Virus record (IMG/VR): IMGVR_UViG_3300047444_000168
Span: 1-43,174 of that record
Reading direction: 5' to 3' (one strand)
DNA: 43,174 bases
Origin: a virus
Shown: in pieces, positions 1-43,174 of the stretch
Layout: each line of letters opens with the position of its first letter
Numbering within the stretch: the stretch's first letter is position 1
Notes under the pieces: generated by a model
Databases searched by the model: none
The model's input: only the letters and a program-made list of their open reading frames with translations
Told to the model about the DNA's origin: nothing
Program-made: the position numbers and the translations under genes

Positions 1-669
1 ACGATGTCCGCAGCGGATCTGGCCCAATGGCTGGATCTGCTGCGGGCCCTGCTCAACGCCTGGAATGCGGATCGACGCGCCGTGTATGCGACCGCGTTTG
101 ATACGTATACGCTCGTGCCGAATCTCTTCCCGCATACCATCGGGCCGACGGGGACGTTTACGACCACGGCACGCCCGGTGGACATTGACGGGGCGAACCT
201 GATCCTGCCGGCGACGACGGTGAACTTCAACGGGCAGATCACGATTCGGGATGCGCAGTGGTGGCTGAATCAGTCGGTGCCGCAGTTGACCTCGGACATT
301 CCGACCGACCTGTATTACCAGCCGGATTATCCAAACGGCAAGATTTTCTTCTGGCCGGTGCCCTCGACCGCGTATGACGTGCAACTGATGACGCGGGTGC
401 TGCTCGATGACGTGGTGACGACGGCGAGCAGTTTTGAACTGCCGCCCGGTTATTACGATGCGATCCGGCTCAGTCTGGCGGAAAAGGGTCAGCGGCCGTG
501 GGCGCGGCCTCCAGACATCACGCTGATCAACGATGCGAGTAAGGCGCGGGCGGTGATCTTCGACAACAACGTGGAGATTCCCCGGCTCCGCACGAAGGAT
601 CCCGGGATGACCCCCGGCAAGGGCGGATTCACCGCTGATTTCAACTGGTTAAATGGCCAAATTGTCTAA
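1..669 (+). CDS. Head-tail adaptor, P22 gp4-like (3' part; 5' part at 42979)
   Basis: This is the distal part of a 245-residue protein whose true start is the ATG at 42979; reading continues across the circular junction without a frame change. The N-terminal helical segment (AYELGTLGQGETMSAADLAQ) and the following LLNAWNADR stretch match the pattern of phage head-to-tail adaptor/tail accessory proteins such as P22 gp4, which sit under the portal ring. Position agrees: portal, scaffold and coat genes lie just upstream on the circle. Used alone, the ATG at window position 4 would drop 24 codons of the first helix. Family assignment rests on pattern and synteny. Confidence 0.75.
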   Translation, partial: TMSAADLAQWLDLLRALLNAWNADRRAVYATAFDTYTLVPNLFPHTIGPTGTFTTTARPVDIDGANLILPATTVNFNGQITIRDAQWWLNQSVPQLTSDIPTDLYYQPDYPNGKIFFWPVPSTAYDVQLMTRVLLDDVVTTASSFELPPGYYDAIRLSLAEKGQRPWARPPDITLINDASKARAVIFDNNVEIPRLRTKDPGMTPGKGGFTADFNWLNGQIV

Positions 670-678
670 GGAGTTCTG

Positions 679-1017
679 ATGGCTGTCCTGTTCGTGCCGT
701 TGCAGAAGATCATGCAAGGGCTGACGGCCCAGAACGCCGTGGCCGTGCTGCCGGATGACTACATCGGCCGCTATGTCGAATCGACGTTCTATGTGGTCTG
801 GGACCATACCTCGGCGGCTGGGTCGGTGGTCGTGGAGACCGCGCACAGTCCGACCTATGCGGGGACGTGGGCCAACCTGGCCACGGCGAACTGGTCTGCG
901 ATTGACAAGATTACGAGCATTTCAATTTCCGGCGTCTACGCTGCGGTGCGGGTGCGGATCGCCACGGCGGTGACGAGCGGCACGGTAGATGTGTGGGTCT
1001 TGGCCTCAGATTCGTAA
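679..1017 (+). CDS. Small beta-rich virion protein, unknown
   Basis: 112 residues with a strong Shine-Dalgarno (AAGGAG) 6 nt before the ATG. The sequence is mostly alternating hydrophobic/polar strands with Trp and Tyr and no catalytic motif. It lies between the head-tail adaptor and a coiled-coil protein in an unbroken late operon, so a minor capsid, connector or tail role is likely. I do not recognise the family. Confidence 0.7.
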   Translation: MAVLFVPLQKIMQGLTAQNAVAVLPDDYIGRYVESTFYVVWDHTSAAGSVVVETAHSPTYAGTWANLATANWSAIDKITSISISGVYAAVRVRIATAVTSGTVDVWVLASDS

Positions 1018-1027
1018 GGAGTGACGC

Positions 1028-1309
1028 GTGGCAAAATCCAGTTCCAGTGAACTACTGCAGCAGGTAGACGAGGCATTCGAGACCACGGAGCAGAAAGCGG
1101 AGGCGCTGCAGTCGGTGCAGGCGTCGGCCTCTGCGGCGATTGCCGAGAAGCAAGCCGAACTCGCGGCGGTGCAGCAGACGCATGGCGCCTACGTCGAAGA
1201 GGCCGAGACGGCCTATCGGGATGCGCGTGTGGCGCTCGAGCGGCTGCAAGGCCAACTGAACGAGCGTATTGGCGTGGCGGTGAATCCTCGCGTCATTGTG
1301 CGCGGATGA
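1028..1309 (+). CDS. Small coiled-coil protein
   Basis: 93 residues starting at GTG, preceded by AAGGAGTGACGC, which fixes the start. Residues about 7-80 form one long Ala/Glu/Gln-rich heptad region, ending in a short Val/Arg-rich tail. No enzyme motif. It overlaps the next gene by 4 bp (ATGA). Probably an oligomeric structural or assembly protein; function unknown. Confidence 0.7.
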   Translation: MAKSSSSELLQQVDEAFETTEQKAEALQSVQASASAAIAEKQAELAAVQQTHGAYVEEAETAYRDARVALERLQGQLNERIGVAVNPRVIVRG

Positions 1310-1677
1310 CCACCCGCATCGGTGGGGTCGCGGAAGTGACCTCCAGCGCCTTCCGGCTGCAATCGAATCAGTCGGAGGTGAAGCATACGGCCGTCGCCGT
1401 CAGTGCCACCGGTACGATTGTGGCGGCGGTGCCGGGGAAGAAGATCAGCGTCTTAGCCTTCGCGCTGACATCGAGCGGCATCGTCAATGTGAAGTTCCAA
1501 TCCCATACGACGGGCGATGTCTCGGGCTTGTTCTACGAGATTGCGAATACCGGCTTCGTGCTCGGCCCGAATGAGTGGGGCTGGTTTGAGACGGTCACGG
1601 GCGAGGCGCTGGATATTAATCTGTCAGCCGGGGTGCCGGTGGGTGGCGTGCTGACGTATGTGGAGGTGATTCCATAA
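1306..1677 (+). CDS. Beta-rich virion protein, unknown
   Basis: 123 residues, starting inside the stop of the coiled-coil gene (ATGA overlap). The sequence looks like a compact beta sandwich (repeated Val/Ile/Phe strands, GPNEWGWFET turn). Similar small beta proteins in phages decorate heads or fibres. Its stop overlaps the next ATG (TAATG). Function inferred only from context. Confidence 0.65.
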   Translation: MTTRIGGVAEVTSSAFRLQSNQSEVKHTAVAVSATGTIVAAVPGKKISVLAFALTSSGIVNVKFQSHTTGDVSGLFYEIANTGFVLGPNEWGWFETVTGEALDINLSAGVPVGGVLTYVEVIP

Positions 1678-2003
1678 TGGCGATTACGCATATCCAAGTC
1701 GGCACGACCACGGCGGGCAACCGCGTGAAAAGTCTCGTCCTGAGCATTGAGAACAACATCAACGGCCTTGTGGATGAAGCCGCCACGATGACGACCATGA
1801 TTGACGGGGACGGCTCGTCTCCGACCATGTTTGATAACGTCGTGCTCAATTATGGGATGACGGCGGCAAACGGGGTGTCCGCGAATCAATTCGCCAAGAA
1901 TCTCTGGGATGAGATCAATTCGTTGCTCTCGAAGGTGACGACGGATGCGTCTGTGACGAACGTGCATACCGCGATCCTGCAGGCGGCGAACAAGATCCGG
2001 TAA
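1677..2003 (+). CDS. Hypothetical late protein, 108 aa
   Basis: Starts in the stop codon of the preceding gene (taATG), a typical translational-coupling arrangement. The N-terminus is strand-like (ITHIQVGTTTAGNRVKSL) and the rest is helical, including a segment similar in style to tail/fibre assembly helices (ANQFAKNLWDEINSLLSK). No known domain recognised. Member of the head/tail operon. Confidence 0.65.
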   Translation: MAITHIQVGTTTAGNRVKSLVLSIENNINGLVDEAATMTTMIDGDGSSPTMFDNVVLNYGMTAANGVSANQFAKNLWDEINSLLSKVTTDASVTNVHTAILQAANKIR

Positions 2004-4538
<2,535 letters not shown>

Positions 4539-4539
<1 letters not shown>

Positions 4540-5429
4540 TGCGCGTCTCGGTCGTGATGATTTGCAAGAACGAGGAGGCGGTGCTGGCTCGCTGCCTCGA
4601 ATCGGTGAAGGAAGCCGACGAGATTATCATTTGCGATACAGGCTCCACCGACCGCACCATCGAGATTGCCCAGCAGTTCACGGATAAGGTCTTCACCGAT
4701 TACGTCTGGGAAGACAACTTTGCCAAGGCGCGGAACCATGCGCTGAGCAAGGCCACGGGCGATTGGGTGCTCTCGATTGACGCTGACGAATACCTGACCT
4801 GTCCCTTCAGCACGGTGCGTGAAGCGGTGGCGAAGGGGTTCATGGCGATCAACGTCAAGATGACGGCTGAATCCGGCCCGCCGTCCCACTTCTGGTTCCC
4901 GCGGCTCTTTCTGCGGTCCCCGAATGTCTGGTGGGAAGGCGCGATCCATAACCATATCTCAGTCATGGGTGAGGACGTGGGCGCGGTCACGCTGACCTAC
5001 GGCTATTCGCCCGCCCATACGCTGGATCCCTTGCGCTCGATGCGGATTCTGGAGAAGGAAGTGGCGGATCGGCCTGACTGCATCCGGGAGCGGTTCTACT
5101 TGGGTCGGGAATACTTCTACCGCGGCCAGTATGACCAAGCCCTGGTGATGCTCGGGCGCTACGTCCAGCAGTCGCGGTTCCTCGCGGAGAAGGCGGAAGC
5201 CTTCCTCACGATGTCGCGGGTCTATTGGGCGCTGCACATGCCCGACGATGCCCGGGATGCGCTGGTGCAGTGCCTGATTATCAATCCCAGGTTCAAAGAA
5301 GCCGTGCTGTTCATGGCGGAACTGGCGGGGGACGGGTCCAATAATCCCCGCTGGCAGAAGAATGCCGATCAGTGGAAGCGGATGGCGGAGACGGCGGATA
5401 ACGACGGCGTGCTGTTCCTGCGCACATGA
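4539..5429 (+). CDS. Family 2 glycosyltransferase with TPR-like C-terminus
   Basis: 296 residues. The ATG overlaps the collagen gene's TAA; an upstream in-frame start would extend back into that gene. The N-terminal GT-A fold is clear: SVVMICKNEE (4-13), CDTGSTDRT (32-40) and the DAD metal/nucleotide-sugar motif at 81-83 (LSIDADEYL). Residues about 185-260 are helical repeats of TPR style (YFYRGQYDQALVMLGRY, AFLTMSRVYWAL). This arrangement is common in SunS/WaaE-like GT2 enzymes that transfer a sugar to protein or lipid-core acceptors. The acceptor is unknown; the adjacent GPT-repeat protein is the obvious candidate. Confidence 0.85.
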
Positions 5430-6475
5430 AATATCTCTTGTCGCCCCACGACGACGATTCGGCGCTCTTCGCGGCCGTGACGTGCCTGCGTGAGCAGCCG
5501 ACAGTGGTCGTGGTGACGGATTCGCTGGTGCAGCCAGCGCGTGGCGAGACGGGGTGTTCAGCGGAGGAGCGGGCTGCGGAGACGGCGAAGGCCCATGCGG
5601 TGCTCGGCTGTCAGACACGGCGGCTGGGGTTGCCGGATGACGGGCTGACGCTGGCTGAACTGATGACGGCCTTTGGCACGCTGTCGGATGTGGAGACGGT
5701 GTATGCCCCGGCGCTCGAGGGCGGGCATCCCCACCACGATCTGGTCAGTCTCGCGGCGGCCGCGGTCTTCGGGACGGATACCCTGCGGTGCTATGCGACC
5801 TACCAGAAGCTGAGTCAATACCGGGACGTGGACCTGCAACCCGTGGGCACGACGGAGATTGAATGGACGCGGGACGAGTATCAGCAGAAGCTGCAGGCGT
5901 TGATCTGTTACGAGAGCCAGTTGCGGGTCAACCCGATGCACTTCCGAGCCGTCGAGGGTCGCAGCGAATGGCTGTCGGGCTTCAATCGGCTGCATCTGGG
6001 GTGTGGTGCTCGCATCTTCCCCGGCTGGATCAACGTGGACCGGCAGACACCTGAGGTGCCCAGCAGCTTCTTTCAGCGCTGCGACATTCTCGCTGAACCG
6101 TTGCCCCTGGATGACGCCAGCGTCGATTACGTGTTCTCGGAAGACTTCTTGGAGCATCTGCCGCCTGAGCGTCGGGTGGCGGTGATCAACGAGGTCAATC
6201 GGGTGCTCGTGCCGGGGGGCGTCATGGAGCACTATGTGCCGAATGCCGGCAGCCGGAACGATTACGGATCCCCCAGCCATCTGTCCCATTGGAACGCGCA
6301 AGTCTTTGAGCACTTTGACGTGGACTCGCACCGCTGGAAGAAGGATCGCGTCTTCGAACGCATTCAGGGCGGCTTCCGCAAAGTCAGCGCGGATCTGCTG
6401 AACTGGCAGGTCGAAGAGGACGGCGTGAAGCGGGCGCAGAGTCTGCGGGTGCGCTACCGGAAGGTCGCATGCTGA
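5426..6475 (+). CDS. PIG-L-like deacetylase fused to SAM methyltransferase
   Basis: 349 residues overlapping the GT2 gene by 4 bp (ATGA). Residues 1-~170 resemble PIG-L/LmbE N-acetylglucosamine deacetylases: the metal motif SPHDDDSALFA at 6-16 (family norm PHPDDE) and GGHPHHDL at 99-106 for the downstream His pair. Residues ~185-349 are a class I methyltransferase: LHLGCG at 189-194, WINVDR acidic loop, and a VDYVFSEDFLEHLPP segment typical of motif IV and beyond. One chain could deacetylate and methylate a sugar. In the first motif Asp replaces Pro and Asp replaces the final Glu, so deacetylase activity is not certain. Confidence 0.8.
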   Translation: MKYLLSPHDDDSALFAAVTCLREQPTVVVVTDSLVQPARGETGCSAEERAAETAKAHAVLGCQTRRLGLPDDGLTLAELMTAFGTLSDVETVYAPALEGGHPHHDLVSLAAAAVFGTDTLRCYATYQKLSQYRDVDLQPVGTTEIEWTRDEYQQKLQALICYESQLRVNPMHFRAVEGRSEWLSGFNRLHLGCGARIFPGWINVDRQTPEVPSSFFQRCDILAEPLPLDDASVDYVFSEDFLEHLPPERRVAVINEVNRVLVPGGVMEHYVPNAGSRNDYGSPSHLSHWNAQVFEHFDVDSHRWKKDRVFERIQGGFRKVSADLLNWQVEEDGVKRAQSLRVRYRKVAC

Positions 6476-7293
6476 GAAAGACCTTTCTGCTGCCCCAGTT
6501 CGGGCCGCCCTTCCCGTGGACGGAGCAGTATCTGGAGCATATCGGCAGCCTCGCGCCCTACGGCTGGTCGTGGAAGATTCTCACGCCGCATGGCTACACG
6601 TCCAAGAGCCCGAACGTCGAGATTGTCCCGATGACGTTCGCGCAGTTCGATGCGCGGGTGAAAGCCGTCACGGGCGTGGAGTCGGGCAACTTCCTGGACG
6701 CCGACTTCCTGCCGGTGAAGCTGCTTAGCGACTACTACCCCGCCTTCGGGGAGTTATTCGCGGACCTCCTGACCGAGTGCGATTACTGGAGCATCACCAA
6801 CTGGGATGTGCTCTACGGCCGGCTGGATCATTTCCTGCCCGATGAGACGCTGGCGCAGTATGACCTCTGGTCGGATGACCACCATCACGTCAATAGCCTG
6901 TGGTGCCTCTACAAGAACGAGCCGCGCATCAATGCCCTGTATCGGCTGGTGCCGCACTGGGAGGAGATGTTCCAGGTCAATGGGCGGCCGATCTTCGGCT
7001 TCGATGAGATTTACTTCGACCTGATTGTCCGGCAACTCGCGGACGCCGGGCAGATTCGGTTCGGCCATCCCCCATATTTCGCGGTGCATAGCTATGACCG
7101 GTTGATTCAGCATCAGCCCACGCCGAATCTCTCGTTGGCGCCGGATGGGGCGTTGATTGAGTGCTTTGACGACGGCTTCAAGCCGTTAGAGAGCTATCCG
7201 GCATGGCGGGGGTTCTTTGGGCGTGAGATTGCCTACTTTCATTTCCTGAGCACCAAGACATGGCCCGCACTGCGACCTTATCCCGTCCGGTGA
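6469..7293 (+). CDS. DUF6625-like putative glycosyltransferase
   Basis: 274 residues overlapping the previous gene by 7 bp. The opening (FGPPFPWTEQYLEHIGSL), a middle VKLLSDYYPAFGELFADLL, and CDYWSITNWDVLYGRLDHFL match the layout I associate with the DUF6625 family found in polysaccharide clusters, where the D/N-x-D of the last segment stands at the nucleotide-sugar site. Its place between a GT2, a deacetylase-methyltransferase and a C-methyltransferase supports a role in glycan building. Family recall is from memory; the exact donor and acceptor are unknown. Confidence 0.6.
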   Translation: MLRKTFLLPQFGPPFPWTEQYLEHIGSLAPYGWSWKILTPHGYTSKSPNVEIVPMTFAQFDARVKAVTGVESGNFLDADFLPVKLLSDYYPAFGELFADLLTECDYWSITNWDVLYGRLDHFLPDETLAQYDLWSDDHHHVNSLWCLYKNEPRINALYRLVPHWEEMFQVNGRPIFGFDEIYFDLIVRQLADAGQIRFGHPPYFAVHSYDRLIQHQPTPNLSLAPDGALIECFDDGFKPLESYPAWRGFFGREIAYFHFLSTKTWPALRPYPVR

Positions 7294-8534
7294 CTTCGGT
7301 CTACCGGGAGATTGACGCCTGTCGCATGACGGGCAGCCGGGACCTGGTGTCCCTGCTGGATCTGGGCGAGATGGCCCTGACGGGTATCTTCCCGAAGCCG
7401 GGTGTGGACGTGCCCAGCGGCCCTGTCGAACTGGTCCTGTGTCCAGATGGTGGCTTGGTGCAGTTGCGGCAGAGTTACGCGCCCTCGCTGATGTATGGCG
7501 AGAACTACGGCTATCGGTCAGGGCTGAACGGCTCGATGGTGCGGCACTTGGCTGGTATTGCGGCTTCGCTCGAGCGGCTGTGCCCCACGCGGGCCGGCGA
7601 TGTGGTGCTGGACATTGGCAGCAATGACGGCACGCTGCTGGGGTCGTATGAGAACCGCGGCCAGAAGTTTCTCGGCATGGACCCGACCGCGGCGAAGTTT
7701 GGTCGGTTCTATGCGCCGCATGTCCAGCCGGTGACTGAGTTCTTCTCGGCGGCTCGGTATCGTCAGATCATGGGCGCGAGGCCCGCTCGGATCGTGACCT
7801 CGATTGCGATGCTCTACGACCTCGAGCAGCCGCTGGCGTTCATGCAGGAGGTCTCACGCATTCTGGCCAACGATGGCGTCTGGTATACGGAGCAAAGCTA
7901 CCTGCCGGCGCTGCTTGATTCGTGTGCCTACGACACGATCTGCCACGAGCATCTGGAGTATTACGGCCTGACGCAGTTGCAGTGGATGGCTGACAGGGCC
8001 GACCTCCGCATCATCGAGGCGAAGCCGAACGACACCAACGGCGGATCGTTAGCGGTGACGTTCGCGCACCGACAATCGAAGTATCGCTCGGATAGCGCCA
8101 ATATTGCGCTCTTGCTGGGTGCGGAGCGCCAGCGTGGACTGGATGAGCCTGACGGCTTCGTGGCCTTTCAATCCGCCGTGGCACGGCATCGCGTCGAACT
8201 GCCGGCGCTGATTCGCTCGCTCCGTGCGGCGGGTAAGACCGTCTTCGGCTACGGCGCCTCCACGAAGGGCAACGTGCTCCTGCAAGCCTGCGGGTTGACA
8301 TCAGACGATCTGCCGTGCATTGCGGACGTGAATCCAGACAAGCACGGCTGCGTCACGCCAGGGACGCACATCCCGATTGTCTCGGAAGCCGACGCGCACG
8401 CACAGCAGCCTGATTATTACCTCGTGCTGCCGTGGCACTTCCGCAAGCACATCATCGAGCGAGAAGCGGCGTTCTTGGCGCGTGGTGGCAAGCTGATCTT
8501 CCCGCTGCCGACTATTGACGTGGTGGGATCCTAA
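7260..8534 (+). CDS. Sugar C-methyltransferase-like SAM enzyme
   Basis: 424 residues with the three-part architecture of TylC3/NovU-type deoxysugar C-methyltransferases. An N-terminal Zn-binding segment is degenerate (CRMTGS near 22 and a CPDGG pair near 61). The central SAM-binding domain has VVLDIGSNDGTLL near 120 and ICHEHLEYY near 225. The C-terminal domain has VFGYGASTKGNVLLQ near 329-343. These enzymes usually act on NDP-ketosugars. The gene overlaps the previous one by 34 bp if it starts at ATG 7260. A GTG at 7290 would give a 4-bp overlap and lose only 10 residues, so the start is uncertain. Confidence 0.85.
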   Translation: MARTATLSRPVTSVYREIDACRMTGSRDLVSLLDLGEMALTGIFPKPGVDVPSGPVELVLCPDGGLVQLRQSYAPSLMYGENYGYRSGLNGSMVRHLAGIAASLERLCPTRAGDVVLDIGSNDGTLLGSYENRGQKFLGMDPTAAKFGRFYAPHVQPVTEFFSAARYRQIMGARPARIVTSIAMLYDLEQPLAFMQEVSRILANDGVWYTEQSYLPALLDSCAYDTICHEHLEYYGLTQLQWMADRADLRIIEAKPNDTNGGSLAVTFAHRQSKYRSDSANIALLLGAERQRGLDEPDGFVAFQSAVARHRVELPALIRSLRAAGKTVFGYGASTKGNVLLQACGLTSDDLPCIADVNPDKHGCVTPGTHIPIVSEADAHAQQPDYYLVLPWHFRKHIIEREAAFLARGGKLIFPLPTIDVVGS

Positions 8535-8558
8535 TTTCAAATACCTATGGAGGTTTGC

Positions 8559-8729
8559 GTGACCAGTAAAAATATCGGAACTTTAATGCTTTCAACGCCG
8601 CTCATTGCTGGAACCATATATTGTGGCGTCACGACAGGCTGGCCTGCTGTTGTTGCTGTGGTCAGTTTTCTTGCGATGGTGGCTTTTGTAGGCGCTGCTG
8701 TTTCGCTGTCTAGTGGTAGGGCAGAATAG
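8559..8729 (+). CDS. Small membrane protein
   Basis: 56 residues if read from GTG 8559, which has a GGAGG Shine-Dalgarno 5 nt upstream; an ATG at 8547 adds four residues but overlaps that site. Two hydrophobic segments (about 8-25 and 28-48) suggest two membrane spans. Base composition is visibly more AT-rich than its neighbours, so it may be a recent insertion into the glycan cassette. Possible roles include sugar or lipid-carrier handling at the membrane, or a host-modification peptide; none can be shown. Confidence 0.6.
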   Translation: MTSKNIGTLMLSTPLIAGTIYCGVTTGWPAVVAVVSFLAMVAFVGAAVSLSSGRAE

Positions 8730-8736
8730 GCGCCTA

Positions 8737-9303
8737 ATGCTGCATGCACGGCACATCTCGGCCGTCTTCATCACGAAGGATCCCGTCTATCCGCAGGTGA
8801 TTGTGGACCGCGTGATGGCGATTGGCTTTGGGGAATGTCTGTTCTTGACGCACTGCGACAGCCCGCACCGGAAGCAGGACCTGTTCGCGAAGGCGCAGCA
8901 CGATTATCTCTACTATCAGGATGATGACTGCCTCGCACCGATTGCCCAACTGCTGGCAGCGGCGGAACCGAATCGCATTACCTGCGCCATGAAGCCGTCG
9001 CATCTGGCGTCCTATGCGAAGAGCCGGATCGCGCTGCTCGGGTGGGGCTCGATCTTCCCGAAGCGCACGATTCATGTGCTCGATCAGTATCGAGCGGTCT
9101 ACGGCGAGGATCATGTCTACAAGCGGGAGACGGAGCGGATCATGACGTGGCTGGCCTATCCGCAGACGCGGCTGGACCTCCCGATTGAGGACCTGCCGTC
9201 AGCGTGGGCGCCTGATCGGCTGTCCATGCAACCGGGTCACTACAACTACATTCCGCTGGTCGAGCAGCGGTGCGGCCTGCTCCGGCAGGAGGTCACCGCT
9301 TAA
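8737..9303 (+). CDS. GT-A-like glycosyltransferase, DxD type
   Basis: 188 residues from ATG 8737. HISAVFITKDPVYPQVIVDR opens like a GT2 domain and YLYYQDDDCLAP (about 60-71) carries the acidic metal-binding triad. The later RETERIMTWLAYP region may be the catalytic or acceptor helix. It is shorter than a full GT2 enzyme (usually 230 or more), so it is a minimal GT-A fold. It closes the glycan cassette and its stop overlaps the next small gene. Confidence 0.65.
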   Translation: MLHARHISAVFITKDPVYPQVIVDRVMAIGFGECLFLTHCDSPHRKQDLFAKAQHDYLYYQDDDCLAPIAQLLAAAEPNRITCAMKPSHLASYAKSRIALLGWGSIFPKRTIHVLDQYRAVYGEDHVYKRETERIMTWLAYPQTRLDLPIEDLPSAWAPDRLSMQPGHYNYIPLVEQRCGLLRQEVTA

Positions 9304-9416
9304 TGGGTGGCTTTCCCTTTGGGGGCGGATACTTTGCGCTCTACGCGCAAGCGGTCGGATCGACGCCGCCGACGCCGGGCACTTTACATCTGCTACCGCT
9401 GATGGGGGTCGGCTAA
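9303..9416 (+). CDS. Tiny Gly-rich protein, 37 aa
   Basis: ATG overlaps the stop of the preceding glycosyltransferase and its own TAA overlaps the ATG of the gp10-like gene, so it sits in a perfect coupling chain. The peptide is Gly/Pro/aromatic-rich (MGGFPFGGGYFALYAQ) and resembles the small Gly-rich proteins often seen between phage tail genes. Function unknown. Confidence 0.55.
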   Translation: MGGFPFGGGYFALYAQAVGSTPPTPGTLHLLPLMGVG

Positions 9417-10549
9417 TGGCCCGCATGAGCGTCCCAGGTTTTGTGGACGGCTCCAACACGGAGCGCAGTTATCAGGCGCAGATTGGGCGCACGATCAACG
9501 AGTTCACCGAATCCACGCAGCCCGGTGGGAATGCGAAGGCGCCGAAGTATCTGCAGGGCACGCCGGGGATTCAGCCCTTGCTGGTCTGGCCCGATCAGCC
9601 GATCCGGGGGATGTTCTCGATCAACGGGCGGGCGTTTGCGGTCGGCGGGGCGCTCTTTGGCGAGTTCTTCGCGGATGGGACCATCGGGACCACCTATCCC
9701 GTCACGAATGACGATCAGCCGGTCTCCTTCGCGAGTAACGGCACGGCGGGGAACCAGATCATCCTTGCGAGCGGTGGTGACGGGTATATCTACAACACCG
9801 ATACCAATGTCTTCGTGCAGATTACCGATCCTGACTTCCCCGTGCCGACGCGGATGGTGGAGTTTCTAAACGGCTACTTCCTCGCGCTGAAGGGCGGCGG
9901 GTCGCGGTCGTTCTCGTGGTCGAACCTGGAAGACGGGCTCGTGTGGGACACGCTGGACGTGGCCGAACGCTCGTCAACGGCCGATAACCTCGGCGCGATG
10001 ATTCGCTCGCACGAAGAAATCTGGTTCATGGGCGGCGAAACCACACAGGTCTATATCAACACCGGCGTGGCCTCGGAAATCTGGGCGCCGGTCAGTGGCG
10101 TGGTGCTGGAGTTTGGCGTGCTGGGTCCGTTCTCGGTGCATCGGGCGGATAACACGATCTTCTGGCTCGGCAGCAGCGTGGACGGCTGGGGGATGATGAA
10201 CCGGGCGGATGGCTACACGCCCCAGCGCATCTCCACCTTCGGCCTCGAGCAGCAGGTCCAGATGCAGGACATTCCGACGGATGCGCGGACGTTCAGCTTT
10301 CAAATGAACGGCCACATCTTCGTGGCCCTACTCCTGCCGCGGAATGATCGGACGTGGCTCTTTGACATCACGATGAATACGTGGGCGGAGTGGAACATCT
10401 GGGATACCACAAACGCCGTCTGGTTGCCGCATGTGGCGGGGTGCCATATCTCTGAGTTTGGTTTGCATCTGGTGGGGGACCGGTTGTCTGGGGCGATCTA
10501 TGAGATGTCGATGGCCTTCGTCACCGATGAGATTGTGGCCCCGGTATGA
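9416..10549 (+). CDS. P22 gp10-like packaged-DNA stabilisation / tail hub protein
   Basis: 377 residues from ATG 9416. The chain begins like the Phage_stabilise family (SVPGFVDGSNTERSYQAQ, then STADNLGAMIRSHEEIWFMG with GETTQVYINTG following), and continues with beta-propeller-like blades (FWLGSSVDGWGMM, TWLFDITMNTWAEW). In P22, gp10 binds gp4 and helps close the tail so that DNA is retained. P22 gp10 is about 470 residues, so this version is shorter, mostly at the C-terminus. Neighbouring genes encode fibres, which fits a tail-hub location. Confidence 0.75.
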   Translation: MARMSVPGFVDGSNTERSYQAQIGRTINEFTESTQPGGNAKAPKYLQGTPGIQPLLVWPDQPIRGMFSINGRAFAVGGALFGEFFADGTIGTTYPVTNDDQPVSFASNGTAGNQIILASGGDGYIYNTDTNVFVQITDPDFPVPTRMVEFLNGYFLALKGGGSRSFSWSNLEDGLVWDTLDVAERSSTADNLGAMIRSHEEIWFMGGETTQVYINTGVASEIWAPVSGVVLEFGVLGPFSVHRADNTIFWLGSSVDGWGMMNRADGYTPQRISTFGLEQQVQMQDIPTDARTFSFQMNGHIFVALLLPRNDRTWLFDITMNTWAEWNIWDTTNAVWLPHVAGCHISEFGLHLVGDRLSGAIYEMSMAFVTDEIVAPV

Positions 10550-10713
10550 AGGCTGACGAGATTGCGGAACGCTTCCAGCGGAGTCTCGAACGCTTCGGGA
10601 ATCTGCGGGTGCGCGTGCTGAAGTTGCGGGCGCTCTGCGAGCGGTCTGGCGTGTCCCTTGAGGAAGTTGTGCCGTTGTTGCCGCTGGATCTGCAGGAGCA
10701 GATCAAGGGATGA
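10546..10713 (+). CDS. Small helical protein, 55 aa
   Basis: ATG overlaps the gp10-like gene's stop and the last codons overlap the next gene's ATG. The product is strongly helical and charged (ADEIAERFQRSLERFGNLRV...), ending in [11 protein letters not shown]. No domain recognised. Coupled between the tail hub and a large fibre protein, it may be an assembly factor. Confidence 0.6.
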   Translation: MKADEIAERFQRSLERFGNLRVRVLKLRALCERSGVSLEEVVPLLPLDLQEQIKG

Positions 10714-12431
10714 AGCAATACATCAGCGGCAAGACGTGGGGGAATGTCGGGACCTCATCCACGGACCCTGCGGACTATCCCTGTTTCTCGCCGCTTCGGG
10801 GGCATGAGTGGAGTAACCAGACGGATGCCCCTGACGGCCAGCGGTTCAAGATGTCGCATCCCTGGTCAGTGGCGGGCACCTTTAAGCATTTGTATGTGGA
10901 GATTACGAAGCCCGAAGAGAATCCGGCGGGCATTACGTGGCCGGATATTGATTTCGAGCTGTATATCAACAATGCGCCGACGGGTCTTCTCGTCTCCGTT
11001 CCCGGCCATGCTGCTGGAGGGGCGACGGAACTCTATAGCACCTCCGGGCAGAATACGACCGACACCGCCACGATTGCTCCTGGGGATCGGGTCGCCTTAG
11101 CGAGACATGCGGGGGCGATTTCGCTGGGCTTTAACAATTTCAGCGCGTTGATTGCGTGGTCGCTCACCTTTGAGAGCGACACCGACGGGGAGAGCGGCTA
11201 TGGCGTCTCGTCCTACGGGGCGGGACAACTCACGGACACGAATCCCTTGTCGGCCCCGCCCTTCAATGGCACGGGCGGATTCTCTGTGGGGAATGACAAC
11301 ACTATTGGGTTGACCTCTGAACATAGCATCGTGCCGCTGATTGGGGCCTTGACGCGGTTGGATGTGCAACTCGAAACAGCGCCGGGGATGGGCGAGCATC
11401 GCACCTATGCGATGGTCTTAAACACGATTCAGCAGGATGGCACGGGCGGCACGGTGGATACACAGGTGACAATCAGCAACCTGTCCACGACGGGCTTTGC
11501 GGAGTTTACCTTACCGCTGGCGGTCTTGGACCGGCTCTCGATCCGGCAATTGGTGTCTGGGGGCTCGCCCGCCCCGACGCGCATTACCGCCTCGGTGGCG
11601 CTGACCGCGACCACGGACGGGCAATCGGCGCTCAATTTTGACGCAGGCGGATCGAATCCGATTACGGATGGATCGACGGATTACGGGTCGAACGGGGGGT
11701 GGGCGTGGACGACGACGGCGGCCCCCACTCCCTCGTCTAATCCTGATCGGTTCCCGGTTTCGGAAAACTTTATGAGTTTTCCCGGGCCGCTCGACGGCTT
11801 CACCTTGTCGAGTCTGTGTGTGAATCTCAGTAACTCCCCGGGCACGGATGCCACGCGGAGTTTCATCACGCGGAAGGCGTTCGCGGATACCGCGGCCACG
11901 TTGCAGATGCTCGATAGCGACCAGTTATCCGTGGGATCGGATGGGAGTGCGAATTATTTCACACCCACGGATCGGATCGATCTCCAACAGATCGCCTCCC
12001 TGACCCCGACCGCTACGGCCTCTACGATTGGCTGGACGTGGCTCGTCACCGAATCCACCACGCCGCCGATTGTCTCGACCTCCTATCCGATCCGCCGGCT
12101 GCGGCGATTCGCGCTGCCGTTCGATCAGAACAAGTGGATCTTCATCAGCCGCGTCGAACTGATCATGCAGGCCGGGAATGGCCTCTCAGGGACGGCGGCG
12201 ACGGTGCAGGGTTACAACCCGATTGTGATGTTCCGGCTGTCGCGGGATGGTGGCGCGACGTGGGACGATGAGCTCCAGATGGCGACGGGCAAACTGGGGG
12301 AATATACGGCGCGGGCCTATCTGAATCGCCTTGGACGGGCTCGGAATCCGGTGGTCGAGTTGACCTCGAGCGATCCGGTGTTTGTCTCGTGGATTGACTT
12401 TACGGTGGATTACGAGGAAGGCACGAGCTAG
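10710..12431 (+). CDS. Large beta-rich tail/fibre protein
   Basis: 573 residues, overlapping the preceding gene by 4 bp and ending in the start codon of the collagen-like gene. It is built of Thr/Ser/Gly-rich strands with repeating beta-sandwich-like units ([37 protein letters not shown]), without catalytic motifs. Context (gp10-like upstream, collagen-like fibre downstream) points to a tail or fibre structural protein. Confidence 0.65.
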
Positions 12432-12817
12432 TGGCGAATCCGAGTGCCATTCCCTCGATTACGCAGCCGATTGCGGAGCCGTCTGATCTAGTGACGCGTC
12501 CGTGGTATCTCTGGTTCCAAAGCCTTCGGAGCGCCAGCGGGATGACGGGACCGACGGGGGCGACGGGGGCCGCTGGGCCGACGGGGCCGCGCGGGCCGAC
12601 GGGGCCCACGGGCGTGACGGGGGCGACCGGACCCAGTGGTCCGCAAGGCACGGCGGCGCACCTCACGGGTCCGACCGGTCCGACGGGGACTGCAGGCCCG
12701 ACTGGTCCGAGTGGACCCTCGGTGGATTATGTCGTCTTGAGCGATGGTGGGCTGCCGACGCCCCTACCTGTCGATGACGGCGCCGGCAACTTCATATATG
12801 TGACGTATACCCCATGA
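12431..12817 (+). CDS. Short collagen-like fibre protein
   Basis: 128 residues starting at GTG in the previous gene's stop region. Residues 1-37 form a conserved-looking head ([18 protein letters not shown]), about 38-96 is a Gly-X-Y tract dominated by GPT with one QGTAAHL interruption like those in the 612-residue collagen protein, and ~96-128 is a small cap. The head motif resembles N-termini that anchor short fibres in other phages. It overlaps the next gene by 4 bp. Confidence 0.75.
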
Positions 12818-13446
12818 GCGATACCAGTCTTAACAAGATCATTCAATACGGCACGTCCACGGATCGGATCGCCTTTACGCCGGATCCGGCCGCGTCCAGT
12901 CAGGTGCTCTATCTCTGGTATGAGACCGACAACGCTCCCGATACCTATGCCTGGGATGGCAGCGCGTGGGTGCAGATCAATGCCGGCGGGGGGGGTGGCG
13001 GGGCGGTCACGCAAATCGTGACGACTTCGACGGCCACGCAGGCGGCCCTCACCACGAATATCCCTATTGACGACACGATTCCGCAGAGCACGGAAGGGGA
13101 TCAGGTGCTCTCGCTGGCGATTACGCCGACCGATGCCACGCATAAATTGCTGATCGAAGCGGTGCTCTTTATTGGGTGCGGGGCGGGGAGTGTCTGGATT
13201 CAGACGGCGCTCTTTCAAGATAGCGGCACGGATGCCCTGGCGGCGGGGGTGAACTTCTTTACCACATCCGGGGCGGCGTATCCCACCATCCTGCGTTACA
13301 GCATGACGGCGGGCACAACGAGTGCGACGACGTTTAAGGTGCGGGTGGGGCAGAACAGCGGCACGGCGTATATCAACGGGAACAGCGGTGGGCGGTTCAT
13401 GGGTGGGGTCATGGTGTCCAACCTCACGATTACGGAATATACCTAA
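12814..13446 (+). CDS. Fibre tip / receptor-binding candidate
   Basis: 210 residues starting at ATG 12814, 4-bp overlap with the collagen-like gene. N-terminal ~60 residues include [18 protein letters not shown], a short motif common in phage fibre heads. A Gly6 hinge follows, then a ~140-residue beta-sandwich ([33 protein letters not shown]) of the type found in trimeric fibre tips. The position after a collagen stalk gene fits a tip domain. Specificity cannot be read from sequence. Confidence 0.6.
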
Positions 13447-13449
13447 TGA

Positions 13450-13475
13450 CGCAGGCGTATACTTCGGTAACACGA
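13450..13475 (+). promoter_or_regulatory. Late-type promoter candidate (TATACTTCGGT element)
   Basis: The 38-bp gap before the ejection-protein operon holds GCAGGCGTATACTTCGGTAA. The -10-like TATACT lies at 13458-13463. The same element stands before the small terminase, the 36.4 kb gene and the scaffold gene. No consistent -35 is visible. The ATG at 13485 is 21 nt after the -10. Confidence 0.6.
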
Positions 13476-13484
13476 TAGGCATTT

Positions 13485-14426
13485 ATGGCCCAAGTGGTAG
13501 ATCAGTCCTTCATTGACTCCGATCCGCAGATCCAGGCGATCCTGCGGAGCCATCCTAATGCGAGCGGGGCCGGCATTCATGGGCATATGTTTGCCGCCGA
13601 TGATGCCATCAAGCAAAATCTGGCGCAGCGCGGGTTGGCGATTGCGGACGATTACTATGTCGGGCCGACGGGGAAGATCCTCCAGAACGAAGGGCTCGCC
13701 AAAGGGCTGGTGCATTACGGCAAGTATGGCCTGATGGCCGCGACAGGTGTTGGGGCCATTGGGGCACTAGCCGGTGCGGGTGGGGCGGCTGGAGCTGGGG
13801 CCATTGCAGATCCGGGCATTGGGGCAGCAGGGGTGCCGAATAGTCTCGCGGCTGGCGCTGGCGGCGCCTCGGCGGCGGGCACGGTGGCCGGGGCCGTGGG
13901 GGGCGGCACCAGCCTCTGGAAGACCTTGGCGGCTCCCGTCATTGGTGCAGGCGCGGGCGTGGCCGGCTCGCTGATTCAAGCCAATCAGAACGACAAAGCC
14001 ACGCAGGCGGAACTCCAGAAGGCGAAAGAGGCGCAAGCCTTCCTCGAGAAGAAATACGAGCAGACCCAGAATCAGGTGGCGCCCTACGTCACCATGGGGC
14101 AGGGCGCCTTAGCCGCCCTCGGGAATGGGCTGGGTGTGACGCCGGCGAATCCGGCCGTGTTGCAGCCGGGGCAGTCGCGGCCCATCGGGCAGACGACGAG
14201 TAGCTTTCTCGCGCCGAATGATTTCTCGTCCTTTAAGCAGCAAGTGCAGGCTCAGAATCCGACCGCGCAGATCCCGAACATGCCCGCGCAGCAGAATCAG
14301 GCGGCCTCGGCGCAGAACCTGAGTCAGAGCAGCGTGCGGCTACAGGCCCCGACTGGGGAAGTGCAGAACGTGCCCGCAGATCACGCGCAGTATTACATCT
14401 CGCAGGGCGCAAAGGTGGTGGCGTAA
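13485..14426 (+). CDS. Putative ejection/internal virion protein 1
   Basis: 313 residues. N-terminal ~85 residues are globular, followed by a long Gly/Ala-rich stretch (about 83-165) containing hydrophobic segments, then a coiled coil (AELQKAKEAQAFLEKKYEQ) and a Gln/Pro-rich C-terminus. It ends with a motif LQAPTGEVQNVPADHAQYYI followed by SQGAKVV, shared in form with the next gene. Gly/Ala-rich membrane-active proteins of this size, encoded after the tail genes, are typical of podovirus ejection proteins (P22 gp7/gp20-like). No direct homology is claimed. Confidence 0.6.
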   Translation: MAQVVDQSFIDSDPQIQAILRSHPNASGAGIHGHMFAADDAIKQNLAQRGLAIADDYYVGPTGKILQNEGLAKGLVHYGKYGLMAATGVGAIGALAGAGGAAGAGAIADPGIGAAGVPNSLAAGAGGASAAGTVAGAVGGGTSLWKTLAAPVIGAGAGVAGSLIQANQNDKATQAELQKAKEAQAFLEKKYEQTQNQVAPYVTMGQGALAALGNGLGVTPANPAVLQPGQSRPIGQTTSSFLAPNDFSSFKQQVQAQNPTAQIPNMPAQQNQAASAQNLSQSSVRLQAPTGEVQNVPADHAQYYISQGAKVVA

Positions 14427-15268
14427 TGGGCTGGTTTGATTCGATGGCGGCTGGCGCCGCAAAGACGGCGCAAGCGGCGCAGCAGCAGTTCCCGAACAGC
14501 TACGGCATCGATCCGAATCAGACGGTGATGGGGGTGCCCATCGGCCAGATGCTGCAGCAATACAACCAGTCGCAGCAGCAACAGACCAATCCGTGGGGGG
14601 CCACGCCCGCGACACCGAATGCTGTGCAGTCTGGATCGCTCGCGGCGCTCGGTGGCGGGGTCGGACGCAACGCGCCGATTTATAACCCTGTGCAGCCTCC
14701 GCAAAGTGGCCCGCAGCCGGTGCCGGGGATGCCGCCGCAGCAGATGATGCCGCAGCCGCCTCAGCAGGGCAACCGCATTGACCCGACGACAGGGCAGCCA
14801 CTGAGCGATCAGGACATCACGAATACGCAACAGCGGCTTGCGGAGCTCCAGAAAGATGACTGGAAGTATCCCGTGCCGTTTGCCGGATCGAATCCCAATG
14901 ATCCGCGCACGAGTGAGATGAATATTCTCAGTCAGCGGCTCTATGGAAGCGGCGCGATGCCGATGCCGCAGATGCAGAAGATTGGTGATGTATTAGGCAA
15001 CCGTGGCAGCGGCCAGCCGATCAATCAGCCGATGGGCAGCCTGCAGTCCCTCGGCGGCGGTCCTATCGCCGCGACGGTCGGTAATGCGCTGAATGGTGTC
15101 GGATCATCGCCAAATATGAGCGGGCCCATCGGATCAGTGGTGTCTAACGCGGTGAATCAAGCCATGGTCAACCTGCGCGGCCCTGACGGCTCCACCAAGG
15201 CCGTGCCGCAGTCCGATCTTGCACACTGGCTGAGTCGGGGCGCCCAACAGATTCAGGGAGCGTTCTAA
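14426..15268 (+). CDS. Putative internal virion protein 2, Gln/Pro-rich
   Basis: 280 residues, TAATG coupling with its upstream neighbour. Extremely rich in Gln, Pro, Met and Asn (PPQQMMPQPPQQGN), likely disordered in solution. The C-terminus VNLRGPDGSTKAVPQSDLAH (then WLSRGAQQI) echoes the ending of the preceding protein: a short repeated docking module. Likely a minor virion or ejection protein. Confidence 0.55.
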   Translation: MGWFDSMAAGAAKTAQAAQQQFPNSYGIDPNQTVMGVPIGQMLQQYNQSQQQQTNPWGATPATPNAVQSGSLAALGGGVGRNAPIYNPVQPPQSGPQPVPGMPPQQMMPQPPQQGNRIDPTTGQPLSDQDITNTQQRLAELQKDDWKYPVPFAGSNPNDPRTSEMNILSQRLYGSGAMPMPQMQKIGDVLGNRGSGQPINQPMGSLQSLGGGPIAATVGNALNGVGSSPNMSGPIGSVVSNAVNQAMVNLRGPDGSTKAVPQSDLAHWLSRGAQQIQGAF

Positions 15269-16023
15269 TGGGCTTCTTTGACGATCCGGCGAATCAACCG
15301 CGACCGGCGAATACGTTTGCCAATGTCGGAAACGGGGCGTTTGCCTCGCCCGGTCCTGTGGCGACGGCTCCAGGTCCTGGCACGCCAACCACGCCCGCAG
15401 CGCCCAGTGGCGGGAATGTCGAAGCGGATATTCAGGCACTGGCTCCAAGCTTGCCGAATGGCGCGAACACGAACGACAACAAAGATCACACCGCCATCAA
15501 TGCGCTCATGGCGCAACTGCAAGCCAAGGGCTATCAAGTCTCCCCCGGCCTCACGGATGAATACGGCCGCATGGATTCCCTGACCATCAACGGTCAGGTC
15601 TATCGGGTGCTGGACAGCGGCGGCAACTGGATTGCCAAGAGTAACGCCAAGGGCGATGCGTGGGGCGGCACGTATTACGGCCAAGGGGATGCGCGCAACA
15701 GTGCCGACAGTGGCGGGGGTATGGGCGGCTTCGGGTCGCTGTGGAATACGCTGCCAAGTGCGGCTGATGCGCAGAACATGCCGGGGATCCAGTTTGCGCT
15801 GGATGAAGCGAACCGGGGCATGCAGGCCGGCGCGGCGGCGAAGGGCACGCTGCTGAATGGGCGGGTGCAGCAAGCCATCGGCGCGAGCAACATCAGCAAT
15901 GCCCTGAACATGGGCTATCTGCCGCTGGCGCAGTTGAAGCTCGGTTACAACCAAGCCAATACCGGCAACCTCTTAGATTTATCGAAGCTCGGATTGTCTG
16001 GCGTGCAGACGGGGAACCAATAG
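15268..16023 (+). CDS. Putative internal virion protein 3
   Basis: 251 residues, TAATG overlap. A Pro/Ala-rich N-terminus (1-50) precedes a small alpha/beta region (about 60-130) with YGRMDSLTINGQVYRVLDSG, then a Gly-rich linker and a helical tail beginning LDEANRGMQAGAAAKGTLLN and ending NQANTGNLLDLSKLGL. The tail resembles those of phage proteins annotated as DNA ejection or transfer proteins. Function inferred from operon position. Confidence 0.55.
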   Translation: MGFFDDPANQPRPANTFANVGNGAFASPGPVATAPGPGTPTTPAAPSGGNVEADIQALAPSLPNGANTNDNKDHTAINALMAQLQAKGYQVSPGLTDEYGRMDSLTINGQVYRVLDSGGNWIAKSNAKGDAWGGTYYGQGDARNSADSGGGMGGFGSLWNTLPSAADAQNMPGIQFALDEANRGMQAGAAAKGTLLNGRVQQAIGASNISNALNMGYLPLAQLKLGYNQANTGNLLDLSKLGLSGVQTGNQ

Positions 16024-17768
16024 TGGGCGCCGCAGATCGGATTGCCGATATCATCCTCCGACAGGGGGAGATTGCCGGGAGAGGCGCGCAGAACACGGGC
16101 GCCATCTGGGGCGGGGCGCTGCAGAATCTCGGGCAGCAGATTACCGCGTTGCCGACATATGTGCAGAACCAGCGCATGCGGGAGCAAGAAGTGGCGATGC
16201 GCGGGCAAGAGATGCAGATGCGCGATCAGCAGATGCAGCAACTGCAGCGGGCGCAAGCCTCGCAGGATGCGGCGAATAAGGTCGTGGCTGGTTTCCCCCG
16301 GCGAGCGGATGGCACCTACGACGTGGGCGGGATGATTCAGCAGATGTCTGGATCTGGCGTGCATCCGGCAGATGTGGAGCACTACGGGCGCACGTTTGAA
16401 AGCCTGAATCAACTCTCGACGGCAGCGGTGGAAGCGCAGCGGCAGCATCAGGCGCGAGCGGCCGACATCATCCTCTCAGGGGCGCAAGGCAAAGAGATTA
16501 CGCCGGAAGATGTGCATGTGGCGCTGGCGACGTTAAAGACACTGCCGGGCGGTCTCGTCACCGATGATGATGAGCAGGCATGGACGCAGGCGTTTGCGGC
16601 TGGGCAGGATCCGCGTAAGTTTTTGGAGAGTGTCAGTCGGGCTGGAAAGGGACCGCAGAAGCCGATTACGAACACCGTGGAGGCGGGAATTGCGGCGGGG
16701 ATGACCCCGCAGGCCGTCTTTGATCGGGAGAAGCCTCCACCGACAGCGCCAGCGCCGAAGGTGCCAAATACGCGCTATGAGGCGTTCTATTCATCAATTG
16801 TGAAGAATCCAGCCGCTCCGACACCTGACGAATTGAAGGCTGTTGATGCCGCGGTAGCTGCAGGCGAGCCACCGAAGGCTACCGCAGAAAAGTCTCTGCA
16901 GCGGGCCACGGTCATGCTGGACGGAAAGCGCAAGGAAGTGCTGATCGATCCCGACCCGAAGGCGGTCAATCGAGTGCTGGATCTAGACGGCAAACCCATT
17001 ACGAACGCTGCCCAGCGCATCTCTGGACTACCGACGGCAGCGGAACAGCGCCCCGAAGCCGGCACACAACCTGAGATTGAGATTAAGCCTGGCACGCGCA
17101 TGTATCGCGTGGCGCAGGATATTGCCTATGGCACGCTCACGATGTCGGACTTCAATCGCATCTATGGGCGAGCAATGGGGAATGCAGCAACCAAGGCCGC
17201 GATCTATGACACGGCGCGATTGCTGAATCCCGACTTCAGCCCGGCGAAGTTTGAACTGGATTACAAGATGGCGGCGAACCCTGCGATCCGTCAGCGGATC
17301 GTGGCGATTGACGGCCTCAGCCCAGTCATCGAGAAGATTAAAGAGATTTCGTCGAAGGTCGGCAACGGCGATGTGCAAGCCTTTAATCGGCTCTTGCAGG
17401 GCGCAAAACTTCAGGTCAGCAATAAGACCGTGGCCAACTTCCAGCAACTCAAGACGCTGCTGGGCGATGAGGTGGGATTGGCGCTCGGCGTCGGCACTGG
17501 ATCAGACCTGAAGACGAAGCTGGGTCTGGATCTGGTCAATACGAATCTCAGTGATGGCAGCTTCCAGAGCAACATGGATCAACTTGATTCGATCCTTGGC
17601 GCTCGGAAGGGACTGCTGCTGAAACAGATGGGCACGTATGCGAGCGTGGCTGGAGGCAACGCGCCTCCGACTACTCCAGCAGCTCCTGCCCAAGCCCCGC
17701 AAGCCCCTGCTGGCTGGAAGTATGTCCCCAAGGCGGGCGGCGGCTGGACCGCTGTCCCGGCGCAATAG
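16023..17768 (+). CDS. Large putative ejection protein
   Basis: 581 residues starting at GTG 16023. N-terminal ~100 residues are a long helix with Gln/Met/Arg repeats (MREQEVAMRGQEMQMRDQQM). The middle is helical and partly Pro-rich, 355-550 is a globular helical domain, and the end is an Ala/Pro linker plus PAGWKYVPKAGGGWTAVPAQ, a small Trp/Gly motif frequent at phage protein termini. No lytic transglycosylase or peptidase motif is seen. Size and location fit a P22 gp16/gp20-like ejection protein. Confidence 0.6.
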   Translation: MGAADRIADIILRQGEIAGRGAQNTGAIWGGALQNLGQQITALPTYVQNQRMREQEVAMRGQEMQMRDQQMQQLQRAQASQDAANKVVAGFPRRADGTYDVGGMIQQMSGSGVHPADVEHYGRTFESLNQLSTAAVEAQRQHQARAADIILSGAQGKEITPEDVHVALATLKTLPGGLVTDDDEQAWTQAFAAGQDPRKFLESVSRAGKGPQKPITNTVEAGIAAGMTPQAVFDREKPPPTAPAPKVPNTRYEAFYSSIVKNPAAPTPDELKAVDAAVAAGEPPKATAEKSLQRATVMLDGKRKEVLIDPDPKAVNRVLDLDGKPITNAAQRISGLPTAAEQRPEAGTQPEIEIKPGTRMYRVAQDIAYGTLTMSDFNRIYGRAMGNAATKAAIYDTARLLNPDFSPAKFELDYKMAANPAIRQRIVAIDGLSPVIEKIKEISSKVGNGDVQAFNRLLQGAKLQVSNKTVANFQQLKTLLGDEVGLALGVGTGSDLKTKLGLDLVNTNLSDGSFQSNMDQLDSILGARKGLLLKQMGTYASVAGGNAPPTTPAAPAQAPQAPAGWKYVPKAGGGWTAVPAQ

Positions 17769-19397
17769 ATGCCTGAGAATCCCGGCAAAGACCTCGCGTT
17801 GTCCGAACCGTTCATGCAGTTTGGACAGGTGCTCGCCACGATTGGGCAACAGGTGCAATCAGGCGATGTGCCGCAGAAGGTGCTGGATGCCTTCGATTAT
17901 GTGAAGTCGCATCTGCAATCGGGTGGCAAGCAGGTTGAGGACGCCTATCAAACGCTCAAGAAACACGCAGAAACGCTCTCGCAGGCGATTGCGCCAAAGC
18001 TGCAGGCCCAAGGCGCCGAGAAACCGCCAGACGTTCCCGCTAGTCAGCCATCGATGAGTGGGAAGCCACCTGATTTAGACGAACAGGGACAGCCGGTCGC
18101 AGAGGGCGGCGGGCCGATGAACTTTGCCATCGTCAACGGTCAGCGTGTGCCGATTGACCAAGCGCCCGATTGGCGGCAGGCCGTGGGGAAGGGTCAGGTC
18201 ATCTTCTCCAATAAAGTGCTGGCTGGCGCGAAAGAGAACCTTCCGGCCATCGGCGGGACTGTCGGACAGATTGCCGCTGGCCCCGCTGGGGCGTTTGCTG
18301 GCGGGATGACGGGCGAACGCCTGAAGCAGTATGCCAACGCCGCGACGGGAACAGAACCGCTCCCCGGTCAACTGGACGCCTCTGGACGCATGCTCAAGGA
18401 AGGAGCCGTGCAGGGCGGGATCGCGCTCGGGAGCGACCTGATCGGAAAAGGTCTCCAGCAAGGCGGGGAAGCTCTCTATCGTAGTGTGTTGAAGCCATCA
18501 CTTGCTGCCGCGAACATTGGCAACGCCGATGAAATCGTGGCGCGTGCAATCAATGAAGGCTTTCCGATTACGCGCGGCGGGGAAGGCCGCGCCAATGCGC
18601 TGATTGGTCAACTCAAAAATCAAGTCACGAAGATTCAAGCGGCCAGTCCAGATCAGACCGATCTTCATGCGGTCGCTGATGAATTACGTCAATGGGCCAC
18701 TGGCAAGTTCTATAAGCCTGGCGTGCCCTCGGCAGATTTCGATGCCGCCATGAAAGTGGCCGACAATATCGACCATCATGCTTCATTGGCTCAGACGGTC
18801 ATGAAGCCCGTCACGCGCACCGTAGATACCGGCATTGTGAATGAATCTGGTCAGCCGATGACGCGCACCGTGGTAGAGCAAAAGCCGACAACGGTCTATC
18901 GTCGGACGGTGACGCAACCAGAAGCACAGGCCGTGAAATCCAGTCTCCAAAACACCGGAGCCGATGCAAGCCTTCTTGACAGTGCGGCGACGAAGCAGGC
19001 AAATGAGGCTGGTGGGCATTTCATGCGCGTGGCGATGGAGAAAGCCACGCCAGCCATAGCGCCATTGAATGCGCGTGAATCACAGTTGATTGATACCGCC
19101 CAAGCGATCAATCGAGCCGTGCAGCGCGAGGCGAACCAATACAAAACGATCCAAGGCACACGAGGAGCAATTGGTGCCGTGCTCGGTGGCGGCGAATATC
19201 AACGGAGTCACGATCCGTGGAGTGCGGCAGCAATTGGGTTAGGCACAATGTTGGCCTTGCAGCCTGGGACCGTCTCTCGCGTGGCGATTATCGCATCTCG
19301 GCTCGGACGCCTATCTAGCATTGCGCCCGCATCAGCTGCTCGTATTGCCTACGCTGCTGTGCAGGCGAATAAAGATTCATCAGAGGAGCAGAAGTAG
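17769..19397 (+). CDS. Large helical virion protein, possible ejection protein
   Basis: 542 residues starting right after the previous stop. N-terminal ~80 residues are coiled-coil-like, 110-240 contains a Gly/Ala-rich hydrophobic segment (IGGTVGQIAAGPAGAFAGGM) suggestive of membrane insertion, and the rest is helical with Gln/Ala/Thr. A further hydrophobic patch follows near 470-510. The combination matches internal virion proteins that form a trans-envelope channel. The HNH gene lies just downstream on the other strand. Confidence 0.6.
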   Translation: MPENPGKDLALSEPFMQFGQVLATIGQQVQSGDVPQKVLDAFDYVKSHLQSGGKQVEDAYQTLKKHAETLSQAIAPKLQAQGAEKPPDVPASQPSMSGKPPDLDEQGQPVAEGGGPMNFAIVNGQRVPIDQAPDWRQAVGKGQVIFSNKVLAGAKENLPAIGGTVGQIAAGPAGAFAGGMTGERLKQYANAATGTEPLPGQLDASGRMLKEGAVQGGIALGSDLIGKGLQQGGEALYRSVLKPSLAAANIGNADEIVARAINEGFPITRGGEGRANALIGQLKNQVTKIQAASPDQTDLHAVADELRQWATGKFYKPGVPSADFDAAMKVADNIDHHASLAQTVMKPVTRTVDTGIVNESGQPMTRTVVEQKPTTVYRRTVTQPEAQAVKSSLQNTGADASLLDSAATKQANEAGGHFMRVAMEKATPAIAPLNARESQLIDTAQAINRAVQREANQYKTIQGTRGAIGAVLGGGEYQRSHDPWSAAAIGLGTMLALQPGTVSRVAIIASRLGRLSSIAPASAARIAYAAVQANKDSSEEQK

Positions 19398-19403
19398 ATG
19401 GCC

Positions 19404-20045
19404 CTAGGCATTACTCAGGGCTTCCTCAATACTCCAGCCATAGTAGTCAATGCGCTGCGTGATGGTCGAGCGTTTGATACCCGTCAGGCGGGACCATTCC
19501 GCAAGGGTATGGGTCACTCCCTGCAAGGTCAGCACGCGATTTACTCGCGTATTATTGGCTTGCTGAATGCGGCTTCCCCATCGGCAATTGTTTCGACTAT
19601 ACGGGCCATTGTTATCGATCCGATCAAGCGAATGGCCGACAGGGCAGCGGCCCATATCTCGCAGGAATACTTGATAATCATCGCGCCATTCTTGCGAGAC
19701 CGTAATCCCACGACCTCCATAATGCGCGAATCGTGGGTCTTTCGGGTTGTAGCAGCGTTTTTGCGATTGCACCCACGCTCGGTATTCCTTTGTGACTTTA
19801 CCGATAGCGGCTTCGCCATGAATGCGTCGTGCGGCCCCGGCTCGCAATTCTTTCAAGCGACAACCGCAGGAAGTAGTCCAGCCTCTCTTGAGGCGTTTAG
19901 TCCACGCTATTTTCATGCGTCCACAATCGCACTGGCACAACCATTTAGTCGGCACGAACGAATGGAACGAAACCACTGTGAGGCGTCCGAATCGTTGGCC
20001 TTTCTTGAGAATGGTCTGCGGTTTAGGCATGGCAAAGAATACCAT
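19404..20045 (-). CDS. HNH homing endonuclease with NUMOD-like DNA-binding tail
   Basis: 213 residues on the minus strand (a second possible start, Met6, removes five residues). N-terminal GQRFGRLTVVS followed by a Cys pair (CQCDCG) and SCGC is the common leader of phage HNH/AP2-type homing endonucleases. SLDRIDNNGPYSRNNCRWGS near 150-170 is the HNH-like core. The last ~40 residues (LAEWSRLTGIKRSTITQRI, GWSIEEAL) look like a NUMOD/helix-turn-helix module. It is the only minus-strand gene in the virion region and is less GC-rich than its flanks, so it is probably a mobile insertion between two late genes. Confidence 0.85.
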   Translation of the reverse strand: MVFFAMPKPQTILKKGQRFGRLTVVSFHSFVPTKWLCQCDCGRMKIAWTKRLKRGWTTSCGCRLKELRAGAARRIHGEAAIGKVTKEYRAWVQSQKRCYNPKDPRFAHYGGRGITVSQEWRDDYQVFLRDMGRCPVGHSLDRIDNNGPYSRNNCRWGSRIQQANNTRVNRVLTLQGVTHTLAEWSRLTGIKRSTITQRIDYYGWSIEEALSNA

Positions 20046-20058
20046 ACTGGGGTGTCAT

Positions 20059-20382
20059 TTGAGTGCAGCAACCCTCTTCGCAGCCCCTTACATTCAGGTC
20101 ATTGACAACCGGCTGACCACTGACACGCCGGGAGTGCCGTTGGTTGGGGCCAAGATTTACGTCTACATCACCGGGACCACAACTCCGCAGCCTGTTTTTC
20201 GAGACTCGGGCCTTGGCAGTAGCTGGACGCAGCCGATTGTGACGAATGCGTCTGGGATTACTGACGATCCGGTCTTCGTGTCCACGACGCCAAGCCTGAA
20301 GGTCTTAATTACTGACGCGGATGACGTGGACCTTCCCGGCTATCCCATGGATCCCTGGAGTCCTTACGCGTTAGCGACGTAG
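20059..20382 (+). CDS. Small fibre/tail protein, beta-rich
   Basis: 107 residues from TTG 20059, which has GGGGTG just upstream; an in-frame ATG at 20029 would overlap the antisense HNH gene's start. The core (VIDNRLTTDTPGVPLVGAKI then YVYITGTTTPQPVFRD) is a short Ig-like/prealbumin-like fold common at the N-terminus of phage fibres (LxGAKIYxYxAGT pattern). The start region may have been altered by insertion of the homing endonuclease. Confidence 0.6.
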   Translation: MSAATLFAAPYIQVIDNRLTTDTPGVPLVGAKIYVYITGTTTPQPVFRDSGLGSSWTQPIVTNASGITDDPVFVSTTPSLKVLITDADDVDLPGYPMDPWSPYALAT

Positions 20383-20421
20383 GAATAAACCGTGCAAGCA
20401 GGCGCCACTGAAAGGTGGCCT

Positions 20422-20709
20422 ATGGCGTATCCTCATGTGGACATTATGAGTGAAGTCACGGCGGCAGAATTTTATCAAGCGCTGAAGGCGCAGACCCGTG
20501 AACTCATGTCATTTGTGGATGATAAGTATCGGGATATGGCGAATGCGCTGCGAGCGCATGAACTCGAAGACCGCAAGATTGCCGATATTGTATTGCGGAT
20601 TGAGACGCAGCGCGAGGAAGAGAACAAGCAAGCCGCGAAGAATGCGGCATGGGTGTCCCTGCTCGTCGCGGGTGGGGTATCGGCGTTCTTTAAGTGGATT
20701 CTGAAGTGA
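20422..20709 (+). CDS. XhlA-like coiled-coil membrane protein
   Basis: 95 residues from ATG 20422, preceded by AGGTGG; GTG 20392 is an alternative start. A long charged helix (SEVTAAEFYQALKAQTREL to RIETQREEENKQAAK) is followed by one C-terminal membrane span (AWVSLLVAGGVSAFFKWIL). This order is typical of XhlA-type phage proteins that accompany holins. Its stop overlaps the next ATG (TGATG). Confidence 0.6.
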   Translation: MAYPHVDIMSEVTAAEFYQALKAQTRELMSFVDDKYRDMANALRAHELEDRKIADIVLRIETQREEENKQAAKNAAWVSLLVAGGVSAFFKWILK

Positions 20710-20984
20710 TGCGGTGGTGGTGTTTCTCAACCCGGCAACGGCGCTGGATCCTCCGGTCGCTGGATGCCCTTCACGCAAAGGTGGATTTGATTATGGCCTC
20801 AGAAGCAGACCTCCAGAAAGACCTCGATGCGATTGCGGCGGGTGTGACGGCAGCGGTCTCTCAGATTGCGGACCTGAAGGCGCAGATCGCGGCGCTCGGC
20901 ACGGGGCCGGTCACGCAGGATCAGCTTGACGCCTTAACCGCGCAGGCCGACAGCATCGTGGCGGCGCTGACGCCGGGAGCGTAA
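20709..20984 (+). CDS. Small coiled-coil protein
   Basis: 91 residues from ATG 20709, coupled to the preceding stop. The N-terminal ~28 residues are Trp/Arg-rich. From MASEADLQKDL onward there is one Ala-rich heptad helix ending in ALTPGA. A start at ATG 20793 would leave only the coiled coil. Such proteins occur next to lysis or tail-fibre genes; role unknown. Confidence 0.55.
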   Translation: MRWWCFSTRQRRWILRSLDALHAKVDLIMASEADLQKDLDAIAAGVTAAVSQIADLKAQIAALGTGPVTQDQLDALTAQADSIVAALTPGA

Positions 20985-20986
20985 TC

Positions 20987-21295
20987 ATGTTGCAAATGAA
21001 CGACGCGCAGACGGCGCTTGTGGAAACATCCTCGTCGGTCGTAGCGAACGCGATGACGACCACGCCAACCTTTACGACAACCAATGGTCTGTCGAATGGA
21101 TGGGTGCAGAACACTGGCCTTCTGAATCCGACCGTCTGGTATAACGTGTCGTGGAGCAATTACGCGGTCTACGTCTGCACGGACAAAACCAAGAAGGCCA
21201 TCGAAGTGCTGAAGGCACTAGAGGCTGACGGCCTCAAGGTGCAATCGGTGCCAAAGTTCATCAAGCTCGTCGAGAAGATTGCTGGGATTTTATGA
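20987..21295 (+). CDS. Hypothetical protein, 102 aa
   Basis: Starts 2 nt after the preceding stop and overlaps the next gene by 4 bp (ATGA). The N-terminal half is Thr/Asn/Trp-rich and strand-like (TPTFTTTNGLSNGWVQNTGL); the C-terminal half is helical (KKAIEVLKALEADGLKVQSV). No motif recognised. Confidence 0.6.
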   Translation: MLQMNDAQTALVETSSSVVANAMTTTPTFTTTNGLSNGWVQNTGLLNPTVWYNVSWSNYAVYVCTDKTKKAIEVLKALEADGLKVQSVPKFIKLVEKIAGIL

Positions 21296-21576
21296 TCGGC
21301 TACGAAGAGGCGATTCTGCAGGACCAACTCCGGGTGGCGCTGGATGCCAACGGCAACCCCATTGCCGGGAAGGTGCAAGTGCATTACCCGCGGGGATCGG
21401 CCACGTTGCTCGCCTGCTTCTTCACGGAGACGCCAGTCCGCTTGGCGGCGGTGGCGCCGGATCAGGTCAGCGGGTTCACCAACTTCACCGTGAAGAATGG
21501 CAACCTGCTGATGACGCCGGACCGGGACAACTGCCCCGGCTCGATCATCCTCGGCGCCGGTCTCACGCAGCCATGA
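21292..21576 (+). CDS. Hypothetical beta-rich protein, 94 aa
   Basis: ATGA overlap with the preceding gene. The sequence contains LRVALDANGNPIAGKVQVHY, similar in style to carboxypeptidase-regulatory/Ig-like fibre modules, and a second strand cluster FTVKNGNLLMTPDRDN. Possibly a fibre accessory protein. Its stop overlaps the next small gene's ATG. Confidence 0.55.
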   Translation: MIGYEEAILQDQLRVALDANGNPIAGKVQVHYPRGSATLLACFFTETPVRLAAVAPDQVSGFTNFTVKNGNLLMTPDRDNCPGSIILGAGLTQP

Positions 21577-21680
21577 TCCCCTGTGTGGCCTGCAGAGGGT
21601 GGGCATGTGTCCAACTGGAAGGCAGCCTTATCTATTGCCTCCCCTGCTGGTTCTATCATCGGCGGTTCCATGTCGCTTAG
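21573..21680 (+). CDS. Tiny Cys-rich protein, 35 aa
   Basis: MIPCVACRGWACVQLEG-type peptide with a CxxC pair and a later CLPC pair: a minimal zinc-knuckle. ATG overlaps the previous stop, and the end overlaps the start of the hydrolase-like gene at 21670. Probably real because of the coupling pattern and the paired CxxC motifs, but very short. Confidence 0.45.
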   Translation: MIPCVACRGWACVQLEGSLIYCLPCWFYHRRFHVA

Positions 21681-22830
21681 ACGGACGCTGCTGCTGTCGG
21701 GGAGCTCGAGCGGCGGCGGGGCCGGTCAGGTCGGACGCGTCCACATTGACGGCCTCGTGTTCCGCGATGAGACTGGGGCGATCTGGCCGTGGCGCGGGGC
21801 GACGTGCTTCCTGCTGTATCAACTGTGGCTGATGGGCGGCCCGGCGGCGGTGGATCCGGTGCTGGCAGATTATCTCTCCTTGCAGCCGGGACCGAACACG
21901 ATGCGCGTGTTGGGCATGGTCGATTCCTTTGCCCGCCTGCATCCGCAGGACTGGCCGAACTACTACGATCAACTTCAGCCCTTCGCGCAATATCTCTGGT
22001 CCCACTGGCAGGTCCGGTTTGAGTTTGTCATCTTCGCGGACAGCGGCGACATCCTGCCGGATGCGGGAGACCGTGAACGGCATGCCCAGCGGGTTGTGGA
22101 TACGTTAGCGGGCGAGCCGAATGTGTTCTTTGAAGTGGCAAACGAGCCGAGTCAGCACAGCAATCTACCGGGCGGGGATGAGGAAGCGTATGACCTCTAC
22201 CTGAAGATCCGACGCCCCGGGGTGATGATTGCCACGGGCGCCGGGGATGGGTATTACGCGGGCGATTTCGTGACGGTGCATACCCCTCGGGATTCGGACC
22301 AATGGATGCGCCGCGCCAAGGACTTGCTGGACGTGCGCCTCATTGCGAACGTGCCGTGTGTGGCTGACGAGCCGATGGGCGCCGCGGAAGTAGCGATTGA
22401 CGGCAAGCGGGACACGGCGCCGCGCAACTTTGCGGATTATGCCGCCACGGCGCAACTCGAGGGCGCCGGGTCTACGTTTCATTCCGACAGCGGGATCCTG
22501 TCCAGGCCCTTGCAGCCGGTGCAGTGGTCGTGTGCGGTGGCCTTCTTTGCCGCGGCGGCGTGGGTGCCGCCTCTGTGTCAGGTCGAGCCGTTCATGCGCG
22601 GGGAAGAGCGCGGCGACGGGGGATGCCACTGGACGTATGCTCCGGGTGAAGCGCCGGCGCCCTGTCATCATAGCGACGATATTGAACTGCGGTCCTACGG
22701 CAAGATCATCGAGCCGTTGTGCTGGGTGACGCAGGTGAAGACGCAGCGGGCGGTGCCGGTGCCCTGCCCTGGATGGGCTGTAGACGCGCCAGGGCCGTCG
22801 GTGGGCCTCACGGTCTTTCGTCGGGCCTAG
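21670..22830 (+). CDS. Glycoside hydrolase-like (clan GH-A/TIM barrel) protein
   Basis: 386 residues from ATG 21670. After an N-terminal Gly/Ser linker, VHIDGLVFRDETGAIWPWRG (24-43) matches the opening strand of GH5/cellulase-like barrels. NVFFEVANEPS at 151-161 holds the Asn-Glu-Pro acid/base motif (Glu159). VADEPMG (Glu234) and VTVHTPRD (201-208) lie where the C-terminal strands of such barrels would be. Many phages carry this family as virion-associated or lysis glycosidases. Whether it is a depolymerase, a lysin or inactive is unknown. No signal peptide. Confidence 0.65.
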   Translation: MSLRRTLLLSGSSSGGGAGQVGRVHIDGLVFRDETGAIWPWRGATCFLLYQLWLMGGPAAVDPVLADYLSLQPGPNTMRVLGMVDSFARLHPQDWPNYYDQLQPFAQYLWSHWQVRFEFVIFADSGDILPDAGDRERHAQRVVDTLAGEPNVFFEVANEPSQHSNLPGGDEEAYDLYLKIRRPGVMIATGAGDGYYAGDFVTVHTPRDSDQWMRRAKDLLDVRLIANVPCVADEPMGAAEVAIDGKRDTAPRNFADYAATAQLEGAGSTFHSDSGILSRPLQPVQWSCAVAFFAAAAWVPPLCQVEPFMRGEERGDGGCHWTYAPGEAPAPCHHSDDIELRSYGKIIEPLCWVTQVKTQRAVPVPCPGWAVDAPGPSVGLTVFRRA

Positions 22831-23003
22831 TGGCGGTCCCGACTGGGAAGATTGATTTACGGCCCTGCTGGGGGCATGGCCGACGCGGCGGGGATGTGTA
22901 TTGGCTGCGGCCCACGGCGGATCGGCGGCTGGGACCGAAGTGGCATCATCGGTGGACGCGTCGGGTGACAGATCGGAAACGCAGACTGAGGGAGTTGACA
23001 TGA
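22830..23003 (+). CDS. Small basic protein, 57 aa
   Basis: GTG start overlapping the hydrolase stop (TAGTG) and ending in an ATGA overlap with the next gene. Very basic and Trp-rich (RPCWGHGRRGGDVYWLRP, then KWHHRWTRRV). No known domain. Its place between the hydrolase-like gene and membrane genes suggests the lysis module. Confidence 0.5.
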   Translation: MAVPTGKIDLRPCWGHGRRGGDVYWLRPTADRRLGPKWHHRWTRRVTDRKRRLRELT

Positions 23004-23191
23004 AGCTATTCCTGTGGCGGATGTTATACGCGGTCATTTGCGTGCTCATCGCCCTGCTGATTATCCCGCTGTTTCTGAACGTCGTGGGCTTTCCTCTGAC
23101 GGGGCAAGTTGAGCAGTTGATCCGGTTGATTATCGCGTGTCTCGCGGTGCTCTACGTGTTCTTTGGACCCCCGCCTCCGGCTCCCTGGTAA
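23000..23191 (+). CDS. Small two-span membrane protein, holin candidate
   Basis: 63 residues from ATG 23000. Two hydrophobic segments (about 4-28 and 40-56) separated by a short polar turn (PLTGQVEQ), and a Pro-rich tail (FFGPPPPAPW). This is the size and topology of class II holins or antiholins. Other small membrane proteins lie alongside, so which is the holin cannot be decided. Confidence 0.6.
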   Translation: MKLFLWRMLYAVICVLIALLIIPLFLNVVGFPLTGQVEQLIRLIIACLAVLYVFFGPPPPAPW

Positions 23192-23195
23192 CGCC

Positions 23196-23378
23196 ATGAA
23201 AAAGAATCCTCAAGACGCGACACTCCGCAACGTGCGAGCCGCCCATAAGCGGGACCAACTGCTGAAAGATGCCCTGATCAATGCCATCGGGACACTGGAC
23301 CGGCGCGTGACGGGCACGAATGATGTGCTGGACGGGCTGATCAAGCGGGTGGCTGCGCTCGAAAAGGCTCGGCGCTAG
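23196..23378 (+). CDS. Small coiled-coil protein
   Basis: 60 residues, charged and helical (LRNVRAAHKRDQLLKDALIN ... GLIKRVAALEKARR). The stop overlaps the next GTG start. No transmembrane segment. Likely an accessory in the lysis cluster. Confidence 0.55.
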   Translation: MKKNPQDATLRNVRAAHKRDQLLKDALINAIGTLDRRVTGTNDVLDGLIKRVAALEKARR

Positions 23379-23629
23379 TGGCGCTCAGTCAAAGCTCGCA
23401 GACCACGGCCGGCTGGGTGGTCTTCATTGCTGGGATCGGTATGATGGCGGCGATGATGGCCGTGGACATCGCGCAATTGATGAACTGGAATGAGGCGATG
23501 ACGCCCGCCTTCGTGGGGACCTGTATCGGCCACTTTGGCGCGGTCGTGACGGCCTTCGTCGGCGGCAAACTCATCCCAGAAGGGCGCGATCCGGGCACGC
23601 ATACACGACAAGAGGACCCCAAACCATGA
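23378..23629 (+). CDS. Small membrane protein, holin candidate
   Basis: 83 residues from GTG 23378. Two hydrophobic segments (about 11-32 and 45-64) and a charged C-terminus (IPEGRDPGTHTRQEDPKP), the common layout of phage holins. It overlaps the following lipoprotein gene by 4 bp, the usual close packing of lysis genes. Confidence 0.6.
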   Translation: MALSQSSQTTAGWVVFIAGIGMMAAMMAVDIAQLMNWNEAMTPAFVGTCIGHFGAVVTAFVGGKLIPEGRDPGTHTRQEDPKP

Positions 23630-23982
23630 GACGCCTGTTCGCTTTCGTGCTGTCTGTCGTTGTTCTCAGTAGCGTCACGTTTGGGTGTGCCGGCAACCAG
23701 CCGCCCATCCTGACGCCAGGGGCCGCGACGGCGCTGACCAATGGCCTGAATGCCCTGTCGGGTATCCTGCGAGCGCAGAACGCCTCTCCAGCCATCCTCG
23801 CGGCGATTAGCGATGCTCAGGTGGCGATTGCCCAAGATGTGACAGGGCACTCGTGGGGGCAGATTACGCGGACCTTGCTAGAGGAACTGTATAGCCAGCT
23901 CCCGGCTGACGTGCTTAATCGGCCGGTGGTGTGGGCGAGCTTAGCTGCTGTAGAAATCGTCCTAGCAACCATCGGTGCTTAG
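23626..23982 (+). CDS. Lipoprotein (possible outer-membrane spanin)
   Basis: 118 residues. Residues 1-20 form a signal peptide (RRLFAFVLSVVVLSS core) followed by a lipobox VTFGC, so Cys21 would be lipidated; this would anchor the protein in a membrane facing the periplasm. The remaining helical domain is Ala/Leu-rich with TPGAATALTNGLNALSGIL. Larger than classic o-spanins, but position after holin-like genes fits. Its 3' end overlaps the opposite-strand gene at 23915. Confidence 0.65.
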   Translation: MRRLFAFVLSVVVLSSVTFGCAGNQPPILTPGAATALTNGLNALSGILRAQNASPAILAAISDAQVAIAQDVTGHSWGQITRTLLEELYSQLPADVLNRPVVWASLAAVEIVLATIGA

Positions 23983-24085
23983 CTTCGAGGATCTGGTAGT
24001 CGCGCACGGAGGCATAGAGCGCATCATTGAACAGGCGCGCCTCGGCTCGCAGGGTTTCGAGTTCGGCGCGTTCGTCGTCAGTCAT
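23915..24085 (-). CDS. Small helical protein, second gene of leftward operon
   Basis: 56 residues on the minus strand, starting MTDDERAELETLRAEARLFN. The ATG overlaps the upstream gene's TGA as ATGACTGA, so translation is probably coupled. Charged and helical, it converges on and overlaps the lipoprotein gene's end by 68 bp. Longer upstream starts exist in this frame but would lie inside the upstream gene. Function unknown. Confidence 0.6.
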   Translation of the reverse strand: MTDDERAELETLRAEARLFNDALYASVRDYQILEAKHRWLLGRFLQQLSSPTPPAD

Positions 24086-24389
24086 GCTGAGCCTTCTTGA
24101 AGCAGAGTGTATCCAACTGCACCACAAACTTATCCTGTAGATGCAGCGGACCGAAGCCCAGTAAGTATTGAATGATGATCCGGCAGTTCGCAAATTCGTC
24201 CCATATCTCAGCCAGCGCAGGACGTGGCGGCGGGGTGAAGCCGGTATAGCCTCTACGCTCAAGTTCCTGAATCAGGTCGATGGCCTCCGTTCGGCTGGCC
24301 TCCCGTGCTTCCTGCTCCGTCTCGAATCCAGTCCGAGAGGTGAAGTGCTCGACGGTCTGCCCATTCGATAGCGTATCTCCCGCCTTCAT
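24078..24389 (-). CDS. First gene of leftward operon, 103 aa
   Basis: MKAGDTLSNGQTVEHFTSRT opens a small alpha/beta protein (EQEAREASRTEAIDLIQELE, then IWDEFANCRIIIQYLLGF). The ATG is 6 nt after the -10 of the symmetric promoter at 24397-24424, so the mRNA is probably leaderless. No HTH motif is evident, yet its divergent position from the early genes is where a phage regulator often sits. Function unknown. Confidence 0.65.
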   Translation of the reverse strand: MKAGDTLSNGQTVEHFTSRTGFETEQEAREASRTEAIDLIQELERRGYTGFTPPPRPALAEIWDEFANCRIIIQYLLGFGPLHLQDKFVVQLDTLCFKKAQHD

Positions 24390-24395
24390 TCCTGC

Positions 24396-24425
24396 ATTGT
24401 AAACCCAAGGGCTTCGGGTTACAAT
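24396..24425. promoter_or_regulatory. Symmetric divergent promoter with palindromic spacer
   Basis: 24397-24424 is a near-perfect inverted repeat whose ends TTGTAA and TTACAA act as -35 on one strand and, with one more base, -10 TACAAT on the other. On both strands the spacer is 17 bp and the ATG lies 6 nt after the -10 (ATG at 24432 rightward, 24389 leftward), so both transcripts should lack a leader. The central AACCC..GGGTT palindrome would let one dimeric repressor block both directions. Strong sequence evidence, no expression data. Confidence 0.75.
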
Positions 24426-24431
24426 CCCCCC

Positions 24432-24566
24432 ATGCCTATCTCAGTTCATGCGGCCGGTCGCAAGGGGGGCCGGTCTACCTCACCCAAGAAGCAAGCCGCC
24501 GCTCGGCTCAACGGGGCCAAGGGCGGACGCCCGCCCAAAAAGAAAATCGTGTCCCATGCAAAATAG
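24432..24566 (+). CDS. Mini-protein, 44 aa, Arg/Lys/Gly-rich (GRKGGR...NGAKGGRPPKK)
   Basis: Starts at the ATG 6 nt after the rightward -10, so it is probably read from a leaderless mRNA. The peptide has GRKGGR near the start and AARLNGAKGGRPPKKK near the end. A paralogue with GRKGGR and AVRLNGLKGGRPKK is encoded at 31700-31828. The basic AT-hook-like GRP/KK segments suggest nucleic-acid binding (inference). Confidence 0.65.
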   Translation: MPISVHAAGRKGGRSTSPKKQAAARLNGAKGGRPPKKKIVSHAK

Positions 24567-24569
24567 CTA

Positions 24570-24605
24570 TTGACAACCCAAAGGCTTGGGTTTAAAGTAA
24601 GACCC
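24570..24605 (+). promoter_or_regulatory. Leaderless early promoter with palindromic spacer
   Basis: -35 TTGACA at 24570-24575, 17-bp spacer, -10 TAAAGT at 24593-24598, ATG at 24606, only 7 nt later. The spacer contains ACCCAAAGGCTTGGGT, an inverted repeat of the same ACCCAA-N4-TTGGGT form as the divergent promoter and the 31.4 kb promoter. Likely a shared operator. Confidence 0.75.
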
Positions 24606-24824
24606 ATGGCACACACATTGAGCGTTCGCATCAAGGGCGTCACGTTCACGGCCGAGTCTCCCGAGTTTCTGCGGGACCAGATGAAGGCGTTCCGTGACGC
24701 GCACGGCTACGGGGCGTCAGATATTGGTGGCGAGTGGCCGGTGAAGGGTCACGCTGAAGTCAAGCGCCTGAGCTACAACGGGCGGCTCTGGACCGCCGAT
24801 CAAAAGGAATGGGTGCGTTCCTAA
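24606..24824 (+). CDS. Early protein, 72 aa, unknown
   Basis: ATG 24606 follows the -10 by 7 nt with no Shine-Dalgarno: a probable leaderless start, although the frame is open further upstream. MAHTLSVRIKGVTFTAESPE opens a small beta-alpha protein. No recognised family. Its stop overlaps the next ATG (taATG). Confidence 0.65.
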   Translation: MAHTLSVRIKGVTFTAESPEFLRDQMKAFRDAHGYGASDIGGEWPVKGHAEVKRLSYNGRLWTADQKEWVRS

Positions 24825-25036
24825 TGGCAAACACACTGACGGCCGCGACCTCTGATGACGTGCTTCGCATTGCGGTGGGGCTGGACGACCTGCGGCGACG
24901 GCTGAAGGCTGAAGCCAAGGCGGGCAACTACGACGGGGTGATGGCGATCTACGCCGCCATGCGGGGGATTGAGTTGGACGTGATGAGCCTGACGACGCTG
25001 GCGGGGAAGCTGGCGACGGATCTGGTGATGCGATGA
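24824..25036 (+). CDS. Early helical protein, 70 aa
   Basis: Coupled by taATG overlap. Entirely helical (DDVLRIAVGLDDLRRRLKAE ... AIYAAMRGIELDVMSL). Overlaps the next gene by 4 bp. No motif recognised. Confidence 0.6.
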   Translation: MANTLTAATSDDVLRIAVGLDDLRRRLKAEAKAGNYDGVMAIYAAMRGIELDVMSLTTLAGKLATDLVMR

Positions 25037-25191
25037 CGAATATTTCCGAATTGCTTGGCGGTCCAGTTCAACGTGTTCGATTCGAGGGCGCTCACTTTGA
25101 AGGGTCATTTCGGATCAAATGTGAAGATGGGGAGCTGATTGTGCTCTGGGCGAATGGCCGGTTGATTTCTGTGACGGTGGTGTCCGAATGA
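25033..25191 (+). CDS. Early protein, 52 aa
   Basis: ATGA overlap on both sides. MTNISELLGGPVQRVRFEGA followed by strands ending in GRLISVTVVSE: a small beta protein. Unknown function; kept because the coupling chain is unbroken. Confidence 0.5.
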   Translation: MTNISELLGGPVQRVRFEGAHFEGSFRIKCEDGELIVLWANGRLISVTVVSE

Positions 25192-25526
25192 CCGCGCAGT
25201 TCTGGCTCTACTTCGCCACGGCGCTGCTGATGCTGGCGTTTGTGTGGGGCGTGGTGGACGTGCTGGGGTCTGGCTTACTGCGGGCCTATCGGCGGTATCA
25301 GGTGCGGCGAGAATGCCTGAGACAGATGCGCGAACTGGTCAAGCTCTCACCGAAAGCACCGTGGTATGGGGAGGGGGAAGAGGCGCCTGTCTATCTGCCG
25401 ATTGAGGAGCAGATCAAGTATCAGCAGCAACTGAATCACCATGTCTCGTCCATCGTGGAACAGATCGCGTTAGCCAAGGATCAGACGAATACGCGGCGGT
25501 ATCAGGTGCGGAAGGAGTTTAAATGA
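25188..25526 (+). CDS. Membrane-anchored early protein, 112 aa
   Basis: One N-terminal hydrophobic span (about 4-31, QFWLYFATALLMLAFVWGVV) followed by a basic stretch (RAYRRYQVRRE) and a long charged helix, so the soluble part probably faces the cytoplasm. ATGA overlaps at both ends. Unknown role, possibly host take-over or replication anchoring. Confidence 0.65.
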   Translation: MTAQFWLYFATALLMLAFVWGVVDVLGSGLLRAYRRYQVRRECLRQMRELVKLSPKAPWYGEGEEAPVYLPIEEQIKYQQQLNHHVSSIVEQIALAKDQTNTRRYQVRKEFK

Positions 25527-25921
25527 GAGGCGACTGGTTCTCATTGGACCCGAACCATCAGTGGAATGAGCAGCGCGGACACTTTGGATTGGAGGCACCG
25601 ATGACGACGAATGACAAGGTAGCCGTGGAGGCCTATACCGAAGGGGTGCGCCGCGCCAAGATGATTGAGGCCGCGAAGACGCCGCTGGATCATCTGGTGA
25701 TTGCGGCAGAGCGGGCGTTGGCGTATTTCGAGGCGCATGCGGCGGGACGCTACATCGGAGACCACGAGGATCTGCAGGCCGGGGCGGAATTGTCGCGGGC
25801 GCTGCGCGCCTATTACGAGGAATCCGGCAAGACGTTTGCCCAGAAGGTGCGCGAGAACCTGCCGCTGCCGCCGTTTCCGATTCTGCCGGGGGGCAAGTTT
25901 CTACCAAAGAGGGGGGAGTAA
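25523..25921 (+). CDS. Early protein, 132 aa, unknown
   Basis: ATGA overlap with the membrane protein; stop overlaps the next ATG. An internal ATG at 25601 with GGAGG upstream could be the main start (MTTNDKVAVEAYTEGVRRAK), giving a helical protein of 106 residues. The C-terminus is Pro-rich (LPLPPFPILPGGKFLPKRGE). It precedes the SSB-like gene, so a replication role is possible. Confidence 0.6.
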   Translation: MRGDWFSLDPNHQWNEQRGHFGLEAPMTTNDKVAVEAYTEGVRRAKMIEAAKTPLDHLVIAAERALAYFEAHAAGRYIGDHEDLQAGAELSRALRAYYEESGKTFAQKVRENLPLPPFPILPGGKFLPKRGE

Positions 25922-26319
25922 TGGACATTCGGAATGAGTTTCCGTCGAAACATCTGAGCGCGAAGGATCTGGGCACGAATCAGCCTGTCGTGGTGATTGA
26001 CCACGTCGAGCGGGAGAAGGTTGGGCGAGCACAGGACAGCAAGCCGGTGCTCTACTTCGCCGGCAAGGACAAGGGGCTGGTGCTCAACAAAACGAACGCC
26101 AACAAGATTATCGAGTTGAGCGGGTCGGCGGTGACGGAGGAGTGGACCGGCTTTCGGGTCATTCTCTACGCCACGACGTGTGAGTTCGGTGGGGAGCAAG
26201 TGGAATGCGTAAGGATCAAGGCCGCCAAGCAGAACGGGGCGGCTCCCAAGCCGGCGCCGGTTCCCGCGGCGGAAGTGTTCAGCCATGACCATGCCGACGA
26301 AGACGACGTCCCTTTCTAA
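25921..26319 (+). CDS. Single-stranded DNA-binding-like protein with SSB-type acidic tail
   Basis: 132 residues. The body (FPSKHLSAKDLGTNQPVVVI ... KPVLYFAGKDKGLVLNKTNA) reads as an OB-like beta domain often found in phage early regions. A Pro/Ala-rich linker follows and the chain ends in DEDDVPF, very close to the DDDIPF tip by which bacterial SSB proteins recruit replication partners. It lies upstream of HNH, initiator and nuclease genes. The body itself lacks an assignable SSB signature by eye. Confidence 0.7.
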   Translation: MDIRNEFPSKHLSAKDLGTNQPVVVIDHVEREKVGRAQDSKPVLYFAGKDKGLVLNKTNANKIIELSGSAVTEEWTGFRVILYATTCEFGGEQVECVRIKAAKQNGAAPKPAPVPAAEVFSHDHADEDDVPF

Positions 26320-26572
26320 ATCCGTCACGGTGAAGATCCAGCGGGTGGGGGAGAGTCCCACCCGCGTGCCGGGGCTGCGGGCGTTCACGATTGACGCGGC
26401 GCCGGACCTCGAGCGGCCGGAAACCTTGGGGCTGCAGTTTCAGACGGTCGATGCCTGGAAAGCGACGCTGTGCGACCGGGCGCGGCAGACGGGTCGGCCG
26501 GTGCGGGTGACGTGGAAGCGGACGCCGTATGGCAAGACGCTGACGAAGGTGCAGTTTGTGGAGCGCACATGA
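26285..26572 (+). CDS. Early protein, 95 aa, unknown
   Basis: Overlaps the SSB-like gene by 35 bp in another frame. Beta-rich with KSVTVKIQRVGESPTRVPGL and a basic end (VRVTWKRTPYGKTLTKVQFV). It might be a nucleic-acid-binding partner of the SSB-like protein. A start at ATG 26291 is also possible. Confidence 0.55.
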   Translation: MTMPTKTTSLSKSVTVKIQRVGESPTRVPGLRAFTIDAAPDLERPETLGLQFQTVDAWKATLCDRARQTGRPVRVTWKRTPYGKTLTKVQFVERT

Positions 26573-26838
26573 AGCTGATTCTGAGCGACCAACTCAAGGC
26601 GAAAGTGGCGGGCATGGCGAAGCCGGACTGCCCGGATTGCAGCGGGGAGGGCTGGTATACGATTTCGTGGAACAACAGCCCTGACCGCGAGGATGAGACC
26701 ATCTGCGAATGCGTCCTGCAGCACGAAGACGGGCCACGGCTTGAACACGACCTCCTAAGCCGTGGCATCGCTGATGATGGCGCGACAGAAGATTGTCCTG
26801 CCGAGTGGTTCGATGGCGGCTTTGCGGAGAACCACTGA
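26569..26838 (+). CDS. Zinc-finger protein (DnaJ-type CxxC knuckle), 89 aa
   Basis: ATGA overlap at 26569. CPDCSGEGWYTI near 19 and CECV near 45 give the CxxCxGxG motif familiar from DnaJ-like zinc knuckles. An acidic C-terminus follows. Common in phage early regions; function unknown. Confidence 0.6.
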   Translation: MKLILSDQLKAKVAGMAKPDCPDCSGEGWYTISWNNSPDREDETICECVLQHEDGPRLEHDLLSRGIADDGATEDCPAEWFDGGFAENH

Positions 26839-27174
26839 ATGCTTGCCTTTCCTAAGCCTTCCCCCACGCGGGACCGCATCGACCAGAAGCGGGACCAGGA
26901 CAAGAAGCTGCGAGACGCCATTGTGGCGGTCTGGGCGCGGGATGGCTCGACGTGTCGGGCCTGTGGGCGGCGGGTGCGGCGCAGCAATAGCGGGGTGGCG
27001 CTCCGTGGTCACGTGCACCATGTGGTCAAACGGTCACAGTCCAAGAGCCTGCGGAGCAACCCGGATAATCTGCTGCTGTTGTGCTCAACCTGTCACGCGG
27101 ATGTGCATACGTATGACCTCGTGATTTTCGGCACGGTGGGGCATTTCACGTTCTCGAAAGCGAGGCGGCAGTGA
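26839..27174 (+). CDS. HNH endonuclease-like protein
   Basis: 111 residues. CRACG (39-43) and CSTCH (82-86) form the zinc-binding pairs; HVHHVVKRSQ (58-67) supplies the catalytic HH, NPDNLLLLCSTCHADVH (74-90) the Asn and final His. This is a standard HNH nuclease core of the free-standing phage type. It is not beside the terminase, so a packaging-linked role is less likely than DNA processing or homing. Confidence 0.85.
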   Translation: MLAFPKPSPTRDRIDQKRDQDKKLRDAIVAVWARDGSTCRACGRRVRRSNSGVALRGHVHHVVKRSQSKSLRSNPDNLLLLCSTCHADVHTYDLVIFGTVGHFTFSKARRQ

Positions 27175-27368
27175 CTGTCAGATACTCGGTGACCTTCGAA
27201 TTTGACCTGCGGGCACCGTTGACGGCTACAGGCACGGTTACAGCCGCTAGTGCTGCCACATGCTTCGCTCGGGCGGTGCGGGAGGCCCAGAAGGCCGCGA
27301 AGCCCGTGGCGTGGACATCGGTGGTCTGCGTGCTTCTAGATCGGGCAGATACGCGAGCAGCGGCATGA
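27171..27368 (+). CDS. Early protein, 65 aa
   Basis: GTG start overlapping the HNH stop by 4 bp. Beta-rich N-terminus (VRYSVTFEFDLRAPLTATGT) and a helical Ala-rich middle resembling small domain-like proteins in phage early regions. Unknown. Confidence 0.5.
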   Translation: MTVRYSVTFEFDLRAPLTATGTVTAASAATCFARAVREAQKAAKPVAWTSVVCVLLDRADTRAAA

Positions 27369-27637
27369 TGGCCTTTCTGGCGCGCCTGTTCCCCAGCCGC
27401 TCGTCCTACGTGTCGCCTGAATGGCTGGATGCCTTGGCGAACCGGGGGAGCACGGAGGGGTGGACGGAGGCGCCGCGGATTGACTGGCGGGTGAACACCT
27501 ACAGTGGGCCACGGACGCGCCAGGATGCCCCACAGGAGCCGTTGACGATGGTTTCGACCGCAAGCCCGGATAAGTGTCTGGTCTTCACTGGCGGGGCGGC
27601 TTACAAGCGGGAGGGGGGAGAGTGGACACGGCTATGA
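27365..27637 (+). CDS. Early protein, 90 aa
   Basis: Starts at the first of two adjacent ATGs, overlapping the previous stop, and ends in an ATGA overlap. Trp/Pro-rich, with SPEWLDALANRGSTEGWTEA. No recognised motif. Confidence 0.5.
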   Translation: MMAFLARLFPSRSSYVSPEWLDALANRGSTEGWTEAPRIDWRVNTYSGPRTRQDAPQEPLTMVSTASPDKCLVFTGGAAYKREGGEWTRL

Positions 27638-27888
27638 CGCAGGGCACCCTGAGCTACACGCCGAAGTTTTTGAACCCCACCAGCCTGACGGGGCGGGTGT
27701 ATGCCCTCCTGGACGCGCACCGAGGGCAGTGGGTGGACGGGCGCGAAATCATGCAGGTTGGCGGGTATGCGGGGTGGTCGGCGCGGGTGCGGGATCTGCG
27801 GAAGCTGGGGTATGTCGTGGAGCAGCGGGATTACCGGGTGGAGCGGGACGGGCGGAAGTTCACGGTGACGGAATACAGGTTGATCTGA
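27634..27888 (+). CDS. Winged-helix-like DNA-binding protein, 84 aa
   Basis: TGRVYALLDAHRGQWVDGRE, followed by a helix ARVRDLRKLGYVVEQR and a beta hairpin ending TVTEYRLI, is the pattern of a winged helix: helix, turn, recognition helix, wing. It overlaps the sigma-region-4 gene's ATG. Phage proteins of this type are often Rha/antirepressor-like or replication accessory factors; the exact role is unknown. Confidence 0.6.
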   Translation: MTQGTLSYTPKFLNPTSLTGRVYALLDAHRGQWVDGREIMQVGGYAGWSARVRDLRKLGYVVEQRDYRVERDGRKFTVTEYRLI

Positions 27889-28238
27889 TGGTGCATCACT
27901 TGAATATGGATCACGCGCCGGCCTGCATTGCGGTCACTCGGGAGGTCTTCGGGTGCCAGGAGACCGTCATCCCTCCCGAGATGGCCTTAACTGATGCGAT
28001 GTGGGACGCCATGGACACGTTGTCGGCTCGAGAGGCTATTGCCTTACGTGCTCGGTTTGGCTTCTGGGCCGGTGCAGAGCGGCAGACCTACGCGGTGATT
28101 GGGACGCATTTTGGCGTCACGGGGCCACGGATTGCGCAGATTGTGAATAAGGCGCTGCGGAAGATGCGGCATCCCTCACGGTCGCGGTGTCTGCGGAAGC
28201 TCTTACATCCCGATGGTGTTCCTGAGCCTGTCTGGTAA
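27888..28238 (+). CDS. Sigma70 region 4-only protein (putative transcription regulator)
   Basis: 116 residues. Residues about 35-106 read as sigma70 domain 4: TLSAREAIALRARFGF (44-59) corresponds to region 4.1 and RIAQIVNKALRKMRHPSRSR (81-100) to the region 4.2 recognition helix plus the conserved tail of RpoD. Regions 1-3 are missing, so it cannot be a complete sigma factor. Such a protein could displace or assist host sigma at the -35 position or the RNAP beta flap. It is encoded in the early region, ahead of the late genes. Confidence 0.8.
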   Translation: MVHHLNMDHAPACIAVTREVFGCQETVIPPEMALTDAMWDAMDTLSAREAIALRARFGFWAGAERQTYAVIGTHFGVTGPRIAQIVNKALRKMRHPSRSRCLRKLLHPDGVPEPVW

Positions 28239-28474
28239 AGCTCCGCGCTACGGGAGGAGAGTCCTAGGGCGCTTGGACGTGCCGCCGGTCGCGTGGAGAC
28301 TACCGGCACCTCTTCTCCAACCCTGCTCAGGTGCAACTGATGCAGGTGGTCGCCAGCACGCGCCGGGTCGTGCGGAGAATACCCGGCACCTACATCTTGT
28401 GGCTTGACTCCGCGAGAGCAGAGGCGTAACTTTCCGCTTGACCTGTAACGCAGTTTTCGTTACCGTAACGCACC
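28239..28474 (+). other. Intergenic region with two matching hairpins and GTAACG repeats
   Basis: 236 bp, the largest gap in the early region. Two imperfect ~28-nt repeats form hairpins with GCCGGT/ACCGGC (28284-28307) and GCCGGGT/ACCCGGC (28362-28387), both with 12-nt loops containing GGAGA. At 28445-28470 copies of GTAACG stand in both orientations, including the palindrome CGTTACCGTAACG at 28458-28470, right before the initiator gene. A TTGACC (28438-28443) to TACCGT pair with a 17-bp spacer may be its promoter. A short open frame ends at 28429 (RIPGTYILWLDSARAEA) but lacks a convincing start. Confidence 0.6.
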
Positions 28475-29032
28475 GTGTATAACAAGTTGTTTACCAAGAT
28501 TCTCGACTCCTCGATCTGGTTGGAAGACAACCCCACGCGGATTGTCTGGTTGACGTTCATCGCGGCCATGGACGAGCACGGCTTCTGCTCGTTCGCGTCT
28601 GCCGCCAATGTGGCGCGGCGAGCGGTTGTCACGCTGAAGGAAGCCAAGACAGCGATTGAGAAGTTCGAACGGCCGGATCCTGATTCTGGTGATTCCGATA
28701 ATGAAGGCAGACGTTTAGAGCGTGTCCCTGGTGGCTGGATCGTGCTCAACGCGACGAAGTATCGGGACATGGTGACGCGGGCGATTGTGCAGCAGCAGAC
28801 CCGCGAACGGGTGCGGAAACATCGGGCCGGAAAGGCACGTAACGCACAAAACGTTACAAGCCAAAACAGTAACGCAAACGTAACGCCATCAGAAGCAGTA
28901 TCAGAAGCAGTATCAGTAAATACAGAACAAGCTAATCAGAGAGAACCGAGAAGGCTTGTCGATCCTGAGTTACTGAAGAAGGCTGCGAAGGCGACGAATA
29001 CCGGACGGAGCACCCGTGTGCGCTTTAGGTAA
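28475..29032 (+). CDS. Lambda O-like replication initiator candidate
   Basis: 185 residues from GTG 28475. The N-terminal ~115 residues (KLFTKILDSSIWLEDNPTRI ... WIVLNATKYRDMVTR) match the winged-helix head of phage replisome organisers: an initial helix, WLTFIAAMDEHGF, then recognition of ordered strands. A basic helix (QQQTRERVRKHRAGKAR) and a low-complexity Asn/Ala/Ser/Glu linker follow. That linker is encoded by repeated GTAACG boxes and a 12-bp tandem repeat, like iterons inside lambda O. No ATPase motif, so it would recruit the host helicase. Confidence 0.75.
   Translation: MYNKLFTKILDSSIWLEDNPTRIVWLTFIAAMDEHGFCSFASAANVARRAVVTLKEAKTAIEKFERPDPDSGDSDNEGRRLERVPGGWIVLNATKYRDMVTRAIVQQQTRERVRKHRAGKARNAQNVTSQNSNANVTPSEAVSEAVSVNTEQANQREPRRLVDPELLKKAAKATNTGRSTRVRFR
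28839..28945. other. Candidate replication origin: iterons, tandem repeat and AT-rich stretch
   Basis: Four GTAACG-type boxes in 48 bp: forward at 28839, 28869 and 28880, inverted at 28852. Then ATCAGAAGCAGT twice in tandem at 28888-28911 with a third partial copy, then an AT-rich stretch to about 28945. The same GTAACG box occurs at 28445 and in a palindrome at 28458-28470 ahead of the gene. Arrangement (iterons within the initiator gene, unwinding region next to them) is that of lambdoid origins. Confidence 0.65.
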
Positions 29033-29255
29033 ACAGGACCATCGGGGTCAGTGGCAGCTTGATCCGAACGAGCCGCCGTTCTCGCAGGACGAACTGGAGC
29101 AAGCCTTGCGGATGCGTCGTCTCTCGCTGCCGCTTCCGGGTCGTCCTGATAATTGCCCGCATCGGGTGCTGTGTCCTGACGTGACGACCTGCGTGGAGAA
29201 TATCGCATGGTTTCTCCGCTACTCCCACGCTATCAACGAGATAGAGCCATTATGA
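29016..29255 (+). CDS. Small early protein, 79 aa
   Basis: GTG 29016 overlaps the initiator's last 17 bases. Contains PNEPPFSQDELEQALRMRRL and a Cys-containing segment (DNCPHRVLCPDVTTCVENIA) that could bind metal. Placed where lambda P-like helicase loaders are often found, but it is too small and lacks their motifs. Unknown. Confidence 0.5.
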   Translation: MCALGKQDHRGQWQLDPNEPPFSQDELEQALRMRRLSLPLPGRPDNCPHRVLCPDVTTCVENIAWFLRYSHAINEIEPL

Positions 29256-29286
29256 GTTGCTGCAAGAAGCAGGATGAGGCTCGGGC

Positions 29287-29490
29287 ATGAAGCAGGACAT
29301 GGAACGGCCTATCGGGACCGTGGTGGGCCGGTTCAATCTCTGGAGTGTCGGCCAGCAGGAAGGCGTGTGGATTGATGTGGACATTCCACCTGAGGCATGG
29401 GACCAGTTGGACATGCAGGGCATTTGTGACCGCTATGTGTATCCGGCGGCTCTGTCGCTGATTGTTCGCCTCGTGGAGAAGGCGAAGTGA
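29287..29490 (+). CDS. Small early protein, 67 aa
   Basis: MERPIGTVVGRFNLWSVGQQ and EGVWIDVDIPPEAWDQLD give a small beta-alpha fold. An ATG at 29299 is an alternative start. The stop overlaps the GTG of the nuclease-remnant ORF. Function unknown. Confidence 0.55.
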   Translation: MKQDMERPIGTVVGRFNLWSVGQQEGVWIDVDIPPEAWDQLDMQGICDRYVYPAALSLIVRLVEKAK

Positions 29491-29573
29491 GAAAAGCCGG
29501 TCGCAAGGATTCAACCCAAGCCGCCATTGTGTCGGCGTTGCGGGCCATCGGCTGCGAGGTGCTGGGAGTATGA
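29487..29573 (+). pseudogene. Remnant of a VRR-NUC nuclease N-terminus
   Basis: 28 codons (GTG start) encoding RKAGRKDSTQAAIVSALRAI then GCEVLGV. This aligns with RGRKDNNHDAIKEAFEKNGC then DVLDL inside the next gene, which is the true nuclease start of that protein. The short frame ends in the ATGA overlap of that gene. It looks like the beginning of an older nuclease gene cut off when a zinc-finger version recombined in. Confidence 0.6.
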
Positions 29574-30112
29574 ACGTTGGTCGCCCGCGTCGTATCTGGC
29601 CCTTACAGAAATGTATTGAGTGCCTGACGATGTTCACGCCTCGCAAGGCCGGCCAGCGTTATTGCACGAAGGCTTGCTTTTTTCGGAGATGTGCGCGGCT
29701 TCGGCGCCGAAAGTGTGCGACCTGCGACCTGCCTTACGAGGCTGGCAAGTCTACCCAGATTACGACCTATTGTTCGCGGGCCTGCATGGCTGAAGGGTAT
29801 CGGCACAACATGAAAATGCGGGGGCGCAAGGACAACAATCACGACGCAATCAAGGAAGCGTTTGAGAAAAACGGGTGTGACGTGCTGGACCTATCGGCTA
29901 TGGGGCAGGGAGTGCCCGATCTGTTGGTGCATTACGCTTACGTATGGCATGCCGTGGAGGTCAAAAACCCGAAGACAAGCTATGGTCGCAAAGGGCTAAA
30001 TAAGAACCAGTTAGCTTTACGAGACCGCGTTGGCGGTTCTATTGAAATCGTGAAGACCATCGAGGAGGCATTTGCGATGGTCAAGCGGTGGAGACATGAG
30101 GCGGCAGCATGA
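29570..30112 (+). CDS. VRR-NUC nuclease with N-terminal Cys4 zinc fingers
   Basis: 180 residues from ATG 29570. Residues 15-36 (CxxC...CxxxC) and 49-72 (CxxC...CxxxC) form two zinc-binding knuckles of the kind seen in HNH and recombination proteins. Residues ~83-175 are a VRR-NUC/PD-(D/E)XK domain: GRKDNNHDAIKEAFE, GVPDLLV with Asp117, and AVEVKNP with Glu130 and Lys132, plus a basic helix with QLALRD. Family members act as structure-specific nucleases, in phages often Holliday-junction resolvases. Located after the initiator gene. Confidence 0.8.
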   Translation: MNVGRPRRIWPLQKCIECLTMFTPRKAGQRYCTKACFFRRCARLRRRKCATCDLPYEAGKSTQITTYCSRACMAEGYRHNMKMRGRKDNNHDAIKEAFEKNGCDVLDLSAMGQGVPDLLVHYAYVWHAVEVKNPKTSYGRKGLNKNQLALRDRVGGSIEIVKTIEEAFAMVKRWRHEAAA

Positions 30113-30186
30113 AGCGGCGGGCGTGGTTTCCGGTGGTCTCGAGCGTCGATGAGGCGCTGGCGCTGTTTGGAGTCAAGCATGGCTGA
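30109..30186 (+). CDS. Mini-ORF, 25 aa
   Basis: ATGA overlaps with both the nuclease and the next gene, so translation coupling is likely. RRAWFPVVSSVDEALALFGV resembles the short helical tails seen after nuclease genes. Possibly a real peptide, or just a linker. Confidence 0.35.
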   Translation: MKRRAWFPVVSSVDEALALFGVKHG

Positions 30187-30460
30187 GACCTACCGGGACG
30201 GCGTGCAGATGGAGCGGTGCCTGTTCTGCGGGCAGGCCGTGCGGGCGACTGACGGGGCGCCGGTCGTGGTGGTGTTAGCCTCTGACCTTGAGCAGATTCT
30301 CAGGTTGCGCGTGACGGGTGGGATAGCCGACGAGGACGTGTGTCTGCGATTACTCAATGCCTTGGGTCTCAATGCCACGCAACTCGTGCGTCGGGCACAA
30401 GCCGAAGCCATTGCCGCGCATGTCCGCACCGACCGATCAGGGCTGTTGATTGAGGAGTAA
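30179..30460 (+). CDS. Small early protein with CxxC, 93 aa
   Basis: MAETYRDGVQMERCLFCGQA opens with a CxxC motif at 14-17; the remainder is helical and Ala/Leu-rich (GIADEDVCLRLLNALGLNAT). No partner Cys pair is seen, so a full zinc finger is not certain. Start chosen at ATG 30179, overlapping the preceding stop. Confidence 0.55.
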   Translation: MAETYRDGVQMERCLFCGQAVRATDGAPVVVVLASDLEQILRLRVTGGIADEDVCLRLLNALGLNATQLVRRAQAEAIAAHVRTDRSGLLIEE

Positions 30461-30464
30461 TTCG

Positions 30465-31088
30465 ATGCCGAGGACATCCGCCCCGCTTACCGTGGAAAGA
30501 GGCTTAGTGTTCACGGTAGCGATTGATGCGGATCTGCCCTACATCATCGACTTGGAGCACAAGAACAAGGAATCGTTGGGCTTTCTGCCGTCGATGGCGA
30601 TTCAGCAGCGGATCTCCCGCGGTCGGGTGTTTATTGGCCGTCTCAATGGCGCACCGTTCGGCTATCTGCTGTTCGATTACCGGGATGGCGTCGTGAACGT
30701 GCTGCAAGCCTGTATTCAATACGATGCGCGTCGGGCGCTCTATGGGGCTGCGCTGTATGGATGGGCGCTGAATCAATGGCAGGCACCACGGGTGCGGCTG
30801 AAGTGCGCGGCGGATTTAGAAAGCAATCTCTTCTGGCGAAGCCTTGGACTGATCTGCGTTGGGGTGAAGGATGGCGGGAGTCGGCGCAAGCGAAAGATCA
30901 ACATCTGGAATCACTTTCTGAAGGCCAACGTGATGCTCTTTCAGCCAGCCGATCTGGTGGTGGCGCCTTCGTTTCAGCGACGTGAAGATTGCCACGATAC
31001 CGAGACTGGTTTTCTGCTTTCGGCTCCTGCCGGGTTCGATGATCTTGGAAGTCTCGGCAAGTTGGCGTGGTCAAATAGGAAATCGTGA
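30465..31088 (+). CDS. GNAT-like acetyltransferase
   Basis: 207 residues from ATG 30465 with GAGGAG 7 nt upstream, the clearest ribosome site in the region. LVFTVAIDADLPYIIDLEHK is the usual first strand-helix; VFIGRLNGAPFGYLLFDYRD and VVNVLQACIQYDARRALYGA look like GNAT strands 2-4 and the acetyl-CoA loop region, ending AADLESNLFWRSLGLICVGV. The R/Q-x-x-G-x-G/A loop is not canonical. Phage GNATs may modify host or phage proteins; the substrate is unknown. Confidence 0.65.
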   Translation: MPRTSAPLTVERGLVFTVAIDADLPYIIDLEHKNKESLGFLPSMAIQQRISRGRVFIGRLNGAPFGYLLFDYRDGVVNVLQACIQYDARRALYGAALYGWALNQWQAPRVRLKCAADLESNLFWRSLGLICVGVKDGGSRRKRKINIWNHFLKANVMLFQPADLVVAPSFQRREDCHDTETGFLLSAPAGFDDLGSLGKLAWSNRKS

Positions 31089-31357
31089 TGTCAATGACTA
31101 CAGGACCGCTCACCGTGGAACCGTCCGTCATCACGCGGGATGGCGATTGGAGTGTCTACGATAGTTCAGATAATTGGGTCGCCAGCTTCAAGTCGGACGC
31201 CGACGCCCGCGCCTTCGTGGCGCTGCCCGCGCTCCAATACTCAGTTAAGCGAGCACTCGAACTACTAGAAGGCGATACCTTTGGCAACGTGCAAGCGGCG
31301 ATAGTTGTTCTTACAGATGCCCTCGCGCAGGCCGACGGCCCCGCCCCCAAGGAGTAG
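31088..31357 (+). CDS. Early protein, 89 aa
   Basis: ATG 31088 overlaps the previous TGA; a GTG three bases earlier is an alternative with AGGAAAT upstream. DGDWSVYDSSDNWVASFKSD followed by helices gives an alpha/beta domain. Unknown. Confidence 0.55.
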   Translation: MSMTTGPLTVEPSVITRDGDWSVYDSSDNWVASFKSDADARAFVALPALQYSVKRALELLEGDTFGNVQAAIVVLTDALAQADGPAPKE

Positions 31358-31412
31358 CGAGATGACCTTTCGCCTTCCTTTCAGGAATCTTTCTGGCGCC
31401 TTATTTTCCCTA

Positions 31413-31447
31413 TTGACATACCTAAACGCTTAGGTAATACTCTCTGT
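31413..31447 (+). promoter_or_regulatory. Leaderless early promoter with palindromic spacer
   Basis: TTGACA at 31413-31418, TAATAC at 31435-31440 (16-bp spacer) or AATACT with 17, ATG at 31448, 7 nt after the -10. The spacer holds ACCTAA-ACGC-TTAGGT, the same operator shape as the two promoters near 24.4-24.6 kb with two symmetric substitutions per half. It starts the accessory gene run to about 34.5 kb. Confidence 0.75.
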
Positions 31448-31699
31448 ATGGTTACCGCAAACAACGTCAACGCCGCCAAGGGGGCCACCATGACTCGCAC
31501 TTTTGATGCAGGACGCAAGGCTCAGGGCTTCACCTCTCAGGCGCATCTGGATGCCTTCTTTGCCAGTTTTGACCATGTTAAGTCCTGCGCCGATTGCCAC
31601 GCCCTCAACGGATACGCCTTACTGGACGACGGGCTGCAACCGACGCAGGGCGAATGCCGCGAGGCTAAGCGGCTACTCGCGATTGAGTGGGCTTTCTAA
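31448..31699 (+). CDS. Accessory early protein, 83 aa
   Basis: ATG 31448 follows the -10 by 7 nt; an internal ATG at 31490 (MTRTFDAGRKAQGFTSQAHL) is an alternative. A CxxC pair with His (VKSCADCHALNG) suggests metal binding. First gene of the leaderless transcript. Confidence 0.6.
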   Translation: MVTANNVNAAKGATMTRTFDAGRKAQGFTSQAHLDAFFASFDHVKSCADCHALNGYALLDDGLQPTQGECREAKRLLAIEWAF

Positions 31700-31828
31700 G
31701 TGGCCCGCAAGAATCCGCATGCGGTCGCGCTTGGCCGGAAGGGTGGCCGCGTCACGAGTGCGGCGAAGGCGGCAGCCGTGCGCCTGAATGGTCTCAAGGG
31801 CGGGCGTCCCAAGAAGGCGACACGTTGA
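31700..31828 (+). CDS. Mini-protein, 42 aa, paralogue of the 24432 gene
   Basis: GTG start directly after the previous stop. GRKGGRVTSAAKAAAVRLNG followed by LKGGRPKK aligns with the 44-residue protein at 24432. Both lie near promoters with the same operator palindrome. The basic, Gly-rich ends suggest nucleic-acid binding. Confidence 0.65.
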   Translation: MARKNPHAVALGRKGGRVTSAAKAAAVRLNGLKGGRPKKATR

Positions 31829-32019
31829 TGACGGCCCATGATCACGGCCATTGCGAGTTATGCGACCAGCTTGAACGCGAAAATGCCGTCGCTATTACGC
31901 ATCTCCGCTCGGTCGTTGAAGCCTTATCCACACAAGAACCGAGATTGGACGTGATTCGCAGCTTGGAGCGTGTCATCAAGAGCTTGGCTTATAGCCAGTC
32001 ACCTGTAGGGGACGTGTGA
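31828..32019 (+). CDS. Small early protein, 63 aa
   Basis: ATG overlaps the stop of the mini-protein gene (TGATG). MTAHDHGHCELCDQLERENA has an HxHxHCxxC cluster that could bind metal. The rest is helical. Unknown. Confidence 0.5.
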   Translation: MTAHDHGHCELCDQLERENAVAITHLRSVVEALSTQEPRLDVIRSLERVIKSLAYSQSPVGDV

Positions 32020-32180
32020 ACCTCTTCAACTTCGGACGGGCGAACCGGCTCGGACTGACCAAGATTGTGGATGATGCGAACTTCGACCATCAGCATGGGT
32101 GGTGGCTGAGTGGCCGACTACTTGGAATGTATATCAGCATCTTTATTCCGTGGTCAGATGGCCACTCGCAGGAGCAGTGA
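32016..32180 (+). CDS. Small membrane-associated protein, 54 aa
   Basis: GTG start overlapping the previous stop. NLFNFGRANRLGLTKIVDDA followed by a short hydrophobic segment (LLGMYISIFIPW). Ends in a TGATG overlap. Unknown. Confidence 0.45.
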   Translation: MNLFNFGRANRLGLTKIVDDANFDHQHGWWLSGRLLGMYISIFIPWSDGHSQEQ

Positions 32181-32344
32181 TGAGAGGGGTCTGCATCTTT
32201 TGTAAATGTGTCGTGCCGATGCGAAAGAGCAGCCATTGCCTCTTGAAGCACACGATCTGGATCAGTGGACGCTTCGAGACGTGCCCTGGCAGCGGCAGTT
32301 ACGGCCAAGAAGTCGCGTCCGACGGCCCCAAGGAGCAGCTATGA
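32180..32344 (+). CDS. Zinc-ribbon-like mini-protein, 54 aa
   Basis: MRGVCIFCKCVVPMRKSSHC contains CxxC near residue 5 and a further Cys/His set ending in CPGSG. Likely a small zinc finger of unknown target. Coupled by overlap on both sides. Confidence 0.5.
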   Translation: MRGVCIFCKCVVPMRKSSHCLLKHTIWISGRFETCPGSGSYGQEVASDGPKEQL

Positions 32345-32478
32345 GCCGACTTCAATTAGCGATCTGGGCGTCTGGGTTCCTTTGTGGCGGCTTGTTTAAT
32401 TACTGCATTATGCGGGCGATTGATCGCATTCGAGCACGCCGTGAGAACCCGCATCCATATATTCGCGGCGGGCACTGA
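32341..32478 (+). CDS. Single-span membrane mini-protein, 45 aa
   Basis: MSRLQLAIWASGFLCGGLFN is one hydrophobic segment, followed by a basic tail (RAIDRIRARRENPHPY). ATGA overlap upstream. Unknown. Confidence 0.5.
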   Translation: MSRLQLAIWASGFLCGGLFNYCIMRAIDRIRARRENPHPYIRGGH

Positions 32479-32493
32479 GAGGACCGACCCTGC

Positions 32494-32577
32494 ATGAGCA
32501 CGCTGTTTAACTTCGGCGGGTGGGTGATCTGCGGCCTCTTGATTCTGATCTGTGTGATAGACATGAAGGTGAGGTAA
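32494..32577 (+). CDS. Single-span membrane mini-protein, 27 aa
   Basis: NFGGWVICGLLILICVIDMK is almost all membrane span. A GAGAGG stretch stands about 10 nt before the ATG. Very short but similar in type to its membrane neighbour. Confidence 0.4.
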   Translation: MSTLFNFGGWVICGLLILICVIDMKVR

Positions 32578-32580
32578 CCG

Positions 32581-32754
32581 ATGACCGCCGCGTCCCGCCC
32601 CCCTGACCAACTAGAGGCCCACGCGGAGCCGCCCGCGAAGCCGCATAAGCGTCCGCAACGCTGTGCGCTGTGCGGAGCGTTCTATCCATTGTTCAAAGAG
32701 AACGAGAACAAGGTGACGTGTAAACACTGCGGCATCGAATGGTTTCGATCATGA
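32581..32754 (+). CDS. Zinc-ribbon protein, 57 aa
   Basis: Residues ~28-31 (CALC) and ~48-51 (CKHC) form a clear two-knuckle zinc ribbon: RCALCGAFYPLFKENENKVT then CKHCGIEW. The N-terminus (ASRPPDQLE) is coded by a diverged copy of the CCCCTGACGACACC-type repeat seen in neighbouring genes. Ends in an ATGA overlap. Confidence 0.6.
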   Translation: MTAASRPPDQLEAHAEPPAKPHKRPQRCALCGAFYPLFKENENKVTCKHCGIEWFRS

Positions 32755-33347
32755 GCGCGTCCCGCCCCCCTGACGACACCCCGCCGCCATTCGATCAGGC
32801 AGAAGCGGAAGCACTTGTGACCGCCCTTGATGATGTGAAGGCGGGACGCATCCGGCCGCTTGATGAGATTCGTGCGGGCGCGGCCAAGCCCGTCGCCCCT
32901 GACGACACCCCGCCGCACGAGGGGGATCCAGTTGAGTTGGATTATCAGCTTCTCTTGCGGCTAAAACTCGCCGAGGCCGAAGTCACCCGGCTCCGCGAGA
33001 GCGACAAAGTTGTGCCGCCGACCTGCACTTGTTGGCTAGGCAAGCGCGATGCGACTTTCGGCAGTTCCGAAGAACGGTATTATTGCCGGGTTCACGGTGA
33101 TGACACCCCGCATTGGCAACCGATTGAGACGGCTCCGAGGGAACGTTATGTCCTACTCACGGAAGTCACCGAGCCAAGCGCGTCAGACCTGCATCAGCAT
33201 CCAGACTCCCAGCCAATAGCGCGGACCACGGTTGGCCGACTGGCGCATTGGGACGGTGAGTGGCGATGGGAACGCTATGGCATCGGCAACATCTCGACTC
33301 GGCGGTTGACGCACTGGATGCCGCTACCGGAGCCGCCTAATGTCTGA
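32751..33347 (+). CDS. DUF551-like accessory protein
   Basis: 198 residues from ATG 32751. The N-terminus is Pro/Asp-rich with two copies of the PDDTP module (residues ~6-11 and ~45-50). A Cys pair CTCWLG occurs mid-chain. The C-terminal ~75 residues (WQPIETAPRERYVLLTEV ... THWMPLPEPPNV) match DUF551, common in phage accessory regions and of unknown function. It overlaps the next gene by 8 bp. Confidence 0.65.
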   Translation: MSASRPPDDTPPPFDQAEAEALVTALDDVKAGRIRPLDEIRAGAAKPVAPDDTPPHEGDPVELDYQLLLRLKLAEAEVTRLRESDKVVPPTCTCWLGKRDATFGSSEERYYCRVHGDDTPHWQPIETAPRERYVLLTEVTEPSASDLHQHPDSQPIARTTVGRLAHWDGEWRWERYGIGNISTRRLTHWMPLPEPPNV

Positions 33348-33798
33348 CATTGAGCCGTCCGTCGCCCCTGACGACACCCCGAGAGCGAGGCTCTTTGTTT
33401 ACGAGTATTCGGAGTCGGATGGCGACTGTGGTGTTTATTTCCAGCGTTTATTTGCTACACGGGAATTAGCTGAACGTCACGCGAAGCTGTTCGGGTCAGC
33501 GTATGGATCTGTTTCTCAAGTCGAAGTAGAAACCCAACCGTCAACCGCCAAATATCAATATCAGGAGAAGCGAGACGAGCACAAAAGCGACCGTCGCCCC
33601 GCCGTGACGGATATTGGCACGCCAGTCTGGTGTAGTAGCTGCGGGCATCGGTGGGATCGACCGCTGCACGGAGCCGAGTTGTGCGGCGATTGCTGGCGGA
33701 AAGCACAGGACCTTGTGGCGGCTTTAGGATACATGAAAACAGCCCTCGCTAAAGCTGATGCGGAGATCGCTAAATTACGATGTCAAACCCATGACTGA
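33340..33798 (+). CDS. Accessory protein with zinc knuckle, 152 aa
   Basis: MSDIEPSVAPDDTPRARLFV starts with the repeated VAPDDTP module. A middle region has strands (FVYEYSESDGDCGVYFQRLF). WCSSCGHRWDRPLHGAELCG plus a following Cys forms a CxxC...CxxC knuckle, then a helical tail. Unknown function. Confidence 0.6.
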   Translation: MSDIEPSVAPDDTPRARLFVYEYSESDGDCGVYFQRLFATRELAERHAKLFGSAYGSVSQVEVETQPSTAKYQYQEKRDEHKSDRRPAVTDIGTPVWCSSCGHRWDRPLHGAELCGDCWRKAQDLVAALGYMKTALAKADAEIAKLRCQTHD

Positions 33799-33853
33799 GC
33801 CGGTCCCCCTGACGACACCACACAGAAAGATGACAAATGAAGATGACCTGTGA
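33791..33853 (+). pseudogene. Frameshifted repeat-bearing mini-ORF
   Basis: 20 codons (MTEPVPLTTPHRKMTNEDDL). The DNA keeps the CCCCTGACGACACC core found at the 5' ends of neighbouring genes but it is read in a different frame, giving PLTTP in place of APDDTP. In the repeat's usual frame a TGA at 33838 overlaps the ATG of the next gene (33837). A decayed leader cistron is likely. Confidence 0.4.
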
Positions 33854-34085
33854 TTCCTGTGGCGCAGATACTTCGCGTGAATGCGCGTGGCTCATTGAAA
33901 CGCCGAATAGCACCTATTGGGACGGCCACTTTCTCGACGGAAAAGGCTTCACGCCTAAAGTGGCTGACGCGGTTCGTTTCTCTCGGTTTCAGGATGCGGA
34001 AGCCGTCAAGCACTGGCTGCTCGGCACGTTCGCGTGGACACTACGGACGGCTCAGCACTGCTGGGTTGATTCGGTGCCTCAATGA
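33837..34085 (+). CDS. Accessory protein, 82 aa, Cys/Trp-rich
   Basis: MKMTCDSCGADTSRECAWLI begins with CxxC plus another Cys. The rest (GHFLDGKGFTPKVADAVRFS, then HWLLGTFAWTLRTAQHCWVD) is alpha/beta. Overlaps the following gene by 4 bp. Confidence 0.6.
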   Translation: MKMTCDSCGADTSRECAWLIETPNSTYWDGHFLDGKGFTPKVADAVRFSRFQDAEAVKHWLLGTFAWTLRTAQHCWVDSVPQ

Positions 34086-34507
34086 GCGAGCCGCCCGTCG
34101 CCCCTGACGACACCCCCACACGCCTCCAGCGCCTCCTATTTGAGGCTGGCGATGATGAAGTCGGACCTGCCTGTTCACGCGTTGAGGTGCCTCCGACGCT
34201 CGTGATGGACCCGGCGTTTCGGGAACCCTACGTGCAGGGGTATCGCCACGCGCTGTGGGATGCCCGCATGGCTGAAAAGGCCGAAGTCTCCCGTCTCCGC
34301 GAGGAAATGGCCCCTCTCTACAACACGGAGCAGTGGTTGAGGTGGTGTGACATCAGAGTCCTCGAACGCGCTGAAGCCGCCGAGGCCGAAGTCTCCCGTC
34401 TCCAGCAGGAGAACGCCTTATTCAGACGCAGCCTGGAGATGCTGACGAAGCAGTTAGACGAGAAGGACGAGCGTATTGTTGAGCTAGAAACACTGACGCA
34501 GATGTGA
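34082..34507 (+). CDS. Coiled-coil accessory protein, 141 aa
   Basis: MSEPPVAPDDTPTRLQRLLF starts with the repeated VAPDDTP module. Residues ~60-141 are one extended coiled coil (EKAEVSRLREEM, EAEVSRLQQENALFRRSLEM). It is the last gene before the terminase block. Unknown. Confidence 0.6.
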   Translation: MSEPPVAPDDTPTRLQRLLFEAGDDEVGPACSRVEVPPTLVMDPAFREPYVQGYRHALWDARMAEKAEVSRLREEMAPLYNTEQWLRWCDIRVLERAEAAEAEVSRLQQENALFRRSLEMLTKQLDEKDERIVELETLTQM

Positions 34508-34510
34508 TGA

Positions 34511-34534
34511 TGCAGTTGTATACTTCGGTGCCGC
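34511..34534 (+). promoter_or_regulatory. Late-type promoter candidate (TATACTTCGGT element)
   Basis: TGCAGTTGTATACTTCGGTG in the 27-bp gap before the small terminase; TATACT at 34519-34524. The TTG start at 34535 is only 10 nt downstream, so the mRNA may be almost leaderless. Confidence 0.6.
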
Positions 34535-34942
34535 TTGTCTAAGCACGCCCCCCGCGGACCCGTGAAGGTGCATACAGACCCTATGGACGGCACAAACCCC
34601 ATAGATGCCCCATTTACGCCCTGCACGGCGCACAGCCGCTCCGGCAACCGCTGCAAGCGTCGGCCCATCCCTGGCGGTGCCGTCTGCTACATGCACGGTG
34701 GGGCGGCTCCGCAGGTCCAAGCCTCTGCCAAAGAGCGCCTGATGGCCTTGCAACCCTTGGCGATTCAGACCTTAGCGAAGCTCTTAGCGCGGGACGAGTT
34801 CCCCACGGTGCAGCTCGGGGCGAGCAAGGATGTGCTCGACCGCACCGATGGTAAAGCCTTTGAGCAACCCCAGGAACTGAACATCACCATCAACATCGTG
34901 GATGTCCTGAAGCAGCGCCATGCTCGACGCCTCACGGCTTAG
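34535..34942 (+). CDS. Small terminase subunit
   Basis: 135 residues from TTG 34535 (no ATG lies near; the next is at about 34582). CTAHSRSGNRCKRRPIPGGA and CYMHGGAAPQVQ form the Cys/His cluster and HGGAAPQ motif common in small terminases of environmental phages. A helical C-terminus (LMALQPLAIQTLAKLLARDE) follows. It binds packaging sites on the concatemer and loads the large subunit. Overlaps the large terminase by 23 bp. Confidence 0.8.
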   Translation: MSKHAPRGPVKVHTDPMDGTNPIDAPFTPCTAHSRSGNRCKRRPIPGGAVCYMHGGAAPQVQASAKERLMALQPLAIQTLAKLLARDEFPTVQLGASKDVLDRTDGKAFEQPQELNITINIVDVLKQRHARRLTA

Positions 34943-36413
34943 TCCCACTGACGAACTGGCCTTAGCCGAATGGGCCAGAGACTGCGCCGAAGACCCCCTG
35001 CGCTTTGTGTTGGAAGCCTACCCATGGGGTGAACCAGGACCCCTGAGCCAGCATGACGGCCCTGATACGTGGCAGCGCGCCTTCCTCGAGGACCTCGGCC
35101 GGGAGGTCAGGACACGAGCCTTTGACGGCGTGACGCCCGTGCAGCCGATCCGACGGGCGGTCTCCAGCGGTCACGGCATTGGCAAGTCCGTCATGGTGGC
35201 GTGGCTGGTGGATTGGATCATGTCTACCCGGCCCTACTGTAAGGGGACCATTACCGCGAACACCTTTACCCAGTTGGAGACGAAGACCTGGGCCACGGTC
35301 CAGCACTGGACGGGCCTGTGTATTACGGCCCCGTGGTTTGCGGTGGTGGCGAACCGGATGTATCACCGGCAATATCCCAAAAGCTGGTTCTGCGCGCCGC
35401 AGTCCTGCCGGGAAGAGAACAGCGAAGCCTTCGCCGGCCAGCATGCCGCAGATAGCACGTCCTTCTACATCAACGACGAAGACTCGGCCGTGCCCGACAA
35501 GATCCACGAGGTCAGCGAAGGCGGATTAACCGACGGGGAGCCGATGCAGTTCCTGTTCGGCAACCCCACGAGGACCACGGGCGCCTTCCATGCGGCGTGC
35601 TTCGGGGTGCAGCGCTCACGGTATGTCGTGACCGTGGTGGACAGCCGGGAGAGCCGGTTTACCAACAAGACGCAGATTGCGGAATGGGCGCAGGACTATG
35701 GCGAAGGTTCAGACTTCTTCCGTGTTCGTGTGCTCGGCTTGCCGCCAGCGGCTTCGGACCTCCAGTTTATTGATACGGCGACCGTTGCGGCGGCCCAAGC
35801 CCGGGCAGTGCTCGCTTTGCCGGACGAGCCCCTTATCGCCGGCCTCGACCTCGCGAGGGGAGGCTCAGACGAGTGCGTCATCCGCTTTCGTCGCGGTCCA
35901 GATGCGCGTTCTATCCCGCCGATCCGTGTCCCTGGAGCGCAAGCGCGGGACAGTATGAAGATGGTCACGCTGGCGGCTGATGTCCTGACGCGGGACTACG
36001 CCGGCCAGAAGGTGGCGAAGCTCTTCGTGGATGCGACCGGCGGCAGTATCGGCGGCCCGATTGCGGACCGGCTTCGGCAGTTGGGCTATGACAACGTGAT
36101 TGACGTGCAGTTCGGTGGGGAGAGCCCTGACCCGAAGCTCGCCAACATGCGAGCGTATATGTGGTCCAAACTGCGCGACTGGTTGCCGCGGGGGGCGATT
36201 GACAGCACCTCGGCGCTCGAGATGGATCTGACCGGGCCAGGGTATACCCATGACAAGCAGGATCGGGTGCTCCTAGAATCGAAAGAGAACATGAAGAAGC
36301 GCGGGGTCGATAGTCCGGACGACGGGGACGCCTTGGCCCTGACGTTCGCGCAGCCGGTGCGGGTCGCCATGCCTATGCCAGCGCCCTATCGGCCCCGCGT
36401 TGGGTGGACATAG
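34920..36413 (+). CDS. Large terminase subunit (ATPase and nuclease)
   Basis: 497 residues. Walker A SGHGIGKS at 83-90, Walker B FYINDEDSA at 182-190, and the coupling motif in FLFGNPTRTT near 212-221 mark the packaging ATPase. The nuclease half starts near 305 with GLDLARGGSDE (first metal Asp), then VDATGGSIGG and SPDDGDALALTFA near the end. It drives DNA into the prohead through the portal and cuts the concatemer. Length is normal for the family. Confidence 0.92.
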   Translation: MLDASRLSPTDELALAEWARDCAEDPLRFVLEAYPWGEPGPLSQHDGPDTWQRAFLEDLGREVRTRAFDGVTPVQPIRRAVSSGHGIGKSVMVAWLVDWIMSTRPYCKGTITANTFTQLETKTWATVQHWTGLCITAPWFAVVANRMYHRQYPKSWFCAPQSCREENSEAFAGQHAADSTSFYINDEDSAVPDKIHEVSEGGLTDGEPMQFLFGNPTRTTGAFHAACFGVQRSRYVVTVVDSRESRFTNKTQIAEWAQDYGEGSDFFRVRVLGLPPAASDLQFIDTATVAAAQARAVLALPDEPLIAGLDLARGGSDECVIRFRRGPDARSIPPIRVPGAQARDSMKMVTLAADVLTRDYAGQKVAKLFVDATGGSIGGPIADRLRQLGYDNVIDVQFGGESPDPKLANMRAYMWSKLRDWLPRGAIDSTSALEMDLTGPGYTHDKQDRVLLESKENMKKRGVDSPDDGDALALTFAQPVRVAMPMPAPYRPRVGWT

Positions 36414-36436
36414 AACAGGTGTATACTGCCGTGCCA
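36414..36436 (+). promoter_or_regulatory. Late-type promoter candidate (TATACTGCCGTG variant)
   Basis: CAGGTGTATACTGCCGTGCC right after the large terminase, with TATACT at 36422-36427. It differs from the other three copies in the TTCG part. Confidence 0.5.
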
Positions 36437-36652
36437 GTGGACCCCTATCAGGCGCTGAAGACCACGGATACGTGGCAGCCGGCGAAGCTGCAGGTCGCGG
36501 AGCGTGACGATCTGCCGGCGCAGGTGGCGCTACTGACCGAACGCATCGCGGCCCTTGAGCGCCGGTATGCCCGGCTTGAGGAGCACATCCACTTCACGAA
36601 GGAACAGATTGCCGGCGTGGGCACGGTGGAGATTAGCGGCCATGAGTCCTGA
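36431..36652 (+). CDS. Small coiled-coil protein, 73 aa
   Basis: GTG 36431 or 36437 fits a start just after the promoter element; GTG 36404 would add nine codons and overlap the terminase. VDPYQALKTTDTWQPAKLQV then a coiled coil (QVALLTERIAALERRYARLE). Position between terminase and portal suggests a packaging accessory, unproven. Confidence 0.55.
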   Translation: MPVDPYQALKTTDTWQPAKLQVAERDDLPAQVALLTERIAALERRYARLEEHIHFTKEQIAGVGTVEISGHES

Positions 36653-36752
36653 CGAGCGGCAAGCCATCTGGGTCAAGGCGATTGAGCAGTTGCTGAAGCT
36701 GTCCCGCGACGATAAAGCCTTCCTGCGGCAGATCCACATCTCTCCGGAGTAG
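36642..36752 (+). CDS. Mini-protein, 36 aa
   Basis: MSPDERQAIWVKAIEQLLKL then a short tail, all helical. It overlaps the preceding gene by 11 bp, with GGAGATTAGCGGCC upstream. Possibly a real small late protein. Confidence 0.45.
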   Translation: MSPDERQAIWVKAIEQLLKLSRDDKAFLRQIHISPE

Positions 36753-36754
36753 CC

Positions 36755-37027
36755 ATGCCCGCCAAGTCGCGTAGTCAGCAACGCCTCATGCAAGCCGCGG
36801 AGCACGGGGCCACGTTCCCGATGGCTGAGAAGATCCGGTCGTCCATGACCCACGACCAGATGCACGACTTTGCGGTGGGCTCAGAGAAGGGCAAGCCTGA
36901 GCACGTCAAGAAGGCGCGGATGAGCAAGCCCGCGGCCGACCCGAACCACGAATCCTACGCCTATGACTGGCGGGCGCAGCAGCATCCGCATCGCAATCTG
37001 GGCAAGTTCCTGCACAAAGCGAAGTAA
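36755..37027 (+). CDS. DUF3008-like small protein, 90 aa
   Basis: MPAKSRSQQRLMQAAEHGAT is the recurring PAKSxxQQRxM start of a small protein often found between terminase and portal in phages. The rest is basic and His-rich. Function unknown. Stop overlaps the next ATG (TAATG). Confidence 0.65.
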   Translation: MPAKSRSQQRLMQAAEHGATFPMAEKIRSSMTHDQMHDFAVGSEKGKPEHVKKARMSKPAADPNHESYAYDWRAQQHPHRNLGKFLHKAK

Positions 37028-37236
37028 TGGGGCGTGAGGCTCGAGCGAATCCGCGCAGTGCAGACGGTGGGAAGCTCCCGCGCAGCCTGTTTACGGCTCG
37101 CCTCTCCCGGTTCTCGCAGCATTTCAAGACGCGCACCGAGTATGACGCGTATGTGGCGCAGGTCGAATTGACGGACGCGGAGCGCCGGTTGGTGGAGTCA
37201 TTGCTGCCCGAACGCCTCCGGGTCACGGAGTCCTGA
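37027..37236 (+). CDS. Small late protein, 69 aa
   Basis: Basic N-terminus (REARANPRSADGGKL) and a helical C-terminus (SRFSQHFKTRTEYDAYVAQV). Its stop overlaps the portal ATG (TGATG). Unknown. Confidence 0.6.
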   Translation: MGREARANPRSADGGKLPRSLFTARLSRFSQHFKTRTEYDAYVAQVELTDAERRLVESLLPERLRVTES

Positions 37237-39590
37237 TGGCTGAGAATCCCGGCCGCCCCCTCCCAGCGCGTCAATCCAGCGGCTCTGCAGAGGATGACGC
37301 CCTGCTCGTGGAACTCCGCGAACGGTATACCTACGGCCTCGACCAGTGGAAGCCCATCCGGGATGCCGCCAAAGAAGACATGCGGGTGGTGGGCGGGGAT
37401 CCGTGGGCGCCCAAGGACCGTCGGGCGCGAGAGGACGCCGGCCGGGTCTGTCTGTCGCTCGATGAACTGCACCAATACTTCAATCAACTGATCAACGAGG
37501 TCAGAGCCAACCCGCGGGCGCCGAAGTTTGATCCCACGGGCAACGGGGCGAACGCGCAGACCGCCGAGTTCTACCAGGGCAAGATGCGGGAGATTGAGTA
37601 TCGCTCGCAGGCGCAGATTGCCTATACGACCGCCTTTCAGAACGCGGTGCATCAATCTTACGGCTGGCTGCGGTTCAATACCAAGTATCAGCCCAAGGGC
37701 TTCGTGCAAGACCTGTGGATTGACAGTATCGAGAATCCAGACCTCGTGCTGTCAGACCCCGATGCCCTGCGGCCGTCATCCAGCGACCAGAGTTACCTGT
37801 TCTATCTGCAGTCGCGGAGCATCAAAGAGTTTCGCCGGGAGTTCCCGAAGGCTGAGGTGACCAACTTCACGCCCGAAGTGGTGAGTCAGGCACCGGCCTG
37901 GATTACCCCGGAGCGCGTGCAGGTGGCGGAATACTGGGTGGTGGAGCCGGTCACAAAGGAACTCGTCCTGCTGCAGTTGCCCAATGGGCAGACGCAGGGC
38001 TTCTACACCGACGAACTCGAGCAGATGCCGACGAATGGCGCGAAGGTCGTGGACCGCCGGCAGGAGCAAGTGCCCGAAGTCTGCATGTATCTGACCAACG
38101 GGGTTGAGATTCTGAAGAAGCCGGGGCAAGAGAAGCGGCAGCGGTGGGCCGGCAAATACATCCCGTTTGTGTCGTGCTTCGGGATGGTGATCTATGTGGA
38201 TGAGGGGTCGGGCCCGAAGCGCAAGATCCTGAGCATGACGCGGCTGGCCCGCGATCCCTACATGCTGTATTGCTACTACCGGACGTGCCAGGCGGAACTC
38301 GTGGGGATGACCCCGAAGATTCCCTACTTCGTGCGGCGAGGGTCGCTCAAGCCTGATCAACTGGCGAACCTTGCGAAGTCACTCCACGAGCCTATTTCCG
38401 TGATTGAGGTGGAGGCGTTCATCGACGGCATGCCCGGTCAGGCGCCCGAATTTCCCGTCCGCAACCCGTATGAGCCGTTCATCCAGAATCTGGAGATTGG
38501 CGCGGAGGCGGCGCGGCGGGCGATTCAGGCGGCGATGGGGATCAGTCCCTTGCCCACGCAGGCGCAGCGGCGGAATGATAAGTCTGGCGTGGCGCTGCAG
38601 CAGATTGAGTCCTCGCAGCAGAAGGGGTCGTTTCACTTTATCGACCACTACAACGAGATGCTGCACCAGGGCGCGGTGATTGTCGAAGACCTGATCCCGA
38701 AGGTCTATGACACGCCCCGCGAGGTCGGGGTTCGGGACGCGAAGGACAACGCCAAGACGGTCAGCATCAACAACCCCCAGATGCAGCGCAAGGGCGACAT
38801 GCCGAACGGCGTGGCCGGGGATCATACCGTCACCATCTCGGAAGGTCCCGCCTTTGAGAGCCAGCGAGCCGAGGGCGCGGCGTTTACCGATACGCTCGTG
38901 AGCAATCTGCAGATGATTGCGCAGGTCTCCGGACCGAAGGCTGCGGGGGCGGTGCTCGGGCTCGCGGTGAAGCTGAAGAATCTGGGCGAGATTGGCGATG
39001 AGATTGCCAAGATCGTGACGCCTCCGGAGTATGCGGAGCAGGACGGCCAAGACCAAATTCCGCCCCAGATTAAGGCTGCGTTGCAGCAGATGGGGCAAGA
39101 GAACCAGCAACTCAAGCAGGCGATCCAGTCGAAAGTGGCCGAGAAGCAGGCGGAAGCGCAGGCCAAAGGCCAGATTGACATGCAGAAGCAGCAACTGGAG
39201 GGGCAGCAGAAGCTCCAACAGTTGCAGCTTGAGCAGCAAGGCAAGGAACGGCTCGCGTGGATCCAGCAGACCGCCCAGATTGCGATTGCCGGCGCCAAGA
39301 TTGACGCCGAAGAGGCGCGGACGTTCGTGGATGCCGCGGAAAAGGGCTCCGCGAAGGCGCTCGACCTCCACATGGAGCACCTCGCGCATGTGCAGGATGC
39401 GGTCCATGCCACGGCGCAGATGACGCATGAGAAGGCGCTGAGCGAGCAGGAGCATGAGCAGGCACTGCGGGAGGCCCAAGTTGGGCAGCAGCACGCGCTC
39501 GAGCAAGCCGACCAGGGGCAGCAGCATGCCTTGGAGCAAGGGCAACAGGCGGCGGATCTGGCCCCTGAGCCTGCCGAGCCGTCGGCATGA
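37236..39590 (+). CDS. Portal protein, P22 gp1-like
   Basis: 784 residues. The head (LVELRERYTYGLDQWKPIRD, EDMRVVGGDPWAPKDRRARE) and core (VRANPRAPKFDPTGNGANAQ) fit the P22-type portal family (P22 gp1, 725 residues). About 170-590 is the portal body; from ~590 on the chain is a long Gln/Glu/Ala/Lys helix (QQKLQQLQLEQQGKERLAWI), like the barrel of P22 portals. It forms the dodecameric DNA channel at the capsid vertex. Flanked by terminase and scaffold. Confidence 0.88.
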   Translation: MAENPGRPLPARQSSGSAEDDALLVELRERYTYGLDQWKPIRDAAKEDMRVVGGDPWAPKDRRAREDAGRVCLSLDELHQYFNQLINEVRANPRAPKFDPTGNGANAQTAEFYQGKMREIEYRSQAQIAYTTAFQNAVHQSYGWLRFNTKYQPKGFVQDLWIDSIENPDLVLSDPDALRPSSSDQSYLFYLQSRSIKEFRREFPKAEVTNFTPEVVSQAPAWITPERVQVAEYWVVEPVTKELVLLQLPNGQTQGFYTDELEQMPTNGAKVVDRRQEQVPEVCMYLTNGVEILKKPGQEKRQRWAGKYIPFVSCFGMVIYVDEGSGPKRKILSMTRLARDPYMLYCYYRTCQAELVGMTPKIPYFVRRGSLKPDQLANLAKSLHEPISVIEVEAFIDGMPGQAPEFPVRNPYEPFIQNLEIGAEAARRAIQAAMGISPLPTQAQRRNDKSGVALQQIESSQQKGSFHFIDHYNEMLHQGAVIVEDLIPKVYDTPREVGVRDAKDNAKTVSINNPQMQRKGDMPNGVAGDHTVTISEGPAFESQRAEGAAFTDTLVSNLQMIAQVSGPKAAGAVLGLAVKLKNLGEIGDEIAKIVTPPEYAEQDGQDQIPPQIKAALQQMGQENQQLKQAIQSKVAEKQAEAQAKGQIDMQKQQLEGQQKLQQLQLEQQGKERLAWIQQTAQIAIAGAKIDAEEARTFVDAAEKGSAKALDLHMEHLAHVQDAVHATAQMTHEKALSEQEHEQALREAQVGQQHALEQADQGQQHALEQGQQAADLAPEPAEPSA

Positions 39591-39760
39591 TGAGCCTGCC
39601 GTTGCTCGAACGGCGGCGGGCGGTGATCATCTCGGATCTGCTGCTGAAGGTCGAAGTGAGCGACTGGCATGGTGTGGCGGACGCGGCGATGGATCTGCGG
39701 GAGATTGATGTGGCGATCAAACTCCTGAATAGCGACCGCAAACCCGTGTATACTTCGTGA
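39587..39760 (+). CDS. Small protein, 57 aa
   Basis: ATGATG start overlapping the portal stop (ATGA). SLPLLERRRAVIISDLLLKV and DWHGVADAAMDLREIDVAIK read as two helices. The final codons also form the TATACTTCG element before the scaffold gene. Unknown. Confidence 0.55.
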   Translation: MMSLPLLERRRAVIISDLLLKVEVSDWHGVADAAMDLREIDVAIKLLNSDRKPVYTS

Positions 39761-39766
39761 CCATAA
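39741..39766 (+). promoter_or_regulatory. Late-type promoter candidate (TATACTTCG element)
   Basis: CCCGTGTATACTTCGTGACC; TATACT at 39749-39754. It precedes the scaffold gene ATG at 39790 with a short AT-richer leader and weak AGAAAG ribosome site. Shared with three other late gene starts. Confidence 0.6.
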
Positions 39767-39789
39767 ACCTTGGATAGAAAGTAACCAGC

Positions 39790-40761
39790 ATGGCCGACGA
39801 ACCGATTGCCGCCTCGTCAGCGGTCGCTGAGACGCCTGTTGCACCTGAGTCGCCCGTCCTTCCGAATCTCTCGGGGATGAGCTCGGCGCAAGTGGCGGAA
39901 TGGCGCAAGACCGGCGAAGCCCCCAAGACGGAAGAAGCGGACTCGTCTACCGCCGAACCTGCCGCGCAGGTCGCCTCGACGGAGGTTGCTACCACGCCCG
40001 CCTCGGAACCGGGCTCACCGAAGAAGAAGAACGCCGAGAGTCGGAAGCCGGAACTGCAAGCCGAGATTGACGGACTGCTCAAGATCCGCGCTCAATTGCG
40101 GGCCGAAGTCCAAGCACCCGTCCCGGTCAGCCGCCCAGATGTGCAACCGGTCGCCTCATCGCCGACCGCGGCCTTTCCTGATTACGATACGTGGAGCACG
40201 CAGCAGCCAGCCGGCTCGGATATTCGCTATGAAGTCTATAGCGCCGAGTTTACGCTGGATGTGGCCGCCCGGAAGCAGCAAGTCTATGCGGATCAGCAAG
40301 CCCGCGAGGCGGCGCACCGGGAAGCCACGGAGTTGCAGAGCGCCTATCGTCAAGCCGCAGAGACCTTCGTGACGGACCATCCCGACTACTGGTCGGTGGT
40401 GAATCCGATTACGCAGCATCTGCCGGTGCAGAACGCGACGACGGAAGCGATGGGCGAGGTGATTGCCCGGTCTGCGAGCCCGCCGCACCTGCTCTACCAT
40501 CTCGGCACGCATACAGACGAGTTTCAACGCATCCTGAGTTTGCCGCCGGCCCGTGCCGTCTACGAACTCGGGAAGATTGAGGCGAGTCTGACGCCTTCCT
40601 CGGTGCCATCTGTCCCTCGGACGAGTGCCCCGCCGCCTCCGCAAACGTTGTCTACCCGCGCTGTCGCGCCCGTGGATGATGTCGATGCGGCGCTGGCGTC
40701 TGGGGACTTTCGTCGCTACAAGGCCGCGCAGAATGCGCGAGATGTGGCGGCACATAGATAG
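39790..40761 (+). CDS. Scaffolding protein
   Basis: 323 residues, Ala/Pro/Glu-rich, with no enzyme motif. A disordered N-terminus (EAPKTEEADSSTAEPAAQVA), a helical middle (PELQAEIDGLLKIRAQLRAE) and a second helical region with Gln/Ala (QVYADQQAREAAHREATELQ), ending in a basic tail (RRYKAAQNARDVAAHR). P22 gp8 is 303 residues and has a basic C-terminal helix that binds coat. Located between portal and coat as in P22. Confidence 0.8.
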   Translation: MADEPIAASSAVAETPVAPESPVLPNLSGMSSAQVAEWRKTGEAPKTEEADSSTAEPAAQVASTEVATTPASEPGSPKKKNAESRKPELQAEIDGLLKIRAQLRAEVQAPVPVSRPDVQPVASSPTAAFPDYDTWSTQQPAGSDIRYEVYSAEFTLDVAARKQQVYADQQAREAAHREATELQSAYRQAAETFVTDHPDYWSVVNPITQHLPVQNATTEAMGEVIARSASPPHLLYHLGTHTDEFQRILSLPPARAVYELGKIEASLTPSSVPSVPRTSAPPPPQTLSTRAVAPVDDVDAALASGDFRRYKAAQNARDVAAHR

Positions 40762-40770
40762 GCGGCTCCG

Positions 40771-42015
40771 ATGCCGACAACGAACTCCTGGAATGTCGTC
40801 GATTGGCTGACGACTGAAGGGCTCCGACTGCTCACGAACAAACTGGCCGTGGCCCAGTTTGGCAACACGAACTACAACAAGGAATTCACGCGGGACTTCG
40901 CGGTCGGGGAAACCGTCCGTGTCCCCCGTCCGTTCCAGCCGACGATCCGCACCGGCCTCGGGTATAACCCGCAGGCGGTGACACGCATCTACACCACGGT
41001 CACCGTCGATCAGATCTTCGGCGTGGACCTCGAGTGGGATGACGTGCAGAAGGCGCTCGAAGTCACCCGCCCCGATGCGCAGCTCCGCGATCAGGTGCTC
41101 GATCCCTGCATGTCCTACATCGCGCAGGAGATTGACAGCCGGTTCACGCAGTATGCGTATCAGCATGCCAACAACGTCGTTGGGGTGCTCGGGACGGACC
41201 CGACCTCGACCACCATCACGATGCAGGCCCGTCAGCGGCTGATTGAGAAAGCCTGCCCGCCGTCGGGCAACAAGGGCTTCATCATTCCGCCCTCGGTCAA
41301 CACCTCGCTGACCCCGGCGATCCAGTCCCTGTTCCAGCCCGACGACGAAGTGTCGCGGCTGTTCAAGGAAGGGTCTCTCGGTCGCCTGAGCGGATTCAAG
41401 TGGTATGAGAGCATGAGTCTCTACAGCCACACCGCTGGCACGTGGGCCGGCGCCGTGACCATCACGACCACGATGGCGAGCGGCGATACGACCATTGCCG
41501 TGACCTGCACCAACGGCGACACGTTCAAGAAGGGTGACAAGATCGGGATTACCGGCTTCTATGCCGTCAACCCGATGACCCGTCGCACGACCACCACGGC
41601 GACGACGATGCAGGTCACGGTGCTTGCGGACGTGACGGCGTCGGGCACCTCGGCCACGCTGAGCATCTCGCCAGCGATTTACGGCCCGGGTTCGCCGTAT
41701 CAGAACGTGAACGCGCTGCCGACGGCGACGACCGCGCTGGTCCTCTGGCCGGGCACCACGAGCCCCAACGGCAAAGTGGGCAAGGTCGGGCTGGCGATTC
41801 ATCCCGATGCGTTCGCGCTGGTCGGGGTCAAGCTCGAGACGCCGAAGGCGGTCGAAATGTCCTCACAACAGCGGGATCCCGACACGGGGATCAGCATCCG
41901 CTTTGTGAAGGCGTGGGACCCTGTTCAATCGAAGATGATCCACCGGTTCGATGTCCTGATGGGCTTCGGATCCCTGTATTCGGACAACTGCGCCGTCGCC
42001 ATCGCGTGCGGTTAA
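40771..42015 (+). CDS. Major capsid protein, P22 coat-like
   Basis: 414 residues. It opens with LTTEGLRLLTNKLAVAQFGN and TNYNKEFTRDFAVGETVRVP, the pattern of P22-type HK97-fold coat proteins. Residues ~225-320 contain an inserted Thr/Ala/Val-rich beta region (VTITTTMASGDTTIAVTCTN) at the place of the P22 I-domain. The C-terminal part restores the HK97 core (HPDAFALVGVKLETPKAVEM). Highest-copy structural gene, following the scaffold. Confidence 0.9.
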   Translation: MPTTNSWNVVDWLTTEGLRLLTNKLAVAQFGNTNYNKEFTRDFAVGETVRVPRPFQPTIRTGLGYNPQAVTRIYTTVTVDQIFGVDLEWDDVQKALEVTRPDAQLRDQVLDPCMSYIAQEIDSRFTQYAYQHANNVVGVLGTDPTSTTITMQARQRLIEKACPPSGNKGFIIPPSVNTSLTPAIQSLFQPDDEVSRLFKEGSLGRLSGFKWYESMSLYSHTAGTWAGAVTITTTMASGDTTIAVTCTNGDTFKKGDKIGITGFYAVNPMTRRTTTTATTMQVTVLADVTASGTSATLSISPAIYGPGSPYQNVNALPTATTALVLWPGTTSPNGKVGKVGLAIHPDAFALVGVKLETPKAVEMSSQQRDPDTGISIRFVKAWDPVQSKMIHRFDVLMGFGSLYSDNCAVAIACG

Positions 42016-42027
42016 GAGGAGAATCAC

Positions 42028-42495
42028 ATGTCAATGCCTTACGGATCGGGTTTCTCCCCGCTGACCGGCGAACCACGGATGGGAATGATTCCCGTCCCGA
42101 CGCGGATCGCCACAGCGATGACGCTGACGACCGGCGGCGGGGTCCGCACGCTGACCGCAGCGGAAGTGCTCGGCGGCGTGCTCATCGTGAACTGCGACGA
42201 TGCCCAGACGGCGAACCTGCCGACGGGCACACTGCTCAATGCGGCGCTGCCGGGTTGCTCGGTGGGTGCTTCGTTCGAGCTGGACGTGGTGAACGTGGGT
42301 GATACCACGCTGACCATCGCGGTCGGCACGGGTGGCACGTTGGTGCAGGGCAACAGCAAGAGCACCGTCGCGACCATCGTGGCGCAAGCCTCGAAGCGGT
42401 TCGTGATCATCGTCACGGGCGTGACGCAAAACGGAGACGCCTCGGATGCCTACCAGGTCATCGGGATGGGATCCATTGCGGCGTCGAACGCCTAG
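42028..42495 (+). CDS. Capsid decoration or minor virion protein candidate
   Basis: 155 residues with the strong Shine-Dalgarno GAGGAG. A short N-terminal arm (PYGSGFSPLTGEPRMGMIPV) precedes a beta-rich domain (LGGVLIVNCDDAQTANLPTG, ELDVVNVGDTTLTIAVGTGG). Position directly after coat is typical of decoration proteins. Function inferred from position. Confidence 0.65.
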   Translation: MSMPYGSGFSPLTGEPRMGMIPVPTRIATAMTLTTGGGVRTLTAAEVLGGVLIVNCDDAQTANLPTGTLLNAALPGCSVGASFELDVVNVGDTTLTIAVGTGGTLVQGNSKSTVATIVAQASKRFVIIVTGVTQNGDASDAYQVIGMGSIAASNA

Positions 42496-42722
42496 TGTCG
42501 GATCTGACGTTTCCCCGTCACGTCTACTGGCGTGGCGGGGTCTTTCTCATCGTGCAGACTGTGTCTGCGTATGAGGCGGCGGTGCAGGCCGGTGGCCTGG
42601 ACGCCCCCTCGCCAGACTGGCCTGCGCCGGATGGGTATCGGCTGATCACGGATCTGCCGACTCAACCGGCGCATGATGAACCGAAGAAACCACGCGGGAG
42701 ACCGCGGAAGACGGAGACCTAA
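42495..42722 (+). CDS. Small late protein, 75 aa
   Basis: GTG start overlapping the preceding TAG (TAGTG). LTFPRHVYWRGGVFLIVQTV then a Pro-rich, basic tail (EPKKPRGRPRKTET) with an AT-hook-like GRPRK. Perhaps a head or DNA-contacting minor protein. Unknown. Confidence 0.6.
   Translation: MSDLTFPRHVYWRGGVFLIVQTVSAYEAAVQAGGLDAPSPDWPAPDGYRLITDLPTQPAHDEPKKPRGRPRKTET

Positions 42723-43174
<452 letters not shown>

Follow-up and report, generated by a model that had tools for sequence, protein, structure and literature searches.

The window, that is, the whole stretch of DNA that was analysed, is a viral record of 43,174 bases derived from soil. Its ends carry the same 127 bp as an exact direct repeat, which indicates that the phage genome is probably complete, and according to Pfam it encodes a P22-like portal and coat protein. 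The locus under study consists of the following features.

27634-27888, plus strand: 84-aa winged-helix-like protein, conserved in sister phages, its stop codon overlapping the ATG of P0001 (HTH_39, E 0.05, below the cut-off)
27888-28238, plus strand: P0001, a 116-aa stand-alone RpoD-type sigma region 4 (Pfam, NCBIfam and PDB matches, AlphaFold with Foldseek, codon pattern)
27981-28205, plus strand: region 4 domain, P0001 residues 32-106 (PDB sequence match, AlphaFold)
28122-28136, plus strand: GPRIA, codons 79-83, in place of RpoD RERIR (R584>G, E585>P, R588>A in E. coli numbering)
28239-28311, plus strand: conserved 73-bp element marking the 3′ boundary of an exchange slot, with 96-100% identity to several sisters irrespective of what occupies their slot

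A region 4 domain without the rest of a sigma factor

The start codon of the P0001 gene is directly coupled to the stop codon of the upstream gene (TGATG). Its frame had the best codon score of all six (+0.08 bits/codon) and contained no stops, and a phage-like codon pattern was detected at 27888-28238 in this frame only, the five other frames showing negative scores and 3-4 stops each across the gene.

A first-pass annotation had described the product as a sigma factor reduced to sigma70 region 4, with an RpoD-like C-terminus and nothing else of a sigma factor, and had proposed a Sigma70_r4 profile search as a check. This search clearly supported the assignment, as Pfam Sigma70_r4 (PF04545) matched residues 41-95 with E 1e-9 and 38.2 bits, exceeding the curated cut-off of 24.1 bits. 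The NCBIfam RpoD model matched residues 34-106 (E 8e-16), the PDB entries 3n97 and 1tty, both representing sigma-A region 4, were retrieved with E 4-5e-14, and PHROG 351 matched with E 2e-10 across its region 4 part. Sigma regions 1-3 were not detected in P0001 by the Pfam and NCBIfam profile searches, and the N-terminal ~29 residues yielded zero matches in domain and structure sequence searches.

The structure was predicted with AlphaFold from an alignment of 41 sequences, from which locus L004 of the phage collection was left out; this model was used instead of the single-sequence model, which had a pLDDT of 40.7. The predicted structure is a sigma-4 fold with five helices (residues 30-43, 47-57, 68-75, 79-93 and 96-106) and a core pLDDT of 92-97. 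In Foldseek comparisons the model was ~45% identical to sigma-A region 4 and superimposed on whole sigma-A chains with an rmsd of ~1.6 Å over 76 columns, the best structural matches including sigma-A4/beta-flap chimeras. Profile match and predicted fold together place P0001 in the region 4 domain family (PF04545), consistent with the RpoD-like C-terminus noted earlier. Compared with RpoD/SigA, P0001 shows ~45-50% identity over region 4 and the same predicted fold but differs in the missing regions 1-3, the replaced -35 readers and the unmatched N-terminus.

P0001 contains the only region 4 of the genome, and no match to Sigma70_r2 was obtained in the whole genome even at E 1. A sigma (initiation) factor needs region 2 to bind core and to recognise the -10 element, and by these profile searches neither P0001 nor the genome provides it. 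With one region 4 and no region 2, P0001 thus cannot serve as a usual sigma factor, either alone or as a phage-encoded half of a pair.

Proteins consisting of region 4 alone recur among phages and have already been catalogued. Small region 4 proteins from unrelated phages in IMG/VR comprise 73 aa (L230), 112 aa (L213 and L214) and 113 aa (L242), further ones comprise ~138-200 aa, and BFVD entries named 'Sigma70_r4 domain containing protein' range from 94 to 136 aa. Like P0001, a subset of PHROG 351, the BFVD proteins A0A6J5S254, A0A6J5LJJ3 and A0A6J5LKM7 and the four IMG/VR proteins named above consist of little beyond region 4, and P0001, having no other sigma region, belongs with them (PHROG 351 subset). 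Most stand-alone viral Sigma70_r4 proteins, however, keep R584, E585 and R588, which are replaced in P0001. No paper on the function of such proteins was found in a literature search that covered few subscription journals. In a distant phage (L361), a 64-aa mini region 4 helix-turn-helix (HTH) protein (2806-2997; Pfam E 7e-8) is encoded immediately before a distant homologue of the window's gene at 28475-29032. The same phage also carries an integrase-like ORF.

An IMG/VR peptide-pattern scan for close copies of P0001 returned only L001, and a first scan of the genome contigs collection returned none; overall, the searches of viral and genome collections yielded a single copy of the gene. The tblastn matches in the phage collection were rejected as RpoD or RpoD-like, the one inspected, from a Klebsiella prophage record, being a host-type rpoD of full length with primase and tRNA-Met as neighbours. 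Most loci of the A2 scan proved to be rpoD, either full-length or at a contig edge, and were excluded from the tally of phage mini-proteins.

Residues replaced and retained in P0001

The first-pass annotation had also pointed to a near-canonical segment. The stretch KALRKMRHPSRS is indeed exact, but the replacement of -35-reading residues was overlooked: in the N-terminal half of the segment GPRIAQIVN stands in place of RpoD RERIRQIEA. In E. coli sigma70, R584 and E585 are seen in the structure to touch bases of the -35 element, and substitution at each of R584, E585 and R588 relaxes -35 specificity (PMC2613000). P0001 carries G, P and A at these three positions, whereas 32, 33 and 37 of the 41 sequences in the alignment keep R584, E585 and R588, respectively. 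Loss of the -35 readers is common to L001 and L091 (GVTGCRIAQIVNKA and CTGGRIQQIEAK). Judged from its residues, P0001 is unlikely to read the -35 element normally; altered DNA binding is possible because R586, Q589 and K593 are kept.

Conservation was evaluated with a set of 80 bacterial relatives, of which 73 lie in ORFs >250 aa. Among the 42 columns that are at least 90% conserved in this set, P0001 differs at 14. These changes concentrate in 573-592, the helix-turn-helix part (10 of 18 compared to 4 of 24 columns, p 0.02), although this grouping was made post hoc. No significant enrichment of changes was obtained for the DNA-contact residues as a class (p 0.46), a list of positions based in part on the Thermus aquaticus structure.

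P0001 keeps R554, R562, T583, R586, Q589 and K593, and thereby the backbone-contact residues R554, R562, R586 and K593. In general, backbone-contact, activator-contact and C-terminal residues are mostly retained, including all conserved columns of the stretch 593-603, which represents the activator surface of region 4 (PMC2988021). The helices of region 4 that contact the beta-flap are H1, H2 and H5 (PMC2988021); this flap-facing part is largely conserved in P0001, and several core-adjacent positions are altered.

An exchange slot and its relation to the late-gene sites

IMG/VR contains many relatives of this phage as judged by TerL. In four of them (L006, L008, L019 and L020, TerL 92-99% identical), the winged-helix-like gene is immediately followed by the 73-bp element with no sigma-4 gene. 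The slot, 27889-28238 of the window, was compared with the loci L329-L344 and L176-L181. Among 16 loci with the winged-helix-like gene, the slot is empty in four, and the remaining ones contain ~nine different single small ORFs, as identified by eye. These occupants are HNH- or NUMOD-like, zinc-ribbon-like or others of 49, 59, 71, 78, 136 and 162 aa, and several of them begin at the upstream stop codon as P0001 does. A region 4 above the Pfam cut-off was found in none of 46 related records, many of which are fragments. The empty or variable slot in the sisters demonstrates that the P0001 gene is one occupant of an early-gene exchange slot, that is, an accessory cassette. As closely related phages fill this slot with other small genes or with nothing, P0001 is probably an optional tool for disturbing transcription in the host rather than a switch for the phage's own promoters.

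The core of the 73-bp element, GCGCTTGGACGTGCCGCCGGTCGCGTGGAGACTACCGGCACC, is nearly invariant in the sisters and its 5′ part is variable. Possible hairpins (GCCGGT..ACCGGC, repeated nearby as GCCGGGT..ACCCGGC) are present at 28239-28311 and ~28360-28391. Rfam gave no credible match for 28239-28311, and the fold of 28236-28440 was no better than that of shuffled sequences (z -0.77). Further downstream, GTAACGC-type repeats resembling replication-origin iterons occur at 28440-28475 and 28850-28890, before and inside the gene at 28475-29032.

Elsewhere in the genome, a run of sugar-modification genes was observed at 4509-8534 (glycosyltransferase family 2, PIG-L deacetylase plus methyltransferase, DUF6625 and NDP-sugar C-methyltransferase-like). 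Three predicted proteins with collagen-like GPTGPTG repeats (2701-4539, 12431-12817 and 42723-42977) are probably tail or virion fibres, and a 213-aa ORF on the minus strand (19404-20045) resembles an AP2/HNH homing endonuclease by eye, with no Pfam match at E 0.01.

P0001 had further been linked to late promoters at TATACT sites. Exact TATACT occurs four times in the genome compared to 2.83 expected, and 32 of 100 shuffles reach four, a frequency near chance. Exact copies of the nonamer TATACTTCG lie at 13458, 34519 and 39749; position 36422 carries TATACTGCC. Two sisters with an empty slot (L008 and L019) keep the sites at TerS, after TerL and in the scaffold region, and a third (L020) keeps two of them. 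In L018/G006 all three are kept, and no region 4 was found anywhere in its 35 kb. Because the TATACTTCG sites persist without the P0001 gene, they do not depend on P0001, and an accessory cassette is unlikely to encode a factor needed by the late genes. An activator of late genes would be expected to be conserved in the clade, and judging from these genomes P0001 is missing from the very sisters that retain the late-gene sites. The sister genomes thus do not support the proposed link, and the TATACT promoter idea was rejected on this basis.

The GTGTATACT(T/G)C repeats at 34519, 36422 and 39749 lie in the vicinity of TerS, downstream of TerL and ahead of the scaffold-region gene. In the sister phages the motif is fixed and the sequence upstream of it varies, so that the motif may also mark a module boundary. 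The three repeats can be read as starts of short peptides as well (MYTSVP.., MYTS* and MYTAVP..). They may represent a promoter, a leader peptide or a recombination boundary.

Possible roles of P0001

The first-pass annotation had suggested that P0001 could replace the host's region 4 on the beta-flap. Its observation of a lone region 4 is confirmed, and its interpretation is supported in part. The reading we favour, tentatively and at somewhat less than even odds, is that this stand-alone RpoD-type region 4, an optional early-gene cassette of a podovirus, competes for the host beta-flap. We infer that P0001 binds host RNA polymerase at the beta-flap and competes there with region 4 of the host sigma. 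Host promoters that depend on the -35 element would be weakened relative to extended -10 or activator-assisted ones, since P0001 is unlikely to read TTGACA normally. By its retained K593, R596 and R599, it could also engage region 4-dependent activators or titrate them away.

Such competition is plausible given the predicted sigma-4 fold and the largely conserved H1, H2 and H5. It is further supported by the combination of RpoD region 4 sequence and fold, replaced R584/E585/R588 and missing region 2, and the accessory slot suits an optional interference function. Moreover, the contact between sigma-4 and the beta-flap is a known phage target, on which phage regulators act through sigma-4, the flap or both (PMC3985653). 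T4 AsiA/MotA and Xp10 P7 are small phage proteins at this contact (PMC2988021, PMC3985653), and the outcome proposed for P0001 would resemble the one that AsiA and P7 reach with other folds. The likeness is one of outcome and no homology is claimed, as AsiA binds sigma-4 itself and P7 the N-terminus of beta′ together with the flap, and neither protein is a region 4 domain. The main doubt concerns affinity. On its own, E. coli sigma-4 lacks an ordered structure in water (PMC4236625), and a free domain without a tether to the core may compete poorly with intact sigma. The missing enrichment of changes in the DNA-contact class, the retention of R586, Q589 and K593 and the single known gene copy also argue against competition for the flap.

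Nearly as likely, though still doubtful, is that P0001 acts as a DNA-binding regulator whose HTH recognises a phage operator other than TTGACA. It might repress, or recruit RNA polymerase through the flap, possibly together with the overlapping winged-helix protein, by analogy with GafA-like or RinA/ArpU-like phage activators. The HTH fold, the kept backbone contacts, the overlap of the two genes and the mini region 4 that L361 encodes just before its homologue of the gene at 28475-29032 are consistent with this. In GafA, from the Rhodobacter gene transfer agent, the C-terminal domain is sigma-like, and the protein binds its promoter; in Agrobacterium it is split into two ORFs (PMC6363796), and this occurrence of the sigma-like domain as a separate ORF in some species resembles stand-alone P0001. 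RinA/Ltr of staphylococcal phages are small regulators encoded near late genes (PMC13123087), whereas ~6 kb separate the P0001 gene from TerS, and sisters lack it. Compared by family profiles alone, GafA and RinA/Ltr had no sequence match to P0001. Against this reading, the operator is hypothetical, and 16 further loci carry the winged-helix gene with no region 4 gene next to it, so that the two proteins are not obligate partners.

It is improbable that P0001 is a functionless piece of a sigma gene, host or phage in origin, that was acquired recently or is decaying. The single copy in the viral and genome collections and the changed core-adjacent positions would fit such a relic, but the intact frame, coupled start, phage-like codon use and well-formed predicted fold do not, nor does the precisely gene-sized insertion in a slot that holds intact small genes, nor the recurrence of stand-alone region 4 in unrelated phages. 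About as improbable is a decoy that soaks up anti-sigma factors or activators targeting region 4, from the host or competing phages, thereby protecting the phage's use of host polymerase. An accessory cassette is what a conditional advantage would lead one to expect, and the activator surface 593-603 is intact; yet nearly every region 4 domain conserves these residues, so that their retention is not specific evidence, and the target is hypothetical. Split sigma factors exist, such as SigO/RsoA of Bacillus subtilis, and on this precedent P0001 could be one half joining a region-2 partner; this is very improbable, considering that the self-closing genome gave no Sigma70_r2 match at E 1.

Stand-alone region 4 proteins are annotated as sigma factors though they lack what a sigma factor needs. 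The new points here, which are worth following, are the replaced -35 readers and the exchange slot. As a more novel though unlikely proposal, a free region 4 without -35 reading could serve as a trans-acting competitive inhibitor of the host's own region 4 at the beta-flap, passed between phages as a one-gene cassette. As P0001 keeps the flap-facing surface and has its -35 readers replaced, it would offer a clean test of action on the polymerase without promoter recognition. If true, an inhibitor of this type would be an anti-sigma made from sigma itself, adding a self-derived inhibitor to the known ways in which phages seize host transcription.
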